Shown in pieces: positions 1 to 64,000 of a stretch of 64,000 nucleotides of DNA; positions within the stretch are counted from its first letter, which is position 1; every line of letters begins with the position of its first letter. A program made the translations under genes and the position numbers. Location: NCBI GenBank assembly GCA_025056215.1, contig JANWWC010000006.1, positions 1-64,000 of the forward strand, written 5' to 3'. The notes beneath the pieces are model-generated. The model ran no database searches. It was given only the letters and a program-made list of their open reading frames with translations, and had not been told where the DNA came from. This DNA is from Cytophagales bacterium (GTDB taxonomy: Bacteria > Bacteroidota > Bacteroidia > Cytophagales > Flammeovirgaceae).

Positions 1-739
1 TGAAATTTATCACGGCGACACCTTGCTCAATGATTGGAGCATTTTCAGCGAAATGAACCCTGCCAAGAAGTTAGAATTTGATGCGATTGTAGCAAATCCA
101 CCATTCAGCTATCGTTGGGAAGCCTCCGAAGAAATGGCAAAGGATTTTCGTTTCCAAAATTATGGAGTAGCTCCCAAGTCTGCGGCAGATTTTGCATTTT
201 TGTTGCACGGCTTTCATTTTTTAAGCCCAAACGGCACTATGGCAATTATTTTGCCACACGGCGTTTTGTTCAGAGGCGGAGCCGAGGAGCGTATCCGAAC
301 CAAATTACTTCAAGACGGCAACATAGATACCATTATCGGTTTGCCTGCTAATTTATTTTTTTCCACAGGCATTCCCGTATGTATTTTAGTACTGAAAAAG
401 TGTAAAAAACCAGAAGATGTTTTATTTATCAACGCCGCCGAGCATTACGAAAAAGGCAAAAAACAAAACACCTTACGCCAAGAACATATTGAGAAAATCA
501 TAGAAACTTACAAATACCGAACCGAAGAAGAGCGTTATTCTCGGCGAGTTTCTATGCAAGAAATCAAGGAAAATGGCTACAATCTGAATATTTCAAGGTA
601 CATAAGCACCGCCGTAGAAGAAAAAAGCATTGATTTGCTCGAGGTGAACTCGCAACTTGCGGACATCAATCGAAAAATTGACAAGGCAAAGGAACTTCAC
701 AACCAATTTTTGAGAGAATTAGGCTTGCCGCCTTTATAA
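1..739 (+). CDS. hsdM: Type I restriction-modification DNA methyltransferase (M subunit), 3' part
   Basis: The frame is open from the left edge, so the gene starts outside the window; the TTG at 23 is internal. About 245 C-terminal residues are visible. The N6-adenine methylase motif IV NPPF is at nt 95-106, preceded by FDAIVA, and the tail KAKELHNQFLRELGLPPL resembles HsdM C-termini. HsdM transfers a methyl group from SAM to adenine and works with HsdS (specificity) and HsdR (cleavage). The SAM-binding motif I lies off the window. No hsdS follows: the next gene is a small convergent one, so any HsdS or HsdR must be upstream. HsdM is preferred over a stand-alone N-6 methylase because of the motif context and the tail. 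Confidence 0.85.
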   Translation, partial: EIYHGDTLLNDWSIFSEMNPAKKLEFDAIVANPPFSYRWEASEEMAKDFRFQNYGVAPKSAADFAFLLHGFHFLSPNGTMAIILPHGVLFRGGAEERIRTKLLQDGNIDTIIGLPANLFFSTGIPVCILVLKKCKKPEDVLFINAAEHYEKGKKQNTLRQEHIEKIIETYKYRTEEERYSRRVSMQEIKENGYNLNISRYISTAVEEKSIDLLEVNSQLADINRKIDKAKELHNQFLRELGLPPL

Positions 740-784
740 AGAAGCCTGCTGCAATACATCGTTACAGCAGGGTGGTTGAAGGCT

Positions 785-1015
785 TTATTTAGGAAACATT
801 TTGTTGCGAATTTTTTCGACGCGTTCTGCTACGGTTCCGTCGTCATCAGGGTACTTGTTTTTTAATTGGAGAGGTTCACCTCCCTTGATGCCGTAAATTC
901 GTTCACTATCCAAGTTTACTCCTTTGTTAGGAGCTGTATTGTGCTCTCCAGGAATGCAGCGAGTCAATCCGATTATCAGCCCTATGGAAAGAGCGCAAAT
1001 AAGTATCTGTTTCAT
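785..1015 (-). CDS. Small exported or lipoprotein-like hypothetical protein
   Basis: A 76-residue protein starting MKQILICALSIGLIIGL. The ATG at 1015 is chosen over an upstream in-frame start at 1090 because it puts a typical signal sequence (two charged-side residues, then a hydrophobic stretch to about residue 17) at the N-terminus. A Cys follows as LTRC, where lipoproteins normally have a small residue before Cys, so lipidation is doubtful. The mature part is short, charged and proline-containing (KYPDDDGTVAERVEKIRNKMFPK). I do not recognise a family. It is convergent with hsdM and divergent from the heat-shock gene, so it is transcribed alone. Confidence 0.5.
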   Translation of the reverse strand: MKQILICALSIGLIIGLTRCIPGEHNTAPNKGVNLDSERIYGIKGGEPLQLKNKYPDDDGTVAERVEKIRNKMFPK

Positions 1016-1092
1016 ATGCCGAGATTCTAACTTTTTCGCTTCAAAAATACGACGGAATCTTTTGCGGAACAAGATAGAGAACAAAAACAAGT

Positions 1093-1147
1093 ATGACTTT
1101 TTGTCTTATTTTTTGTAACTAATTTAAAAAGTAAGACAAATTGTCAT
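1093..1147. promoter_or_regulatory. Long imperfect inverted repeat upstream of hsp20 (candidate operator)
   Basis: Two 22-nt arms, 1093-1114 and 1126-1147, match at 19 of 22 positions around an 11-nt loop. The perfect core is TGTCTTA/TAAGACA, and each arm contains nested GAC...GTC symmetry (GACAAATTGTC at 1135-1145). It lies 110 nt before hsp20, between divergent genes. There is no run of U on either side, so a terminator is less likely than a repressor site. It is not CIRCE (TTAGCACTC). Confidence 0.5.
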
Positions 1148-1257
1148 TTTTTTTTCAAAAGGCATTGAAATTGTATAGTTATAAAGTGGAATCGCAATTA
1201 AAAAAGCGGTTCCAAACAAGTAAATTGATGGTTGAACTTTAAAAAAAGGAGATGCCT

Positions 1258-1701
1258 ATGTCACTCATGAAAATAAGCCCGTATTCGTTGTTTAATCAGT
1301 TGGTGAACGATTTCTTTAACACATGGGACAAAACTATCAACCAAAGCTCTCAAGAAAGCCAAGAAATTCGGTACGTGATTCCTGCTGTCAACATCTCTGA
1401 AACCGATGACAGCTATGCGATTGAGGTAGCCGTTCCTGGAATTAAAAAGGAGGATTTTCAATTAGAATTAGAAAACAATACACTTGTAGTAAAATCTTCT
1501 AAAAAAGAAGAAAATACTAAGAAACAGGACAAGTACACAGTTCGCGAGTTCAATTATACTTCTTTCTACAGAAGCTTCAATTTGCCCGATACAATTGACA
1601 CAGAAAAAATCTCCGCTCAATATGAAAACGGAGTGTTGCACATCAAACTTCCTAAGCTTCCTTCTAAAATTTCAAAAGTCAAAACCATTGCAATTCAATA
1701 A
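1258..1701 (+). CDS. Small heat-shock protein, Hsp20/alpha-crystallin family
   Basis: A 147-residue cytoplasmic holdase chaperone that binds unfolding proteins. The alpha-crystallin domain spans about residues 40-145: AIEVAVPG near the start, FYRSFNLP in the middle, and the typical closing motif ENGVLHIKLPK. The N-terminal arm is short and hydrophobic (YSLFNQLVNDFF). A rare strong Shine-Dalgarno site AAGGAG at 1246-1251 sits 6 nt before the ATG at 1258 but directly abuts the ATG at 1252, so 1258 is the better start. A strong terminator follows, so it is monocistronic. Heat control may act through the inverted repeat at 1093-1147 (inference). Confidence 0.93.
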   Translation: MSLMKISPYSLFNQLVNDFFNTWDKTINQSSQESQEIRYVIPAVNISETDDSYAIEVAVPGIKKEDFQLELENNTLVVKSSKKEENTKKQDKYTVREFNYTSFYRSFNLPDTIDTEKISAQYENGVLHIKLPKLPSKISKVKTIAIQ

Positions 1702-1716
1702 AAGTGTGAAAAGAAA

Positions 1717-1748
1717 CCGCCCGGAGGGGCGGCTTTTAATTTTTTTTT
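1717..1748 (+). terminator. Rho-independent terminator of hsp20
   Basis: Perfect 6-bp GC stem CCGCCC (1717-1722), loop GGAG, GGGCGG (1727-1732), then CTTTTAATTTTTTTTT. It begins 15 nt after the hsp20 stop. Confidence 0.9.
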
Positions 1749-1911
1749 TATAAAAGCAAGATTTTTTTGTAATAATTGAATTTTTTGATTTTTATTTACA
1801 AAATTTTTTCGAAAACGCTCGTCGTTGCATAACAGCCTTTAAAAAACTTATGTAGTGATTTTCAATTTATTAGCGTATATTGCGTTTTAAAGGAAAATAC
1901 TTTTTGGTGAT

Positions 1912-2892
1912 ATGGCTAAAATTAAATACTATTACGACACACAGACCTGCCGCTATGAAAGAGCAAGACCCACCAAATTGGAAATTGTTCTTAACTGTTT
2001 AGGCATTATTGCATTGTGTGCATTTTTCGGAGTAATATTCGGGTACGGTTATGTAAAATTTTTTCCTTCAAGTCGAGAAAAAGCGCTTCTAAAAGAAAAT
2101 CAAGACCTTAAGTACGCCTACGAGCTCATGTCGAACGAAATATTCGAAATGCATAGAATGCTCGCTTATTTGCAAGATAGAGATGACAACATTTATCGAG
2201 TAATATTTGAAGCAGAGCCGTTGCCCAAAGAAGTAAGGCGCGCAGGCAGTGGAGGTTCTCAAAAATTCCAAGAACTTCTCGAAAAAAAACTTACGCGCGA
2301 AGACATGATTTTAGGATTGTACAAAAAAATTGATGAAGTCAAAAGACAGATGTACATTCAATCTAAGTCGTACGAAGAAATCATTGCTTTGGCGCGCCGC
2401 AAAGATGAAATGATGACCAGTATGCCTGCTATTCAGCCTATTGCCAACAAAGATTTAAAGCGTTTTGCCTCTGGGTTTGGCATGCGCATCGACCCTATTC
2501 TAAAAATTCGTAAGATGCATACAGGCGTAGATTTTACCGCTGCCAGAGGAACTCCTGTATATGCTACGGGCGATGGCAAAGTCATTACTGTAGAATCTGA
2601 TGATAGCGGCTACGGAAAGCAAATTGAAATCGACCACGGCTTCGGTTTTGTGACAAAGTACGCCCATCTTTCTTCTTTTGAAGTGAAATTAGGGCAAAGA
2701 GTAAAACGCGGTCAGATCATTGGTCGCGTAGGAAGTACAGGAAAGTCGGTAGCGCCGCATCTGCATTACGAAGTGATCAAAAATGGAGTAAAAGTAGATC
2801 CTTTGCCTTATTTCCACCTCGATGTTTCTCCAGAGGAGTTTAACCAACTTGTACGCATGGCACAAGTAGAAAACCAAGCGTTGGGCTACTAA
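1912..2892 (+). CDS. Membrane-anchored M23 (LytM-type) peptidase
   Basis: 326 residues. A transmembrane segment lies at about residues 25-50, followed by a charged, probably coiled-coil stretch (about 55-170) and a C-terminal M23 zinc endopeptidase domain (about 185-300). The metal and catalytic residues look intact: H203 and D207 in HTGVD, H252 in YAHL, and H283/H285 in PHLHYE. It should act in the periplasm on peptidoglycan cross-links, or activate an amidase. Because all ligands are present it is more likely a hydrolase than a degenerate NlpD/EnvC-type activator. Its stop overlaps the end of convergent trmD by 4 nt. The ATG at 1912 directly precedes the basic, tyrosine-rich N-terminus. Confidence 0.9.
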
Positions 2893-3587
2893 TGCGAAAG
2901 ATGATGCTTTATTTTTTCATAGAGAGCAGGGCGCCGCTCTTTGGTGCGCTTGATAGATTGCTCCAAATTCCAAGCGCTAATTTTGGCAGTATGTCCTGAA
3001 AGCAGAATTTCAGGAACCTTCATTCCTTCAAAATCTGCCGGACGCGTATACACAGGAGGAGCTATCAACCCATCTTGAAAACTATCGGTAAGAGCGGAAG
3101 TTTCATCCGATAAAACGCCAGGAATCAACCGAATGACAGCATCTGCAATCACAGCAGCGGCCAACTCGCCTCCTGAAAGCACATAATCGCCGATACTAAT
3201 TTCTTTAGTAATAAAGTGCTCTCTTACGCGTTCGTCTACGCCTTTGTAGTGCCCGCACAAAATAATTATGTTCTGCAAAAGTGAAAGTCTATTAGCAGAT
3301 TTTTGGTCGAAGGTTTCGCCGTCGGGCGAGGTGTAAATGATTTCATCGTATTTCCGTTGTGATTGAAGAGAACGAAGACACTTTGCAATAGGCTCTATTT
3401 TTAATACCATGCCTGCTTCGTGTCCAAAGGCGTAATCATCTACCGATTTGTATTTGTCGGAAGCGTAGTCTCGCAAATTATGAATATGAATCTCAACTAG
3501 TCCTTTTTGTTGTGCTCTTTTCAAAATCGAATGTTGAAAAGGGCTTTCTAAAAGTTGAGGAACGCACGAAATAATATCAATTCGCAT
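2889..3587 (-). CDS. trmD: tRNA (guanine(37)-N1)-methyltransferase
   Basis: 232 residues, the normal size. TrmD methylates N1 of G37 in tRNAs reading CNN codons, which prevents +1 frameshifting. The knotted SPOUT motifs are clear: SPDGETFDQ (substrate loop), [12 protein letters not shown] and [14 protein letters not shown] (SAM knot). The N-terminus [17 protein letters not shown] matches the usual start. It is not followed by rplS and not preceded by rpsP/rimM here, so the common rpsP-rimM-trmD-rplS operon is not kept. A TAnnTTTG -7 box is centred 24 nt upstream. Confidence 0.97.
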
Positions 3588-3606
3588 AATGCAAACAATT
3601 GCTTTG

Positions 3607-3614
3607 CAAAATTA
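3607..3614 (-). promoter_or_regulatory. -7 promoter element for trmD
   Basis: On the minus strand TAATTTTG fits the Bacteroidota -7 consensus TAnnTTTG, 20 nt upstream of the trmD ATG. No clear TTG -33 box is seen at the expected distance, so the call is moderate. Confidence 0.4.
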
Positions 3615-3752
3615 TTAAAAATACAGGGAAAAAGTTTGCGGTTCGATGAACAAATGCATTCAATTTTTATTTTTTTTGAATAATTTATTACGCGTAAATG
3701 TTTCTAAAAGTTTTATTTATTTTGTGCATCTCAAAAGTCAAATTATTTCATC

Positions 3753-5297
3753 ATGAAAAAACTTAAATTCTTAGTGTACTTAATTTTTGCTACAGCAACA
3801 GGGGCATGGGCTCAATCGGAAGAAAAGCCGTGGTTTGTTTCAGGAGCTTTCTCCGAGCTTTTTCTCAACAATTATAGAGGCAATTATAAAACGATGAGCG
3901 AGTGGAACCCTGCCGGAAGATTTACATTAGGGCGCTATTTGAATCGTCATTTAGATGCAGGCATTGCTGCTACAATCGGAGTAGCTAATCAGGATGATTA
4001 TGCTAACCAAAGCGAAGTTCTTACTACTGCGGACGTATTTCTCAAATACAAGGTGCTTAGAAGCATTTCAGGAGAAGTAAAGCGATTCGACCCTTTTGTT
4101 CAAATAGGTGGAGGGTATAACTTTTTGAAGGGAACGCGCTGGCAAGAAGAAAGCAATCGCACTTTTACCATGCGCGACGGAAAATGGCTACTAACTCCTG
4201 GCATAGGATTCAATATTTGGCTCAACGAAACGAAAGATGTAGGCGTTCAAGCTTCTGGACTTTTGGATGTGTTGGGTTGGGCAAAAAACAATGAGCGAGA
4301 CTATGCCCAAATTTCTTTAGGACTTATTGGCGCTATCGGAACAAACAGAGATCGCGATGGCGACGGAGTACTTGACAAAGATGATAAGTGTCCTGAACAA
4401 GCCGGGAAATTAGATCTCCAAGGCTGCCCAGACCAAGATAACGATGGCGTTGCAGATAAAGAAGACAAATGTCCCGACCAAACAGGAAAACCAGAGCTTC
4501 AAGGCTGCCCAGACCAAGACAACGACGGCATCGCCGATGCAGAAGATAAGTGTCCTTCTCAAGCTGGTAAACTAGAGCTTCAAGGCTGTCCAGACCAAGA
4601 CAACGACGGCATCGCCGATGCAGAAGACAAGTGTCCTTCTCAAGCTGGCATAGCGCAATTTGGAGGCTGCCCCGATACGGATGGAGATGGGTTGGCAGAC
4701 CCTGACGATAGATGCCCTGAACAGCCCGGAAGGGGAGATTTTAGAGGCTGCCCCGATACGGATGGAGATGGCTTAGCAGACCCTGACGATAGATGTCCTA
4801 ATACGGAAGGTTCAACTCTTCTCAAAGGATGTCCTGACCGAGATACAGACGGGGTAGCAGATATCGACGATAAATGTCCCGATCAAGGTGGAGAAGTAGA
4901 TTCCAAAGGTTGTCCTCTCATTAAAGAAACGGAGAAAAAACAACTGGAAACCCGCCTAAACATGCAAGCAAAGAAAATTTTGTTTGAAAGTGGTTCTGCC
5001 GTTATCAAAAAAGAGTCTTATCCGATTCTCGATGGGTTAGTAACGCTTCTGAACATATATCCTTACGCAGAGTTCGACATCGAAGGACATACCGACAATA
5101 CAGGGACTCCAGAGAGCAACAAACAGCTCTCTCAGGAGCGCGCTCAATCGGTAGTAAATTACTTTGTGAGCAAAGGCATCGCCAAAGAACGCTTAACTGC
5201 CCATGGCTACGGGCAAGAACGCCCCATTGCAGATAATAAAACAGCAGCGGGAAGAGCTCAAAATCGCCGTGTTGAAATCCATTTAAATCAAAAATAA
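3753..5297 (+). CDS. OmpA-family outer-membrane protein with TSP3 calcium-binding repeats
   Basis: 514 residues. A signal peptide (about 1-20, ending GAWAQ) is followed by a barrel-like domain (about 21-195) rich in alternating aromatic residues. About seven thrombospondin type-3 repeats (about 198-390) each follow the pattern D.D.DG..D..D.CP, with acidic calcium ligands and conserved Cys-Pro. A C-terminal OmpA peptidoglycan-binding domain (about 400-514) has ILFESGSAVI, IEGHTDNTG and GRAQNRRVEI. The likely role is tethering the outer membrane to the cell wall, with the repeats as a stiff calcium-dependent spacer. A related gene lies at 6596-7954 on the other strand. Neighbouring repeats are nearly identical in DNA, suggesting recent duplication. 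Confidence 0.93.
   Translation: MKKLKFLVYLIFATATGAWAQSEEKPWFVSGAFSELFLNNYRGNYKTMSEWNPAGRFTLGRYLNRHLDAGIAATIGVANQDDYANQSEVLTTADVFLKYKVLRSISGEVKRFDPFVQIGGGYNFLKGTRWQEESNRTFTMRDGKWLLTPGIGFNIWLNETKDVGVQASGLLDVLGWAKNNERDYAQISLGLIGAIGTNRDRDGDGVLDKDDKCPEQAGKLDLQGCPDQDNDGVADKEDKCPDQTGKPELQGCPDQDNDGIADAEDKCPSQAGKLELQGCPDQDNDGIADAEDKCPSQAGIAQFGGCPDTDGDGLADPDDRCPEQPGRGDFRGCPDTDGDGLADPDDRCPNTEGSTLLKGCPDRDTDGVADIDDKCPDQGGEVDSKGCPLIKETEKKQLETRLNMQAKKILFESGSAVIKKESYPILDGLVTLLNIYPYAEFDIEGHTDNTGTPESNKQLSQERAQSVVNYFVSKGIAKERLTAHGYGQERPIADNKTAAGRAQNRRVEIHLNQK
4500..4813 (+). repeat. 81-bp tandem repeats inside the TSP3 region
   Basis: Two segments at 4500-4569 and 4581-4650 differ at only three positions and are offset by 81 bp (27 codons). 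A second pair beginning at 4663 and 4744 (GAGGCTGCCCCGATACGG...) is again 81 bp apart and nearly identical. The similarity is at DNA level, beyond what protein conservation needs, so unequal crossover or slippage could change repeat number without changing frame. Confidence 0.75.
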
Positions 5298-5312
5298 GCA
5301 TATTAAGAATAT

Positions 5313-5345
5313 GGCTGCCTATAAAATTAGGTAGCCCATCTTATT
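5313..5345 (+). terminator. Possible terminator after the TSP3/OmpA gene
   Basis: A 9-bp hairpin GGCTGCCTA (5313-5321) / TAGGTAGCC (5328-5336) with one G-T pair and a 6-nt loop, between convergent genes. The following CATCTTATT is only weakly U-rich, so this may be an imperfect terminator serving one or both directions. Confidence 0.45.
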
Positions 5346-5366
5346 AAAAAAGCAAGTCAATTTACG

Positions 5367-6179
5367 TCATTCTATTTTTCCCTGCCAAACAAGGTATTGA
5401 GAAAAAGAAGATATGTCTATTTTTTGATGAAAAATTCCATAGATACTCGAGCCTGAGCCTGTCATAGAAGCGTAAATAGCTCCTTTTTCGTATAGTTCGG
5501 TTTTTATAGAAGCTAATGTAGGGTACTTCTTAAACACGCTTGCTTCAAAATCGTTTTTTAAAAAATCTTTCCATGTTGAAATAGAAAGGTGTTTTATAAT
5601 ATCTCGACAGCTTTTTAGAGGAATTTGAGGTACAATATGCTGATATGCTTGTCGCGTGTTTACCGAAAATTGCGGATAAATGAGAACAATCCATAAATTT
5701 TGCAATGGATTTTGGGGATGAACTTCTAGGATTTCTCCTTTTCCTGAGACAAAAGCAGGTTTGTTTTCAATAAAAAAAGAGCAGTCGCTTCCTAAGTAGG
5801 TAGCAAACTGCTGCTGTTCCTTTAGAGTCATCTGTAAAGAAAACAACTCGTTGAGCATTTTGATAGCAAATGCCCCGTCAGAAGAACCTCCTCCTAAGCC
5901 AGCACCCATTGGAATTACTTTGTGTAAATGTATTCTTACTGGCGGAAGTTGATACTTTTCTTTTATGAGAAGGTAAGCCTTTACGCAAAGATTTTCTTCT
6001 GGTTTTGCATCAATGGCTAACCCCGTATTTGTCCACTCAAAACGCTGGGAGGGAGTGATTTCTAAAATATCACACCACGGCACGGGTACGAAAAAAGAAT
6101 CAATTTCATGGTAATTGTCAGGACGCTTATGAAGAATATGCAAACCTAAATTGATCTTTGCATTAGGAAAACTAATCAT
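5367..6179 (-). CDS. ispE: 4-diphosphocytidyl-2-C-methyl-D-erythritol kinase
   Basis: 270 residues. IspE is the ATP-dependent kinase of the non-mevalonate (MEP) pathway that phosphorylates CDP-ME at the 2-hydroxyl. It is a GHMP kinase: the start FPNAKINLGLHI carries the catalytic Lys, the ATP-binding glycine loop is GAGLGGGSSDGA (about 92-103), and LGSDCSFF carries the catalytic Asp. The C-terminal SMTGSGSSIYG is the third GHMP motif. It overlaps gldC by 4 nt (ATGA), so the two are co-transcribed with gldC first. Its presence shows that isoprenoids are made by the MEP route. Confidence 0.97.
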   Translation of the reverse strand: MISFPNAKINLGLHILHKRPDNYHEIDSFFVPVPWCDILEITPSQRFEWTNTGLAIDAKPEENLCVKAYLLIKEKYQLPPVRIHLHKVIPMGAGLGGGSSDGAFAIKMLNELFSLQMTLKEQQQFATYLGSDCSFFIENKPAFVSGKGEILEVHPQNPLQNLWIVLIYPQFSVNTRQAYQHIVPQIPLKSCRDIIKHLSISTWKDFLKNDFEASVFKKYPTLASIKTELYEKGAIYASMTGSGSSIYGIFHQKIDISSFSQYLVWQGKIE

Positions 6180-6517
6180 TTGTTCCTTTTGTATTCGTTG
6201 TTAAGATGCTGGACCATGCGATCGCATACTTCTTCTAGCATATCTGCCATTACTTTGTCGTTAGTAGCGTTGCGCAAGCTAATCGCTAATCCGCCTACCA
6301 TATCAATGCAAAAGCGTTTCATTTCAAAAATAGGCATATCTTTTGTCCATAAGTCGAGGCGGAGCGTCTCTTTTTGAACATTATCCCATACATTCACTGA
6401 AATGGCTTTTACTTCTTCCATACCTTGGGAGGGAGCATCTGTAGCATGCCAGAATATTTTTTCAGGAATGTTTTGATCGTCAAGTTCTACGCGAAGTCGA
6501 ATTTCAGAATCTCTCAT
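6176..6517 (-). CDS. gldC: Gliding motility protein GldC
   Basis: 113 residues, small and soluble with no signal peptide, matching GldC in length and layout: an N-terminal strand-rich half (SEIRLRVELDDQNIPEKIFWHATDAP) and a helical C-terminus (VMADMLEEVCDRMVQHLNNEY). GldC is known from genetics in Flavobacterium to support gliding; its biochemical role is not settled. It is translationally coupled to ispE. The gliding or T9SS gene it normally accompanies (gldB) is not next to it. Confidence 0.88.
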   Translation of the reverse strand: MRDSEIRLRVELDDQNIPEKIFWHATDAPSQGMEEVKAISVNVWDNVQKETLRLDLWTKDMPIFEMKRFCIDMVGGLAISLRNATNDKVMADMLEEVCDRMVQHLNNEYKRNK

Positions 6518-6595
6518 ACTTTTTTATTTGCGAATTTAGCCAATCCTCAAAATACTACAAAAATTTGGTTGCAGGTCCGAACAAATTTTGAGAAT

Positions 6596-7954
6596 TTATT
6601 CAGCTGGTGCTACTAAAATGATTTTTACGCGGCGGTTTTTAGCTCTGTTTTCAGGAGTATCATTCGGAACCATAGGACGCTTCGAACCATAACTGCTTAC
6701 TTTTATGCGGTTAGGCTTAATGCCTTGCTTGATAAGGTAATTGGCTACATTTTCTGCACGGCGCCTTGCTAGTGGATTATTAATAGCGTCGTTACCACTG
6801 GCGTCTGCGTGTCCTTCTATTTCAACTGTATTTTTGGGATTGTTTTTTAAGTTATTGACTAATTTATCTAACATCGGTTTGTATTCGTCTTGAATATCTG
6901 CTCGCATCGGCAAATAAAAAATAAGGTCGCTTCCGATTCCTGTATCGGTTGTTTTAGAAGGCTTAGGTTCTTCTTTTGCAAGAACTTCTTTTTTAGGACA
7001 TCCTCCTTCTTCGATGCCGCCAGGCTCTTTAGGACATTTATCTTTGGGATCAGGAATGCCGTCGTTATCAGAATCAGGACATCCTTGGAATGCTACAGGT
7101 CCAGATTGTTTAGGACATTCGTCTTCAGAGTCTTTGATTCCATCGCCATCAGCATCCGGACAACCTTTTAGCTCCATGCTTCCCGCTACTTCGGGGCATT
7201 CATCTTCACTATCTTGTACGCCATCCCCATCAGAATCGGGACAGCCCTCAAACTGAGCCAATCCAAATTCTTCTGGGCATTTGTCTTTTTGATCTGCAAT
7301 GCTATCTTTATCAGCATCAGGGCAGCCTTGTGTGTATTTTTCTCCTGCAATAAGCGGACAAGCATCATCTTTATCAGGAATTCCGTCTTTATCTGAATCT
7401 TTAGGTTTTCCAAAGATGTGAGCTACTCCTACGTCGTGCTGCAAAAATGGGAAGGCATTTGCAAAAAATACGTGGTTGTAGTTAGTAGAAGCGACAAGTG
7501 CAAAGTCTTCTTTTAGCCAGAAATTAATGCCTACTCCTGGCGTTACAAGTCCAGAAGTTGTAAGACCTAACTTGGCAAAGCCTACTCCTACAGATAAATA
7601 AGGATCAATTTTAGGATTTTTTCCCGTAAAGCTTCGGATAATAGGGTATTGAAGGCCAATATCTCCGTCCCAAAATGGTTGGCGTGTAGTTTCTAAGTTT
7701 TGAAAGTTGGTTACACTTCCTAATGCAAAGCCTCCGTATGCATTCAGATGCCTTAATAAATATCGACTAATAGTAAATCTACCCGCTTTGTTCCAATTGT
7801 TTATGTCAAAAGGGCGATTTCCTGCTGTAAGTCCGTTGTAATCTACAAAGTTGCTCGTGAATGTGATGCCCCATCTGTTTTCAGCCGTTTGCGCAAAAAG
7901 GTGCGCTTGTGCTGTTAATACTAAAATTGCTATCCCACCAAGCGTTTTCTTCAT
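6596..7954 (-). CDS. OmpA-family outer-membrane protein with TSP3 repeats (second copy)
   Basis: 452 residues: signal peptide (about 1-21, ending HLFAQ), barrel-like domain to about 185, about five TSP3 repeats (about 187-315; for example DSDGDGVQDSEDECP), a short Glu/Lys linker, and an OmpA peptidoglycan-binding domain (about 335-452) with IEGHADASG and ENRAKNRRVKI. It shares its layout with the protein encoded at 3753-5297, including an AGRFT(L/I)(G/S)RYL(N/L)RHL segment in the barrel. The two are probably paralogs separated by ispE-gldC, but the second has fewer repeats and more diverged repeat DNA. Confidence 0.92.
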   Translation of the reverse strand: MKKTLGGIAILVLTAQAHLFAQTAENRWGITFTSNFVDYNGLTAGNRPFDINNWNKAGRFTISRYLLRHLNAYGGFALGSVTNFQNLETTRQPFWDGDIGLQYPIIRSFTGKNPKIDPYLSVGVGFAKLGLTTSGLVTPGVGINFWLKEDFALVASTNYNHVFFANAFPFLQHDVGVAHIFGKPKDSDKDGIPDKDDACPLIAGEKYTQGCPDADKDSIADQKDKCPEEFGLAQFEGCPDSDGDGVQDSEDECPEVAGSMELKGCPDADGDGIKDSEDECPKQSGPVAFQGCPDSDNDGIPDPKDKCPKEPGGIEEGGCPKKEVLAKEEPKPSKTTDTGIGSDLIFYLPMRADIQDEYKPMLDKLVNNLKNNPKNTVEIEGHADASGNDAINNPLARRRAENVANYLIKQGIKPNRIKVSSYGSKRPMVPNDTPENRAKNRRVKIILVAPAE

Positions 7955-8113
7955 TTTGCGGTTTACTTTAAGATTCTAACTTCGATTTACATACCCTGCT
8001 TGCTCAAAGTAAAATAAAGCATTTAAATATATGAAATTTAATAGGCAAAAATTTTGTATGACCTTACGGAAATTTTTTTACTTCGATCTGATATAATACA
8101 TAAGTTGTTTTTA

Positions 8114-9175
8114 TTATAATCTGATGCCTGTTCCCCATTCAATAATGTCAGCTTGTCCGTAGTGAGCGCGCAGCGAAAGCCCTACAAAATAATGGTCTGA
8201 TAAATAGCATTTTATTCCTGCACGCCAATAAATGGGCTTATCTACCAAAATAGGGCGATAAATATACGTACCTATTTGAGTAAGCAGAGAAACTTTTGAA
8301 ACATAAAGCTCATGCCCACACTGAATGCCTACTCGCCAGGGATTCACGGGAGTCGATTTCCCGATTTGTGCATGGATAGAAGTGTGATAAAAGACATCTG
8401 TTCCTAATGTAAGTCCAGATTTGTAGTTAAGGCGTTTGTTGGCGTATCCTGAAAGCACTCCTACATAAAAACGGCGCGGGTCTTGATTGCCTGGCGACTT
8501 GATAGCATGTGCTAGATTGATATCGAAGTTCCATATTTTAGCAATCTTTTCATCAAAAAAAGCAACTACAGACGATTGAGAAGGATTGCGAATCGTATGA
8601 GCAATTCCTGCCATACATCCAAACATATTGAATCCGTAATTAGGTAATTGGATGGCTCCATTCGAATAATGCGTAATAAATCCGCCTATGTTCAGACGCA
8701 TCAAAGGAGTAATTTTATAGTGATAAAGCAGATTAGTTTCCATAATAAAATTAAGATGAGTGCTTACAAATACGTTTTTAGGATTTTTTTCATGAGTCAT
8801 AGAAATCCACACTAAGCCAGGCGCAAACTTGTAACTAAAGGCGTGTTGAGATTTTTCCCAAATAAATTTTTGCACATAAATCGTGCTTCCGAGAGCAAAG
8901 CCTAGTAGTGCAGGATTTCCTAAATCGTTGTAATGAAGAGAAACCCCCCATTCGGGCAATTTCCACTCGCGTTGCCATCGTTTAGAGCCATTCGTACAAA
9001 TATGGTAAGTAAGCTCTATGCCTTGAACATTTAGAGTGCCGTATTGATATTTTTCGAATTCTTTGCTGTGTTGATAAATTTGTCCGTAGCGGCTATGGAT
9101 TCCAATCACTTTGGAGGATTGTGCTTGGCTTTTCAGAATACTTATGAAAAGCAATAATTGACAAAGAGTTCTCAT
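8114..9175 (-). CDS. PagL-like lipid A deacylase (acyloxyacyl hydrolase family)
   Basis: 353 residues with a signal peptide (about 1-19, ending SQAQS) and a beta-strand pattern expected of an outer-membrane barrel. The key motif is THYSNGAIQLPNYGFN: H169, S171 and N172 line up with the catalytic His-Ser and the conserved Asn of PagL (H.SNG..PN.G.N). PagL removes the 3-O acyl chain of lipid A at the outer membrane. The protein is roughly twice as long as Pseudomonas PagL, so it is best called a family member. It is the last gene of DUF5683-hflX-this gene, with an 8-nt gap to hflX. Confidence 0.78.
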   Translation of the reverse strand: MRTLCQLLLFISILKSQAQSSKVIGIHSRYGQIYQHSKEFEKYQYGTLNVQGIELTYHICTNGSKRWQREWKLPEWGVSLHYNDLGNPALLGFALGSTIYVQKFIWEKSQHAFSYKFAPGLVWISMTHEKNPKNVFVSTHLNFIMETNLLYHYKITPLMRLNIGGFITHYSNGAIQLPNYGFNMFGCMAGIAHTIRNPSQSSVVAFFDEKIAKIWNFDINLAHAIKSPGNQDPRRFYVGVLSGYANKRLNYKSGLTLGTDVFYHTSIHAQIGKSTPVNPWRVGIQCGHELYVSKVSLLTQIGTYIYRPILVDKPIYWRAGIKCYLSDHYFVGLSLRAHYGQADIIEWGTGIRL

Positions 9176-9182
9176 GTGTTTT

Positions 9183-10400
9183 CTAAGTGTTATCTTCTAA
9201 CCATAGCTTGTTAATATCATATTTTTCGTGATTAGGATAAATATCGTAATAGACTTGTGAAACTTCTTCAAATAAAGCTCTGCGGAGTTCTTCTATATTG
9301 ATTTGTTTTGCTGCAGAAATAAAAATGGCTTTTTGTGGTTTTTTTTGAAAGTATTCCTTCCATTCTTCCAAGGTAGCAGGTGGATGCTCTTCGAATGGCG
9401 GATATTCTTTGGCAATAAACTGATCTATTTTATTGAAAACCATGAGCATGCGCTTGTTGATGGCTCCAATTTCTTTGAGTGTGTTATGCACTACCTCAAT
9501 TTGTTCTTCAAAGTTGTCGTGTGAGATATCTACTACGTGTAACAAAATATCGGCTTCTACAATCTCATCGAGAGTGGATTTAAAACTTTCAATGAGTTGC
9601 GTAGGAAGCTTGCGAATAAAACCAACCGTATCGGTCAGCAAAAAAGGAACATTGTATAAAACGACTTTGCGCACTGTCGAATCGACAGTAGCAAACAACT
9701 TGTTTTCTGCTAATACGTCTGCTTTAGAAAGTAGGCGCATAAGAGTAGATTTCCCGACATTGGTGTAGCCTACAAGAGCTACGCGTACCTCTCGCTCGCG
9801 CGCTTTGCGACGCAGCTGATTTTGTTGGTCTATTTTTACAAGTTTACGTTTAAGTTGGGTAATCTTGTCTTTAATAAGACGCTTGTCGGTTTCGAGTTCT
9901 GTTTCTCCAGGTCCTTTCATGCCGATTCCGCCTTTTTGGCGCGAGTGGTGAGTCCACAAGTTAGTGAGCCGTGGAAGCATGTATTGGTATTGAGCAAGTT
10001 CCACTTGAGTTTTAGCTTGAGCAGTGCGTGCGCGTTTGGCAAAAATTTGCAATATTAACAGACTTCTATCAATAATCATTACATCTTTAATCATCTCATC
10101 GAGGTTGCGCACTTGAGCTGTAGTGAGGTCATCGTCTGTAATAATGATGCTGATATTTTTTTCTTTGACATAAGAAGCAATTTCTTCAAGTTTCCCTTTC
10201 CCTACGTAATACTTTGCATCAGGCTTCTCTAGGTTCTGAATAAAAGTTTTAACAGTCTGAATGCCTAAGGTAGAAGCTAAAAAAGCAAGTTCTTCCAGGT
10301 ATTCTTTTGTTTTGTGAAGAGGTTGTTTTTGAGTAGCTACTGCTACCAATACAGCCGTAGGATTGGAGTGATTCGAATTGTATTGAAATTCTTTTTTCAT
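9183..10400 (-). CDS. hflX: Ribosome-associated GTPase HflX
   Basis: 405 residues. HflX binds the 50S subunit and splits stalled 70S ribosomes under stress. The N-terminal HflX domain has NPTAVLVAV and the glycine-rich linker QKGGIGMKGPGETELETD, followed by a coiled region. The G domain has G1 GYTNVGKST, G3 DTVGF and G4 FNKID. The C-terminal extension is short. The start overlaps the end of the DUF5683 gene by 4 nt (ATGA), so they are translationally coupled. Confidence 0.97.
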   Translation of the reverse strand: MKKEFQYNSNHSNPTAVLVAVATQKQPLHKTKEYLEELAFLASTLGIQTVKTFIQNLEKPDAKYYVGKGKLEEIASYVKEKNISIIITDDDLTTAQVRNLDEMIKDVMIIDRSLLILQIFAKRARTAQAKTQVELAQYQYMLPRLTNLWTHHSRQKGGIGMKGPGETELETDKRLIKDKITQLKRKLVKIDQQNQLRRKAREREVRVALVGYTNVGKSTLMRLLSKADVLAENKLFATVDSTVRKVVLYNVPFLLTDTVGFIRKLPTQLIESFKSTLDEIVEADILLHVVDISHDNFEEQIEVVHNTLKEIGAINKRMLMVFNKIDQFIAKEYPPFEEHPPATLEEWKEYFQKKPQKAIFISAAKQINIEELRRALFEEVSQVYYDIYPNHEKYDINKLWLEDNT

Positions 10401-11020
10401 TCGCTAATTTTACTTAACATAATTTTTTGAGAGGTTTTAGGTTGAATGCTAAATGTGAAAGAAGTTCCTGCGTACCATTGGTTGAGATGCAAATGTTCCG
10501 ATGAGACAAATTTAAATTGCGGTCGAACTTGTAAGCTGAGGTTATCGCTTACGTCAAATCCTTTGAGATGAGCATCTACCGCAGCATCAGCAATCTGAAC
10601 GCCATAAAAGAGCAGTAATAGAATAACGTGGAAGTCTCGTTCGCGTACGGCGCGGTCTCGTTCGCGTAAAAGTGTTTGAACGGGGTCGCGAAGGCGCTCA
10701 AATTCTGGGTCTATGCTTGTATCAGGATTGTTATCAGAAGCGTACAACAAATTGCGCCGAAATCGGTTGTATTGTTGGTCATAAAAAATAATTGTCGATA
10801 TAAAATAAGCAAATCCTCCGTATACGATTGGGAGTTTCCAATATTTTTTGTTGTAGAGTTGTCCCATTCCTGGAAATGCTGCCGACATAAGAGCTGCGCG
10901 CGTAGGTTCTCCTAACGTAGATTCCTGCCGAGGAAATTGTAGGGAGTCAGTTTGAGCCATGCTATTTTTTTGCCAACTTATAAAAGCAAAAGCCAGTAAA
11001 AGCATGATTTTTATTTTCAT
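10397..11020 (-). CDS. DUF5683 membrane protein
   Basis: 207 residues with a signal peptide (ending SMAQ at about 23) and the DUF5683 signature AALMSAAFPGMGQLYNKKYWKLPIVYGGFAY-type segment: a GxGQ.YN turn followed by one or two membrane segments. The biochemical function is unknown. In many Bacteroidota this family is encoded next to parA, parB and dapB; here it is coupled to hflX, while parA lies at about 56 kb. The TAnnTTTG box just upstream suggests this is the first gene of the three-gene unit. Confidence 0.85.
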   Translation of the reverse strand: MKIKIMLLLAFAFISWQKNSMAQTDSLQFPRQESTLGEPTRAALMSAAFPGMGQLYNKKYWKLPIVYGGFAYFISTIIFYDQQYNRFRRNLLYASDNNPDTSIDPEFERLRDPVQTLLRERDRAVRERDFHVILLLLFYGVQIADAAVDAHLKGFDVSDNLSLQVRPQFKFVSSEHLHLNQWYAGTSFTFSIQPKTSQKIMLSKISE

Positions 11021-11039
11021 AACAGTTGATTTTCAACTG

Positions 11040-11047
11040 CAAATATA
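11040..11047 (-). promoter_or_regulatory. -7 promoter element for DUF5683-hflX-pagL-like operon
   Basis: Minus-strand TATATTTG matches TAnnTTTG, 20 nt upstream of the DUF5683 ATG. A clear -33 TTG at the right spacing is missing. Between it and the ATG lies a perfect 7-bp inverted repeat CAGTTGA-ttt-TCAACTG (11023-11039), which may fold in the leader or bind a regulator. Confidence 0.45.
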
Positions 11048-11074
11048 GATAGAAAACAAGAAAGACGCGTGAAG

Positions 11075-11107
11075 TTGTCGCTTTTTACTCCTTTCTCTGT
11101 AGCTTTG
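11075..11107 (+). promoter_or_regulatory. Bacteroidota-type promoter of hisC
   Basis: TTG at 11075-11077, a 22-nt spacer, and TAGCTTTG at 11100-11107 fit the TTG-N19-22-TAnnTTTG pattern. The predicted transcript would start about 15 nt before the hisC ATG. Confidence 0.55.
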
Positions 11108-11129
11108 CCCCTTCAAATCGATTACGATT

Positions 11130-12182
11130 ATGATTGATTTTCGAAAAATAGTTCGTCCGCATATTTGGGAATTAAAACCTTATTCCTCAGCGCGCGACGA
11201 ATATACAGGCACACACGGCATATTTTTGGATGCAAATGAAAATCCTTACAGTTCGGTTACAGGTGAGTCCTTCAACCGTTACCCAGATCCTTACCAACGC
11301 TCTATTAAAGAAATGCTCGCCACTCTCAAAGGAGTATCGCCAAATCAAATTTTTTTAGGAAATGGGAGCGACGAAGCTATTGATTTGTTGATTCGCTTGT
11401 GTTGTGAGCCTCATCAGGATAATATTCTCATTATGCCTCCTACTTACGGAATGTATGCTGTGAGCGCAGAGATTAATTGCGTAAAAGTCAAAGAAGTGCT
11501 ACTTACTCCTGATTTTCAGTTGCGCGTCGCTGAAATTTTGCAACAGGTAGATGCTCAAACCAAAATTATATTTGTATGCTCTCCTAATAATCCGACAGGA
11601 AATTGTTTTCGTCAAGCAGATATTTTAGAGCTACTTGAACATTTTCACGGTCTGGTGGTAATAGATGAAGCTTATATCGATTTCGCTCGAATTCCTAGTT
11701 TTATTACTTTATTAGGAAAATTTCCTAATTTAGTGGTACTTCAGACCTTTTCCAAAGCTTGGGGAATGGCAGGTTTGCGCGTAGGAATGGCTTACGCTTC
11801 TCCTACTATCATTCAATTATTGAACAAAATTAAACCTCCTTACAACATTGGAGAGCACACTCAACAAAAAATCATGGAAGCTCTCAACGAAGTACATCGC
11901 AAAGATGAAATGGTAGCTTACATTTTGGCAGAGCGCCAACGACTTTCTCAAGAACTGCAAAAAATCAGCACCATAGAATACGTTTATCCGTCTGACGCTA
12001 ATTTTTTATTGGTCAGAATTAAAGGAGGAAAAAAAGCATACGACTATCTGATTTCGCAACTTATCATTGTGAGAGATCGCTCTAAAATGGCGCTTTGTCA
12101 AGACTGTTTGCGCATCACAGTCGGGACAAAAAGTGAAAATGAAATGCTCATTGAAGCTTTGAAAATGTATCAGCCTAATTAA
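11130..12182 (+). CDS. hisC: Histidinol-phosphate aminotransferase
   Basis: 350 residues, a fold-type I PLP aminotransferase of histidine synthesis converting imidazole-acetol phosphate to histidinol phosphate with glutamate. Seen: LDANENPY near residue 34 (typical HisC), SPNNPTG at 151-157, the PLP-pyridine Asp in VIDEAYIDF (D179), and the Schiff-base lysine K209 in TFSKAWGMAGLRVGM. No other his gene is nearby, so the his genes are scattered or this gene has left its operon; a broader aromatic aminotransferase role cannot be excluded. It has its own promoter. Confidence 0.9.
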   Translation: MIDFRKIVRPHIWELKPYSSARDEYTGTHGIFLDANENPYSSVTGESFNRYPDPYQRSIKEMLATLKGVSPNQIFLGNGSDEAIDLLIRLCCEPHQDNILIMPPTYGMYAVSAEINCVKVKEVLLTPDFQLRVAEILQQVDAQTKIIFVCSPNNPTGNCFRQADILELLEHFHGLVVIDEAYIDFARIPSFITLLGKFPNLVVLQTFSKAWGMAGLRVGMAYASPTIIQLLNKIKPPYNIGEHTQQKIMEALNEVHRKDEMVAYILAERQRLSQELQKISTIEYVYPSDANFLLVRIKGGKKAYDYLISQLIIVRDRSKMALCQDCLRITVGTKSENEMLIEALKMYQPN

Positions 12183-12184
12183 AA

Positions 12185-12214
12185 TTGGAGCAAAAAACAG
12201 AATCTTTATTTTTG
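12185..12214 (+). promoter_or_regulatory. Bacteroidota-type promoter of fabG
   Basis: TTG at 12185-12187, 19-nt spacer, TATTTTTG at 12207-12214, a full match to the consensus. It begins directly after the hisC stop, so fabG-ribD-purM may be transcribed apart from hisC. Confidence 0.65.
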
Positions 12215-12239
12215 TCTAACTATTAAACAAAAAACTAAA

Positions 12240-12986
12240 ATGAAACTTTTAGAAGGGAAAACCGCTCTCATTACAGGTGCCTCGAAAGGAATTGGACGCG
12301 CCATTGCTCTAAAATATGCTTCTCACGGAGCGAATGTAGGTTTTACTTACTTATCGAGTGTTGAAAAGGGAGAAGCGCTCGCCAAAGAATTAGAAGCCTT
12401 AGGAATAAAAGCAAAAGGCTACCGCTCTGATGCTTCTGACTTTCGAGCAGCTGACCAACTTGTCAATGAGTTTGTAACGGAGTTTGGCAAACTTGATATC
12501 TTAGTAAATAATGCAGGCATTACTAAGGATGGTTTGTTGATGCGCATGTCCGAAGAACAATTCGATGAAGTGATTAGAGTAAATCTTAAATCGGTATTCA
12601 ATCTGACAAAAGCAGCTGTAAAGGTGATGATGAAACAAAAGTACGGCTCTATTATCAACATGAGTTCAGTAGTAGGCGTGCGAGGCAACGCGGGTCAAGC
12701 TAATTACGCTGCTTCTAAGGCAGGAATTATCGGTTTTACAAAATCTGTTGCACTTGAGTTGGGAGGAAGAAATATTCGTGCTAATGCTGTGGCGCCTGGC
12801 TTTATTGCAACTGAAATGACCGAAAAACTCGACGCAAAAGTTTTAGAGGAATGGATTTCTGGAATTCCTATGAAACGCGCAGGCACTGCAGAAGAGGTAG
12901 CTGACTTATGCGTATTTTTAGGTTCTGATATGTCCTCTTATATTACTGGTCAGGTAATTGAAATCAACGGTGGACTTAATACTTAA
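12240..12986 (+). CDS. fabG: 3-oxoacyl-[acyl-carrier-protein] reductase
   Basis: 248 residues, a classical short-chain dehydrogenase. It reduces 3-oxoacyl-ACP with NADPH in fatty-acid elongation. Seen: cofactor loop TGASKGIGRA (12-21), NNAG at 90-93, catalytic S143 in NMSSVVG, and the Y156/K160 pair in YAASK. The C-terminus SDMSSYITGQVIEINGGLNT matches FabG closely. First of a plus-strand run fabG-ribD-purM with short gaps (11 and 5 nt). No other fab gene is adjacent. Confidence 0.95.
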   Translation: MKLLEGKTALITGASKGIGRAIALKYASHGANVGFTYLSSVEKGEALAKELEALGIKAKGYRSDASDFRAADQLVNEFVTEFGKLDILVNNAGITKDGLLMRMSEEQFDEVIRVNLKSVFNLTKAAVKVMMKQKYGSIINMSSVVGVRGNAGQANYAASKAGIIGFTKSVALELGGRNIRANAVAPGFIATEMTEKLDAKVLEEWISGIPMKRAGTAEEVADLCVFLGSDMSSYITGQVIEINGGLNT

Positions 12987-12997
12987 TTAAGCTCCTC

Positions 12998-14035
12998 ATG
13001 ATAGAAGAGAAATACATGAGGCGTGCCTTGCAATTAGCTGCCCTAGGAAAAGCAGAAGTGGCACCTAATCCTATGGTAGGTTGTGTAATCGTGAAAGATT
13101 CAAAAATTCTATCAGAAGGGTTTCATCGGCGGTATGGAGAAGCACACGCCGAAATTGATGCCATTAATCGTTTAGAATCTCCTGAACAAATTCGAGGTGC
13201 AGATGTTTACGTTACGCTTGAGCCGTGCAGTCACTATGGAAAAACACCTCCCTGTGCCGACAAACTTGTTGAACTCATGCCAAAGCGAGTGATGATTGCA
13301 AATACAGATCCTAATCCACTTGTAAACGGAAAAGGAATCGCCCGTTTGCGACAAGCGGGCATAGAAGTAATTACAGGGATATGCGAGGCAGAAGGTAAAA
13401 CGCTAAACGCTCGTTTTTTTGAATATATGACCCAAAAAAAACCTTATGTAATTTTAAAGTGGGCACAATCGGGAGATGGATGGATAGCAAAAGAAAACTA
13501 TCAGAAAGTTCAGTTGAGCAACGAACATGTGACGCGCTACGTACACAAATGGAGAGCAGAAGAGCAAGCTATTATGGTAGGTGCTAATACTGCTTTGTAT
13601 GATAACCCGCACCTCACCGTACGACACTGGATAGGTAAAAATCCTACTCGCATCTTATTTGACCCGCACCTTAAAGTGCCATCATCTCATCATATTTTTA
13701 ATGATGAAGCGCCTACTTTTTGTTATTATTTCCAACAAACAAAGGTAGTTCAACAATATCCTTCTGGCGTTGTATTAAAACAGGTAAATTCTCAAAGGTG
13801 GTTAGATGATATCTTAGACGATTTGTACACCAATCAAATCATTTCTGTTTTAGTAGAAGGAGGAAGCAAACTGTTATCCGAGTTTATTGCTCAACAGAAG
13901 TGGAACGAAATTCGCCTGATTCAATCACCACATTGGTTGGGAAAAGGAATTGCAGCGCCCAAATTCATCGCAGAACTTTTAATCCAGTTTTCTGTGGATG
14001 ACAACATAATTTACATTTTTAGACCTAAAGCGTAA
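12998..14035 (+). CDS. ribD: Bifunctional riboflavin deaminase/reductase RibD
   Basis: 345 residues. It carries out two steps of riboflavin synthesis: deamination of the pyrimidine 2,5-diamino-6-ribosylamino intermediate, then NADPH reduction of the ribose. The N-terminal deaminase domain (about 1-145) has the zinc-binding H50-A-E52 and LEPCSHYGKTPPC (C77, C86). The reductase domain (about 148-345) has KWAQSGDGWIA, RAEEQAIMVGANTALYDNP and SVLVEGGSKLLSEF. Both halves look complete. It lies 11 nt after fabG and 5 nt before purM; other rib genes are not in the window. Confidence 0.96.
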   Translation: MIEEKYMRRALQLAALGKAEVAPNPMVGCVIVKDSKILSEGFHRRYGEAHAEIDAINRLESPEQIRGADVYVTLEPCSHYGKTPPCADKLVELMPKRVMIANTDPNPLVNGKGIARLRQAGIEVITGICEAEGKTLNARFFEYMTQKKPYVILKWAQSGDGWIAKENYQKVQLSNEHVTRYVHKWRAEEQAIMVGANTALYDNPHLTVRHWIGKNPTRILFDPHLKVPSSHHIFNDEAPTFCYYFQQTKVVQQYPSGVVLKQVNSQRWLDDILDDLYTNQIISVLVEGGSKLLSEFIAQQKWNEIRLIQSPHWLGKGIAAPKFIAELLIQFSVDDNIIYIFRPKA

Positions 14036-14040
14036 TTTTT

Positions 14041-15204
14041 ATGGAAAGATATCAACAAAGAGGAGTAAGCGCCGATAAAGAAGACATTCATAGAGCTATT
14101 CAAAATCTCGATAAAGGACTATTCCCAAAAGCTTTTTGCAAAATTCTACCCGATATTGTAGCAGGAGATCCAGAGTGGTGCAACGTTATGCACGCTGATG
14201 GCGCGGGCACAAAATCTTCTTTAGCCTACTTGTATTGGCGAGAAACGGGCGATATGAGTGTTTGGAAAGGAATCGCTCAAGACGCAATTGTCATGAATAC
14301 AGACGATTTGTTATGTGTAGGTGCCATCGATAACATTTTAATTTCTTCTACCATAGGAAGGAACAAAAGGCTGATTCCAGGGGAAGTCATTTCTGCTATC
14401 ATCAACGGAACAGAAGAGGTATTAGAAATGTTGCGTTCTCATGGAATACGCATTTATAGCGCAGGAGGTGAAACCGCCGATGTGGGCGACTTAGTTCGAA
14501 CAATTATTGTAGACAGTACAGTAACAACTCGCTTAAAAAAAAGTGATATCATTAGCAACGATAAAATTTCTGAAGGTGATGTGATTGTAGGACTTGCCTC
14601 TTACGGAAAAGCTACTTACGAAGACACTTATAACAGCGGTATCGGGAGCAATGGACTCACTTCTGCTCGCCATGATATGCTTTCAAAATATTTAGCTGTT
14701 CGATATCCTGAAAGTTATGACAATGGACTTCCCGAAAATTTGGTTTACATCGGTTCTAAACAACTTACGGAGTTTGTGCCAGAAACAGGCTTAGACGTAG
14801 GCAAAATGATGTTATCCCCTACGCGAACTTATGCACCTCTCATGAAAATCGTTCTGGAAGAATTGCGCCCATATATTCATGGTATTGTGCATTGTAGTGG
14901 AGGCGGACAAACAAAAGTCCTGCACTTTATTGAAAATTTACATGTAGTGAAAGATAATTTACTTCCTTGCCCGCCTCTGTTTCGCATGGTTCAGGCAGAA
15001 AGCCAAACTTCTTGGAAAGAAATGTATAAAGTTTTTAACATGGGACATCGCCTTGAAATCTATATCTCAGAACAATACGCCCATCGAATTATTCAAATCG
15101 CAGGTTTGTTCGACATTAAAGCTCAAATTATTGGGCACGTGGAAAAATCTCCTGTCAAAAAGCTTTCCATTCGGTCCGAATTCGGAGAATTTGTCTACCA
15201 ATAA
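14041..15204 (+). CDS. purM: Phosphoribosylformylglycinamidine cyclo-ligase (AIR synthetase)
   Basis: 387 residues, slightly longer than proteobacterial PurM (about 345). It closes the imidazole ring in purine synthesis with ATP. Features of the PurM/ThiL/SelD fold: an N-terminal MHADGAGTKSSLAYLY, QDAIVMNTDDLLCVGA (metal-binding Asp cluster), SAGGETADVGD, and a C-terminal half with LSPTRTYAPLMK, HCSGGGQTKV and MFNMGHRLEI-like VFNMGHRLEI. The layout points to the longer PurM variant common in Bacteroidota. Its stop directly abuts the stop of the convergent glycosyltransferase. Confidence 0.94.
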   Translation: MERYQQRGVSADKEDIHRAIQNLDKGLFPKAFCKILPDIVAGDPEWCNVMHADGAGTKSSLAYLYWRETGDMSVWKGIAQDAIVMNTDDLLCVGAIDNILISSTIGRNKRLIPGEVISAIINGTEEVLEMLRSHGIRIYSAGGETADVGDLVRTIIVDSTVTTRLKKSDIISNDKISEGDVIVGLASYGKATYEDTYNSGIGSNGLTSARHDMLSKYLAVRYPESYDNGLPENLVYIGSKQLTEFVPETGLDVGKMMLSPTRTYAPLMKIVLEELRPYIHGIVHCSGGGQTKVLHFIENLHVVKDNLLPCPPLFRMVQAESQTSWKEMYKVFNMGHRLEIYISEQYAHRIIQIAGLFDIKAQIIGHVEKSPVKKLSIRSEFGEFVYQ

Positions 15205-16320
15205 TTACAAATAGGGATATTTTTTTACGACATTATCCCAAAAGTATTCCTCGTAAAAGGAAGAAGGAGTAGAAACGTTTGCATGAATAACTTCTTGCAA
15301 GACAGAAACAAAACTTTGAGCGTCTCTATCGGCTACGATGCGAAGCTTTTCTCCACACGCTTTTTTGTGCATTCCTAATGAACCTGTAAAGTAGCTTACT
15401 ACTGTTGTATTGAGAGCAATTGCTTCTATTACTTTTGTTTTTACGCCTCCGCCACTATAGATTGGATTGACCATCGCATCGGCGTATTGCACTAAGCTAT
15501 CGATATCTTCTACGAAACCTAAATAGCTAATGGGTAGACCAGATAATTGAATATTTTTTTGAATTTCTTGAGGGAGTCCTCCGCCAGCAATGATAAATCG
15601 AAAAGGAAAATGAAAACTTTTTTGGCACAAAGGTGCAATTCTTTCTACAATCTCTAAAACTGCTTCCCAATTAGGTTGATAGCTCTGAAGTCCGTAAAAT
15701 ATAAACCACTTTTCTTCTGGTTGGAATCCATAGAGAGAAGCAATTTGTTGTTTGCTTTTTGGGGGAGGTTGAGGAAGTCCTGTGTGATGGGTGCCATGTG
15801 CAGAATAAATGCACTTGTTTTGAGAAATTCTTAGATGCTTTACAACGTACTCAAGTTCATCGTAAGAAACAAACAAAATTTTATCGGAGACATAAAAAAC
15901 AAAGTATTCTAATGGAAAAAGTAAAATCCACCACCATTTCCCGTAAGTTTTGAAGCGCAAGTATTCAATATTTCTTGCGTAAACTACTAATTTAACACCT
16001 GCTAATCGAGCGGCTATCCAGCCTAAAATACCGCCGTAAGGTTGTTCTACTAGCAATGAAGAAGCTTTATGTTGCTTGCATAGTTGATATAACTTCCAAG
16101 CAATGCAAGGATTAAAATATTTCCACTTTTTGTCTTCGAAGCCCCGCACAAGATGAATGGGAGAGCTGTGTACGGAAGGGTTGGTATTAGCAGAGAGAGT
16201 AACTACTTTAGCATATCGAGACAAGTATTCTTGATAACCTAAAATTCCTTTCTGTCCGCCGTTAAGAGCGGGGATAAACTGATGCGAGACAAAAGTTACG
16301 ACAGTTTTTTGTTGGTTCAT
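15205..16320 (-). CDS. Family 4-type glycosyltransferase (GT-B fold)
   Basis: 371 residues. The N-terminal Rossmann half has VVTFVSHQFIPALNGGQKGI, a glycine-rich acceptor-side loop, and LVVYARNIEYLRF. The C-terminal half has the nucleotide-sugar binding pattern YLGFVEDIDSLVQYADAMVNPIYSGGGVKTKVIEAIALN, where the late Glu is the donor-binding residue of GT1/GT4 enzymes. It should transfer a sugar to a surface polysaccharide or lipid in the cytoplasm; donor and acceptor cannot be told. It stands alone on its strand with a TATATTTG box upstream, so it is not part of a visible polysaccharide cluster. Confidence 0.85.
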   Translation of the reverse strand: MNQQKTVVTFVSHQFIPALNGGQKGILGYQEYLSRYAKVVTLSANTNPSVHSSPIHLVRGFEDKKWKYFNPCIAWKLYQLCKQHKASSLLVEQPYGGILGWIAARLAGVKLVVYARNIEYLRFKTYGKWWWILLFPLEYFVFYVSDKILFVSYDELEYVVKHLRISQNKCIYSAHGTHHTGLPQPPPKSKQQIASLYGFQPEEKWFIFYGLQSYQPNWEAVLEIVERIAPLCQKSFHFPFRFIIAGGGLPQEIQKNIQLSGLPISYLGFVEDIDSLVQYADAMVNPIYSGGGVKTKVIEAIALNTTVVSYFTGSLGMHKKACGEKLRIVADRDAQSFVSVLQEVIHANVSTPSSFYEEYFWDNVVKKYPYL

Positions 16321-16340
16321 ACTAAGCCATTATATGAGTG

Positions 16341-16348
16341 CAAATATA
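16341..16348 (-). promoter_or_regulatory. -7 promoter element of the glycosyltransferase gene
   Basis: Minus-strand TATATTTG, a full TAnnTTTG match, 20 nt upstream of the ATG. No convincing -33 TTG. Confidence 0.4.
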
Positions 16349-16518
16349 GAGGAATTGCTTGTGGTACGGTTTAGAGGTACTTTTGTAGGTTTTGAAAAAA
16401 TGTGATGTTTTAAAAAATGTGAATAAAATATATTTTTAGTGAATTACTTACCCAACTTGCTTCGACTTTTAAAATTTTGGTTAGTTTTACGACGACAATC
16501 AAATATAACGCGAATCAG

Positions 16519-17964
16519 ATGGACATGAACAAAAAAATTCCTATTACAGTCGCATACGGTGATGGTATCGGACCTGAAATCATGGAAGCTACGCTTCGCA
16601 TCTTAGAAGCGGCACAGGCTCCTCTTACCTACGAAGTAATTGAAATCGGAGAAAAAGTCTATTTGGAAGGTAATACAGCAGGTATTAAGCCTGAAGCATG
16701 GGATTCTTTGAGGCGTACAAGAGTTTTCTTGAAAGCTCCTATCACTACCCCACAGGGAGGAGGCTTTAAAAGTTTGAACGTTACAACTCGCAAAATGCTA
16801 GGGCTTTATGCCAACGTTCGCCCGTGCGTTTCCTATGCGCCCTATGTAGATACCAAGCATCCTAAAATGGATGTTGTTATCATTCGTGAAAATGAAGAAG
16901 ATTTGTATGCTGGCATCGAACACCAACAAACTGATGAAGTTGTTCAATGTTTGAAGCTCATTTCTCGCCCAGGCTGTGAAAAAATTATTCGTTATGCTTT
17001 CGAATACGCCAGAAGTTGCAATCGAAAAAAAGTTACTTGTTTTACGAAAGATAACATCATGAAAATGACTGATGGGCTTTTTCATAAAGTATTCGATGAA
17101 ATTGGGTCAGAATATCCTGAAATTGAGAAAGAGCACTGGATTGTGGATATTGGAGCAGCTAAACTTGCTGACACTCCAGAAGCATTTGATGTAGTGGTAA
17201 TGCCTAACCTTTATGGAGACATTCTTTCAGATGTAGCAGCGCAGATTGCAGGCTCTGTAGGATTAGCAGGCTCCTCTAATATTGGCGATTCTTGTGCGAT
17301 GTTTGAAGCCATTCATGGCTCTGCTCCGCGGCGCGCTGGTCAGAATGTAGCAAATCCTTCGGGACTATTGCTAGGAGCTGTTCAAATGCTTGTTTATTTA
17401 AATCTAACAGAAATTGCAGAAAAAGTACACAACGCATGGCTTTATACAATAGAGTCTGGCTATCACACCTACGATATCTATAAAGAAGGAGTTAGCCGTC
17501 AAAAAGTAGGTACGCGCGAATTTGCTGATAAAGTAATTGAACATCTAGGAAAAAGACCCGAAAAATTGGCTGCTGTTACTTATCAAAAGTCTCTTGAAAG
17601 GTTTTCTATTCAACATAAGCCAACAGTTCCTGCCAAAAAAGAAACTTTTGGGGTAGACGTATTTTTACACTGGAACAAAGGAACAGCTGAAGCACTCGGA
17701 AAATCTGTTGAGAAGTTTCGCACTGCTAATCTTAGCTTGAACATGATTACTAACCGAGGTGTAAAAGTGTATCCCGATGGTCTTCCTGAAACATTTTGCA
17801 CCGATCATTGGCGTTGTCGCTTTTTAGGCAATCAGCCTATTCAATACGCTGAAATCCTTGAATTGCTTAAAAAGGTAAATGAAGCAGGGTTTGATATTAT
17901 TAAAACAGAAAATCTCTGTTATTTTGACGGGAAACCAGCTTTCTCAATGGGACAAGGACAATGA
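16519..17964 (+). CDS. icd: NADP-dependent isocitrate dehydrogenase, long Thermus/Rickettsia type
   Basis: 481 residues from the ATG at 16519 (a second ATG is at 16525; an upstream TTG start would add 14 unlikely residues). It oxidises isocitrate to 2-oxoglutarate in the TCA cycle. The core has ITVAYGDGIGPEI, substrate loop KSLNVTTRKMLGLYANVRP, IIRENEEDLYAGIEH, the metal-binding Asp in MPNLYGDILSD, and HGSAPRRAGQNVANPSG. A C-terminal extension of about 140 residues after the core is typical of the Thermus thermophilus-type enzyme and absent from the E. coli one. It is transcribed alone, about 200 nt from its divergent neighbour. Confidence 0.93.
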   Translation: MDMNKKIPITVAYGDGIGPEIMEATLRILEAAQAPLTYEVIEIGEKVYLEGNTAGIKPEAWDSLRRTRVFLKAPITTPQGGGFKSLNVTTRKMLGLYANVRPCVSYAPYVDTKHPKMDVVIIRENEEDLYAGIEHQQTDEVVQCLKLISRPGCEKIIRYAFEYARSCNRKKVTCFTKDNIMKMTDGLFHKVFDEIGSEYPEIEKEHWIVDIGAAKLADTPEAFDVVVMPNLYGDILSDVAAQIAGSVGLAGSSNIGDSCAMFEAIHGSAPRRAGQNVANPSGLLLGAVQMLVYLNLTEIAEKVHNAWLYTIESGYHTYDIYKEGVSRQKVGTREFADKVIEHLGKRPEKLAAVTYQKSLERFSIQHKPTVPAKKETFGVDVFLHWNKGTAEALGKSVEKFRTANLSLNMITNRGVKVYPDGLPETFCTDHWRCRFLGNQPIQYAEILELLKKVNEAGFDIIKTENLCYFDGKPAFSMGQGQ

Positions 17965-17997
17965 TAATACGAAGGAGATTGTAAGAGCAGTTCCTTT

Positions 17998-18873
17998 CTA
18001 TTTGCGAATTTTGTTTCGCACCTTAAAAAGTCGAATAAGTTTAGGGACATAATCCTCTTGGGTGCTGATATTCACATAGTTAGCTTCGTTTTTGCGGCAA
18101 ATTTCTAAGATGTGTGCTACGTTTGTAGTGTGAAATCTGTTTCTCTTGATGCGAAAAAGGCGAGAAGAGGTGTTCACCCATATGGTTTTTTTGCTTTCTA
18201 CATCCCACAAAGGAACAATTCCTAAATCGGGGAATTCTGCTTCTCGTTTGTCGTACACGTGAATTACTATCAAATCATGAAGGTGTGCAACAGCTTTCAG
18301 GTGCTTTTCGTAGTTGCTATCAACAAAATCAGAAATAACAATTACCAAACTTCGTCTTTTTAAAATGTTTAGCAATGTCTTGAGTCCGTTCGATAAATTC
18401 GTTTTTTGAGATTGTGGCTTGAGTTGAAAAATGCGTTTGATAATCAAATATGCGTGGCGAATTCCTTTTTCAGTTTTAATGTATTGTTCTTGTGTATCAG
18501 AAAAACACAAGACACCTACATTACTCGCTTCTCGAATAGCAGAAAGCGCCAAAACACCACATATTTCCTTTGCGACTTGTAGTTTCGTGGTATTTCCTTT
18601 TCCTACTTCTTGGGAGGCAGAAACATCGAGAAGAAAAAAAACATTTTGTTCTTTATCTTCTTTAAAAGTTTTTACAAAAGTTCCAAAACCTTTTGCTGAA
18701 ACATTCCAATCGATGTGCCGAATGTCATCTCCGTATTGGTACTGTCGTACTTCGTCAAATTCTAAACCTGAACCTTTAAAAACAGAGTGAAAGTCTCCCT
18801 GCATTTGGGTGTTGATAGCCTTTCGGATTCTGATTTCGTAATCGCGAATTTTTTTAAGAATTTCTTTCATCAT
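17998..18873 (-). CDS. DUF58 domain protein (VWA-like)
   Basis: 291 residues, soluble. The DUF58 signature is clear: FKGSGLEFDEVRQYQYGDDIRHIDWNVSAK-type segment near residues 32-62, followed by a VWA-like MIDAS start FFLLDVSASQ (D.S.S) and a later VIVISDFVD. In many bacteria DUF58 proteins pair with a MoxR AAA ATPase and BatA/BatB; none is adjacent here. The ATG at 18873 overlaps the TGA of the upstream DUF1573 gene (ATGA), which fixes the start and shows coupling. It is the last gene of the minus-strand unit from 24430. Confidence 0.88.
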   Translation of the reverse strand: MMKEILKKIRDYEIRIRKAINTQMQGDFHSVFKGSGLEFDEVRQYQYGDDIRHIDWNVSAKGFGTFVKTFKEDKEQNVFFLLDVSASQEVGKGNTTKLQVAKEICGVLALSAIREASNVGVLCFSDTQEQYIKTEKGIRHAYLIIKRIFQLKPQSQKTNLSNGLKTLLNILKRRSLVIVISDFVDSNYEKHLKAVAHLHDLIVIHVYDKREAEFPDLGIVPLWDVESKKTIWVNTSSRLFRIKRNRFHTTNVAHILEICRKNEANYVNISTQEDYVPKLIRLFKVRNKIRK

Positions 18874-19940
18874 TCTACAAAGGAATAAATCATGAGCGTA
18901 GTTTCAGGATTTTTTGGATCATTGGTAATGATAGTAATAGGTTTATTTTGTAAGCCTAAACGGTCTCCGCTCGAAAAAGTAACTTCAATAAGAGTAGATT
19001 CTCCTGGCAAAAGTTGCGTTTTTTGGGGATTAGCTACTGTACAACCGCAAGAAGTCTGAATTTTTCGAATTAGCAAAAGCGCTTCTCCTGCATTTTTGAG
19101 AGTAAAGTATGCTTTGTAATCTTGAAATTGTTTAATATTTCCGAAGTTGTGTTCTTTTTTATCTAACTCGACTTTGGGCTGCTTTTCTTTCTTAGAAGTT
19201 TTATGAAAATTTTCAACTACATGCACCGAATAACTCAGCCTTTTTATAGGCTCTGTGCTATCGTTAGTAATAAGCTGAAATTGTTCATAAAGAAAGCCCC
19301 AATCTTTCTTTTTAAGTGGATAGAATTCTAAAGTAAGCAAAGCAGTATCTTTCGGAGCAAGCCAACGTTTGTTAGTAGAAAGTTTGAGATAAGAAGGTAA
19401 AACGCTTAAGTTCGGATTGATTTCAAAAGATTGATTTGTAGCGTTGTAAACTTGGTAGATGGCAATCCCTACTGAATCATGCTTTACTTTTCCGATATCT
19501 ATGTGTTTGCGTAAGAATCGCCAATTTCCACTTACTTCTTTGAAGGTATCCTCTGGGCGAGCAGGCCTTGGCAGAACATTTCCTATAATTCTTAGTACTA
19601 CGTATTCTGGTTCTCCATCTGTTCTGACACTGATTGCCTTGTCAATTTCACCAGGTCGATTCCCCGCATCATAAGTAACTTTGATAATGCCACTTCCTCC
19701 TGCAGGAACCTCTTCTTTTGTCCATTCAGAAGCAGTGCAACCACACGACGTTTTAACATCTATGATTTTTAATGGAGATTTTCCAGTGTTCCGAAATACA
19801 AAATCTGTGCTGATAGTGCCATTTTCTTGTTTTACGTTGCCAAAATCGTGAAGAAGTTTCTCAAATTCAATTTTTCCACCTTGCGAGCTCGCTATTTTGC
19901 ACATGAATAAGCAAAGAAGACATAGAGCAATTTTTTTCAT
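18870..19940 (-). CDS. Exported protein with two DUF1573 domains
   Basis: 356 residues from the ATG at 19940. That start gives a clean signal peptide (MKKIALCLLCLFMCKIASSQ) and an ATGA overlap with the preceding flippase gene; an upstream in-frame start at 20006 lies inside that gene and lacks a signal. Two DUF1573/ASH-like immunoglobulin-fold domains each carry the hallmark TSCGCT (in VKTSCGCTASEW and IQTSCGCTVANP) after FEKLLHDFGNVKQ and EHNFGNIKQ. A middle domain without Cys lies between. Function is not known; such proteins are secreted or periplasmic in Bacteroidota. A more distant relative is at 54667-55722. Confidence 0.88.
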   Translation of the reverse strand: MKKIALCLLCLFMCKIASSQGGKIEFEKLLHDFGNVKQENGTISTDFVFRNTGKSPLKIIDVKTSCGCTASEWTKEEVPAGGSGIIKVTYDAGNRPGEIDKAISVRTDGEPEYVVLRIIGNVLPRPARPEDTFKEVSGNWRFLRKHIDIGKVKHDSVGIAIYQVYNATNQSFEINPNLSVLPSYLKLSTNKRWLAPKDTALLTLEFYPLKKKDWGFLYEQFQLITNDSTEPIKRLSYSVHVVENFHKTSKKEKQPKVELDKKEHNFGNIKQFQDYKAYFTLKNAGEALLLIRKIQTSCGCTVANPQKTQLLPGESTLIEVTFSSGDRLGLQNKPITIITNDPKNPETTLMIYSFVE

Positions 19941-21163
19941 TTCGCGTTCAGGTTTTGAACAATACCAAACATCAAACTCACCCACAACACTCCTACTGAC
20001 ACCCATGCCACGTACACCCAGTTTTTCAAATATGTAAGTACAAAAATATCACCTGTTACGTTAGTAAACAACATCAAAAGCGTGCGCCAATAGTTTGTGC
20101 GCACAGAGACTCGTGTTTCTAACCAAATTCCACTCATGCGTTCTAAAGGTAGCAAGATTTGCCATAAAAGCAAGATGTGCCAAACAGTTCGCGTAGTTTC
20201 ATTCAGATATGCGTTACCTGCTGTTAAAACTAAAATTTCGTCAGTAAAAAGCCATCCCAACAGCCCATATATACAGAAAAAAAGAAATAAATAGACTGTG
20301 ATTCTTTTCCATTTGGCTGTGTATTGGTCATTTAAAGTAGATAACTCAGGAAAGGCGTTTGAAGCGAAACTTCTTTGAATAATATCGGCAATTTCAGTGA
20401 GTTTCAGCGGAACTCCATACATTGCTACGGCATAATTTCCTGCAAACCAGCCAATTAAAAAAGTATCTGATGTTTTTAACAAACTTAGATTCATCATGCT
20501 GCCCATGCTGTATTTTCCTTCTCGAAGCGCTTGTTTCCAAAAATGATTGTGAAAACCTTTCCAAAAGGCTGGGGTTGTCCACTGCTGAAAGAAAGCTACT
20601 GCAGAAGCAAAAGCATGCAAGCTCATATAAACTATAGCCACAATTTTTAAGGGAATAGTTCGGCAAGTAAAAAACAAAAAACAAAGCCACAAAAAGAAAC
20701 CACCAAATACCATCAGGCGAAGAAAAAGAATTCGGAAAAAATTTTGTGTAGCTTGTCCCTCCCAGATAGCGTCGTACATCGGGAAAGAACACAGTAAAAG
20801 GATGGGAATTCCTAAAAAGATGAACTGCCAACTGTTGTTGCTTTTTACAAAAAAATATATACATATCGAAACGACACTCAGTGCAAAAATTGCCATTGCT
20901 CCAATTGATGTACAAGCTTGTCGGAGCTTTAGTAGCTCCTGAGGAGGAAGAGAATTTCTTAAACGCACAAGCGGATAGACAACCCAACCCGTTCTCACTA
21001 CCTCAGCAAAGCTACTTATTGCAATGAACAGCACCCACTCTCCTAAATGAATAGGAGCTAACATTCTGGATAAAAGCATAAAATTCAAAAACCCGAATGC
21101 AGCAATTCCTCCGTGCAAAAGTAAAGCTTGCAGATTTTTATTTTGAAGCCATTTTTGTATCAT
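19937..21163 (-). CDS. Polytopic membrane protein, oligosaccharide flippase-like (MOP superfamily)
   Basis: 408 residues with about ten to twelve hydrophobic helices. The N-terminus ALLLHGGIAAFGFLNFMLLSRMLAPIHLGEWVLF has the arrangement of Wzx-type flippases: a first helix, then LSR.L.P...G. The segment SLLKTSDTFLIGWFAGNYAVAMYGVPLKLTEI is typical of the second half of the fold. Such proteins move lipid-linked sugars across the inner membrane. No polymerase or glycosyltransferase is adjacent in the operon, so the substrate is unknown. The gap to the upstream gene is 6 nt and it overlaps the downstream one. Confidence 0.8.
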   Translation of the reverse strand: MIQKWLQNKNLQALLLHGGIAAFGFLNFMLLSRMLAPIHLGEWVLFIAISSFAEVVRTGWVVYPLVRLRNSLPPQELLKLRQACTSIGAMAIFALSVVSICIYFFVKSNNSWQFIFLGIPILLLCSFPMYDAIWEGQATQNFFRILFLRLMVFGGFFLWLCFLFFTCRTIPLKIVAIVYMSLHAFASAVAFFQQWTTPAFWKGFHNHFWKQALREGKYSMGSMMNLSLLKTSDTFLIGWFAGNYAVAMYGVPLKLTEIADIIQRSFASNAFPELSTLNDQYTAKWKRITVYLFLFFCIYGLLGWLFTDEILVLTAGNAYLNETTRTVWHILLLWQILLPLERMSGIWLETRVSVRTNYWRTLLMLFTNVTGDIFVLTYLKNWVYVAWVSVGVLWVSLMFGIVQNLNAK

Positions 21164-21169
21164 TCCATT

Positions 21170-22201
21170 TCAGAAAGCAGAAGTTTGTTTAAAATCTTGA
21201 AAATAAACTTCTTCCTGAGTTTCTCGGTTGATAACTTTGATGTTATCTACCGAACCACATCCTTTAAAAACATATAAAATACCTTTAAGTTCTCCTAGGA
21301 GTTCGATATATCTTTGAGTGAAAATGGGTATTTCGTCGAAGTAAACATGAAGTTGCTTTTTGTCAGTTTCGATTTTAACTGTGTGCCAATCACTTAGATC
21401 CTTTCCAAACATCGATAAATTATTGTAACTACCAGAAATTTGGACATCGCTAATTTGAAGTGTTACCCATTGTGTGCAACCTTCTTGCAAAAATTGTATT
21501 CGCACATGGTTGTTTTCTCCAATCAAAAAAATAATGGCATCATAACAATTAATTCCTCCTTCTGGTTTTGCGTTTTTGATGCGCGTTTCGAACATTAGAT
21601 TATCTAAATCAGCATCAAAATTGCGAATGTTGTGATGCTCTACAAAGAAAGCATCTGTTTTAGGAATTCCTAATTCTTGTACTTGTTGAGGAGAAACATA
21701 TAATCTATGTTGTGCTGTATCTAGGTTAGGCGAAAGGTCAAAATATTCGAATGTGCCTGTAAGCAGATTTTTATGAGAGATGCGAGTTTGCCATCCTTTG
21801 GTGAGTACGTGTACTCCTAAAGTTTTTAGTACTTTTTTGTTAGCAATAAGTTTGATGCGATAATAGTCGGCAAATAAGTAGCTGTGCGTAATCTTTTTTT
21901 TGGTTTTATCTAAAACTTCGAATCTTTTTTGTGCAAGATATTTATCATCAAAATCTACTAGAATAGTATCGTATCCAATTAACTGGCTAATATCGTAGTT
22001 AATCACTACAGTATGAGGTGCGTGTCCAGAGAGATATTCTCCTTCAAAGGTATACTGCAGATCTGCAAGTTTTTCAACAAGTTTTCGAGTTTCGTTGCGC
22101 TTGCTAATTACTGCCCACATTCCAAAGAAAACAGATAGAATAAAAATAATGAAAATAGCTTTGTTGTAGTTTTTAAGTTGTTTTTCACGTTCTGATACCA
22201 T
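21170..22201 (-). CDS. Membrane-anchored protein of unknown function, possible lectin-like C-terminal domain
   Basis: 343 residues. A single membrane segment at about 13-29 (AIFIIFILSVFFGMWAVI) follows a lysine-rich N-terminus, so the bulk is probably periplasmic. The first half has VNYDISQLIGYDTILVDFDDKY, a pattern seen in PKD-like strands. The second half (LSMFGKDLSDWHTVKIETDKKQLHVYFDEIPIF... then GCGSVDNIKVIN) resembles concanavalin A/LamG-like domains of Bacteroidota surface proteins. I do not recognise a named family. It sits 12 nt after the DISM/PP2C phosphatase gene and 6 nt before the flippase-like gene. Confidence 0.6.
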   Translation of the reverse strand: MVSEREKQLKNYNKAIFIIFILSVFFGMWAVISKRNETRKLVEKLADLQYTFEGEYLSGHAPHTVVINYDISQLIGYDTILVDFDDKYLAQKRFEVLDKTKKKITHSYLFADYYRIKLIANKKVLKTLGVHVLTKGWQTRISHKNLLTGTFEYFDLSPNLDTAQHRLYVSPQQVQELGIPKTDAFFVEHHNIRNFDADLDNLMFETRIKNAKPEGGINCYDAIIFLIGENNHVRIQFLQEGCTQWVTLQISDVQISGSYNNLSMFGKDLSDWHTVKIETDKKQLHVYFDEIPIFTQRYIELLGELKGILYVFKGCGSVDNIKVINRETQEEVYFQDFKQTSAF

Positions 22202-22213
22202 AAACTCAAGGTT

Positions 22214-24430
22214 TTAGCATTTAAATCCGATAAGCGTAACATCGTCGACTTGATCTGTATTTCCTTGCCATTCGACAAATTCTTTTATAAAATTTTTTCG
22301 TTGTTCTTCAAAATGGAGATGATGCCACTCTAAAATGCGCTCTTTTAGCCTTTTTTTAGAGTATTTTTTATCGTGTTCTCCGCCAAATTGGTCGATATAT
22401 CCGTCAGAAAAAATATAAAAAAGTGTATTTTCAGTTTCGATCACGTGTTCTTGAAGAAGTTTTGTAAAAGAGTATTGTCCTCCTCCAATAGCAGTATTAT
22501 CTCCTTTGACTTCAAAAATTTCTCCATTTCGTACATAAAATAAACTGGTGCGCGCTCCTGTAAAAACAAGTTCTTGTTTTTGAGAGTCTATTCTAACAAG
22601 TGTAATATCCATACCATCGCGGGTAGATTCCTTTTTATTTTTATCTTGATGCAAAAACAGCATAATGTGTTGATTTACAAGTTCCAAAATTTTATTAGGG
22701 CTGGTTTCATTTTCAAATACAATAACTTGATTCAAAAAAGTAGCTCCTACTACCGACATGAAAGCACCTGGTACTCCGTGCCCTGTACAATCGGCTAGAG
22801 CCAGATAAAAATAATTTCCTTTCTGAGTAGCCCAATAGAAATCTCCACTTACGATATCGCGAGGTCGGTACATCACAAAATAATCGGCGAGATGTTGCCT
22901 TAAAAAGGTCTCTTCTGGTAAGATAGCTTCTTGAATGCGTTTGGCATAACGAATGCTATCTGTAATTTTTTGGTTGTATTGTGCAACCTGGTGAAGAGCT
23001 TTTGTAAGTTTTTCATTTTGCTGGCGTACGAATTCGCGCGATGCTTCTAGTTCTTCTTTTTGTATTTGAAGTTCTTCATTGATTTGCTTAATTTCATCAT
23101 GTCTTTGGAGAAGTTCTTTGGTACGCTCAGCTACTAAAATTTCGAGCTCTTGATTTTTCAAAAGAATCAATTTTTGTTTTTCTTGTTCTTGCTCTCGCAA
23201 AATTCTTTCTTTTTCAAGTTCTTTTTGAGCAAGTTCACTTTTTAATACATTGATGCGGTCTGCAATGGCTAAGGAAAGTAGTACTACCTCCAAAGCTGAT
23301 CCTATTTGAGATGCATAAAGTGTAAAAGTGTTACTCGGAAAAATTCCTAAAGAACGGAAAGCTTGAATAAACATGCCTACTAAAAAAGCAGTCCAAGCTA
23401 GTAGGAAGAAGCGCGCTGGTATGTATTTTCTCATCCAAGATTGGATTCCTGCTACAATACAGAGAATAATAGAGCCTAGACCAAAAAAAATGGCAAAGTA
23501 AATTACGACCCTATAAGGAAGAAAAAAAGATAACACTGGAACAAAACAAAATAAAGCAGTATGCACTATCATAACTTTATCTGTACGGGAGGCCAAAGCT
23601 GAAAGATTTAAAAATTTGCGGCTAAACAATCCCAAAAAAATACCCATTGTTCCCACAAAAAAAGGAATTGTTCGGTTGTTCCAATTTGGAGAATTAGGCC
23701 ACAAGAATTGGTAAGATTGTCCTGTAATACTCATTGTAAACATTCCAATGGAGATAATACAGCCGATATAGTATAAGTACGTAATATCTCGGAGAGAAAA
23801 AAATAGGAATAAGTTATAAAAAATCATTGCAACGATAATGCCTACATAGATTCCTTGTCCCATTTGATAATAGATGGCGTTTTGTAAAAAAGCAGAAGGT
23901 TTCCACAAAGTGAGAGGAACTACTACTGTTCCTTCTGTTTGTATTTTTAGGTAACACGTGTAAAGTTGATTTGCTTTTATGTGAAAAGGAAAAATAAAAT
24001 TTTGATGCTCAATGGGTCGATAATGAAAAGGTAAACAATCGCCCGCTGTAAATCGGGTAGTATTTTCTCGCTCGTCCGTTATATAAACTTCGATGTGGTC
24101 GGTAATAGGGTAAGAGAATTCTAACCACATTGTTTTTTCTTCATTGGAGCGGAAACTAAATCTTACCCAATATGGATAGGGGCGGTAACCAAAATTAGGA
24201 TTTTCTTTTACATTCAATGTGAAGCGATTAGAGAAAGGAGCGCTGCTAACTTCCTCAAAAGATAAAGCTGCTGAAGTATCTGCTAAAATGTCTAACCATT
24301 TGCCAATTTGTATTTGGGATGTGTCAGGGAGTATAACAAAACTCCTATAAGCAGGTGCTGGAAGATAAGCCAAAGAAATATTAGCAAGGAAGCTAAGCCC
24401 CAGTACAATCATAATAGTATGCATAAACAC
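22214..24430 (-). CDS. 7TM-DISM sensor protein with SpoIIE-type PP2C phosphatase domain
   Basis: 738 residues. A signal peptide is followed by a periplasmic 7TMR-DISMED2 sensor domain (about 40-180; WVRFSFRSNEEKTMWLEF), a seven-helix DISM membrane region (about 185-395), a long coiled coil (about 395-480), and a C-terminal SpoIIE/PP2C Ser/Thr phosphatase (about 500-738) with RDIVSGDFYWA, ADCTGHGVPGAFMS and FSDGYIDQFGGE, whose Asp residues bind Mn/Mg. It should sense an external ligand and dephosphorylate an anti-sigma-factor antagonist. An RsbW-like kinase is encoded 3.4 kb away (27851), a possible partner; no STAS antagonist is seen. First gene of the unit running down to 17998. Confidence 0.9.
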   Translation of the reverse strand: MFMHTIMIVLGLSFLANISLAYLPAPAYRSFVILPDTSQIQIGKWLDILADTSAALSFEEVSSAPFSNRFTLNVKENPNFGYRPYPYWVRFSFRSNEEKTMWLEFSYPITDHIEVYITDERENTTRFTAGDCLPFHYRPIEHQNFIFPFHIKANQLYTCYLKIQTEGTVVVPLTLWKPSAFLQNAIYYQMGQGIYVGIIVAMIFYNLFLFFSLRDITYLYYIGCIISIGMFTMSITGQSYQFLWPNSPNWNNRTIPFFVGTMGIFLGLFSRKFLNLSALASRTDKVMIVHTALFCFVPVLSFFLPYRVVIYFAIFFGLGSIILCIVAGIQSWMRKYIPARFFLLAWTAFLVGMFIQAFRSLGIFPSNTFTLYASQIGSALEVVLLSLAIADRINVLKSELAQKELEKERILREQEQEKQKLILLKNQELEILVAERTKELLQRHDEIKQINEELQIQKEELEASREFVRQQNEKLTKALHQVAQYNQKITDSIRYAKRIQEAILPEETFLRQHLADYFVMYRPRDIVSGDFYWATQKGNYFYLALADCTGHGVPGAFMSVVGATFLNQVIVFENETSPNKILELVNQHIMLFLHQDKNKKESTRDGMDITLVRIDSQKQELVFTGARTSLFYVRNGEIFEVKGDNTAIGGGQYSFTKLLQEHVIETENTLFYIFSDGYIDQFGGEHDKKYSKKRLKERILEWHHLHFEEQRKNFIKEFVEWQGNTDQVDDVTLIGFKC

Positions 24431-24443
24431 TGGTGATGTTTTT

Positions 24444-24451
24444 CAAAGATA
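24444..24451 (-). promoter_or_regulatory. -7 promoter element of the DISM/PP2C operon
   Basis: Minus-strand TATCTTTG fits TAnnTTTG, 13 nt before the ATG at 24430, implying a very short leader. No good -33 box. Confidence 0.4.
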
Positions 24452-24506
24452 TATAATTCAGATTTTAGAGGGAAAAATCTTAGTAATATTGCAAAAAAAT
24501 AAGAAG

Positions 24507-25406
24507 ATGTCTACTAAGTTAAAGTTTCTGATAGCTCTTAATGTTATTTTGTTAGCAGTTGTGTTAGGAATAGGATTTTATAGCAATAGCTCACAGACCT
24601 ATAGAAATTCTGAGCTACCTTTTGTGGCATTGGATACGACTTTAATGCCCGATAAGTTTGTAGTAAATCAATATTCAATCCAACAAAAGGAGGGAGTTTG
24701 GTATATGAACGATACTTTGCGCATCCAGCCAGAAGCGGTGATGAGTCTATGGGGTATGTTAAGGAAATTGAACTTGCAGAGAGAAATAGACTGGATTCTG
24801 TATCCAGAGCGCATCATTCGAGTAGAAGTTTGGCAAAATGGAAACTTACAAAAACTCTATAATTTCGCATCTTCTGAAGACAATACAGAAACTTATCTGA
24901 ATCTAAACCACAAATGGTATTCTGTATATGTAATTGGAAGTAGTGGTAACATCTACGAATTTCTTTCTTACGTAGAACCTTCTCAATGGAGAATTCGTCG
25001 CTTGTTATTCTCATCTTGGCAGAAGCTAAATAAATTAGAAGTACAGTATATAGGAGACCCAAACAATAGTTATAGAATTCATAAAAAAGGAGAATTTTTT
25101 GAGATTCCTCACATCAATCGTTTAGATACTGCTAAGTTGATAGAATATCTTACTGAAGTAGAAAAATTAAATGCGAGTCGCTATTGGAAAGATAACCGAT
25201 TATTAGATAGCTTAAAACGCCAAAAACCTATATGCGTCTTCTTTTTGGAGGAGAACACAGAAAATTCAAAGAATATTCAAAAAATTTACTACTACCTTCA
25301 TCAAGAAAAACTAGTTGGAATCAATCAATGGGACGAATTAGTTAGCTTTCAGCCTAAAGCCCTCAAGAAGGTACTAGTAAGTCGCTCTTATTTTGAAAAA
25401 AAATAA
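24507..25406 (+). CDS. Membrane-anchored hypothetical protein, DUF4340-like
   Basis: 299 residues from the ATG at 24507; an in-frame TTG six codons earlier is less likely. One N-terminal membrane helix (about 5-22, FLIALNVILLAVVLGIGFY), then an extracytoplasmic part with strand-loop repeats such as LQREIDWILYPERIIRVEVW and LNHKWYSVYVIGSSGNIYEFLSYVEPSQWRIRRLLF. This recalls DUF4340 proteins, which accompany GldF/GldG-type ABC transporters in some bacteria, but the match is from pattern alone. No ABC gene is adjacent. The stop abuts the convergent TolC-like gene. Confidence 0.5.
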   Translation: MSTKLKFLIALNVILLAVVLGIGFYSNSSQTYRNSELPFVALDTTLMPDKFVVNQYSIQQKEGVWYMNDTLRIQPEAVMSLWGMLRKLNLQREIDWILYPERIIRVEVWQNGNLQKLYNFASSEDNTETYLNLNHKWYSVYVIGSSGNIYEFLSYVEPSQWRIRRLLFSSWQKLNKLEVQYIGDPNNSYRIHKKGEFFEIPHINRLDTAKLIEYLTEVEKLNASRYWKDNRLLDSLKRQKPICVFFLEENTENSKNIQKIYYYLHQEKLVGINQWDELVSFQPKALKKVLVSRSYFEKK

Positions 25407-26834
25407 TTATTTATTCAAAATGCTTTCAGCTATATTTCCAGCGGCATACAGGAGTGTGTAGTAGGCTTTTGCAAGCTTGTGTTGGAGGTCGTAGTATTTA
25501 ATTTGTTCTTCGATGAGTTTCCCCTCACGGACATTTACATAAAACAAAGAACTTTCTCCATTGAGCCATTTCTGAATTTCTGCAGACACTAGTTTTCTAT
25601 GGTTTTCTATCATAATGCGTTGAAGATTAAGTATATTGCGAAGGTTAAGCAACTCATTATAGGTGGTGCTAATTTCGTTTTGGATATTTCGAGTGGTGCT
25701 TTGAATTTCTAGGTTATTTTGTTGAATTTTCAAATTAGTGAGTTGAAGTTTAGAACGCTCTTTTCTTAGAAAGATAGGAACTGATACATCAAAACCGAAT
25801 TTGTAATTTTGGCTAAAATAAGTTCCATCCATGCCTGTATGAGGGGGAGTAGTAGTAAGCAAATTATAATTCACATTAGCTACAGGCTTCAAATTCTCGA
25901 CTGACAATTTGCGCTCTACGAGGAGTTGCGCATTTTTAAATCTCAATTTTTGAAGTTCTGGATGATTTTTTTGTGCCATTTCAAAAAGTGTTTCCAAACT
26001 TTCTGGAGAAAAATCCAAGTTAGGACTCAACAGAGGAATTATCGATTCGTTAATTTCTAAAGGGTTCCCATGTTTATCCCATAGATATCCCGATAAAATA
26101 ATAGAAGCATTTTGATAGTCGATAATGGCGTTTTGCAAATCAATTTCTCTTTTTTGGAGCGTGATAAGTGCTTCTACGGTGTCGATGGGAGCTGCATCGC
26201 CTTGTAAGACGCTTTGTACTACAGCGCGATAGCGAAACTTGGCTAATAGCATAGCACTGTCCAATTTTTCACGCTGGTGGTATAAGAAATACCAATTCCA
26301 ATAGTCTTTTTGAGCTGAGAAAAGAATTTTATTAAGAATTTTAATTTTTTCAGTCTCAGCGATGTCTTGAAAAATTTTAGCTTGCAGAAGAGTAGCTCTT
26401 CGTTGATCGATGATAAGACCTTGCCCAATCGGAACACTGATGCCCATAAATCCAAGTCCATTACCTTTGTCAGTATCGCGCTCAGGACTCAAAAACGCTC
26501 CCTTGTTGCGTTCATAACCAACTTTTAAATCGCCAATCCATACTGGTATTTTTAGTTGGCTGAGCCAATGGCTATAATAAAATTTATCTTTAAAAAACTT
26601 ATCATCGTACATCAGTTCTATTTTAGGATCAAAAAATCCGCGCGTGAGCCGCAGTTCTTGTTTGGCATTGTCAGAAAGCAAGTGAGCTTGTTTTACTACA
26701 GGATGATATTGAAAAATAGCCATCAAAAATTCATCAGGTGATAGTTCTTTTATTTGTCCTTTTATATTTTCTGATAATAAAAAAAAACATGTTCCTGCAA
26801 TAAATAGAAAATAATTTCGTTTCACATACTGCAT
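25407..26834 (-). CDS. TolC-family outer-membrane efflux protein
   Basis: 475 residues from the ATG at 26834 (an earlier TTG at 26858 is poorer). A signal peptide is followed by two outer-membrane-factor repeats: long amphipathic helices with heptad spacing, for example NIQNEISTTYNELLNLRNILNLQRIMIENHRKL and the closing EEQIKYYDLQHKLAKAYYTLLYAAG, with VNVREGKLIE between. Such proteins form trimeric outer-membrane tunnels for type I secretion or RND efflux. The usual periplasmic adaptor and inner-membrane pump are not beside it. Confidence 0.88.
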   Translation of the reverse strand: MQYVKRNYFLFIAGTCFFLLSENIKGQIKELSPDEFLMAIFQYHPVVKQAHLLSDNAKQELRLTRGFFDPKIELMYDDKFFKDKFYYSHWLSQLKIPVWIGDLKVGYERNKGAFLSPERDTDKGNGLGFMGISVPIGQGLIIDQRRATLLQAKIFQDIAETEKIKILNKILFSAQKDYWNWYFLYHQREKLDSAMLLAKFRYRAVVQSVLQGDAAPIDTVEALITLQKREIDLQNAIIDYQNASIILSGYLWDKHGNPLEINESIIPLLSPNLDFSPESLETLFEMAQKNHPELQKLRFKNAQLLVERKLSVENLKPVANVNYNLLTTTPPHTGMDGTYFSQNYKFGFDVSVPIFLRKERSKLQLTNLKIQQNNLEIQSTTRNIQNEISTTYNELLNLRNILNLQRIMIENHRKLVSAEIQKWLNGESSLFYVNVREGKLIEEQIKYYDLQHKLAKAYYTLLYAAGNIAESILNK

Positions 26835-26867
26835 ATTTGTATAATTTTTATATACCAAATAATCGGC

Positions 26868-26875
26868 AAAGTTAC
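26868..26875 (-). promoter_or_regulatory. -7 promoter element of the TolC-like gene
   Basis: Minus-strand TAACTTTG, a TAnnTTTG match, lies 33 nt upstream of the TolC ATG and just outside the divergent gene's start at 26877. The region is therefore a compact divergent promoter. Confidence 0.35.
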
Positions 26876-26876
26876 A

Positions 26877-27749
26877 ATGAAAAAAGAACTTATCATATTA
26901 GCGCTCTCTTTTCCACTGTGGCTTATCAAGATGTTGCCAGGAGAAAATTTTTTTCTCACTGCTGATACTCAAGAGAGATTATTAGGACGTGAATCATACG
27001 ATTATCGATTTCAGTACATGAATACCATCAGTGCTTTAAATGCTGTATGGGAGTACATTACTTTTCAAGAAAATGCAATTGGAGATTCAGCTAAGACAGC
27101 TGAGCTAGCCTATCAACTTGTAAAAGACCGCTTCGCCTTTGGGGAAGGATATGCGCGTTATACATTAAAAGAAAATTGGTTAATTTATTTGATGGGAAAG
27201 TATATTTGGTCTGACTTTTCAGCAAAAGTAATTCCTGACGAAATTATCAAACATCCTCATGCGGCGTGTTCTCAGCAGAGCATTGTTTTGCTCACCTTGC
27301 TTCGGAGTAAAGGATATCCTGTTCGCAAGATTGGTTTTAAATATGGGCACTTTGCACTAGAAGTTTATTACGACGAAAAGTGGCATTATATAGATGTAAC
27401 CTATGAGCCTGTTTGGGACTTCCCGAAGTGTTCTTTTGAAGAATTGTGCGAAAATAACATGGAAAAACTAGTTTCTATTTATAGCGAGTGTTGGCCACCA
27501 GAAGAAACTCGTGCCAAGTATCAAAAAGGTTATTGGTATGGTACTCCCGATGAAGTTATTGCTTGGAAAATGGTGTTGTTACATCGTGTTACTCAACTCA
27601 TTTCTGATTATCTGGTTTATGTTCTCTTGCTCATTGTAGTATTTCAATGGATACGCAAGAAAATTATTCCATTTATCAAGGTTTCTCCTAAAATTTCCGT
27701 GAAGCATATTAGTCAGCTCGTTTGTATCGGTTTTCTTCTATGTTTGTAA
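26877..27749 (+). CDS. Transglutaminase-like cysteine protease family protein with membrane segments
   Basis: 290 residues. The papain-like transglutaminase triad is visible: C131 in HAACSQQS, H158 in KYGHFALEV and D173 in YIDVTYEP. An N-terminal hydrophobic stretch (about 7-20) and C-terminal hydrophobic segments (about 240-258 and 275-290) suggest a membrane protein with the catalytic domain outside. Such domains act as proteases or amidases in bacteria; the substrate is unknown. It is divergent from the TolC-like gene with a 42-nt gap. Confidence 0.72.
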   Translation: MKKELIILALSFPLWLIKMLPGENFFLTADTQERLLGRESYDYRFQYMNTISALNAVWEYITFQENAIGDSAKTAELAYQLVKDRFAFGEGYARYTLKENWLIYLMGKYIWSDFSAKVIPDEIIKHPHAACSQQSIVLLTLLRSKGYPVRKIGFKYGHFALEVYYDEKWHYIDVTYEPVWDFPKCSFEELCENNMEKLVSIYSECWPPEETRAKYQKGYWYGTPDEVIAWKMVLLHRVTQLISDYLVYVLLLIVVFQWIRKKIIPFIKVSPKISVKHISQLVCIGFLLCL

Positions 27750-27850
27750 CAAAAAATTTGAATTTTACATTTTTATATTGCAAAAGTTCAAACAAAATTC
27801 TTATTTGTTCCGTAAAAAATAGAATGTAAAAAGTTGATGAAAGGTTTTTT

Positions 27851-28252
27851 ATGGAGAAATCGTTAAAGCTAAAGATCCCATCGCTGTTAGATAATATTCG
27901 AATTGTAGAAAGTTTTATAGACCACGCCAAGGAACTTTATGGGTTTGATGATGATATATATGGAAATATTATGATAGCTGTAACGGAATCAGTGAGCAAC
28001 GCTATTATTCATGGAAATAAAAAAGATAAAGAAAAGAATGTAACAATTATTTTAGAAGTAAACGAACACGAAATTTCTTTTACTGTACAAGATGAGGGCA
28101 AAGGATTTGATTATACTAGACTCCCAGATCCTACAGCGCCTGAAAATATCGAGAAGCTAGGAGGAAGAGGTATTTTTTTAATTAAAAATTTAGCTGACGA
28201 AGTCAAATTCAAATCGAATGGAAACACCATTGAAATGAAATTTTATGTTTGA
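27851..28252 (+). CDS. RsbW-like ATP-binding anti-sigma/switch kinase
   Basis: 133 residues forming a single GHKL ATPase domain. Seen: N box ESVSNAIIHGN with the ATP-Mg Asn, G1 box DEGKGFD, and G2 box GGRGIFLIKNLADEV, the order found in RsbW/SpoIIAB. These kinases phosphorylate an anti-sigma antagonist and may bind a sigma factor. The 738-residue PP2C protein in this window is a candidate opposing phosphatase, but no STAS protein or sigma factor is near. Its TGA overlaps the ATG of ybeY by 1 nt, so it heads a unit with ybeY, the amidase and recX. Confidence 0.85.
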   Translation: MEKSLKLKIPSLLDNIRIVESFIDHAKELYGFDDDIYGNIMIAVTESVSNAIIHGNKKDKEKNVTIILEVNEHEISFTVQDEGKGFDYTRLPDPTAPENIEKLGGRGIFLIKNLADEVKFKSNGNTIEMKFYV

Positions 28253-28689
28253 TGGAAGAAGATGATGTAATTTTGTTTCATGCCGAAGATGTAGAAATAC
28301 CACTTGCTAATGAACTAATTTCGTTATATCGAAAATGGCTTTTGCTTCCTCTACAGGACCATAAAAAGCAAATCAATCAAATTAACTATGTTTTTTGTTC
28401 GGATGAATATTTGCTGGCTATCAATCGAACTTATTTGCAGCACGATTATTATACTGATGTTATTACTTTTGACCATACTGAAAAAGGGCAGCCTATCGAA
28501 AGCGATATCTTTATTAGTGTGGAGCGTGTTCGAGAAAATGCTCAGCATTATAACGTTTCTTTCGAAGAAGAGTTACGCCGCGTCATGATTCATGGCATTT
28601 TGCATCTTTGCGGATACAAAGATAAAACAGCTTCTCAACAACGGACCATGAGACAAAAAGAAGACGAGTATTTGAAAAAACTGCTATGA
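28252..28689 (+). CDS. ybeY: Endoribonuclease YbeY, rRNA maturation factor
   Basis: 145 residues from the ATG at 28252, which overlaps the preceding stop (TGATG). YbeY is a metal-dependent RNase needed for 16S rRNA 3' maturation and ribosome quality control. The metal site is HGILHLCGYKDK: two His four residues apart as expected, but the third ligand, His in E. coli (GYDH), appears here as Asp in GYKD, a form I recall as common in Bacteroidota. Upstream TYLQHDYYTDVITFD is also typical. The stop overlaps the amidase start (ATGA). Confidence 0.94.
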   Translation: MEEDDVILFHAEDVEIPLANELISLYRKWLLLPLQDHKKQINQINYVFCSDEYLLAINRTYLQHDYYTDVITFDHTEKGQPIESDIFISVERVRENAQHYNVSFEEELRRVMIHGILHLCGYKDKTASQQRTMRQKEDEYLKKLL

Positions 28690-29459
28690 TAAAATATGGT
28701 GGATTATTGTTGGTAGTTTTTTTCTGTTTGATAAGTGCCAGACCTTTAGCGCCCACAAAAAAAATTCGCAAAGTAGTTATTGACCCAGGTCACGGCGGAA
28801 AAGATCCTGGATGTTTGGGGAAAATAAGCAAAGAAAAAGATATAGCGTTGGCAGTAGCCTTGGAATTAGGTGCGCTTATCAAAGAGCTACAACCTGATGT
28901 GGAAGTGATTTATACGCGCAAAACGGATGTTTTTGTGGAGCTCAGCGAACGCGCTCGCATTGCTAATAAAGAAATGGCTGACTTATTTATTTCTATTCAT
29001 TGTAATGCTAACCGAATGAATTCAGTAGTAGGAACTGAAACTTACGTATTAGGAGTAGAATCTAATGATGCTAATTTGGAAGTAGCTAAGCGTGAGAATT
29101 CTGTGATTTTTGAAGAAGAAAATTACAAACAAACTTATAGAGGGTTCAATCCCAATTCGCCAGCTTCTTATATCCTGCTGGCTAATTATCAGTATGCGCA
29201 CCGCAATAACAGTTTGAATTTCGCTGCTAAGATTGAAAAGCAATTTGCTGAAAAGCAACAGCGAAAAAGCAGAGGAGTAAAGCAAAGCGGATTTTTAGTG
29301 TTAGCGCGAACAGCTATGCCTGGTGTTTTGGTAGAAATCGGTTTTCTTACTAATGAAGAAGATGAGCGTTATTTAAATAGTGAAATTGGCAAAGCATTTA
29401 CGGCTGCAAGTATTTATCGGGCTTTTAGAGATTATAAGTATGAAATCGAAAAAAAATAA
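28686..29459 (+). CDS. N-acetylmuramoyl-L-alanine amidase (AmiC-type, Amidase_3)
   Basis: 257 residues with an N-terminal export signal (KYGGLLLVVFFCLISARP) and a catalytic zinc domain from about residue 27. The zinc ligands are in VVIDPGHGGKDPG (His), the Glu near SKEKDIALAVALELG, and SIHCNAN (His); the catalytic Glu is in LVEIGFLTNEED. It cleaves the lactyl-alanine bond of peptidoglycan in the periplasm during daughter-cell separation. Coupled to ybeY by a 4-nt overlap and overlapping recX by 20 nt. Confidence 0.94.
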   Translation: MIKYGGLLLVVFFCLISARPLAPTKKIRKVVIDPGHGGKDPGCLGKISKEKDIALAVALELGALIKELQPDVEVIYTRKTDVFVELSERARIANKEMADLFISIHCNANRMNSVVGTETYVLGVESNDANLEVAKRENSVIFEEENYKQTYRGFNPNSPASYILLANYQYAHRNNSLNFAAKIEKQFAEKQQRKSRGVKQSGFLVLARTAMPGVLVEIGFLTNEEDERYLNSEIGKAFTAASIYRAFRDYKYEIEKK

Positions 29460-29925
29460 AAACTCATTTTCTTTTGAAGAGGCACTTGCTAAGTGCGCAT
29501 CTTTTTGCGTATACCAAGAAAGGTGCAAACAAGAGGTTTACCAAAAACTAAAAGCCTTGAACGTTGCTGAGTCCGATGCAAATAGAATTGTAGAATATTT
29601 GATAGCAGAAAATTTTTTGAACGAAGAGCGGTTTGCAGAGCAATTTGCAAGTGGAAAGTTTAGAGTAAACCGATGGGGAAAGCTCAAAATTCGCGCTATG
29701 CTTCTTCAAAAAGATATTGATGAAGTTCATATTCAAAAAGCAATTTCTCAGATCGATAATTTCGAATATCAACAAGTAATCCAACAACTTATTCAACAAA
29801 AAAAGCGGTCTTTACCACTTGATATGCCTAAAATACAACAGAAGCACAGGATTTTGCAGTTTCTTTGCAGCAAAGGATTTGAAAATGAAATAGTTGTTCA
29901 GCATTTACAAAAAGAATTTGATTGA
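29440..29925 (+). CDS. recX: Regulatory protein RecX
   Basis: 161 residues from the ATG at 29440; this start overlaps the amidase 3' end by 20 nt, while a longer frame from 29380 would overlap by 80 nt without adding conserved sequence. RecX binds RecA filaments and limits their growth. The three-helix repeats are visible: CASFCVYQERCKQEVYQKL, VEYLIAENFLNEERFAEQFASGKFR, then WGKLKIRAMLLQKDI, and a final FLCSKGFENEIVVQHL. recA is not in the window. Confidence 0.9.
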   Translation: MKSKKNKNSFSFEEALAKCASFCVYQERCKQEVYQKLKALNVAESDANRIVEYLIAENFLNEERFAEQFASGKFRVNRWGKLKIRAMLLQKDIDEVHIQKAISQIDNFEYQQVIQQLIQQKKRSLPLDMPKIQQKHRILQFLCSKGFENEIVVQHLQKEFD

Positions 29926-29926
29926 T

Positions 29927-30535
29927 ATGAATCGTCAGGTAGCGATTGGAATCTCTGTTTTGTTTCATCCGGCTATTATGCCTACTTTGGCGTTTAGCAT
30001 TTTATTGTTTGCACTTCCGCAAAGTTTTGCATCAGAAGCAAAATGGTATTTGTTAGGTTACGTTTTAGTAGTAACTTTTTTATTTCCAGCTATCAATATT
30101 TGGTGGTTGTATCGGATAGGGCTTATTCGTAGTTTGTTCATGAAAGAACGTTCTGATCGCCCTCCTGTCTTTTGGACAACTTTTATATACTACGTAGGAC
30201 TTGCTCTTATGTTTTTTTGGGAAACAGGTTTTAGTGAACTTACTCAAACGATGCTTGCCATTGTGTTTACGTTATTAGTGGCTTCTATCATAACGCAATT
30301 TTATAAGGTAAGTGCTCATGCTATCGGAATTGGTGGAGTGTGGGGGCTTTGCTTAGCCTGGGCTTTGCAAAATCCTGAGAATGATATTTTGCTTTTGTTG
30401 ATGATAGCGATCTTGATAATTTGCGGAATTGTGATAAGCGCGCGTTTGGCTTTAGAGGCACATACTCCTAAAGAAGCGTACAGCGGATTTTTAGTAGGAG
30501 CTTTAGGATGTGTTACTTTTGTGTTGTGGAGCTAG
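29927..30535 (+). CDS. Integral membrane protein, distantly PAP2-like
   Basis: 202 residues from the ATG at 29927, one nucleotide after the recX stop. It has about five or six hydrophobic helices. Two conserved spots recall Bacteroidota proteins annotated near the PAP2 phosphatase superfamily: LFHPAIMPTLAFSILLF at the N-terminus and KVSAHAIGIGGVWGLCLAW around residues 125-143, where the SAH could correspond to a PAP2 phosphatase motif. MKERSDRPP is cytoplasmic-like. The full triad is not obvious, so catalysis is uncertain. Last gene of the 27851-30535 run. Confidence 0.6.
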   Translation: MNRQVAIGISVLFHPAIMPTLAFSILLFALPQSFASEAKWYLLGYVLVVTFLFPAINIWWLYRIGLIRSLFMKERSDRPPVFWTTFIYYVGLALMFFWETGFSELTQTMLAIVFTLLVASIITQFYKVSAHAIGIGGVWGLCLAWALQNPENDILLLLMIAILIICGIVISARLALEAHTPKEAYSGFLVGALGCVTFVLWS

Positions 30536-30538
30536 TAA

Positions 30539-33049
30539 CTAGAAGAGCTCCAGTTGAGTGTTTGATGCTGATTCATTTTCTTGAAGCTCTTCCTCAACTA
30601 AACTGATTTCTCGATAATCTTGAAAAGGTAGCTTTACTCCTACTGATTTCCAGCTTTTTAGTTCTGAAAGTTCTTCTAGGCGCCAAATCTTTATAGTATT
30701 GTCTTTTCCACAGACGCGAATAGAAGGACTTTGTGAAGAAGTAACAAAGATAATCTTCGAATTAGGATGCTCGTTAATAATCATAGTTCTTTTTCCAACA
30801 GATGGATTTTCTACTAAAAATCGTTTTAACATTAGTTGAAGATTTCTTCCATCTCGGTAGATGCAATAAATTTCGGAAGAGGGTTTAAATTTTTCAATGT
30901 GCGCAATAGGAGCGTAGTCGTAACGGTTAGTAAGTTCGAAAGTAGTAATTTCGAGTTCTCCGTTTTGGTAGATGACGAGAATGCGATCATCTTCCAAGAA
31001 TTTTCCAAGATATATTCCCATTTTTTCTTTGTTCAAGCGGCAAATTTCAGAATGAAACCATATATCTGTTGCGCCCAATGTACTCACACCTGCTTTGGAT
31101 ATTTTGACAGATTTTACGGGGTATTTTGTGACGATATTTCCTTGAGCAGTCCTTCCTTTAATGTCTAACTCTCTGAAATCAAAAGTAAAAACTTTGTTTT
31201 TAGCTTTAGACGTGGGCGAAAGAGTAATCGTTACGACTTCTGCTTCTCCGTTAGGATTGGAAGAAAAATAAAGCACTTTCGAATGGTCTGCTCCTGTCGT
31301 AAGATCATACTGTTTTTCGCGCGTAATTCCTAAAACTTGAAAACGTTTTGCGCGTGTAATACCTGTTTTCATGTCGGTGTATATCATGTTATACACTTTT
31401 CTTTCGTCGTTTTTGACAAACACCTCAGCGTGAATTATATTTTTTCCTACAAAGATTTTTTCTGTAACTTTTACAACAACGAAAGTACCGTCAGCTTTGA
31501 AAACGATAACATCATCGATATCAGCGCAATCGAATAAGAACTCATCTTTCTTGAGACTTGTGCCAATGAATCCGTCTTTTCGGTTGCAGTAGAGTTTAGT
31601 ATTGTTTGCTACTACGCGCGTAGCTTCGATGGTATCAAAAAGGCGAATTTCTGTTTTTCGCTCTTTGCCTCTGCCATATTTTTTGAGCAGTTCTTTAAAA
31701 TAAGAAATCGCATAGTCGGTTAAGTGCTTAAGGTGATGTTCAATGCTCTTAATTTCTTCTTGGTAAGTTCGCATTTGTTCATCAGCTTCCTTAATATCAA
31801 ATTTTCGGATACTGCTGAGCGGCTTTGCCATTACCTTCAGATAGTCTTCATGAGTAATAGGTCGATAAAATTTATGGAAATGAGGCTCATAAAGCTTTTC
31901 GAGTACTGCGAAAGATTCTTCGTTTGTTTCAGCATTTTCATAAAGCGGATTTTTGTACATTCCCTCCTGAATAAAAATTTTAAGCAAGGAGCTAAAGAAG
32001 ATTTTTTCCAAGAGCTCTGACCGCTTAATTTCGAGTTCTTGTTTGAGAAGTTTTACAGTGTTATCGGTACTAATCTTGAGGATATCGCTTACACTTAGAA
32101 ATTTGGGCTTTTCATCGATGATAACGCAAGCATTAGGTGAAATGGTGATTTCACAGTCTGTAAAAGCATAAAGTGCATCGATGGTGATATCAGCAGGTTG
32201 CCCAGGAGCGAGTTGAATTTCAATTTCTACATCTTTTGCGGTGTTATCTGAGACCTTTTTAATTTTAATTTTTCCGCTTTCGATAGCTTTATCGATGGAT
32301 TCGCAAATCGATTTGGTAGTGGTGCCAAAAGGAATCTCTTTGATAACCAGCGTTTTCGCATCTGTTTGTACAATCTTAGCGCGGATTCTTACTTTTCCTC
32401 CTCTTGTTCCGTCTCGATAGTCGCTCACATCAGCAATTCCTCCTGTAGGAAAATCGGGAAATAGTTCAAAAGGCTTTTTTTGTAGATACGCTATGCAAGC
32501 TTTGATAATTTCGCAAAAGTTATGCGGAAGAATTTTTGTAGCTAGACCTACAGCAATTCCATCGGCACCTTGCGCAAGGAGCAAAGGAAATTTTACAGGC
32601 AGAGTAACAGGTTCTTGTTTGCGTCCGTCATAAGAAAGTTGCCAAACAGTGGTTTTAGGGTTAAATACGACGTCGAGGGCAAATTTAGAAAGTCTGGCTT
32701 CGATATAACGAGGAGCTGCAGCGCTATCTCCTGTGCGTATATCACCCCAGTTGCCTTGGGTATCCAGTAGAAGTTCCTTTTGTCCGAGCGTGATAATTGC
32801 CTCGCTAATGGAGGCATCGCCGTGAGGGTGGTAAGCCATTGCGGCGCCAATAATATTTGCTACTTTGTTATAACGCCCATCCTCTAATTCGTACATCGCA
32901 TGTAAGATGCGACGCTGAACAGGCTTTAAACCATCTTCTATGGCAGGAACGGCTCGCTCCAAAATTACATAACTCGCATAGTCTAAAAAATAGTTCTCAT
33001 ATAAACCGTTGATAGCGGTAGATTCAGACAAAGGGGTTTCTTCTTTCAC
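30539..33049 (-). CDS. parC: DNA topoisomerase IV/gyrase subunit A (ParC type)
   Basis: 836 residues. The breakage-reunion subunit of a type IIA topoisomerase. Catalytic Tyr is Y115 in APRYIEARL; the winged-helix start is GLKPVQRRILHAMYE; HPHGDASISEAII is also conserved. The second half forms a C-terminal beta-pinwheel but lacks an obvious GyrA box (QRRGGKG), which favours topoisomerase IV over gyrase. The partner parE is not adjacent. It is convergent with the 27851-30535 run (gap 3 nt) and divergent from pdxJ. Confidence 0.92.
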   Translation of the reverse strand: MKEETPLSESTAINGLYENYFLDYASYVILERAVPAIEDGLKPVQRRILHAMYELEDGRYNKVANIIGAAMAYHPHGDASISEAIITLGQKELLLDTQGNWGDIRTGDSAAAPRYIEARLSKFALDVVFNPKTTVWQLSYDGRKQEPVTLPVKFPLLLAQGADGIAVGLATKILPHNFCEIIKACIAYLQKKPFELFPDFPTGGIADVSDYRDGTRGGKVRIRAKIVQTDAKTLVIKEIPFGTTTKSICESIDKAIESGKIKIKKVSDNTAKDVEIEIQLAPGQPADITIDALYAFTDCEITISPNACVIIDEKPKFLSVSDILKISTDNTVKLLKQELEIKRSELLEKIFFSSLLKIFIQEGMYKNPLYENAETNEESFAVLEKLYEPHFHKFYRPITHEDYLKVMAKPLSSIRKFDIKEADEQMRTYQEEIKSIEHHLKHLTDYAISYFKELLKKYGRGKERKTEIRLFDTIEATRVVANNTKLYCNRKDGFIGTSLKKDEFLFDCADIDDVIVFKADGTFVVVKVTEKIFVGKNIIHAEVFVKNDERKVYNMIYTDMKTGITRAKRFQVLGITREKQYDLTTGADHSKVLYFSSNPNGEAEVVTITLSPTSKAKNKVFTFDFRELDIKGRTAQGNIVTKYPVKSVKISKAGVSTLGATDIWFHSEICRLNKEKMGIYLGKFLEDDRILVIYQNGELEITTFELTNRYDYAPIAHIEKFKPSSEIYCIYRDGRNLQLMLKRFLVENPSVGKRTMIINEHPNSKIIFVTSSQSPSIRVCGKDNTIKIWRLEELSELKSWKSVGVKLPFQDYREISLVEEELQENESASNTQLELF

Positions 33050-33221
33050 TTTTGTTGATTTTTTAAATGGTTTTATGTCACAAAAAAAATATTTATGCAG
33101 AACACTAACAAAAGATACAAAAAATTTCTACTTCTCTCTCTGAGCAACAAAAACTCTTCAAGATATTAGCACAAAATATTAAAAGAGTACTAATATTGAC
33201 TTGTAATACAGAATTTTCAAA

Positions 33222-33950
33222 ATGATGGGTTATCGAACTCGGCTAAGTGTTAATATTAACAAAGTAGCTACTTTGCGCAATTCGCGAGGCAATAATATTC
33301 CTAACGTTTTACAAGTAGCGAAAGACTGCGAGCGTTTTGGAGCAGAAGGGATTACTGTTCATCCTCGCCCCGATGAACGCCATATTCGCTATCAAGACGT
33401 ATTCGATCTAAAACAAATTCTTACAACTGAATTTAATATTGAAGGTAATCCACAGCGCGGAAAATACCTCGATGTAGTATTGGCGGTTAAACCTACACAA
33501 GCGACTTTAGTGCCAGATGCCGACAAGCAACTTACCTCCGACCATGGTTGGGATACTAAGAAAAATCTTAAGTACCTACAAGAAGTTATCGCTGAGCTTA
33601 AGCAACAAGGCATTCGTACCTCTATTTTTGTAAATGCCGATTTGGAAATGATTGAGTATGCTGCTCAAACAGGTACTGATAGAATCGAATTGTATACGGA
33701 GCCTTATGCATCTGGTTATCTTCGAAACCGAGAAGAAGCAATTTTTCCATATATCCAAGCTGCTAAAAGAGCGCACGAGCTCGGTCTTGGCGTCAATGCA
33801 GGACATGATTTGAATTTAGTGAATTTAGCTTATTTTAAAAGGAATGTTCCTTATCTTTTAGAGGTTTCCATAGGGCATGCTCTTATTGCAGACGCTTTGT
33901 ATTATGGATTAGAAAATACAATCCAACTTTACAAACGACAACTTGATTGA
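33222..33950 (+). CDS. pdxJ: Pyridoxine 5'-phosphate synthase
   Basis: 242 residues. PdxJ condenses 1-deoxyxylulose 5-phosphate with 3-amino-1-hydroxyacetone 1-phosphate in the DXP-dependent vitamin B6 route, consistent with the MEP pathway enzyme IspE in the window. Conserved: [16 protein letters not shown] at the start, [19 protein letters not shown]...[19 protein letters not shown], and [12 protein letters not shown] and [12 protein letters not shown] at the end. TIM barrel of usual length. Alone on its strand. Confidence 0.96.
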
Positions 33951-34571
33951 AAAAGAATGAGTTGGATAGCTGCTTACTTGTTTGCATGTAAAAAAGCAGG
34001 GCATCAAGTGAAAAAGCTTCTTATAAGAGACTTGGTTTCTTTTTTTACGCAGCGCACTTTTTTGCAGCATCTTTCGAAGTCATTGCAGATGATTGAGATG
34101 GTCGGATTTGAGTAGGCTGTACAACGCTGCAATACATGTGCAACAGCTATTCCTAAGGAAAGGAACTTCAGCAATCAAATTTGTTTTCTTTGCATCACCT
34201 TTCCATAAAAATTGAAATTCTAAAATAAAATTGTAGAAGAATAGCGATAGGGAAATTTTCCAATGAAAATGTGATTACAACCCGATTTAAATTTTGATAT
34301 TTACTTATTTTGAAATGGTTGGAGAAAAAAATGAGCCAGATAAAAGGGCTTATCAAAAAAATTCAAGAGTTTCACTCTAGTGATTTATCAATCCAATACT
34401 AGCCTAATAGACTATGTGAAAAACATGGAAAATTGTATTTTTCAAATAGAGAATTTTCTTATTTTGTTAAAAAACCTTAAGAAGTAAAGACTTTTAACAT
34501 TAGATTTTTTTAAAATTCAATTTTTTAGTACCAATTTCGTTTTTGAAAATGAGCAACACTAAATAAAGAAA
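33951..34571. other. 620-bp non-coding stretch with one doubtful small reading frame
   Basis: No recognised gene. One plus-strand frame runs from ATG 33957 to a TAG at 34113-34115 (52 residues, start MSWIAAYLFACKKAGHQVKK), just 6 nt after pdxJ. It is Lys/Leu-rich and matches nothing I know, so it may be chance or a decayed gene. The rest is AT-rich without a clear promoter match, hairpin or repeat before gldH. Confidence 0.35.
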
Positions 34572-35042
34572 ATGAAAAAAATAAGTTTGGTTCTTGCCTT
34601 TTCTGTTTGTTTAGTTTCTTGTAGACAAAACGAGATATTGAGAGAATTCCGAGATGATAATCTTGGAGACATGACTTGGGCAGAATCCGAAAAATTTGTC
34701 TTTAAGGCTAATATCGAAAACGACTCAATTCCTTACAATTTTATTGTAGGGATTCGCCACATGTTTCCAATTCGTTATCAGTATATTACAGTGAATGTTT
34801 CTCTTATTTCATCTTCTGGCGTAATCTTGTCAAAGCCCTATAAAATTCAACTCATTAACGACGATAAAACACCTGTCGGTGAAACTGCTGGTAATATTTC
34901 TGATGTAGAAACTCCAATTATCCAAGGAATCACTCTTCAAAAAGGAACTTATACTATAGAAATCTTTCCACAAAGTGGAGAAGATTTAATTGGTATTATG
35001 GAAGTGGGCATTATTGTTGAAAAGTCTCAAAAATCTGCATAA
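34572..35042 (+). CDS. gldH: Gliding motility lipoprotein GldH
   Basis: 156 residues. Signal peptide with lipobox LVSC (Cys at 17), so it should be an outer-membrane or periplasmic lipoprotein. The pattern of the mature part fits GldH: W..SEKFVFKANIENDSIPYNFIVGIRH, a central V(S)GV..SKPY region, and the closing GTYTIEIF...IGIMEVGIIVEK. GldH is required for gliding and for T9SS function in Flavobacterium. No T9SS sequence is conserved enough for a proof, so the name rests on length, lipobox and the C-terminal pattern. The downstream fucosidase starts 1 nt after its stop. Confidence 0.78.
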   Translation: MKKISLVLAFSVCLVSCRQNEILREFRDDNLGDMTWAESEKFVFKANIENDSIPYNFIVGIRHMFPIRYQYITVNVSLISSSGVILSKPYKIQLINDDKTPVGETAGNISDVETPIIQGITLQKGTYTIEIFPQSGEDLIGIMEVGIIVEKSQKSA

Positions 35043-35043
35043 A

Positions 35044-36168
35044 ATGAATAGAAGAGTTTTTCTTGAAAATGCAGGCTTGGTAGGAGTAGGAGCAAGCATC
35101 CTTCATTCTTCACTTCCAGTTTTTTCTTCTCCTTTTGATGAGCAGCAGAATACTCCTACCGTAGAACCTACCCCAGCCCAGCGCCGTTGGATGCAACTCA
35201 AATTTGGCATGTTTATTCATTTTGGGATTAATACTTACTACGATAAGGAATGGAGCGATGGCACCTTAAGTCCTTCTAAGTATAATCCTACAGAGTTAGA
35301 TACAGACCAATGGTGTTATGTGGCAAGCAAAGCAGGGATGAAATATATCGTATTGGTTACTAAACATCACGACGGATTTTGTAATTGGCATACTGCTTTT
35401 ACTGATTATTGTACTAAAAATACTCCTTGGGGAGGGGATTTGGTAGCGGAAGTCGTAAAATCTGCTCGAAAATACGGATTAGAAGTGGGTTTCTATTATT
35501 CGCTATGGGATAGGCACGAGAAAACTCATGACACTGACGATAACAAATACGTAGAATTCATGATAGGACAACTTACGGAACTTCTCACTCAATATGGTCC
35601 TATTGTAGAATTGTGGTTCGATGGAATGTGGAGAAAACAGACTACTGGTTGGAAAAAAAAGCCTGACTACGTAGACGCGAAATCTTCTCAGGAAATGGTC
35701 AAAACATCTCCCGAAGAATTTCTAACTGCTTGGCGTTTTGAAGGTGCGTATCGTTGGCAAATGGATAGGTTGTATCAACATATTAAAAAATTGCAACCTT
35801 ATTGTATGGTGGCGAATAATGCTACTACCGAATATCCTGGACTTCCTCTTCATCCAGTAGATATTACCTCGGGTGAAAAAGCAACAGAAGTGAAGCATTA
35901 TAAAAAGGTGTGGAACTTTGCGGGCAAAGATATGTATTTCCCTATGCAAATTGAAACAACTATGTCCACAGAAGGGCGTGATATGTTCAAATCAGGTAGC
36001 TGGTTTTGGCATGAATGGGATAAATCTGTTCTTTCAAAAGAGAAAATTAAAGAATACTTGAATATTGCATCAAAGATGGAAGCAAATTTATTGTTGAACG
36101 TAGGTCCTATGGCAAATGGCAAACTTCGTCCTGAAGATGAGCGTGTGTTGCTTTCTTTGAATAGCTAA
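35044..36168 (+). CDS. Exported alpha-L-fucosidase (GH29)
   Basis: 374 residues from ATG 35044, directly after gldH. The N-terminus MNRRVFLENAGLVGVGASIL resembles a Tat signal (RR.FL followed by a hydrophobic stretch). The GH29 catalytic domain has KFGMFIHFGINTYYD, VLVTKHHDGFCNW (H108/H109), and the nucleophile D193 in LWFDGMW, with the C-terminal LLNVGPMANG. It retains the catalytic barrel but is shorter than many GH29 proteins, lacking a C-terminal beta-sandwich. It should remove terminal fucose from glycans. Forms a unit gldH-GH29-FAH. Confidence 0.92.
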   Translation: MNRRVFLENAGLVGVGASILHSSLPVFSSPFDEQQNTPTVEPTPAQRRWMQLKFGMFIHFGINTYYDKEWSDGTLSPSKYNPTELDTDQWCYVASKAGMKYIVLVTKHHDGFCNWHTAFTDYCTKNTPWGGDLVAEVVKSARKYGLEVGFYYSLWDRHEKTHDTDDNKYVEFMIGQLTELLTQYGPIVELWFDGMWRKQTTGWKKKPDYVDAKSSQEMVKTSPEEFLTAWRFEGAYRWQMDRLYQHIKKLQPYCMVANNATTEYPGLPLHPVDITSGEKATEVKHYKKVWNFAGKDMYFPMQIETTMSTEGRDMFKSGSWFWHEWDKSVLSKEKIKEYLNIASKMEANLLLNVGPMANGKLRPEDERVLLSLNS

Positions 36169-36181
36169 TTAGCTAAAATGC

Positions 36182-36799
36182 ATGAATATGAAAATTATTG
36201 GCGTAGGTCGAAACTATTTAGACCATGTTCGAGAACTTCAAAACGAAAAGCCAGAGACCCCTGTCATCTTTATGAAGCCAGAAACAGCTCTTTTGCGAAA
36301 TCATCAGCCTTTTTACTTACCAGAATTCTCTCAAAACATCCAACACGAAATCGAAGTTGTAATCAGGATCGGAAAAGAAGGAAAACATATTTCCGAAAAG
36401 TTTGCTCATAAGTATATCGATGGCATAGGAATCGGGATAGATTTTACAGCGCGTGACCTACAAAATCAGCTGAAAGCTAAAGGATTGCCTTGGGAGCTTG
36501 CAAAAAGTTTTGACTATTCTGCTCCTGTTTCAGAAATGATTCCTCCAAGTGAGTTTCCTGATATTCAAAATATCGAATTTCGTTTGGATGTCAATGGTCA
36601 AACCCGACAAAAAGGCAACACATCTCAGATGATTTTCTCAATTTCGTTTTTAATTGCTCATATTTCAAAATACATCACTCTCAAAAAGGGAGATTTGATT
36701 TTTACAGGTACACCCCAAGGGGTTTCCTCTGTTCAGATCGACGATCATTTAGAAGGGTATCTTGAAAATAGAAAACTGCTTGATATCTATGTCAAGTGA
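36182..36799 (+). CDS. Fumarylacetoacetate hydrolase (FAH) family protein
   Basis: 205 residues; an alternative ATG two codons later (36188) is equally plausible. The FAH superfamily core is present: KIIGVGRNYLDHVRELQ, PVIFMKPETALL, a metal-site ending EIEVVIRIGKEG with conserved Glu, and DFTARDLQ.QLKAKGLPWELAKSFD. The closing LKKGDLIFTGTPQGV is typical. Members act as hydrolases, decarboxylases or hydratases on acylpyruvates and related compounds. The exact substrate cannot be told from sequence. It lies 13 nt after the fucosidase, so a sugar-degradation link is possible (inference). Confidence 0.88.
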   Translation: MNMKIIGVGRNYLDHVRELQNEKPETPVIFMKPETALLRNHQPFYLPEFSQNIQHEIEVVIRIGKEGKHISEKFAHKYIDGIGIGIDFTARDLQNQLKAKGLPWELAKSFDYSAPVSEMIPPSEFPDIQNIEFRLDVNGQTRQKGNTSQMIFSISFLIAHISKYITLKKGDLIFTGTPQGVSSVQIDDHLEGYLENRKLLDIYVK

Positions 36800-37258
36800 A
36801 GACGCAAAAAACGGTATTATAAATTGTTCATTCTAGGCTGTTTAAAGCTATCAGCCTTACCTTTTATTCATTCTTTGGAATTTGATATTCCTGAGTGGAA
36901 GTTGGTTGTTATCCATGGAGGCAATTACAAACAAATTTTTTATCTCAGATTTAGGCGTAATTTCTATAATCTACTCTCTTGATACTTTTTATGACGTTTC
37001 TAACGAAAGAGAAGAAAATGCTTTGTAGCGTTTTCATAATTAAATTTTTTCTTTTTGATAGAAGTTTTAACAGGCTTTTTAAGCAATTGTTTTGGTACAT
37101 ATCACAGAATTTTACTACTCTAGCTTGCTATAAGTAAGATAATTGCATTTGTTGTCGTAAAGGAGGTTTGCGTTTCAGCTTTTACCTTCTGAATAAGCGT
37201 TTTAAAACTTTTATTCAAAAAAAATACAATATTCTTTGGATAGTTTAAGAAAGCTTCA
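36800..37258. other. Non-coding gap between FAH gene and tRNA-Thr
   Basis: About 460 bp, strongly AT-rich. I see no convincing gene, hairpin terminator or repeat; scattered stop codons occur in all frames. The right end carries the tRNA promoter. Confidence 0.6.
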
Positions 37259-37266
37259 TACATTTG
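37235..37266 (+). promoter_or_regulatory. Promoter of tRNA-Thr
   Basis: TTTG at 37235-37238, 20-nt spacer, TACATTTG at 37259-37266: a full match to the Bacteroidota consensus, 16 nt before the mature tRNA 5' end. Confidence 0.7.
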
Positions 37267-37281
37267 CAGCGCTTTAAGCAC

Positions 37282-37354
37282 GCCTCCTTAGCTCAGCTGG
37301 TAGAGCTACTGACTTGTAATCAGTAGGTCGGCGGTTCGAATCCGTCAGGGGGCT
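37282..37354 (+). tRNA. tRNA-Thr (anticodon TGT)
   Basis: 73 nt. Acceptor stem GCCTCCT pairs with AGGGGGC (one G-T pair); D arm GCTCAGCTGGTAGAGC; anticodon stem ACTGA/TCAGT around loop CTTGTAA gives anticodon TGT; T arm carries GTTCGAATCC. Discriminator T at 37354; CCA is not encoded. A terminator follows directly. Confidence 0.97.
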
Positions 37355-37363
37355 CGCGAAGAT

Positions 37364-37388
37364 ACCTGCTAAAAAGCAGGTTTTTTTC
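37364..37388 (+). terminator. Rho-independent terminator of tRNA-Thr
   Basis: ACCTGC (37364-37369), loop TAAAAA, GCAGGT (37376-37381), then a run of T. 10 nt after the tRNA. Confidence 0.9.
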
Positions 37389-37404
37389 TTTTCAAGTGTG
37401 CAGC

Positions 37405-39522
37405 TTAATTTTCTATCCATACGCATACTTCTCCAGGCTCTACTTCTTTATTTCCGTATAGGATAGTAGCCTTTTCATGAACAGGCGCCTCAACTCTTTG
37501 CGATGTATAATTTACTGTTACCCAGAAGCCGCTTCTCCATTCTGTAAAGACGTAATAAGGGAGGTTCAAAATTTTTACTTGTGCTCGCTTGTATACAGTT
37601 CTTAAAATGTCGTTTTCGAGTTGTTTGTTCTGACTCCATGCTCCAATATAAGTGACAGTTCCTTTTTTAAGCTTGCGCGTGACTACAGCAGGAGCACCTT
37701 TATAGAATTGGTCTGCGTAAGTAGCTAAAATTTCTGTGCCTTCGTAAGCTTCCAAAATGTCTGCCCAAATGTTCCACGCAGCTGTTTTATTTTCATAGGC
37801 GATAGTTGCGTTCTGTTCGGCGGGCATCATGTCAAAATAAAGAATTTTTGCTCCAATTAGCTCCCAGATAGGTTGCTGTCTTAACGCCTCGTGAAACTGT
37901 CCATGCTTGTTTTTTTCACCTGTTCTGCATGTAAGAATGAGATGTCCTCCTTCTTCGACATATCTTTTCCATTTATCGATTAAGTGTTTATCTATCAGCT
38001 GATAAGAAGGGGCCACCATAAAAGGATATTTTTGGGCGTCAAATGTATCGCTTTCTTGTAGAAATGTTACAGGACAACCCATAGACTTCAATACTTCATA
38101 GTAAGTATAAATATGATTCCACCAAACATAGCGATCTGATTGTTTTTGTTCATCAGTTTCCCATTGATTATCCATATTCCAAAGGAAAGCCGTCCTTCGT
38201 GCCTCTATTTCTTGAGGAGCAACATTTGTGATTGTAGAAGCATACTTTGTTTTTAATTGCTCAATTTCTTTAATAAATTGAACGTATTCCTTTCCACCGC
38301 GAGCTAAAGTAACTCCGTCTGTTTCCATAATCCCAGCGTGATACATTTCACCTCCGTAAAGAGGTTGCCGAAATCTATAAGTACAAGCAAATCGATCTCC
38401 CAATCCAAAAGAATGCCATAGCCACATGCGGACAGCACCTGGCAAAGGTTGTGGATTGAATTTACCCCAGTTGATTTGCCCTGGTTGGAGTTCCATAATA
38501 GCCGTAGCCCCATTGACGGAGCGCGCTAATTCACTTGAAAAAGAAAGTTCCATACCACTTCCTAAGCGATGACCTAATTCTCCTTCTGGATTGTTGAGCC
38601 ATTGAGAGAGCAAATACATTGTATGAGTAGCAAAATCTAAATCATGTTTGGTCAGAAAAATATCTACTGAAGGTAAAAATTTGTAGTAAGCGTAGTTAGT
38701 AGTGATGTATTGTTGAGGAGAGATGATTTTTCTAAGAATAGCGGCTTGAAACTGAATTCCTTTAGCTACTTGCTCTGCATTAAATCGTTTGAAATCTAAA
38801 ATAGCATGAGGAGAGGAAGCTAAGGCACCTGTTACTTTATTAGGAATTTCGATTTGTTCAAAATTGTTGAGCAATCCGCTCCAAAAGGCAAGTCCCCAAG
38901 CTTTATTGAGTGCTTTAATATCGTTGTTGTACTTTTTTTTGACCCACTCTCTAAAAGCTTTTTTAGAATACTCTGAGTAATCGTATTGTGTATCAAAATG
39001 AGGTTCATTATCGATTTGCCAACCTACAACTGCCGGATGATTTCCATATCGCTTTCCGAGCTCTGTTACAATGCGTTTAATATATTTTTGATAAGTTGGG
39101 TGGGCTGCATTAGCATGCAGGCGAATTCCGTGTTTGCGTTGAACGCCCTTTTCATCTACTACTAATATTTCTGGGTGTTTTTGTGTAAGCCAAACTGGAG
39201 GACACGGAGAAGGAGTACACATAATAATTTTTAAACCTATATCAGAAGCAATTTTTACGGCTTCATCGAGCCAACGAAAATCAAATTTTCCTTCTTCAGG
39301 CTCGAGTTGAGCCCATGCAAATTCACCGTAATGCGTGAAACTAAATCCGAGTTCTTTGATTCGTCTAATATCTCGTTCCCATTGAGAGCGTTCCCAATGC
39401 TCTGGATAATAATATACGCCTACAGGCATAAGCTCCTGAGGTGGATAAAATCTATCCATACTGCGCTGAGCTAAACAGAAAGTTACATGGATTACGAGCA
39501 AAAAAAGCAAATATTTTTTCAT
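37405..39522 (-). CDS. Secreted beta-galactosidase (GH42)
   Basis: 705 residues from the ATG at 39522 (an in-frame start ten codons upstream would disturb the signal peptide). Signal peptide about 1-18 (LLFLLVIHVTFCLAQ). GH42 barrel: MPVGVYYYPEHW at the start, acid/base E173 in WQIDNEPHFD, and nucleophile E344 in TAIMELQPGQINWG. A trimerisation-like middle domain (FMVAPSYQLIDKHLI) and small C-terminal beta domain follow. It should release terminal beta-galactose outside the cytoplasm. A fucosidase gene lies 1.2 kb away on the other strand, so the region may handle host or plant glycans, but there is no SusC/SusD pair. Confidence 0.92.
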   Translation of the reverse strand: MKKYLLFLLVIHVTFCLAQRSMDRFYPPQELMPVGVYYYPEHWERSQWERDIRRIKELGFSFTHYGEFAWAQLEPEEGKFDFRWLDEAVKIASDIGLKIIMCTPSPCPPVWLTQKHPEILVVDEKGVQRKHGIRLHANAAHPTYQKYIKRIVTELGKRYGNHPAVVGWQIDNEPHFDTQYDYSEYSKKAFREWVKKKYNNDIKALNKAWGLAFWSGLLNNFEQIEIPNKVTGALASSPHAILDFKRFNAEQVAKGIQFQAAILRKIISPQQYITTNYAYYKFLPSVDIFLTKHDLDFATHTMYLLSQWLNNPEGELGHRLGSGMELSFSSELARSVNGATAIMELQPGQINWGKFNPQPLPGAVRMWLWHSFGLGDRFACTYRFRQPLYGGEMYHAGIMETDGVTLARGGKEYVQFIKEIEQLKTKYASTITNVAPQEIEARRTAFLWNMDNQWETDEQKQSDRYVWWNHIYTYYEVLKSMGCPVTFLQESDTFDAQKYPFMVAPSYQLIDKHLIDKWKRYVEEGGHLILTCRTGEKNKHGQFHEALRQQPIWELIGAKILYFDMMPAEQNATIAYENKTAAWNIWADILEAYEGTEILATYADQFYKGAPAVVTRKLKKGTVTYIGAWSQNKQLENDILRTVYKRAQVKILNLPYYVFTEWRSGFWVTVNYTSQRVEAPVHEKATILYGNKEVEPGEVCVWIEN

Positions 39523-39549
39523 TTTCTTAAGTTGTTGGTATTTACCAAA

Positions 39550-39557
39550 CAAACATA
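39550..39557 (-). promoter_or_regulatory. -7 promoter element of the GH42 gene
   Basis: Minus-strand TATGTTTG fits TAnnTTTG, 28 nt before the ATG at 39522. It lies downstream of the pntA2 stop, so GH42 need not be read from the pnt promoter. Confidence 0.45.
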
Positions 39558-39599
39558 AGAAGAAACTGCCTTAGTTGAAGAAACTTCGATAATTAAAAA

Positions 39600-39899
39600 T
39601 TACTTTTTTTTCTTTTTAAACATTTCTAACATCCTGTTTGTAACGGCAAACCCTCCTACGATGTTGATAGTAGCCAGTAAAATACCTGCTGCCCCGAGTG
39701 TAAGATTTAAGTAATCAGTAGGTGGGCTTTGTCGGATGAGCAAAATGGCTCCGATTACGCAAACTCCTGAGATAGCATTTGCTCCCGACATTAAAGGAGT
39801 GTGCAACACTGTAGGAACTTTTCCGATTACTTCCATTCCTAAAAAAATTGCAAGCACCAGGATGTAAATCAACTGAAGATTAGAATTGATGAATTCCAT
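39600..39899 (-). CDS. pntAB: NAD(P) transhydrogenase alpha subunit, membrane part (PntAB)
   Basis: 99 residues, mostly hydrophobic with about three helices: NLQLIYILVLAIFLGMEVI, then VPTVLHTPLMSGANAISGV (the conserved TPLMSG.NAISG of this family), and a last helix followed by a Lys-rich tail. In split transhydrogenases this is the membrane half of PntA. It is 10 nt downstream of the soluble half. The beta subunit (PntB), which should come next, is absent: the next gene is the GH42 beta-galactosidase. The enzyme couples hydride transfer from NADH to NADP+ to proton flow. Confidence 0.92.
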   Translation of the reverse strand: MEFINSNLQLIYILVLAIFLGMEVIGKVPTVLHTPLMSGANAISGVCVIGAILLIRQSPPTDYLNLTLGAAGILLATINIVGGFAVTNRMLEMFKKKKK

Positions 39900-39909
39900 A
39901 TTTTGAAGA

Positions 39910-41013
39910 TTATTTTTTATATAGCATTTCTCCGCTTCTCACTACTAAAGAAGATTTTAAAATTTCGTTATTGAGATCATAAACAAAGTTGCCTTCTTTA
40001 TCTGTAAACATTTTTAAAAAGTTGAACAAATTTCTTGCAAATAGTTGGCTGGCATGCTGAGGCATTTCAGAAGCTAAGTTAGAGTTTCCTACAATAGTGA
40101 CGCTGCGATGAGTAATGACAGCGTTGTTTTCTGTAAGCTCGCAATTGCCACCCGTAGAAGCTGCAATATCGACAATCACTGAACCAGGCTTCATAGCTTC
40201 GACGGTTTCTTGAGTTAAGAGAATAGGAGCTCTTTTTCCGCGAATTTGAGCTGTACAAATCACTACATCAGATTTAGATGCGTGTTGGTGAATGAGTTGG
40301 CGTTGCCTTTTTTGATATTCTTCTGTTTGCTCTACTGCATAACCTCCTGCCGATTTGTCGTCTCTTGCTCCTTCTACTTCTACAAACTTTGCTCCTAAGC
40401 TCTGGACTTCGTCGCGAGAAGCAGCACGTGTATCAAAAGCTTCGACTTTTGCACCTAATCTTTTGGCAGTAGCAATAGCCTGCAAACCTGCCACTCCTGC
40501 TCCTAATACCAGCACTTTAGCGGGTGGAATGCTTCCTGCAGCAGTCGTAAGCATTGGGAAGTATCTAGGAAGATATTGAGCTGCTGTAAGAACAGCTTTG
40601 TAGCCTGCAATAGACGCCATCGATGAAAGCACATCCATCGATTGCGCCAATGTAGTGCGTGGAATCATATCTAGGCTCACTGCTGAAATGCCTGCTTTTG
40701 CTACTAATTCAGTAGCGTGAATGTCGAAGTAAGGTTGGAGTAGAGTAATAAGGAGCGCGCTTTTTTTAAGAGAATATAACTGCGTATTATTGAGAGGGTG
40801 AAGGGTAATTAAGATATCAGCTTGTTGTAACACTTCGTCTTGGTTGGTTATTTTCGCGCCTGCATTCTGATATTCTTCATCGCTAAAATAAGCTCTTCTT
40901 CCAGCATCCTCTTCAATCAGTACGTTGTATTTTAAAGAAATAAGTTGTTTTACTACCTCGGGTACTAATGCTACACGAGCATCTTGTGGTTCGTGAATAA
41001 CTCCGATAAACAT
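39910..41013 (-). CDS. pntAA: NAD(P) transhydrogenase alpha subunit, soluble part (PntAA)
   Basis: 367 residues. NAD(H)-binding domain I of proton-translocating transhydrogenase, related to alanine dehydrogenase. Seen: EPQDARVALVPEVVKQL at the start, SLDMIPRTTLAQSMDVLSSMASIAGYKAV, the Rossmann loop VLVLGAGVAGLQAIATAKRLGA followed by AFDTR, RDKSAGGYA-like DDKSAGGYA (mobile loop), and PGSVIVDIAASTGGNCELT. Length fits a split alpha subunit. A consensus promoter lies upstream. See pntAB for the missing beta subunit. Confidence 0.95.
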   Translation of the reverse strand: MFIGVIHEPQDARVALVPEVVKQLISLKYNVLIEEDAGRRAYFSDEEYQNAGAKITNQDEVLQQADILITLHPLNNTQLYSLKKSALLITLLQPYFDIHATELVAKAGISAVSLDMIPRTTLAQSMDVLSSMASIAGYKAVLTAAQYLPRYFPMLTTAAGSIPPAKVLVLGAGVAGLQAIATAKRLGAKVEAFDTRAASRDEVQSLGAKFVEVEGARDDKSAGGYAVEQTEEYQKRQRQLIHQHASKSDVVICTAQIRGKRAPILLTQETVEAMKPGSVIVDIAASTGGNCELTENNAVITHRSVTIVGNSNLASEMPQHASQLFARNLFNFLKMFTDKEGNFVYDLNNEILKSSLVVRSGEMLYKK

Positions 41014-41044
41014 AACCTAGTTTGATTGCGAAAAAACTTGCTTG

Positions 41045-41074
41045 CAAACTTACGAAAATCTTTCAGTATGCAAA
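41045..41074 (-). promoter_or_regulatory. Promoter of pntAA-pntAB
   Basis: On the minus strand TTTG (41071-41074), 18-nt spacer, TAAGTTTG (41045-41052), a full consensus match, 31 nt before the pntAA ATG. Confidence 0.6.
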
Positions 41075-41188
41075 TATTCGCTAAGAATCTTATGCGCTTT
41101 GCTTCAAAGGCTTGATATAGGGAAATTAAAAAGTGATAGTAAAAAAACTTACTGCAGTTAAAAATATCAAAACTCAGAAAATAGATTT

Positions 41189-41857
41189 TTAGGCAGCTAG
41201 AATCGCATGAAAGACAAATTCTCGGTTATTAGTAAACTGACCAGCTTTTACCACTGCATTATAGTAAGTCTTGAGACCGAAGTTTTTGTATAAAAATATA
41301 AATTTTTCTAAGCCGGCTACAAATTGCTCTTTAGTAGACACTACCTTTAATCCTAAATCTTCTAATAGACTTATGAACAAAGAGACATCATCACCTTGAA
41401 AATAAGATTTCAACTTAGGATTTTTCATTAGCGCATTTTCATTCAACACAATAACGATTTTCCCTTTTCGGTGAATCAATTCTCGCATTTTTAAAATATG
41501 TTCCTTGATGTTGTTTACTCTTTCTAAAAAGTGATGGCACAATACTACATCATAATGACGGCGAGGCAAAAGCTTTTCATCTGCGATGATATTGACTCCC
41601 ATTTGTTGAGCAATCATAATGTCACGCGGGTTAGTTTCATAGCCAACACTGTTAGAAAGTCCTGCAATTTGGTGTCCATCTCCGCAGCCATATGCTAAAA
41701 TAGAACCTAATTGGCTCATTACGCCTAAGTTCATAATAATACCTATCTCCGATTTTGCTTTGTAAAGGAGTTCCTCCTCAGAAGAAAGCGCAACTCTGAC
41801 CGAGTCTTTTTGCAAGTTATGCCAATGATGGGAGCCAAATTCTAAATTGGTACTCAT
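41189..41857 (-). CDS. Class I SAM-dependent methyltransferase-like protein
   Basis: 222 residues, soluble. Motif I-like ILAYGCGDGHQIAGL, then an acidic end of the second strand in VGYETNPRDIMIAQQMG, and a motif IV-like YDVVLCHHFLERVNNI with RKGKIVIVLNEN as post-motif strand. This is the Methyltransf_11-type order. Substrate unknown. It stands alone: upstream is 326 bp of AT-rich DNA and downstream 175 bp to pntAA. Confidence 0.72.
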   Translation of the reverse strand: MSTNLEFGSHHWHNLQKDSVRVALSSEEELLYKAKSEIGIIMNLGVMSQLGSILAYGCGDGHQIAGLSNSVGYETNPRDIMIAQQMGVNIIADEKLLPRRHYDVVLCHHFLERVNNIKEHILKMRELIHRKGKIVIVLNENALMKNPKLKSYFQGDDVSLFISLLEDLGLKVVSTKEQFVAGLEKFIFLYKNFGLKTYYNAVVKAGQFTNNREFVFHAILAA

Positions 41858-42183
41858 AGTTTTTGCATCAAGTAATTTGTAAAGTCAATTAAGCTAATTT
41901 TATAACGATTGAATGGCTTAGTTATTGTATCTAAATTTAAGTTTTTTATTTTACATCTCGAAGTTAATACACAAAAAATTTTTATTCAAGTAGTTTCACA
42001 TTTTTCTTAAGAAAAAGAAGAAATACTACTTCTAAATTGGTAATAAAAATTCGATTTTAATAATGTTAACTAATTGATAATCAAAAAAAGTAATATTTTA
42101 AATTAGTACTTTTTCAAGATATTTTATGAAAAAAAATAAAAAAACTTGTAATGTATTACGTAAATTGTATTTTTAAGACAAGT
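41858..42183. other. AT-rich non-coding gap
   Basis: 326 bp, exceptionally AT-rich with many A and T runs, between two minus-strand genes. It should hold the promoter of the methyltransferase gene, but I do not see a full TTG/TAnnTTTG pair. No hairpin terminator for the upstream pnuC-like gene is obvious. Confidence 0.6.
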
Positions 42184-42777
42184 TTAATTCTTTAAATTGT
42201 ACTTTAAACTTTTTTTCCATTTTAAATATCCATACATGGCTAAGATCGTATATATTCCATATAAAACAGCAGTAAGAATTAGTCTTTTTTGAAGATACAA
42301 GTATATGCAGACAATATCTGTGATAAACCAAATAATCCAGTTTTCTATTCTTTTTTGAGTAGTGAGCCAGGTTCCTGCTAGGCTAAACGAGGTGATAAAA
42401 GCATCAGTATAAGGAAAAGTATTTTTGGGTACGTACTTTTGCATCAAGAATCCTGAAATCCAAGTGCTTATTATCGAAAGAAATATTAGAATAAACAGTT
42501 CTATAGCAGGAGCTTTTGTTACAGGTAATTTGCGGCACTCTGCTTGTTTTTCAGGATTTCCATAAAGCCAATGATAATAACCATAAATGCTCATTATTAA
42601 ATAAATCACATGCAGCAAAAAATCAGCGAACAAAAAAACCTCCCAAAAAACGAATAGATAAGCCAAAATGCTGATAATTCCTAAAATCCAGCCCTCTGCT
42701 TTTTGCTGAGTATTACAGTAAATAGAGATTATACCTGTAAGTGTACCTATTACTTCTACAACGCTAAGTAAGCTCAT
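42184..42777 (-). CDS. pnuT: PnuC-family vitamin transporter, probable thiamine transporter PnuT
   Basis: 197 residues with about seven membrane helices. PnuC-family marks: VVEVIGTLTGIISIYCNTQQKAEGWILGIISILAYLFVFW at the start, IMSIYGYYHWLYGNPEK, and RIENWIIWFITDIVCIYLYLQK, where the Trp-rich segments line the substrate path. PnuC carries nicotinamide riboside, while relatives carry thiamine (PnuT) or riboflavin. Here the gene is second in a unit led by a TPP riboswitch and overlaps the preceding gene by 4 nt, which makes thiamine the likely substrate (inference from regulation). Confidence 0.85.
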   Translation of the reverse strand: MSLLSVVEVIGTLTGIISIYCNTQQKAEGWILGIISILAYLFVFWEVFLFADFLLHVIYLIMSIYGYYHWLYGNPEKQAECRKLPVTKAPAIELFILIFLSIISTWISGFLMQKYVPKNTFPYTDAFITSFSLAGTWLTTQKRIENWIIWFITDIVCIYLYLQKRLILTAVLYGIYTILAMYGYLKWKKSLKYNLKN

Positions 42778-43841
42778 GTGAGTTTATTATGCTGAATGTG
42801 TTCGTTCAATTCTCTGATTTGTTTCCAGGTCCACTGTTTTTTAGGTAGTACATCTTGATAAGCTTTTTGATAGAATTCTATTACTGTTTTCTCTAAATCA
42901 TCAGGATGAATCGATGAAGATGCAAATAAACGCTCATACGGATTTGCAAATTTTTCTTTCCTGCTTAAGTGCTGATTTTTAAGGCGCAGCATTGCTCCTC
43001 CTTCTGTAATTTTGTCGGCCTCCCATGTAAAGCCAGAATCTTCTTCCTGGTTCAGCGTCTGTGCCAGGGGAGCGAGATTTGCTCTTGGAAAAGTAGGTCG
43101 GCTTACTAAATCTATCCAAGTTACGTATTTATATTCTAGTTCGTATTGACGATGATTGTAGATGCTTAACACCGCATCGTATCCTTTTGTAGCACTAAAA
43201 AGAGCGTAATAATGCAAAGGTTGCGGCGTTCGAATTACAACCAAACCAATGTTAGGGTATTTTTGAATATTTGAATTTGAGCTATATAATACATCACAAT
43301 CTGCTAAAACTTTTTCAAATTCGTCTTTCCATTCATTCTTATATTCGTTAATGTGAATAAGCATTTGGGAAAAAGCAGGAATGAAGTACATAAACTTGGA
43401 AACACATGCTTTCGTTTCCTGCTTAGCGCCAAAAGGAGGGTAAAACAGTTTCTTTTCCAAAGCGTTCAGCAAGCAAACTACCTTCAGACCTTCTATAGCA
43501 TCAGGATTTTCTACATCGAATTCTCTAAAATCTCCGATTAGTGCGGCTTGTCGCAAAATATTTTCAAACTTCAAGGCTATTTCTGGGTAAAAAAGAGCCC
43601 ATACACCTAAAAATCCATCTACATCGAAGTGAGTAGCTGTTACGACTTTTATTTCATCAAGAGCCGAAATTTGTTGTTGAAGAGCGTTTAACACGATTCC
43701 CGCACTCGTGTCATCAGCAAAAGGATGAGTATTAAGTCCTTTCCAATGAGAAAGGACGAAAGCATTTGGAATGGATGTTCCATCTACCATGATAGCGGGA
43801 AACGAAACTTCATGTAAACCAATGAATTCCTTTTTGTGCAT
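42774..43841 (-). CDS. DUF6687 family protein in a TPP-riboswitch operon
   Basis: 355 residues, soluble, no signal peptide. The N-terminal pattern IMVDGTSIPNAFVLSHWKG...ADDTSAGIVLNAL fits DUF6687 as I recall it. A DHH-phosphoesterase-like metal motif THFDVDGFLGVWAL (H71, D73, D75) is followed by LIGDFREFD (D104), and a second-half motif of DHH enzymes is not clear. Function unknown. Control by a TPP riboswitch and a 4-nt overlap with the PnuT gene suggest a role in thiamine salvage, for example as a phosphatase or pyrophosphatase on thiamine phosphates (inference). In other Bacteroidota, pnuT is often paired with thiamine pyrophosphokinase; that gene is not here. Confidence 0.75.
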   Translation of the reverse strand: MHKKEFIGLHEVSFPAIMVDGTSIPNAFVLSHWKGLNTHPFADDTSAGIVLNALQQQISALDEIKVVTATHFDVDGFLGVWALFYPEIALKFENILRQAALIGDFREFDVENPDAIEGLKVVCLLNALEKKLFYPPFGAKQETKACVSKFMYFIPAFSQMLIHINEYKNEWKDEFEKVLADCDVLYSSNSNIQKYPNIGLVVIRTPQPLHYYALFSATKGYDAVLSIYNHRQYELEYKYVTWIDLVSRPTFPRANLAPLAQTLNQEEDSGFTWEADKITEGGAMLRLKNQHLSRKEKFANPYERLFASSSIHPDDLEKTVIEFYQKAYQDVLPKKQWTWKQIRELNEHIQHNKLT

Positions 43842-43906
43842 ACTTAAAAATTATTTTAAACTTAAAAAACACTGCACAAAAAGAAGAACATAAAAAGGAT
43901 AAGCTC

Positions 43907-43985
43907 CACAAAATTCCTTCGCAGGCATTACCCTGTTCAGGTATTGAGGGTATATTCTCAGCCTTTTACAGCACCCCTTTTTGTG
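43907..43985 (-). promoter_or_regulatory. TPP (THI-element) riboswitch
   Basis: The minus-strand RNA carries all conserved blocks: GGGGTGC, then GGCTGAGAATATACCC, then ACCTGAACAGGGTAATGCC, then GCGAAGGAA. P1 is CACAAAA pairing with TTTTGTG (43985 side with 43907 side). The optional P3a arm is absent, making a compact aptamer of about 80 nt. It lies 65 nt before the DUF6687 ATG and likely controls translation or transcription of DUF6687-pnuT in response to thiamine pyrophosphate. Confidence 0.95.
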
Positions 43986-43990
43986 ATTCA

Positions 43991-43998
43991 CAAAAATA
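43991..43998 (-). promoter_or_regulatory. -7 promoter element of the TPP-riboswitch operon
   Basis: Minus-strand TATTTTTG, full TAnnTTTG match, ending 6 nt before riboswitch P1. It predicts transcription starting at the riboswitch 5' end. The -33 region is only T-rich. Confidence 0.55.
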
Positions 43999-44051
43999 AC
44001 GTTGATTTTCTTTTTTTTAAAAAATATCACAAAAATTTCCATGTAAAACGA

Positions 44052-44080
44052 TTGAAAATCCTAAAAGAATTATATATTTG
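44052..44080 (+). promoter_or_regulatory. Promoter of the T9SS beta-helix gene
   Basis: TTG at 44052-44054, 18-nt spacer, TATATTTG at 44073-44080; ATG at 44105. Confidence 0.6.
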
Positions 44081-44104
44081 CCTTAAGCCAAATTTTTTAT
44101 AACA

Positions 44105-46927
44105 ATGAAACATGTTCTACTACTCGTAGTCGTATTCTTTTTTGCCAATGATTCTTACGGAGTTACTCGTTTAGTTTCTAGTACAGGTAGCAATGTAGGC
44201 GATTGCACGCTATTTCCGTGTGCTACACTTGTTTATGCTCATTCGCAAGCTAGCAACGGCGATACAATTAACGTAGCAGCAGGCACTTACTTGAATGTGG
44301 CGTTGACTATTACCAAAAGTATAGTATTGAGAGGAAATGGAGGAGCTCCTAATCCTCGCCCCACGCTTCAAACTAATACCTCTGATATGATTACAGTTGA
44401 AGCTCCTAATGTAGTAATTGAGAATTTTGACATTCTTCTTGGATTTACTGCTACTTCAGGATTTTGTGGAATCGTACATCGCTCTTCTAATAGCATTGAT
44501 GGGTTGATCATACAAGATAATATAATTAGGACTAGCGCCTTTGCTTTTGCCTCTGTGAATTATAACGCATATGGCATTCAATTATACCACAATACGAGCT
44601 TTCCAGGAGTCACTAATTCTGTTAATCACGTAATCATTAGACGTAACGTAATAGGAGAAGAAAACGTAATGCGACCTTTCTTTGGAAGGGGAATTATGCT
44701 TGGAGATGGTAATAACGGCGAAGCTCCTCAAGGCATTGTAGGAGGAAACACATCTTCTCAAGGAAATACTATTGTTGCATACTATGCTATTCAAATTGTG
44801 CATAACGTGAGTGCTCCTACAACAATCATGCGCAATACTATTACGGGAGAAGTTACAGTCACCAAACCTTTTCATACTGTAAATATCGATTCAAATTTGT
44901 TTACAGTTTCAAATGCACTTGTGCGAGCACAACTTGGAGTTTATGTTCATATCAAAGAAGTAAATAATCCTGCCCAAGTGAATGTTCGTTATAACCGGTT
45001 CAATAATTTTGAGAATGTAGGAGTCTTTTCAGGAGGCTCTCGCAACGTAGTGTTGCGAGGTAATCGGTACGATCCTGTATCTGGTCTTAACAAGAACTAT
45101 ATCTGTGTGTTTGCAAATACAAAATACAGAACTACGGGGGTACAACCTTTGCCAACTTTTTCTAATAGTATAAGCATTACACTAGATACTTTTAATTTGG
45201 TAAACCCTGCTACTGGCTTTATTGGCTATGGTGTAGTGTTTGGAAATCATATTTCGGGCGGAGTGAATCCTCCTTTTAATAATGTGGTGTTAGGAGGAAC
45301 ATCTGCTAACTCTAATGTATTCAACGGAGTGTTCAATACGCGTGTACGCGCAATTACTATGGATTATCATACTGCTATGACAAATGCAACCAACTCACCT
45401 CCTGATACTAATCCGTTTTATAATTTATGGAATGACCCTCCTGCTACGCCTGCTTCAGATATGGCTCCATGTAACTTTGTACTCGATGCCAAAGAGAACA
45501 TTTTTGAATGGGCTCCAGGAATCAAATCCAGGCCTTACGAAACAGAGGCTACTCTTGCACGTTTGCTAGATTTGGAAGATAAAATTATTCATAGAAGCGA
45601 TTATGATTCTTTAGGATTTGTTCGCATCCTACCTAATCGCTCTTACTCTACTCCTAATAGTTATATTCCTCTGATTAGTTCTACAGTCAATTTAAATTAC
45701 GCTGTTAATCATGGAGAAGTAGCTAACGGAGATACTGTTTATGTACAGTCGAATGCTACTGCTTACAATCAGCCAACATCTCCTGTTTTTAGTTTTAATA
45801 AACGAATTACTCTAAAGACTACTGCCGCTTATACCCCCATTCGTTCTATTCAAATCAACCATGGAGATACACTATTTATTAACAATGATATTGAAGTTAC
45901 TTCTTCTTTGACCCTTACAAATGGTATTATTCAAACGTTAGGCAGCGCTAGTATTACGCTAGGAAGCAGTGTACCCGATTTATCCGAAACTACATCTTCT
46001 CACGTAATAGGGCGTGTACAAGCTACTCGCAACGTAGGAACCGGTTCACTCGACTATTTAGGAGTAGTGCTCCCGAGTGGTGCTAACTTAGGAAACTTAC
46101 AGATTGTTCGCATTACAGGTCCAAATGGGATTACAACAATAGGTCCGTATTCATCTATTGCTACTCTTTGGGATCTGACCCCCGATAATAATGTCGGCAG
46201 AAATAATGTTCAATTTAAATTTTTGCCAATTTGGCTTAATGGAAAAAATACTTCTACCCTCTCAGTATGGAAACAAGAAGGAACTAATCCTTGGACGCTC
46301 CAAATGTCTCCTACTCCTGCTGCTAGTACAAGTCCATTAGTAGTGACACAACCTTTTAATATCACGTCGTTTTCTAAATGGACAATTTCTGACCTTGTAA
46401 ATCCATTGCCTATTAGTTTATTAGATTTTTCTGCAAAGCGTATGGGGCGATACGTATTGCTCGCGTGGACTGCTTCCTTTAATAGCGGAGAAAATATTTT
46501 TGTTGTTGAAAAAAGTAGCGACGGAACGAATTTTTTTGCTGTTGGGGAAGTAACCGCTGATGCACCTTTCAAAGTATACAATTTTTTAGATACAGACGCC
46601 TCTGTGAGCGCTTATTATCGTTTGAAAATGTTCAACAATACTTATAGCCACTTGGTTTTTGTGCCTAGTGACGAAATTTCGATTCGATTGTATCCTACGT
46701 TGGTTCAGCAATCAGTCCATTTAGAATACGACGCGCTTTTGAAAAGTAAATATATTCATTTCGAAGTTGTTGACATGATTGGAAGAACTCAGGCACAGCT
46801 ATATACAACGCCAGAACGGCTAGAAACGATTTTGCCAAGTATAGTAGGAGGTTTGCGAGCGGGTATTTATGCCGTGAAGTTTAAGACTCCAGAAAAAACT
46901 TTTTCACAGAGAATTATTAAGGAATAA
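44105..46927 (+). CDS. Large secreted surface protein: beta-helix region and T9SS C-terminal sorting domain
   Basis: 940 residues. Signal peptide (about 1-19, KHVLLLVVVFFFANDSYG). From about 20 to 440, Asn/Val-rich repeats such as NVVIENFDILLG, IIRRNVIG and VRYNRFNNFENVGVFSGGSRNVVLRGNRYDP are typical of right-handed parallel beta-helices. A second region (about 520-760) is Thr/Ser-rich. After the bridge LPISLLDFSAKRMGRYVLLAWTAS and a YRLKM strand, the last about 75 residues (IRLYPTLVQQSVHLEY...GLRAGIYAVKFKTPEKTFSQRIIKE) form a type A T9SS sorting domain. It is probably exported by the T9SS and attached to the cell surface. Ligand unknown. ruvX follows by 3 nt. Confidence 0.88.
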   Translation: MKHVLLLVVVFFFANDSYGVTRLVSSTGSNVGDCTLFPCATLVYAHSQASNGDTINVAAGTYLNVALTITKSIVLRGNGGAPNPRPTLQTNTSDMITVEAPNVVIENFDILLGFTATSGFCGIVHRSSNSIDGLIIQDNIIRTSAFAFASVNYNAYGIQLYHNTSFPGVTNSVNHVIIRRNVIGEENVMRPFFGRGIMLGDGNNGEAPQGIVGGNTSSQGNTIVAYYAIQIVHNVSAPTTIMRNTITGEVTVTKPFHTVNIDSNLFTVSNALVRAQLGVYVHIKEVNNPAQVNVRYNRFNNFENVGVFSGGSRNVVLRGNRYDPVSGLNKNYICVFANTKYRTTGVQPLPTFSNSISITLDTFNLVNPATGFIGYGVVFGNHISGGVNPPFNNVVLGGTSANSNVFNGVFNTRVRAITMDYHTAMTNATNSPPDTNPFYNLWNDPPATPASDMAPCNFVLDAKENIFEWAPGIKSRPYETEATLARLLDLEDKIIHRSDYDSLGFVRILPNRSYSTPNSYIPLISSTVNLNYAVNHGEVANGDTVYVQSNATAYNQPTSPVFSFNKRITLKTTAAYTPIRSIQINHGDTLFINNDIEVTSSLTLTNGIIQTLGSASITLGSSVPDLSETTSSHVIGRVQATRNVGTGSLDYLGVVLPSGANLGNLQIVRITGPNGITTIGPYSSIATLWDLTPDNNVGRNNVQFKFLPIWLNGKNTSTLSVWKQEGTNPWTLQMSPTPAASTSPLVVTQPFNITSFSKWTISDLVNPLPISLLDFSAKRMGRYVLLAWTASFNSGENIFVVEKSSDGTNFFAVGEVTADAPFKVYNFLDTDASVSAYYRLKMFNNTYSHLVFVPSDEISIRLYPTLVQQSVHLEYDALLKSKYIHFEVVDMIGRTQAQLYTTPERLETILPSIVGGLRAGIYAVKFKTPEKTFSQRIIKE

Positions 46928-46930
46928 AAT

Positions 46931-47344
46931 ATGCCTCGCATAGTGGCCATCGACTATGGTCTAAAACGCTCAGGAGTAGCTGTTACAGATCCATTGCAAC
47001 TTGTAGCGACAGCTCTTGATGCAGTGGAAACTCCTAATTTGATAGAATACTTAAAACGTTATCTCCAAAGAGAAGAAGTAGAAGCATTTGTAATAGGGCT
47101 TCCGTTGGACTTAGATAGCAAAGAGACTGATGCTTCCTTTCGAGCGAGAAATTTCGCTCAACAGCTTTCAAAAGAGTTTGGGAAACCTATCCATTGGATA
47201 GATGAAAGATTCACTTCTAAAATAGCTTCTCAAGTCTTGATTGCAAGTGGTTTACCTAAAAAGAAACGAAAAGTTAAAGAGAACATAGATAAAATTAGTG
47301 CTGTTATAATTTTGCAAAATTATTTGGAAAATTCAAAGAAATAA
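46931..47344 (+). CDS. ruvX: Putative pre-16S rRNA nuclease / Holliday junction resolvase RuvX (YqgF)
   Basis: 137 residues with RNase H-like fold motifs: AIDYGLKRSGVAVTD (first Asp), FVIGLPLDLD, WIDERFTSKIA (Glu) and a C-terminal DKISAVIILQNYLE (last Asp). YqgF family enzymes take part in 16S rRNA 5' end maturation or resolve DNA junctions. Starts 3 nt after the surface protein gene, an odd partnership. Confidence 0.93.
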   Translation: MPRIVAIDYGLKRSGVAVTDPLQLVATALDAVETPNLIEYLKRYLQREEVEAFVIGLPLDLDSKETDASFRARNFAQQLSKEFGKPIHWIDERFTSKIASQVLIASGLPKKKRKVKENIDKISAVIILQNYLENSKK

Positions 47345-47353
47345 TTACATTTG
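47324..47353 (+). promoter_or_regulatory. Promoter of the lysine-rich 103-residue gene
   Basis: TTG at 47324-47326, 19-nt spacer, TACATTTG at 47346-47353: full consensus, overlapping the ruvX 3' end. It predicts a leader of about 65 nt before the ATG at 47425. Confidence 0.6.
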
Positions 47354-47424
47354 CGCCGTTTTTCTAAAATGCAATCTTATGTTTAAATAGCTTCTTTTGT
47401 TCACCTTTTAACTGTTTAGTAACC

Positions 47425-47736
47425 ATGTTCGTAACATCAACTTCTGCTTCTGCTGAGCAACCTCCTGCTAAAATCAAGTATTTAGCGCATAAGGTTAAGG
47501 TAAAATCGAAGGTTCGAAAAGCCAACAAGTTAAAACTAAAGATGGCAATGCCTGAGAGTGAAGAAATTGTTTCTGAAAACAGTACGAATCAGGTGAGATG
47601 GAAGGGATTTAAGGTTTCTATTAAAAGTAATGCAGAGCAGATTATTGATGCCCTACATTCCGAAAAGAAGCATCATACTAAGCAACTGAATTCTATTCGC
47701 CCTTCTAAAACAGTGATTATTGGAAGAGTAGGATAA
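47425..47736 (+). CDS. Lysine-rich small protein of unknown function
   Basis: 103 residues, strongly basic, no signal peptide or membrane segment. The first half is rich in Lys/Val/Ala (KIKYLAHKVKVKSKVRK); the second has VRWKGFKVSIKSNAEQIIDALHSEKKHH. I do not recognise the family. A perfect promoter upstream and normal codon use argue that it is expressed. The basic, low-complexity character would suit nucleic-acid or ribosome binding, but this is a guess. Confidence 0.5.
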   Translation: MFVTSTSASAEQPPAKIKYLAHKVKVKSKVRKANKLKLKMAMPESEEIVSENSTNQVRWKGFKVSIKSNAEQIIDALHSEKKHHTKQLNSIRPSKTVIIGRVG

Positions 47737-48317
47737 TGTTAGAGGCTCTTCCATGCTACAGGTGTAGGCTTTTACTCGCAACATGATTAACAAAATCAAT
47801 AGGACTCAACGCTATTGCATCTTTGTGTATGCCAAAAGTTGAAAGCGTTCTTCCTTGATTTTGCTCTTATATTCGTTTGTTGGCGTTGTTATTTCTTTTC
47901 CAAGTATTGGTTAGTCGTATTCATTAAATTTCCAGCTTCTTCGTAAGAGATGATAACAAAGCCATCACTTAACTTTAGTTTGTTTTATTGAAGAATAACT
48001 CAAATTTAATGAACTATTCTTTTTAAAAAATCAACACGATTAAAGAGGCTTTTTAAGGAATGTGCTATTAGAGTACGCGTACTTTAAGAACATAAGGAGT
48101 TTTTTCTTGAGAAATAGAAATAACTAGAAAAATTGAGTAGATAAACAGTGACCTTTATTTTTGTAAGGTTTGAAACAGTTTAGATTATTTTCAAATTCCA
48201 GAGTTCAAATTGCTTCGTAATTTTTCAGCGAAATTTCAAGTTGCAGAGCTATCTGCAAGAGTGTGTTATAAGATAGTTTTCTATTTTAATTGTGGAGTCT
48301 TTGGGCAGCGGTATTAC
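47737..48317. other. Non-coding stretch with possible gene remnants
   Basis: About 580 bp without a recognised gene. On the minus strand two short open stretches with protein-like composition occur, ending at stops near 47889 (about 30 codons; contains SDGFVIISYEEAG) and 47756 (about 34 codons; contains ALSPIDFVNHVASK). They are in different frames and lack starts, so they could be pieces of a decayed gene or chance. No terminator for the plus-strand gene is evident. Confidence 0.3.
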
Positions 48318-48345
48318 AAAAAAAGCCAGCAAATCGCGCTGGCTT
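48318..48345 (-). terminator. Rho-independent terminator of the TonB-domain gene
   Basis: On the minus strand AAGCCAGC (48345-48338), loop GCGATTT, GCTGGCTT (48330-48323) followed by more T. 39 nt after the gene's stop. Confidence 0.9.
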
Positions 48346-48383
48346 ATTTGAAATACACCATCAGGTGAAAAGGAAACAATGTT

Positions 48384-48869
48384 TTAAGGAAGCATATGTA
48401 TAGCCGATGTAGAAGCACTTCCTATAATTTTGTATTGAAAAGGAATTGTTACCCAAGAGTTTACTGCTTTTCCATCGAGCTTGCCTGGCTCAAATACAAG
48501 ATTGTAGATTACTTTCAAAGTAGCTTCTGTAAGTGCTTCATTGTCAGATTTTAATACTGTATGTTTGATGGGTTTCCCTTCTGTATTTACTAAGATGCGA
48601 ACATATACTTTCCCTTGTATACCTGTATTGCTGCATGCTTTAGGATACTGAATTTGTGCTACCACTTCTGATAAGTTAAGTGGTTTGGCATCTGCTGTTA
48701 CTGCTTCATATCCAACGGGCTCTGAAGGCATTACTGTTACTGTGCCATTATTGAAAGAAATTTCTTGTGCACCTAATGAAAGAGCCACAGCGTTCAACGA
48801 AATGCAAACACTTAAACCAAACAATTGACGAACTCTCCCTACGACTTGGTTTACAAACATCTTTTTCAT
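48384..48869 (-). CDS. Exported TonB C-terminal domain protein
   Basis: 161 residues. An N-terminal hydrophobic segment (about 17-34, LFGLSVCISLNAVALSLGAQ) ends in a signal-peptidase-like LGAQ. The TonB C-terminal fold (about 70-152) is clear: YPKACSNTGIQGKVYVRILVNTEGK, then VLKSDNEALTEATLKVIYNLVFEPGK, and VNSWVTIPFQYKI. There is no long Pro-rich spacer and no ExbB/ExbD nearby, so it may be a stand-alone TonB-fold protein instead of an energy transducer. It has a consensus promoter, a structured leader of about 120 nt, and a strong terminator, so it is monocistronic. Confidence 0.85.
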   Translation of the reverse strand: MKKMFVNQVVGRVRQLFGLSVCISLNAVALSLGAQEISFNNGTVTVMPSEPVGYEAVTADAKPLNLSEVVAQIQYPKACSNTGIQGKVYVRILVNTEGKPIKHTVLKSDNEALTEATLKVIYNLVFEPGKLDGKAVNSWVTIPFQYKIIGSASTSAIHMLP

Positions 48870-48899
48870 GACCTTAAAAGTTTAAAATGTGAAACCATA

Positions 48900-48990
48900 A
48901 AACCATACCCGATCCGCTTTTCACTTCGCTGCTTACGTTACCCGCTGAATGAGAGCCGGAGGGGAGACTCCTCGCGGAGTTTTCGTTATT
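48900..48990 (-). ncRNA. GC-rich structured 5' leader of the TonB-domain gene (candidate regulatory RNA)
   Basis: The promoter at 48998-49029 predicts a leader of about 120 nt. Its first 90 nt are far more GC-rich than the surrounding DNA. Minus-strand ACTCC-GCGA-GGAGT (48968-48981) is a hairpin with a GNRA tetraloop; an alternative pairing CCG(C)GAGG with CCTCCGG can form over the same bases. Two competing folds near the 5' end are what a riboswitch or attenuator would show. It matches no riboswitch class I know. Confidence 0.4.
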
Positions 48991-48997
48991 GATACGA

Positions 48998-49029
48998 CAA
49001 AGTTAATAAATTGTTTCAAATGTTACAAA
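48998..49029 (-). promoter_or_regulatory. Promoter of the TonB-domain gene
   Basis: Minus-strand TTTG (49026-49029), 20-nt spacer, TAACTTTG (48998-49005), full consensus. Confidence 0.6.
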
Positions 49030-49147
49030 ATTATTAACAAAAAATTACGAAATAATTTCTCAGCTGATCTTAAAAGGAGCATTGAAATCATATTTGTAGA
49101 AGTGCATAACTGAGTTTACAGGATTTTAGTACTATTGTTTGAAAAGA

Positions 49148-49186
49148 GATGCTGTGCATCAGGAAAGGGTTATGATGAAATCATAA
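49148..49186. promoter_or_regulatory. Two small palindromes upstream of the ArsR-type gene
   Basis: GATGC-tgt-GCATC (49148-49160) and TTATGAT-gaa-ATCATAA (49170-49186), both perfect, come just before the larger palindrome at 49209. They may be extra operator sites or leader hairpins. Confidence 0.4.
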
Positions 49187-49208
49187 AAACTTATCTAAAA
49201 TACTTGAT

Positions 49209-49230
49209 TATATGAATATGTGTTCATATA
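49209..49230. promoter_or_regulatory. ArsR/SmtB-type operator palindrome
   Basis: Perfect TATATGAA-N6-TTCATATA, the form expected for ArsR/SmtB family sites (ATATGAA...TTCATAT). It lies just upstream of the chosen start of the ArsR-type gene and covers the ATG at 49212, which makes that upstream ATG an unlikely start. It suggests autoregulation. Confidence 0.65.
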
Positions 49231-49253
49231 TTTGTGCATCAATAAAAGAAGAA

Positions 49254-49565
49254 ATGAGTCAACTAATTACTTTGTCGGTACCTAAAGAAAAGCTCGTTAA
49301 AGCAGCTGCAATTATGAAATTGGTAGCGCACCCAACGCGTTTAGCAGTGGTAGATTTGCTAGGAAGGTACGACCGTTTGACTGTAAACGAGATTGCTGAC
49401 GCAACTGGATGTGAGCAATCTTTATTATCTCATCATCTGACTAACATGAGGCTCTCTGGTCTACTTAAAAGTGAACGCGAAGGTGTTAATATTTTTTATT
49501 CACTTAAGTTAAAAGAACTTAGTAAGCTATTAGCATGCATCGAAAACTGTGAGTGTAACTTATAA
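49254..49565 (+). CDS. ArsR-family transcriptional repressor of the sulfur operon (BigR/SqrR-like role)
   Basis: 103 residues from ATG 49254; an ATG at 49212 sits inside the operator palindrome. Winged-helix ArsR fold: IMKLVAHPTRLAVVDLL, LTVNEIADATGCEQSLLSHHLTNMRLSGLLKSEREGVNIFYSL. Cys residues are at C53 in the recognition-helix region and at C95, C99 and C101 near the C-terminus (ACIENCECNL). The classic metal motif ELCVCDL is missing. With the downstream sulfur genes this suggests a thiol/persulfide sensor like BigR or SqrR (inference), though the Cys positions are not the standard pair. Metal sensing remains possible. Confidence 0.82.
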   Translation: MSQLITLSVPKEKLVKAAAIMKLVAHPTRLAVVDLLGRYDRLTVNEIADATGCEQSLLSHHLTNMRLSGLLKSEREGVNIFYSLKLKELSKLLACIENCECNL

Positions 49566-49580
49566 TTTTCTTTCTATAAG

Positions 49581-49596
49581 ATGAATATATTATCAT
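49581..49596. promoter_or_regulatory. Weak second operator-like site before the TauE/SafE gene
   Basis: ATGAATATATTATCAT has 12 of 16 symmetric positions and shares the ATGAA/TTCAT half-site idea with the palindrome at 49209. It lies 25 nt before the exporter ATG. Confidence 0.3.
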
Positions 49597-49620
49597 ATTT
49601 ACATAAAAAAATACAATCAG

Positions 49621-50433
49621 ATGAATATTTTGGTTTATGTTGTGGCTGTCGTAATGGGGTTTTTATTGGGGCTACTAGGGGGAGGAGGCTCTATTCTTAA
49701 TGTACCTGCACTAGTGTATTTAGCAGGAATAGAGCCTATCAGAGCTACGGCATTTTCTTTGTTTATTGTAGGCACCACTGCTTTCATTGGTACTGTTAAT
49801 GCCTCTATTAAAAAACAAGTTCATTGGGCATCCGTATTAGTTTTTGCTATGCCTTCATTAGTTGCCGTTTGGATAACGCGTAAATGGATTGTGCCTACTG
49901 TTCCGAATGTGCTTCTTCAAACGGATAATTTTACTATTTCTAAAAATATAGTTCTCATGTTGCTTTTTGCGGTTATCATGATGTTAGCAGCTCAAAACAT
50001 GATAGTACAACCATGCTTTAATTGCGATGCTACAGAAGTAGATATCAAAAATTTTAATTTTTTGAGTATGATATCTAAAAGTGTTGGCATAGGGTTTCTT
50101 ACGAGTTTAGTAGGAGCAGGTGGTGGATTTTTGATCGTACCCGCGTTAATTACTTCTGCTAAACTTCCTTTTCGTTTAGCAGTAGGAAGCTCTTTGACAA
50201 TTATTGCTATTAATTCGTTAATAGGATTTATAAGTGATGCACAACCTTTGTTTGCCTCAGACTGGAAGTTTTTGCTTTCATTTACCTTGCTTTCTATTCT
50301 AGGAATCATTGTGGGCAATAAAATTAATAAATATATCAAAGGAGCAAAGCTCAAAAAAATATTCGGTTGGTTTACGCTAATTATCGCTGTTTTGATGGTT
50401 TTTGCCGAATTTTTTAAAATGATTTGTTTTTGA
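49621..50433 (+). CDS. TSUP (TauE/SafE) family sulfur-compound exporter
   Basis: 270 residues, about eight membrane helices in two repeats. The first repeat has GFLLGLLGGGGSILNVPALVYLAGIEPIRATAFSLFIVGTTA; the second has VGIGFLTSLVGAGGGFLIVPALITSAKLPFRLAVGSSLTII. These G-rich P-containing loops are the TSUP signature. Such proteins export sulfite, sulfoacetate or thiosulfate. Located 55 nt after the ArsR-type gene and 18 nt before the persulfide-dioxygenase-like gene, so it is likely part of sulfide detoxification. Confidence 0.9.
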   Translation: MNILVYVVAVVMGFLLGLLGGGGSILNVPALVYLAGIEPIRATAFSLFIVGTTAFIGTVNASIKKQVHWASVLVFAMPSLVAVWITRKWIVPTVPNVLLQTDNFTISKNIVLMLLFAVIMMLAAQNMIVQPCFNCDATEVDIKNFNFLSMISKSVGIGFLTSLVGAGGGFLIVPALITSAKLPFRLAVGSSLTIIAINSLIGFISDAQPLFASDWKFLLSFTLLSILGIIVGNKINKYIKGAKLKKIFGWFTLIIAVLMVFAEFFKMICF

Positions 50434-50451
50434 CTTTCAAATTTGATAGCC

Positions 50452-52278
50452 ATGAAAATCGAACAAATTTATACAGGTTGCTTAGCACAAGGAGCCTATT
50501 ATATCGTCTCAGAAGGAGAAGCTGCTATTATTGATCCTCTCCGAGAAACGCAACCTTATCTAGACAGGCTACAGAAAGATAATGTAGTGCTCAAATACAT
50601 TTTTGAGACGCATTTTCATGCAGACTTTGTGAGTGGACATTTGGATTTAAGTCGAAAGACAGGAGCTCCTATTGTATACGGTCCTTTAGCTGGATGCGAA
50701 TTCGATTGTGTGAATGCTGTAGATGGACAAATTTTTGAAGTTGGCAAGGTTAAAATAAAAGTTTTGCACACGCCTGGGCATACTATGGAGAGCTCTTGTT
50801 TTTTATTGTTAGATGAAAATGGCAAAGAACATGCTGTATTTACAGGAGATACTCTTTTTATTGGAGATGTAGGAAGGCCAGATTTAGCACAAAAAGCAGC
50901 TAATATGACAAAAGAACAATTGGCTGCAACTCTTTATCGTTCTTTGCGAACTAAAATTATGACTTTGCCCGACGATGTCATTGTATATCCTGGACATGGG
51001 GCGGGAAGCGCTTGTGGAAAGAATATGAGCAAAGAAACAGTTTCAACTATCGGACAACAAAAAAAGTTTAACTATGCTCTTCGCGCTGATATGACCGAAG
51101 AAGAATTTGTAAAAGAAGTACTAGAAGGATTGCCTCCCGCGCCAGCTTATTTTGGAATGAATGCAGCTATCAACAAAAAAGGATATACTTCTTTTGATGT
51201 AGTGCTTAATCAAGGAATGCGAGCTCTTACTGTGGAAGAATTTGAAGAAATTGCAGAACGTTCCGGAGCGCTTTTATTAGATACCCGTTCTAATAGTGAT
51301 TTTTCAAAAGGATTTATTCCTCAATCTATCAACATCGGATTGAACGGCGAGTTTGCCCCTTGGGTAGGAACACTAATCGGTGATGTGAAACAACCTATTT
51401 TGTTAATTACAGAAATAGGGAAAGAGGAAGAATCTGTGACGCGTTTAAGCCGAGTAGGTTTTGACAACGTATTAGGACATCTTAAAGGAGGATTTGAAGC
51501 GTGGAAAAACGCAGGCAAAGAAATCGACACAGTACGCCGCATTACGGCTCAAGAATTTGCTGAACGCTTTAAAACTGATAAGAGTCCTATAATCGATGTT
51601 CGTAAAGAAGCCGAGTATACAGCTGAACATGTAGAAGGAGCCGAAAACAAACCATTAGCATTCATTAACGACTGGATCAATTCAATTAATCCTCAACAGC
51701 ATTTTTACTTGCATTGTGCAGGAGGATACAGAAGTATGATTGCTGCCTCTATCTTGCAAGCGCGTGGATATCGCAACTTCAGCGAAATAGAAGGTGGATT
51801 CAATGCAATTTCAAAAACTGAAGTTCCTCGAACTAACTATGTATGTCCTTCTACCTTAAAGCAAAAGGAATACGCCGCTCAGAATACTACTTCTAAATCT
51901 AAAAAGATAAATTCTACATTTCTTTATATTCTTACCATTTTAATTTCTATTGTTATGATTGGGCTTATTAAAAATCTATTCAGAAAGTCAGACGAGTTAT
52001 CTACCTTACAAAATGTAAAAAAAGAAGACGTGTTTTGGGTAGATGTTCGCACTGCGAGTGAGCATGCTGCAGGGCATCCGAAGGGCTCTGTAAATATTCC
52101 TTTAGATAGGATTTCTTCTAATCTCGATAAGTTTGAAGGTAAAAAGTATATCGTAGTGTTTTGTGCTTCTGGCAACCGCAGTGGGCAAGCTAAAAGTATT
52201 TTAGAAAGCAATGGTTTTACTAATGTAATCAATGGGGGAAGTTGGCGTAATGTAGAACAATTTTTGTCGGGCAAGTAA
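50452..52278 (+). CDS. Persulfide dioxygenase-like MBL protein fused to three rhodanese domains with a membrane segment
   Basis: 608 residues from the ATG at 50452 (a TTG three codons earlier is weaker). Domains: metallo-beta-lactamase/ETHE1-like (about 1-230) with THFHADFVSGH (H54, H56, D58), HTPGH (H110), GDT (D133) and YPGHG (H182); rhodanese 1 (about 262-355) with no active Cys; rhodanese 2 (about 366-458) with active-site HCAGGYRS (C422); a membrane helix (about 489-507); and rhodanese 3 (about 518-606) with FCASGNRS (C571). It should oxidise glutathione or other persulfides and pass sulfane sulfur. The usual Blh protein ends after the second rhodanese, so the anchor and third domain are unusual. 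Between TauE and YeeE genes. Confidence 0.92.
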   Translation: MKIEQIYTGCLAQGAYYIVSEGEAAIIDPLRETQPYLDRLQKDNVVLKYIFETHFHADFVSGHLDLSRKTGAPIVYGPLAGCEFDCVNAVDGQIFEVGKVKIKVLHTPGHTMESSCFLLLDENGKEHAVFTGDTLFIGDVGRPDLAQKAANMTKEQLAATLYRSLRTKIMTLPDDVIVYPGHGAGSACGKNMSKETVSTIGQQKKFNYALRADMTEEEFVKEVLEGLPPAPAYFGMNAAINKKGYTSFDVVLNQGMRALTVEEFEEIAERSGALLLDTRSNSDFSKGFIPQSINIGLNGEFAPWVGTLIGDVKQPILLITEIGKEEESVTRLSRVGFDNVLGHLKGGFEAWKNAGKEIDTVRRITAQEFAERFKTDKSPIIDVRKEAEYTAEHVEGAENKPLAFINDWINSINPQQHFYLHCAGGYRSMIAASILQARGYRNFSEIEGGFNAISKTEVPRTNYVCPSTLKQKEYAAQNTTSKSKKINSTFLYILTILISIVMIGLIKNLFRKSDELSTLQNVKKEDVFWVDVRTASEHAAGHPKGSVNIPLDRISSNLDKFEGKKYIVVFCASGNRSGQAKSILESNGFTNVINGGSWRNVEQFLSGK

Positions 52279-52389
52279 CTGTCGTATCATCTGCTTTTTC
52301 TAATCTTGAGATTCTTTAAATATCGGGAAAGATTTCTTATAACATTCTTTCATTCTAAATGGTTGATAAGAATATAAACAATTCAAATT

Positions 52390-52953
52390 ATGATAGAAAC
52401 ATTCAAACAACCTTGGCCTTGGTATGTAGCGGGTCCTTTGATTGGAGCAACTGTACCCTTATTATTAATCTTAGGAAATAAGTCGTTTGGGATTAGTTCT
52501 TCTTTAAGACATATCTGCGCGGCTTGTGCACCAGCTAACATTTCATTTTTTCGCTACAACTGGAAAAAAGAACTGTGGAACCTTTACTTTGTTGCAGGGG
52601 TCGTTGTAGGAGGATTTTTAGCAGGTAAATTCCTTAGCAATCCTTATGCTATAGATTTAAATCCTTCTCTTGTAAGCGAATTAGCGCAATACGGTATCAA
52701 TGATTTTTCACAATTGATCCCTATTCAGCTATTCAACTGGAAATCTTTACTTTCATGGCGTGGATTTTTGCTGATGGGCGCAGGTGGATTTTTAGTGGGT
52801 TTCGGAACTCGCTATGCGGGAGGATGTACAAGCGGACATTCTATTACAGGACTTTCTATACTTCAATGGCCTTCTTTAATAGCTACGATTTGCTTTATGA
52901 TAGGTGGGTTTATTATGGCGAATTTTATACTTCCTTTGATCCTTTCTTTGTAA
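52390..52953 (+). CDS. YeeE/YedE family sulfur transporter half (PmpA-like)
   Basis: 187 residues, about five membrane helices. It has ICAACAP and the conserved Cys motif [16 protein letters not shown], the feature that passes thiosulfate or sulfane sulfur in YeeE/TsuA proteins. About 110 nt after the rhodanese gene. Together with the next gene it makes the two halves of a YeeE-type channel as in the BigR-controlled operon. Confidence 0.9.
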
Positions 52954-52974
52954 AATTTTTAAAAACTTTTGCTT

Positions 52975-53505
52975 ATGCTTACACATCCAGAAACTTCACG
53001 AGAAAAAGTTGAACTATACGAAGAAAACAAAGATTTTGAAGTTCGTTCATTAGATGCTATGTGCGTCAACGAAAGTCATTTAGAACATAATTGGGTGCAT
53101 CGCCTTAAATATTTAGTGGTGGGTATATTATTTGGCATTGTGTTGGTGAAATCAGAAGTAGCGAGCTGGTTTCGCGTACAGGAAATGTTTCGATTGCAAT
53201 CTTTTCATATGTACGGAGTGATTGGAAGTGCAGTGCTAACAGGAATGATTGCCGTATGGCTGATAAAAAAACTGAATATCAAGACCATCTACGGAGAAAA
53301 AATTGAGATTTATCCTAAAAAGTTCAACAAAGGTCAAATATTTGGAGGACTTCTTTTTGGACTCGGTTGGGCAATGACTGGTGCATGCCCTGGACCTCTT
53401 TATGCTCAAGTGGGTTTAGGATTTAGTGTTGTCTTGTTTACTCTTTTTTCTGCTGTTGTAGGGACTTGGGTTTATGGAAAATTCAGAGATAAGCTACCGC
53501 ATTAA
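52975..53505 (+). CDS. YeeE/YedE family sulfur transporter half (PmpB-like, DUF6691)
   Basis: 176 residues from the ATG at 52975 (a TTG at 52969 is the alternative). A hydrophilic N-terminal 45 residues precedes about four helices. It has LFGLGWAMTGACPGPLYAQVGLG, the second-half motif with conserved Cys-Pro-Gly-Pro. Last gene of the sulfur operon; the stop lies inside the terminator stem. Confidence 0.88.
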   Translation: MLTHPETSREKVELYEENKDFEVRSLDAMCVNESHLEHNWVHRLKYLVVGILFGIVLVKSEVASWFRVQEMFRLQSFHMYGVIGSAVLTGMIAVWLIKKLNIKTIYGEKIEIYPKKFNKGQIFGGLLFGLGWAMTGACPGPLYAQVGLGFSVVLFTLFSAVVGTWVYGKFRDKLPH

Positions 53506-53522
53506 AACGGTAGCTTTTTTTA
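53492..53522 (+). terminator. Rho-independent terminator of the sulfur operon
   Basis: AGCTACCG (53492-53499), 8-nt loop, CGGTAGCT (53508-53515), then T run. The stop codon of the last gene falls in the loop. Confidence 0.92.
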
Positions 53523-53612
53523 ATGATAAATTTTTTAAAAATTTTTGGAAAAAGAATCAAAAAAAATGCAAATTACAAACGATACAAAAATAAACCTAAA
53601 AATGCTGTCTTT

Positions 53613-54122
53613 ATGTCTGCAACGTCGAACAAAGTACTGGTTCTAAACGCTGATTATAGGGCGTATACCGTTTGTAGTTTGTACAAAGCTTTTATTTTGG
53701 TTTATTTACAAAAAGCAGAAGTGATTACAGCGCAGGCAGGACGAGCGATTCGAACAGTAGATAAGTCCTACGTTGCTCCCTCTATTATTCGATTAAACAA
53801 ATACGTAAATCTTCCTTATAAAGGAGTAATGTTATCACGTCAAAACATCTTTAAACGCGATAATTACACATGTGTATATTGTGGCTCTCGTGAAGATTTA
53901 ACGCTTGATCATGTTATTCCGCGCTCACGCGGAGGAACGTCCTCATGGACAAACTTGGTAACTGCTTGCAGGCGCTGTAACGCTAAAAAAGGAGATTTTA
54001 CTCCAGAAGAAGCTAATATGAAAATGGCTTATGCTCCTTATAAACCATCTTTTATTATGTTCTTGCGCGAGTGTGCGGGTAACATCGATGAAAGCTGGCA
54101 TCCTTATTTGCATTTTCATTGA
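53613..54122 (+). CDS. HNH endonuclease
   Basis: 169 residues from the ATG at 53613; an in-frame ATG at 53523 would add 30 very basic residues. Typical of the short HNH proteins of Bacteroidota: KVLVLNADYRAYTVCSLYKAFILVYLQKAEVI, then the zinc-ribbon HNH core YTCVYCGSREDLTLDHVIPRSRGGTSSWTNLVTACRRCNAKKG, where CxxC pairs with CxxC and D-H and N form the active site. It should be a DNA-cutting or nicking enzyme with unknown role. The end overlaps the next (convergent) gene by 7 nt. Confidence 0.9.
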   Translation: MSATSNKVLVLNADYRAYTVCSLYKAFILVYLQKAEVITAQAGRAIRTVDKSYVAPSIIRLNKYVNLPYKGVMLSRQNIFKRDNYTCVYCGSREDLTLDHVIPRSRGGTSSWTNLVTACRRCNAKKGDFTPEEANMKMAYAPYKPSFIMFLRECAGNIDESWHPYLHFH

Positions 54123-54613
54123 GGAGAGTTTGATAAATATTTTTTAAGCCAAGTATTTTGAGCCTGATTCTGAAATGATTTCTCAAACTCTGAAAGAGTT
54201 TGCAAAGTAATATCAAAAACTAGCGTAGTAGGTTGTAAAATGCCGTTGGAAAACGTTTCTTTCAGATCTCGAAGATTAACGCACATGATTTGATTATCTT
54301 TCCAGTAATTCACTTGTGTTCTATCTGTCAAGCACACATTCAATTGTTTTTCAAATTGTTGTATCAGGTTTACACACTTATCAATGGCGCAACCGCTAGG
54401 AGCATATTTTTCTTGGTTAACCGCAATCAAAATAAATCGATTGTGTAAAACCTGAAAAGAAGATTCTAAAGGTTTATTATGAGCTTGCCATGTTTGCAAA
54501 AAGTTTCTGAGTTCTTGCTTGATATATGCTACTTCTGTTTCAGAAAGTTCTCTGTTTGATTGATATATCCAAATGCGAGAATTCGGCGGTAAATTTTCAA
54601 TAGGTACTAACAT
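54116..54613 (-). CDS. Conserved Bacteroidota hypothetical protein
   Basis: 165 residues, soluble. The pattern LPPNSRIWIYQSNRELSETE followed by ASGCAIDKCV-like SGCAIDKCVNLIQQFEKQL matches a small conserved family in Bacteroidota that databases sometimes call ABC transporter ATPase, although no Walker motifs are present here. I therefore do not accept that label. Function unknown. Confidence 0.7.
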   Translation of the reverse strand: MLVPIENLPPNSRIWIYQSNRELSETEVAYIKQELRNFLQTWQAHNKPLESSFQVLHNRFILIAVNQEKYAPSGCAIDKCVNLIQQFEKQLNVCLTDRTQVNYWKDNQIMCVNLRDLKETFSNGILQPTTLVFDITLQTLSEFEKSFQNQAQNTWLKKYLSNSPQ

Positions 54614-54666
54614 TTCGAATTATTTTTCCATTTAATAACTTACTTTAAGTTTGAAAAGTTTCAACT

Positions 54667-55722
54667 CTATTTTGCTTTGAAGGGCACGTTAACCTTTCGA
54701 AGTGGTTCTAAAGGAGCATTGCTAAAAACTACTATTTGCAGTTCGTTCATATGATTTTTTTTAATAGGCTTTATTTTAAAGACCGCCATCGCTTCTTCCT
54801 GAGGCATAAGCACGGATTTATCTAAACTTATAAGTTCAAGTATTTCATCGTGTTCAATTTCGTAAATAATGAGCGATTGATTCCCAATATTTTTAATAAA
54901 AAGCTCCACTATAGGATTGTGCTCCGCATCATAAGATACTTCTAATTCTTTGATATATAATTGCGGAATATTATAAATGTCGATCTGATCCAAAGGGGGA
55001 GTATACTGACGAATAGTTGCCGTAATTGTAAAATGATATTCTAAAAAGGATGTGTCTTTTGTAAATAGCACGAAATCATCTACGCTATACCCAAAATCAT
55101 TTTTAATTTCGGGATGGTAGAACAATGTAATTTCATTGATTTGCTTTGCTTTGAAAATTCTAGGGGATTCTTTCCACACAATTTCTAAATATGGAGGAGT
55201 GTAAATAGAATCTATTATAATATCATAAGGAGCATCATTATAAATCAAAATGTTTTTGCGAACAACTCCTTGATTGGTGATAATTCCTAAATTAATATTT
55301 TTAGATTGCGTTCTTAATTTCCCAATACTGAAAGGAAATTGCATAAAAGGTTCAGTATCAAAAGGTTCTATATAGCCTGCCAAAACAACAAATGTACTAT
55401 CTGTATTTTCTTTAACTTTATAGATAATTTTTATTTTTTTTAAAAAGCTTCCTGCTTTGTAGGCATCAAAAGTTACTTGGAGAGAGCCCCTTTTTTTCTC
55501 ATATTGATTTTCTAGCAAAGCACTACAAGCACAATCAGGTTGCACTTCTACGATTTCAGTAGAGTCATCAAGAATTTGATATTCGAATATTCGCGTAAGC
55601 GGGAAATCATTAATTTTAAGACGACCTACGTAAATACTATCTACCTTAAAAACAATTGGTTGTGCTTTTATAATTATAATACTCGAAAAGAGACTTATTG
55701 CAAGACATATCCAATACTTCAT
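54667..55722 (-). CDS. Exported DUF1573-like protein
   Basis: 351 residues. Signal peptide (about 1-20, ending IIIKAQ) and repeated ASH/immunoglobulin-like domains: VEVQPDCACSALL resembles the SCGCT hallmark of DUF1573, but only one copy exists and the last domains lack Cys. KNIGNQSLIIYEIEHDEILEL and LMPQEEAMAVFKIKP are typical DUF1573 strands. It overlaps the parA stop by 4 nt (ATGA). Compare the two-domain protein at 18870-19940. Confidence 0.72.
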   Translation of the reverse strand: MKYWICLAISLFSSIIIIKAQPIVFKVDSIYVGRLKINDFPLTRIFEYQILDDSTEIVEVQPDCACSALLENQYEKKRGSLQVTFDAYKAGSFLKKIKIIYKVKENTDSTFVVLAGYIEPFDTEPFMQFPFSIGKLRTQSKNINLGIITNQGVVRKNILIYNDAPYDIIIDSIYTPPYLEIVWKESPRIFKAKQINEITLFYHPEIKNDFGYSVDDFVLFTKDTSFLEYHFTITATIRQYTPPLDQIDIYNIPQLYIKELEVSYDAEHNPIVELFIKNIGNQSLIIYEIEHDEILELISLDKSVLMPQEEAMAVFKIKPIKKNHMNELQIVVFSNAPLEPLRKVNVPFKAK

Positions 55723-56507
55723 TCTTGGGTTTCTTTTACCTTAATGTTATTTTTTTGAAGAATTTCTCGCGCTAAGTTTAAGTAGCTTACAGCACCTTTG
55801 CTCGTAGCGTCGTGTGCAATCACAGGCAATCCATGACTCGGTGACTCGCTAATTTTTGTATTCCTTGGAATAATACTTTTAAAGGTCATCTCTTTAAAGT
55901 GTTCATTTACTTGGGCTACCACTTCATTGCACAAGCGCAAACGAACATCGTACATTGTTAATAAGATTCCTTCAATGGTTAAAGAAGTGTTCAAGCGAGA
56001 TTGTATGATTTTGATGGTGCTGAGGAGTTTTCCTAACCCTTCCAAAGCAAAGTATTCACACTGCACTGGGATTATAACTGAGTCTGCAGCAGTTAAAGCG
56101 TTGATAGTTACGATTCCTAAAGAAGGAGAACAATCTATAATGATAAAATCGTAGTCTTGTTTAATAGGGCTAAGCGCGTATTTCATGCGATTTTCTCTTT
56201 CTTCGATGTTAATCATTTCTACTTCTGCTCCCACTAAGTCGATATGAGAGGGAACAATATCCAAGTAAGCAAACTGAGTAGGAATGATGCAATCGCGAAT
56301 GGCAATATTTTCTACCATGCATTCATAAATGGTGTTTCGTTTTTGCTTGGGATTGAGTCCTAATCCAGAGGTAGCGTTTGCTTGAGGGTCTGCATCAATT
56401 ACAAGTGTATTAAGCTCTAAAGCTGCGAAACTTGCTGCCAAATTGACTGCCGTCGTAGTTTTTCCAACCCCTCCTTTTTGGTTTGCAATAGCGATAATCT
56501 TGCTCAT
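55719..56507 (-). CDS. parA: Chromosome-partitioning ATPase ParA (Soj)
   Basis: 262 residues. Deviant Walker A KGGVGKTTTAVNLAASFA at 11-28, LVIDADPQANATSGLG, and Walker B FIIIDCSPSLG. ParA moves ParB-parS on the nucleoid. In most Bacteroidota parA is followed by parB and DUF5683/dapB; here a DUF1573-like gene follows with a 4-nt overlap and parB is not visible. DUF5683 is at about 10.4 kb. Confidence 0.95.
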   Translation of the reverse strand: MSKIIAIANQKGGVGKTTTAVNLAASFAALELNTLVIDADPQANATSGLGLNPKQKRNTIYECMVENIAIRDCIIPTQFAYLDIVPSHIDLVGAEVEMINIEERENRMKYALSPIKQDYDFIIIDCSPSLGIVTINALTAADSVIIPVQCEYFALEGLGKLLSTIKIIQSRLNTSLTIEGILLTMYDVRLRLCNEVVAQVNEHFKEMTFKSIIPRNTKISESPSHGLPVIAHDATSKGAVSYLNLAREILQKNNIKVKETQE

Positions 56508-56592
56508 AATTCAATTTTTAAAAAATCCATATTTTTCTTGAGTAATAACGTAAAATTATTCCTATTTTATTTTGTGCAAATTGGTAATTTTA

Positions 56593-56622
56593 TTGATATA
56601 TTAAGCAATAATTTTAGATTTG
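56593..56622 (+). promoter_or_regulatory. Promoter of the peptide-binding protein gene
   Basis: TTG at 56593-56595, 19-nt spacer, TAGATTTG at 56615-56622: full consensus, 16 nt before the ATG at 56639. Confidence 0.6.
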
Positions 56623-56638
56623 CACGACAAGATTTTTA

Positions 56639-58339
56639 ATGATAACTAAATTTATCAAATCCATGCAAAAGCAATTCTTTTATTTAATAGGCATCGCTGC
56701 TTTCTTATATGGCTGTGGCAAAACAACAAAAGAGCAGCAACAAACCACACAAGAAGAACGTAAAAAAGTTTTTCGCTACAACCAAGCTGAAGGGCTTACT
56801 TCTCTCGATCCTGCTCACGCGCGCACGCAGGCAAATATATGGGCTGTTACGCAGCTCTATAATGGTCTGTTTGAATTTACAGAGAGCTTGGTAGAACAAG
56901 TATGTTTGGCTGAGTCTTACGATGTTTCGTCAGATGGAAAAACTTATATTATAAAAATTAGAAAGGGTGTACATTTTCACGATAGCGATGTATTTCCAGA
57001 TGGGAAGGGACGAGAAGTTACAGCGGAAGATTTTGTATATAGCTTTAAACGTATTTTAGACCCCAATACGGCTAGCAGCGGCGCTTGGATTTTTAACGAT
57101 AAAGTATTGCGCGATAAAAATGGAAACATTTCTGATACTTGCTTCAAGGCGCTTGACAAATATACTTTAGCTATCTATTTACAAAAGCAGTTTCCTCCTT
57201 TCTTACAAATTTTGGCGATGCCCTATTGTTTTGTAGTACCTCGAGAAGCAGTAGAAAAATACGGTAAAGATTTTGGAAGAAATCCTGTCGGTACAGGACC
57301 TTTTAAGTTTCAAGCTTGGGATGATGGGAATAGCCTTACTTTCTTAAAAAATCCTAATTATTGGAGAAGAGATATTAACCATAATCCACTTCCTTACTTA
57401 GATGCTGTCCAAATTTCTTTTATTGCTGATAAGAATACAGAGTTTCTCACCTTTCAACAAGGTAAGTTGGATTTAATAACAGGAATCGATGCTTCTATAA
57501 TAGACCAGATTCTTAAAAAAGATGGGACTCCGCGTGAAGAAATTGCTCAAAAATTTACAGTGCAGAAAGTGGATTATCTTAATACAGAATATTTAGGATT
57601 TATCTTAGATCCTTCTCGTTATGAAGATAAAAATCACCCTCTTCTAGATAAGCGTGTGCGTCAAGCGCTTAGTTACGCTATCAATCGTGAAGAACTTGTT
57701 TCTTATATTCGTAACAATTTAGGAGTGCCCGGTGACAACGGATTTGTACCTCCTTTTTTACCTTCTTTTGATGAAAATAAAGTAAAAGGATATAATTTTA
57801 ATCCTGACAAAGCAAACGCGCTCCTTAAAGAGGCCGGCTATGGACAAGGTGGAAAGAAAATGCCAGAACTTGTTCTTTATACAACCCCTACTTATAAGGA
57901 AATATCAGAATATTTGCAAAAACAATGGAGTTCTGTTTTAGGAATTCCAGTTCGTTTGGAAATCAATACGTTTGCTACTCACTTAGATTTAGTCAACAAC
58001 GGCAAAGCAATGTTTTTTAGAGCTTCTTGGTTGGGCGATTATCCAGACGAAGAGAATTTTCTTTCTTGTTTTTACAGCAAAAATTTTGCCCCTGCAGGGC
58101 CTAATAAAACGCGCTTTAAAAACGCAACCTTTGATAAGCTTTATGAAGATGTACAAAAAATTTCTGGCTTTGAGCGACATGATATTTATCATAAACTCGA
58201 TCAAATTGTGATGAACGAAAGTGCGGTCATTGTCCTTTATTACGATGAAGTTTTACGATTGACTCAAAAATACGTACAAGGGCTTGAAACTAATGCTATG
58301 AACGTTCTTAAGCTTGAAAAAGTAGATTTTACAAACTGA
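56639..58339 (+). CDS. Lipoprotein substrate-binding protein, peptide/nickel ABC transporter family (SBP_bac_5)
   Basis: 566 residues. The first residues KQFFYLIGIAAFLYGCGK carry a lipobox LYGC, so it is a lipid-anchored binding protein; a second ATG at 56663 would still keep this. SBP_bac_5 marks: AEGLTSLDPAHARTQANIW at the start, YVFSFKRILDPNTASSGAW-like AEDFVYSFKRILDP, GTGPFKFQAWDDG and DKRVRQALSYAINREEL. It should capture oligopeptides for an ABC importer, but no permease or ATPase gene is adjacent. Terminator follows. Confidence 0.92.
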   Translation: MITKFIKSMQKQFFYLIGIAAFLYGCGKTTKEQQQTTQEERKKVFRYNQAEGLTSLDPAHARTQANIWAVTQLYNGLFEFTESLVEQVCLAESYDVSSDGKTYIIKIRKGVHFHDSDVFPDGKGREVTAEDFVYSFKRILDPNTASSGAWIFNDKVLRDKNGNISDTCFKALDKYTLAIYLQKQFPPFLQILAMPYCFVVPREAVEKYGKDFGRNPVGTGPFKFQAWDDGNSLTFLKNPNYWRRDINHNPLPYLDAVQISFIADKNTEFLTFQQGKLDLITGIDASIIDQILKKDGTPREEIAQKFTVQKVDYLNTEYLGFILDPSRYEDKNHPLLDKRVRQALSYAINREELVSYIRNNLGVPGDNGFVPPFLPSFDENKVKGYNFNPDKANALLKEAGYGQGGKKMPELVLYTTPTYKEISEYLQKQWSSVLGIPVRLEINTFATHLDLVNNGKAMFFRASWLGDYPDEENFLSCFYSKNFAPAGPNKTRFKNATFDKLYEDVQKISGFERHDIYHKLDQIVMNESAVIVLYYDEVLRLTQKYVQGLETNAMNVLKLEKVDFTN

Positions 58340-58360
58340 GTTTCTCTAAAAACAATCTTT

Positions 58361-58388
58361 TGCCCTCAGTCCAGGGGGCATTTTTTAT
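58361..58388 (+). terminator. Rho-independent terminator of the peptide-binding protein gene
   Basis: TGCCCTC (58361-58367), loop AGTCCA, GGGGGCA (58374-58380) with one G-T pair, then TTTTTT. Confidence 0.85.
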
Positions 58389-58460
58389 TTTGCATAAAAT
58401 TACTTGATTCAAAAGCCTAAATTTTCTTTGGAAAAATTCTTTTAAGAAAGATTCCGATGT

Positions 58461-59177
58461 ATGGCAAATACTTTTTTTCAGTTTAAGCAATTTAGGGTCG
58501 AACATTCTAAATGCGCTATGAAAGTCAATACGGATAGCTGTATTTTAGGCGCATTTGCTCATGTTGAAAATCCTTGCAGAATTTTGGATATAGGCACTGG
58601 TTCGGGAGTGATTGCACTTATGTTAGCACAACGCTACCAGAATACTTTGATCGATGGAGTTGAGATTGAACCTAATGCTGCTCATCAAGCAAAAGAGAAT
58701 TTTGCAAGAAGCCTTTGGGCGGATAGATTATATGTTTGGAATGAGAGCATTCAGGAGTATGCTAAAACAAGAGAACATCATTACGATATGATAGTAAGTA
58801 ATCCTCCTTATTTTACGAATTCTACTCCTTGTCGAGATAGTTCTTCTAATGTAGCAAGGCACAGCATTCATTTGACTCAATACGACTTAGCAAAATGCGT
58901 GCAACGATTGCTTACGTCCTCGGGGCGTTTTTTTGTAATTTTTCCTGTATATATCGCCACTCAATTCGAACAAATAGCTCAAAAATTTCAGCTTTTTTCT
59001 CACACAAGACTATTTATTGCAGACAACCCTACTCGGCCTTACAATCGCGTGATTAGCGTTTACTCAAAAAAACGCACATCTTATGTACAAGAAAAATATT
59101 TGGAAATCAAAGAAAGAGATGGCAATTACTCAGATGATTTTATTAGCTTAATGAAACCTTATTACTTCTACTTATAA
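58461..59177 (+). CDS. trmN6: tRNA1(Val) (adenine(37)-N6)-methyltransferase
   Basis: 238 residues. Motif I ILDIGTGSGVIALMLAQR near residue 45, motif IV MIVSNPPYF at about 110, preceded by YDMIVSN. FKQFRVEHSKCAMKVNTDSCILGAFA at the N-terminus is the hallmark of TrmN6/YfiC. It methylates N6 of A37 in tRNA-Val. Alone on its strand. Confidence 0.93.
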   Translation: MANTFFQFKQFRVEHSKCAMKVNTDSCILGAFAHVENPCRILDIGTGSGVIALMLAQRYQNTLIDGVEIEPNAAHQAKENFARSLWADRLYVWNESIQEYAKTREHHYDMIVSNPPYFTNSTPCRDSSSNVARHSIHLTQYDLAKCVQRLLTSSGRFFVIFPVYIATQFEQIAQKFQLFSHTRLFIADNPTRPYNRVISVYSKKRTSYVQEKYLEIKERDGNYSDDFISLMKPYYFYL

Positions 59178-59216
59178 TTTTTGTTCAGATTTTAACTGAA
59201 ACATGTGAAAAATAAA

Positions 59217-59250
59217 TTAGGCTATCTTTTTAGAGATAGCCTAAAAGATT
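59217..59250. terminator. Bidirectional terminator between trmN6 and sdhA
   Basis: Stem TTAGGCTATC (59217-59226) / GATAGCCTAA (59235-59244) with an 8-nt loop. On the minus strand T-rich bases follow, so it best serves sdhA; the plus strand has only AAGATT afterwards. Confidence 0.75.
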
Positions 59251-61168
59251 ATTTATAGCTGCGTTGCGTGAGTTTGACGTTTTCAAAGATGAGTTCTTCT
59301 TGATGTCTCACCTCGGGCTGATCTTTCCCTTTGTATTCCCACGCTGCAACATGGCAGAATTTTTCGTCGTTTCGTAAAGCTTCTCCATCAGGAGTTTGGT
59401 ATTCCTCGCGGAAATGTCCGCCGCATGATTCTTCGCGTGCTAAAGCATCGTCGATCATGAGTTCTCCTAACTCCATAAAGTCAGCAACACGAAGCGCCTT
59501 TTCCAAGGTGATGTTGAGTTCTTCATTGATGCCTGTGGTTTTCAAATTGGTCCAGTATTCTTCCCGCAACTCTTGAATTTTCTTTTTAGCAGTTTTCAGA
59601 CCTTCTGCATTTCGCGACATTCCACAATAATCCCACATCATATAACCTAATTCTTTGTGGAATTGGTCCACAGTTTTTTTGCCATTTTTCATACCTAAAA
59701 GGGTGTCGATTTGTTGTTTTACATTAGCTTCTGCTTCTTTGAAAGCAGGATGATCTGCAGGAACTTTGTCGCTCCAACCGATGGTAGCTAAGTAATCTCC
59801 GATGGTATAAGGAATAATAAAATAGCCATCTGCTAATCCTTGCATGAGAGCAGAAGCGCCTAAGCGGTTAGCGCCATGATCTGAAAAGTTAGCTTCTCCT
59901 AAGGCATAGCAACCTGGAATAGTGGTCATTAAATTGTAATCTACCCAAAGTCCACCCATTGTATAGTGAACTGCAGGATAGATCATCATAGGTTGTTTGT
60001 AAGGACTTGTTCCCATAATTTTTTCATACATATCGAACAAGTTTCCATATTTTGCGCTAATAACTTTTTCTCCATCTCGTTTGATTGCATCGGCGAAATC
60101 TAAGTAAACGGCTAATCCTGTTTCACCTACTCCTCTGCCCTCATCGCACACGTATTTTACATTTCGAGAAGCTACATCGCGCGGCACTAAGTTGCCAAAT
60201 GACGGATACTTTCTTTCTAAGAAATAATCGCGTTCGTCTTCTGGAATATCTTGTGGTGGACGTTTGTCGCCTGCTTTTTTAGGCACCCAGACTCTACCGT
60301 CGTTTCTCAATGATTCTGACATGAGCGTCAATTTAGATTGATAATCTCCTGAAACAGGAATGCAAGTAGGGTGGATTTGTGTGAAACATGGATTAGCAAA
60401 TAAAGCTCCTTTTTTATGAGCTCTCCAAATAGCACTTGCGTTGCTACCCATGGCATTAGTAGAAAGGAAAAATACGTTTGAATATCCGCCTGTACAGAGC
60501 AAAACGGCGTGTGCGGAGTGAGATTCTATTTTTCCAGTAATAAGGTTTCGCGTGACAATTCCTCGAGCTTTTCCATCGACCACTACTAAATCGAGCATTT
60601 CGGTGCGCGGATAGAGTTTTACTTTGCCCGCTGCTACTTGACGCGAAAGAGCAGAATATGCTCCTAACAAGAGTTGCTGTCCCGTTTGTCCGCGCGCATA
60701 GAAAGTTCGAGAAACTTGTGCTCCTCCAAAAGAACGATTAGCGAGTAGCCCGCCGTATTCACGAGCAAAAGGAACGCCCTGTGCTACGCATTGGTCGATA
60801 ATATTTACAGAAACCTCTGCTAATCGATAGACGTTGGCTTCTCTTGCGCGGTAATCTCCTCCTTTAATAGTATCATAAAACAAGCGAAATACGCTGTCGC
60901 CATCGTTTTGATAATTTTTAGCTGCATTGATTCCGCCTTGAGCAGCAATGCTGTGGGCGCGGCGTGGAGAATCCTGAAAACAAAATGCTTTTACATTATA
61001 TCCTAATTCAGCTAAGGAGGCTGCCGCAGAAGCTCCTGCTAAACCTGTTCCTACTACGATAATTTCGTATTTGCGCTTGTTAGCGGGATTTACAAGTTTA
61101 AGGTTGAATTTATGTTTTTCCCACTTTTGCGCTAACGGACCGTCTGGAATTTTTGAATCAAGCTTCAT
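59249..61168 (-). CDS. sdhA: Succinate dehydrogenase/fumarate reductase flavoprotein subunit
   Basis: 639 residues from the ATG at 61168; an in-frame TTG at 61195 lies inside the predicted promoter. It oxidises succinate or reduces fumarate with covalently bound FAD. Seen: Rossmann [22 protein letters not shown], the FAD-attachment His in [24 protein letters not shown], catalytic-side HPTCIP and [23 protein letters not shown]. The C-terminal part is the classic Bacteroidota form. The partners sdhC and sdhB are not beside it: downstream is trmN6, upstream a TerB-like gene. Only the flavoprotein is encoded here. Confidence 0.95.
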
Positions 61169-61192
61169 TTTGCAAAAAGTTAAAGGTTTCTT

Positions 61193-61200
61193 CAAATATA
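61193..61200 (-). promoter_or_regulatory. -7 promoter element of sdhA
   Basis: Minus-strand TATATTTG, TAnnTTTG match, 24 nt before the ATG at 61168. The -33 is not convincing. Confidence 0.5.
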
Positions 61201-61258
61201 CAAATCCATTACAAGTTGTTTGAAAAAAATGTTTTTTTAAAAATATTAAAAATACTTT

Positions 61259-62362
61259 TTAAGAAGAACGATAAGCCAAAAGCTGATGCACTGGAATATT
61301 GAATCGCGCTGCAAAATCTGCGAGTAACTGAATTTCAGAGAGATGTATATTTTTATCAATTTGTGCGATTGCCCAAAGGTCTTCTAATACTGGCATTACT
61401 TCCTCGGGGTGTTGTTCATAAAAAGAGTAATCGATTGTAATAGGTTCTTCGCTTTCTATAGCTTCCTGTATTTCACTTTTTTCATCTTCGTCTAAGTCGG
61501 AGTTTCTCATTAACTCCTCAAAAAATTGTTTTTCAGATAGGTGAATACTTTTGTCTTGCTTAATAATAGCCACCATAGCGAGTAATTTGTGTAAGTCTGC
61601 TTCCTCGTGCTCTTCGGGCAATGGAGAAAGGATTTCTTCTTTTGCAGGTGTTTCGACGAATTTTAATTTTTTGCTGAATATTAAGGAAGCATTTTGAAGC
61701 AATGAGTTGGTGAACTGTTGTGTCCAATATTGAGAAAGAAGATTACCTACTACAGGAAGCCATTTACAAACCAAAGATTTTGCTAATTGACCAACTACAT
61801 GAAAGGCAATTGCTTTAGAAACATTTGTATAAAACTTGCTTGCAGACTGTTGAACTAAAATTGCATCTTCTTCGAAAAAATACTGAATTCCAAATTTTTG
61901 TGGTATCGTGTGCAAATAGACCATTAAAAGAAGCTCTTTAGTAATTGACGAATCAGGAACACCTTGTTGAATAGCCCGTTCGTACAATAGCCTAATTTGT
62001 GATTTAAAAGATTGCAAAAACTCGGGAATAATCGCAACAAATCCTAAAAAACCTTGTAGGCTGAGTTGTTTAAAAATTTCTGATGAAAGGAGCGTGATAT
62101 TTACAGAGTGTCGCTTTGTTGAAATGCTCGTCTTTTTTTCCTGCTGTATTTGGCGTATTTCATTATCGAACAGCCATGTAATCTTTTCTGCTATTTTTTC
62201 TGCAAAAGCTTGTTGGCGAAGGCGACGTTGATTTCTTCTCATTTGTCGTTCGGCGCGTCTTTGTTCTCTGCGTTCCTTTCTTGCTTGTTTGCGCGCTGCT
62301 CTTTCTGCTTGGCGGGCTTGTTTACGAATTTGTTTGTCTGAGTGAGAATTTTCCTGAGCCAT
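61259..62362 (-). CDS. TerB-like protein with a highly basic N-terminus
   Basis: 367 residues from the ATG at 62362 (a GTG seven codons upstream is possible). Residues about 10-65 are almost entirely Arg, Lys, Gln, Glu and Ala (RKQARQAERAARKQARKE), likely a long helix. The C-terminal 110 residues contain two TerB-like signatures: LLAMVAIIKQDKSIHLSEKQFFEELM and LWAIAQIDKNIHLSEIQLL, with D..I..SE acidic helix turns. A middle region (about 110-230) has hydrophobic stretches that may contact membrane. TerB-fold domains occur in tellurite resistance and stress proteins; the function here is unknown. Confidence 0.62.
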   Translation of the reverse strand: MAQENSHSDKQIRKQARQAERAARKQARKERREQRRAERQMRRNQRRLRQQAFAEKIAEKITWLFDNEIRQIQQEKKTSISTKRHSVNITLLSSEIFKQLSLQGFLGFVAIIPEFLQSFKSQIRLLYERAIQQGVPDSSITKELLLMVYLHTIPQKFGIQYFFEEDAILVQQSASKFYTNVSKAIAFHVVGQLAKSLVCKWLPVVGNLLSQYWTQQFTNSLLQNASLIFSKKLKFVETPAKEEILSPLPEEHEEADLHKLLAMVAIIKQDKSIHLSEKQFFEELMRNSDLDEDEKSEIQEAIESEEPITIDYSFYEQHPEEVMPVLEDLWAIAQIDKNIHLSEIQLLADFAARFNIPVHQLLAYRSS

Positions 62363-62467
62363 ATGAGTATAAAATAAGGACACTGAAATTTACGACTTTT
62401 TTCTTATCAAGCGTTGTTTTTTACTACAAAGTGAATGGAACTATGAAGGTTCAATGATTCTTGAAAT

Positions 62468-62839
62468 TTACTTAAGAGCGTACTTTTTTAAAATTTCAAA
62501 TGAAACGTATTCTAACGCTTTTTCGTGAGTTGCCTCTAAAATGATAGGGGGCGCTACTCCTGCCTCATACGCTTCGATCCAACGACTAATACATAAGCAC
62601 CATTTGTCGCCTGCTTTCAGGCCAGGAAAGTTCCACAAAGGTTTAGGAGTGATTAAATCATTTCCTCGCTTTTTAGTGAATTGTAAAAATTCATCTGTAA
62701 CTTGAGCACAAACAATGTGAGTTCCGATATCTTCGGGACCTGTATGGCAAAATCCGTTTCTATAGAATCCTGTTTTAGGAAATAAACAGCATAAAAGAAG
62801 CGGAGTGCCTAGCACATTTTTAGGATTTTCTGTTTTCAT
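62468..62839 (-). CDS. DUF2237 family protein
   Basis: 123 residues, soluble. DUF2237 signature: NVLGTPLLLCCLFPKTGFYRNGFCHTGPEDIGTHIVCAQVTDEFLQF, then GDKWCLCISRWIEAYEAGVAPPIILEATHEKAL. Conserved Cys residues line up. Function unknown. Its start is 16 nt from the end of the CobW-type gene upstream, so they may be co-transcribed. Confidence 0.9.
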   Translation of the reverse strand: MKTENPKNVLGTPLLLCCLFPKTGFYRNGFCHTGPEDIGTHIVCAQVTDEFLQFTKKRGNDLITPKPLWNFPGLKAGDKWCLCISRWIEAYEAGVAPPIILEATHEKALEYVSFEILKKYALK

Positions 62840-62854
62840 GTCCTTTTTGATTTT

Positions 62855-64000
62855 TTATGTACAACTTAAAAAACCAGCTTGGAGTTCTTGTTTGTTTAGG
62901 TTACGTCCTATAAAAATTATTTTCGATTGGCGTATTTCATCTGGCTCCCAAAATGAAGAGGGTTTTGCATCGAACATCATGTGAACTCCTTGAAAAACAA
63001 TCTTCTGAGGCTCATTCTGGATGTTTAAAATGCCTTTCATGCGGTAAATGTCTTGTCCTTGAGTTTGAAGAAGGTGAGAAAGCCAAACATGTAGCTTAAG
63101 TTCGTTGAGAGGCTTTTCAGTTTGAATAGCAACAGAATATACTTCTTTATCGTGCGTATGAGAAGGCGCAAAATGATAAATTTGTTGAGGAGTTTTCAAT
63201 TTTTTTTCTTGAGAATGAATGAGTTGTATTTCTTTTGCGTCGAACTCAGCAAAGAGAGCAAACAGTCCATCGGAAGGGATTTTTAAATTTGTTTGGGAAT
63301 GATGGCAAACTTCTACCTCAAATAGAGTTGTTTCAGAGGGCTGTATATTAGTAGTATACAGCGATGAGTCATCTGAAAACAGAACAATTGCCTTTCTTTT
63401 TGCTTTTTCTAAGGAGGTTTCATTTGATAATGGCAAAAGAGCTAAGCGAGCATGCTTATGGTCGTGGTGATGGTGAGCAAGGTGATGATGATGTGCTCCA
63501 AATTGAAGGGTATAATCGCCCGCTTTCAGTTCCCAAACTGCTACAGATTCAAAAGGAAATTCTTCTTTTAAGAAATCTGAAGAAAAAATTGTTTTGTTAT
63601 CTAAATTGAAAGATTTGATATTCAGTATTTTATCTACATCAATAACGCCGTGCTGCGTCCGATAGATTTTAGCGTACGAGTTGATTGCATGAAGTCTTTT
63701 TTGAATTTTATCTAATTCTTCCTGGCTAACAAGGTCTGTTTTGTTGATCAGAATCACATCTGCAAAGGCGATTTGTTTTTTGCATTCTTCATCTTTTTCA
63801 ATATGTTGTTCGAGATGCTTAGCATCTACAACGGTGATAATTCCATCGAGTTCAAACATTTCTCGCATCTCTTCATCAGTAAAAAAAGTTTGAGCTACAG
63901 GAGCAGGATTTGCTAATCCTGTTGTTTCTACAAGAATGTAGTCAAATTTATTTTTGCGCCGCATAAGTTGAGTTAGAATCCGAATTAAGTCTCCTCGAAC
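62855..64000 (-). CDS. CobW/COG0523 GTPase (metal chaperone), N-terminus beyond the window
   Basis: The frame is open to the right edge; about 381 residues are visible. The codons just inside the edge read VRGDLIRIL, the usual continuation of the CxCC metal motif, so about 60-70 N-terminal residues with the Walker A loop are off the window, and the ATG at 63964 is internal. Visible: Walker B-like FDYILVETTGLANPAPV, INKTDL (G4), and a CobW C-terminal domain. A histidine-rich loop GAHHHHLAHHHHDHKH in the middle suggests Zn, Co or Ni handling. DUF2237 follows by 16 nt. The cargo metal cannot be told from sequence. Confidence 0.92.
   Translation of the reverse strand, partial: VRGDLIRILTQLMRRKNKFDYILVETTGLANPAPVAQTFFTDEEMREMFELDGIITVVDAKHLEQHIEKDEECKKQIAFADVILINKTDLVSQEELDKIQKRLHAINSYAKIYRTQHGVIDVDKILNIKSFNLDNKTIFSSDFLKEEFPFESVAVWELKAGDYTLQFGAHHHHLAHHHHDHKHARLALLPLSNETSLEKAKRKAIVLFSDDSSLYTTNIQPSETTLFEVEVCHHSQTNLKIPSDGLFALFAEFDAKEIQLIHSQEKKLKTPQQIYHFAPSHTHDKEVYSVAIQTEKPLNELKLHVWLSHLLQTQGQDIYRMKGILNIQNEPQKIVFQGVHMMFDAKPSSFWEPDEIRQSKIIFIGRNLNKQELQAGFLSCT

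Follow-up and report, generated by a model that had tools for sequence, protein, structure and literature searches.

The DNA analyzed here is a 64,000-nucleotide stretch from the genome of a Cytophagales bacterium (hereafter the window), which carries on its minus strand a TPP riboswitch aptamer followed by two overlapping genes. The aptamer (43897-43988) is a full-length match to covariance model RF00059 (67.4 bits, above the gathering score of 54.3; E = 4.3e-11; model positions 1-105 of 105), in agreement with the complete minus-strand aptamer described in the original prediction from the sequence. Just 5' of the aptamer match, on the same strand, lies TATTTTTG (43991-43998), the Bacteroidota-type -7 box that had also been pointed out and that fits the consensus TANNTTTG. 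Because the motif is common, with 109 sites in the window versus 84 expected, it constitutes weak promoter evidence on its own. The first gene (42774-43841, minus strand) encodes a 355-residue DUF6687 protein (PF20392, 386.3 bits, E = 1.6e-115, for a Pfam gathering score of 27), in which the stretches THFDVDGFLGVW and LIGDFREFD are found as originally quoted. The second (42184-42777, minus strand) encodes a 197-residue transporter of the PnuC/PnuT family (PF04973, 173.5 bits; NCBIfam PnuC model TIGR01528, 109.7 bits for a cut-off of 42.45), and the two reading frames share the 4 nt (42774-42777) already reported. Downstream of the pair, a methyltransferase-like gene separates it from minus-strand genes for parts of an NAD(P) transhydrogenase (AlaDh_PNT and PNTB_4TM, window positions 39600-41013).

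Predicted translational control by the TPP riboswitch

Between the aptamer and the start codon, the leader contains an 11-nt core, CUUUUUGUGCA (43873-43883), that is the perfect complement of UGCACAAAAAG (43830-43840) at the start of the DUF6687 gene; a complement of this length was reached in 11 of 2000 shuffled leaders. The minimum-energy fold of the leader contains a 13-bp hairpin closed over the DUF6687 start codon (the predicted sequestor, 43828-43885, minus strand), with a stability of -15.6 kcal/mol by itself. This hairpin was no part of the original prediction. The CUUUUUGUGCA strand is also able to pair with CACAAAAAGGGG (43974-43985, minus strand), the 5' strand of aptamer helix P1, and this alternative antisequestor pairing is exclusive of the sequestor. 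Constrained folds of the leader with P1 forced (plus the sequestor) and with the antisequestor forced are nearly equal in energy (-42.2 and -42.7 kcal/mol, respectively), and the middle base of the AUG has an unpaired probability of 0.02 in the former versus 0.95 in the latter. In either forced state, the AUG has a largely accessible first base and a largely paired third base (unpaired probabilities of 0.05 and 0.00 for the third). Even when the antisequestor is forced, opening of the start region is partial (mean unpaired 0.43, versus 0.28). The stability of the whole-leader fold is modest, with a z-score of -1.6 and 15 of 200 shuffles as stable. The only other TPP match above the cut-off in the genome precedes a gene for a TonB receptor (L140:5380-7926, minus strand), and the minimum-energy fold of this second leader, evaluated without a shuffle comparison, also has a hairpin over candidate start codons.

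Together, the folds predict a start-codon sequestor and a competing antisequestor as a candidate expression platform for the gene that follows, and we infer that TPP binding would shut off translation of DUF6687. With TPP bound, P1 would form and leave CUUUUUGUG available for pairing across the DUF6687 start codon, in which case neither DUF6687 nor the coupled transporter would be made; when TPP is scarce, both proteins would be made and free thiamine would be imported. The aptamer and the predicted leader folds lend support to the control of DUF6687 and the PnuT-like transporter by TPP, as originally proposed. In a study on Bacteroides thetaiotaomicron (PMC5613172), transport operons with TPP switches are described as little changed at the transcript level and the mode of action of the switches is called uncertain. 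Translational repression by TPP fits this small transcript-level change, and the window leader provides a specific candidate for how a TPP switch could act on translation in Bacteroidota, the phylum for which that study leaves the mode uncertain (PMC5613172).

Predicted fold and conserved residues of DUF6687

The structure of DUF6687 was modeled with AlphaFold2 from a 44-row alignment (mean pLDDT 93.8, pTM 0.91). Foldseek against the PDB ranked the exopolyphosphatase PPX1 (2qb6, E = 3.5e-4) first, as the sole match at E <= 0.001, with 2qb7, an NrnA homologue, DhhP, Rv2837c, Cdc45 and 6mtz (which matches an NrnA query by sequence) at ranks 2-10; TM values were 0.15-0.27 for ranks 1-9, and unrelated chains start at rank 13. 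VIA, which re-aligns Foldseek's own top 1000 only and for which a best Z of 7 to 8 is common without clear kinship, gave a best Z of 9.1 to the DHH domain of PF0399 (5yh1, 236 residues at 7.9 Å), followed by 8.5 to PggH (7d62) and 8.2 to NrN; the fold scores lie near what the tool calls middling. Rows across the whole model have rmsd values of 5.9-8.3 Å. Residues ~174-330 match many DHHA1 chains at ~3.0-4.2 Å over ~100-119 residues, and residues 1-171 align with 6mtz over 129 residues at 4.2 Å. Nearly all of the 50 VIA rows are DHH/DHHA1 or Cdc45-type proteins, judged by title, and it is because they represent one superfamily that we find the DHH-like reading of the model persuasive. With the same model and program, ranks 1-3 in BFVD were annotated as a phosphohydrolase, a DHH family phosphohydrolase and a DHD superfamily phosphohydrolase (probabilities of 0.98, 0.94 and 0.90), and no kinase was present among the better fold matches. 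The DHH-like character anticipated in the original prediction is thus recovered by Foldseek and VIA, with modest scores, and by BFVD. On the basis of the model, the C-terminal part of DUF6687 (~174-330) is predicted to be DHHA1-like and the N-terminal part (~1-172), more tentatively, DHH-like. A DHH/DHHA1-like fold of this kind would make the protein a metal-dependent phosphohydrolase.

Sequence comparisons, meanwhile, gave no link between DUF6687 and DHH proteins by phmmer, hmmsearch or Pfam and NCBIfam scans. PF01368 and PF02272 matched neither the window protein nor any of 44 family members at E <= 1, PF04263 (TPK_catalytic) did not match the DUF6687 protein, and hhalign of DUF6687 against 8 NrnA-type and 11 RecJ-type proteins (from the 19 of 25 DHH loci that gave a usable ORF) returned no signal, with shallow alignments (Neff ~3). 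DUF6687 is named in no paper of the literature searched, which likewise gave no precedent in work on PnuT, for a DHH or DHHA1 protein under a TPP riboswitch or for circular permutation in the DHH superfamily, and no viral relatives were found in IMG/VR scans. For this protein family of uncharacterised function, the model suggests both a fold and an enzyme class that can be assayed.

Residue conservation was assessed in 107 distinct DUF6687 proteins, comprising 112 locus proteins and that of the window with identical sequences merged. D20, H32, H71, D73, D75 and D104 are each retained in 105-106 of the 107 and are candidate metal residues, judged from this conservation; E107 and W273 are invariant. 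Within the HxDxDG-type motif I, H71 is kept in 106 proteins, D73 in 105, D75 in 106 and G76 in 98, which upholds the DHH-like metal motif (H71/D73/D75) of the original prediction at the level of sequence. The chief exception is the L010 copy, from which most of the candidate metal residues have been lost; the L083 protein is cut short, and D73 is replaced in L017. The alignments contain SHW at positions 31-33 but no literal Asp-His-His motif III, and no GGGH of DHHA1, and DUF6687 is therefore described here as DHH-like by fold and not filed as a member of the superfamily.

Read by eye, motif II corresponds to D20, motif III to H32, motif I to H71-x-D73-x-D75-G and motif IV to G103-D104, with vvD ... 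lsHW ... DDTSA resembling motifs II and III, and IGDFREF motif IV, of the NrnA rows. This reading suggests, but does not prove, that the DHH domain of DUF6687 may be rearranged, with the order II-III-I-IV instead of I-II-III-IV. In hhalign, block-permuted alignments (which are shallow) gave no higher scores than the natural alignment, and the rearrangement idea is therefore without profile support.

Genomic context of DUF6687 and the thiamine route

PF20392 is present in 8 of 395 genomes of the phylum and 28 of 241 genomes of the order. A contig scan retained 80 of 178 DUF6687 relatives with flanks of up to 8 kb, a set from which the window's own genome was perhaps left out and which shares some species with a second set of loci (L003-L035). 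DUF6687 lies near both pnuT and a TPP switch at one of the 80 loci (L057, from Nafulsella turpanensis), and a TPK-like protein follows within 6 nt at two (L057 and L102), so the link to thiamine genes that had been expected elsewhere in the family is largely not borne out. The TPP switches in this set were sought by pattern, matches besides L057 being judged false by eye, and cmscan at the gathering score on 10 of the 80 loci gave no TPP match; in the L003-L035 set, with ~1.5 kb flanks, the window's own switch is the only match above the gathering score (0 of 32 non-own loci). When neighbours were clustered at 79 of the 80 loci (L058 was dropped, and one or few members per family were annotated), they included an opposite-strand gene family (48 loci), an HNH-like protein below curated cut-offs (44), a universal-stress-like protein (36) and a nicotinate phosphoribosyltransferase (25). 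The last lies upstream of DUF6687 and is encoded on the opposite strand; it adjoins DUF6687 in 23 cases, and its annotated member is from Pontibacter. This phosphoribosyltransferase neighbour (L080:6380-7843 and 24 more loci) hints at a link to NAD metabolism. Each of the four loci belonging to other phylum families (L007-L010) shows the gene order Rieske-QueG-DUF6687-thioredoxin reductase-like. In a 30-row family tree, the window DUF6687 forms a lone branch, apart from the Cesiribacteraceae pair.

The Nafulsella locus contains DUF6687, pnuT (identified by blastp), a NadR-like kinase, a TonB-receptor-like gene and a TPP switch that contains a long insert and stays under the gathering score at 37.4 bits (E = 1.2e-4). 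It resembles the window in bringing together DUF6687, pnuT and a TPP switch, with a TonB receptor gene, within ~5 kb. It differs from the window in that the switch lies directly 5' of the TonB receptor gene, a terminator-like hairpin (recognized by eye and not listed by the terminator scan) stands between the TonB gene and DUF6687, and DUF6687 is followed by a TPK-like protein without catalytic motifs. The Cytophagales TPK-like proteins of this kind (L057:9072-9704, L102:9086-9727 and 13 further rows) keep an N-terminal SSHHxV...QEPA but no longer have the GDFD, DKTDLEK and DH motifs; of the 26 aligned TPK-like rows, 15 are degenerate and 11 intact. From their sequences, the degenerate proteins are possibly non-catalytic thiamine binders or regulators.

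The window's genome is 99.5% complete. It has no match to PF02581 (ThiE) or to PF04263 (canonical TPK, although a strongly diverged TPK could escape the profile), and it encodes ThiL (326 bits) and a NadR-like AAA_28 kinase (123 bits), the latter next to a gene labeled LpxK-like by eye and not on the contig that carries pnuT. The missing TPK of the original prediction therefore holds as far as PF04263 detects, but is not specific to this genome: of the 241 order genomes, 211 have no PF04263 match at E <= 0.001, among them every one of the 28 DUF6687-positive genomes, and 183 of the 211 also lack DUF6687, hence the absence of TPK does not mark DUF6687. Among the 30 best-scoring Cytophagales pnuT loci (L178-L207), an AAA_28 homologue is encoded in the fetched flank of 24, and in at least 4 of these it does not directly adjoin pnuT. 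Thirteen pnuT loci chosen from the window's own family include 8 with an AAA_28 homologue, 4 of them in a longer, NadR-sized ORF, and 5 in which none was found; some own-family PnuC proteins may therefore transport nicotinamide riboside. At three loci (L057, L215 and L224), pnuT and the kinase neighbour the same type of TonB gene, which is preceded by a TPP switch in L057 and L224, and L224 is the one of 16 other pnuT-containing stretches scanned with a TPP match above the cut-off. The short NadR-like AAA_28 kinase near Cytophagales pnuT is a candidate kinase for thiamine or for nicotinamide riboside. By its TPP riboswitch control, the window transporter is a putative thiamine importer of the PnuT type, and imported thiamine is most likely phosphorylated by an enzyme other than DUF6687, with NadR-like AAA_28 as the best candidate, followed by ThiL. 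These observations raise the question of how thiamine is phosphorylated in Cytophagales that have no detectable canonical thiamine pyrophosphokinase.

A possible association between DUF6687 and thiamine auxotrophy was also considered. PF02581 (ThiE/TenI) exceeds the cut-off in 15 of 40 DUF6687-positive genomes versus 15 of 21 negative ones (Fisher p = 0.016), in a hand-picked comparison with 14 of the 21 negatives from one family; within family f3, the proportions are 11 of 25 and 1 of 3 (p = 1.0). The association was rejected as confounded.

Interpretation and comparison with known systems

The explanation we favor, at a probability of roughly 55%, is that the TPP riboswitch represses translation of a two-gene DUF6687-pnuT operon and that DUF6687 is a DHH-like phosphohydrolase recruited to the thiamine regulon here. 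The near-middling fold scores and the 5 of 13 own-family pnuT loci without the kinase neighbour hold this probability down; also counting against the explanation are the missing sequence link to DHH, the nearly equal energies of the two leader states and the single TPP match among the 16 other pnuT stretches. The ancestral role of DUF6687 would probably not be thiamine-specific, its place in a thiamine-salvage regulon having been acquired in this lineage.

The strongest competitor, which we nevertheless consider doubtful, is that DUF6687 is a general nucleotide or RNA phosphodiesterase whose position in the operon reflects a chance insertion with no role in thiamine metabolism. Thiamine genes are absent from the neighbourhood of most relatives (where four other families recur at 48, 44, 36 and 25 of the 79 clustered loci), the DHH relatives act on nucleotides according to the titles of the VIA matches, and PF02581 does not track DUF6687 within f3. 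However, the predicted sequestor uses the start codon of DUF6687 itself, which is more than a passive neighbourhood, and the thiamine-salvage neighbourhood recurs in Nafulsella.

A narrower proposal, close to one made originally, is that phosphorylated thiamine (TMP, TPP or another form) is the substrate that DUF6687 hydrolyses, so freeing thiamine or controlling its pool. This is a special case of the favored explanation, and the odds of the two therefore overlap; taken by itself, we judge it unlikely. The riboswitch control and the predicted phosphohydrolase-like fold are consistent with it, as are the second thiamine neighbourhood in L057 and the TPK-like neighbour in L102. Against it stand the rarity of such neighbourhoods (pnuT with a TPP switch at 1 of 80 loci, and no TPP match at the 32 non-own loci), the position of the gene between QueG and the thioredoxin-reductase-like gene in 4 of 4 loci of L007-L010, and the consideration that a TPP hydrolase made only at low TPP would be wasteful. 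Its more elaborate form, in which a rearranged DHH protein (motifs II-III before I-IV) under TPP-switch control would hydrolyse phosphorylated thiamine and so balance the pool in a thiamine-importing bacterium, is less probable again. The reading of DUF6687 as a non-homologous thiamine kinase or pyrophosphokinase in the missing TPK slot, originally suggested from its place between the switch and pnuT (where B. thetaiotaomicron has a pnuT-tnr3 pair; PMC5613172) and compatible with the undetected ThiE and canonical TPK, was rejected as highly improbable, given the DHH-type better fold matches, the 183 order genomes lacking both TPK and DUF6687, and the presence of ThiL and of a NadR-like AAA_28 kinase of the type common beside pnuT.

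Returning to DUF6687 as a recruited DHH-like phosphohydrolase, its predicted structure resembles, in structure comparison, the two-part fold of the DHH/DHHA1 phosphohydrolases (PPX1, NrnA, DhhP, PggH, PF0399 and NrN), and its sequence has their HxDxDG motif and conserved acidic and histidine residues. It differs from them in its apparent II-III-I-IV order and in that neither a literal DHH or GGGH nor any sequence similarity to them could be detected. Canonical DHH domains have more than three strands, and the N-terminal part of the DUF6687 model, with three, has fewer. The pnuT-AAA_28 neighbours of Cytophagales involve the same transporter family as the window, with the difference that here the AAA_28 gene is on a different contig than pnuT. 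The closest parallel for the operon is B. thetaiotaomicron, in which, according to PMC5613172, separate TPP-switch operons likewise serve a TonB-type receptor (OMthi) and PnuT (pnuT-tnr3), and pnuT likewise has a partner gene beside it; in the window, unlike in B. thetaiotaomicron, that partner is DUF6687, it lies upstream of pnuT with no tnr3 after, and the genome has no PF04263 match.
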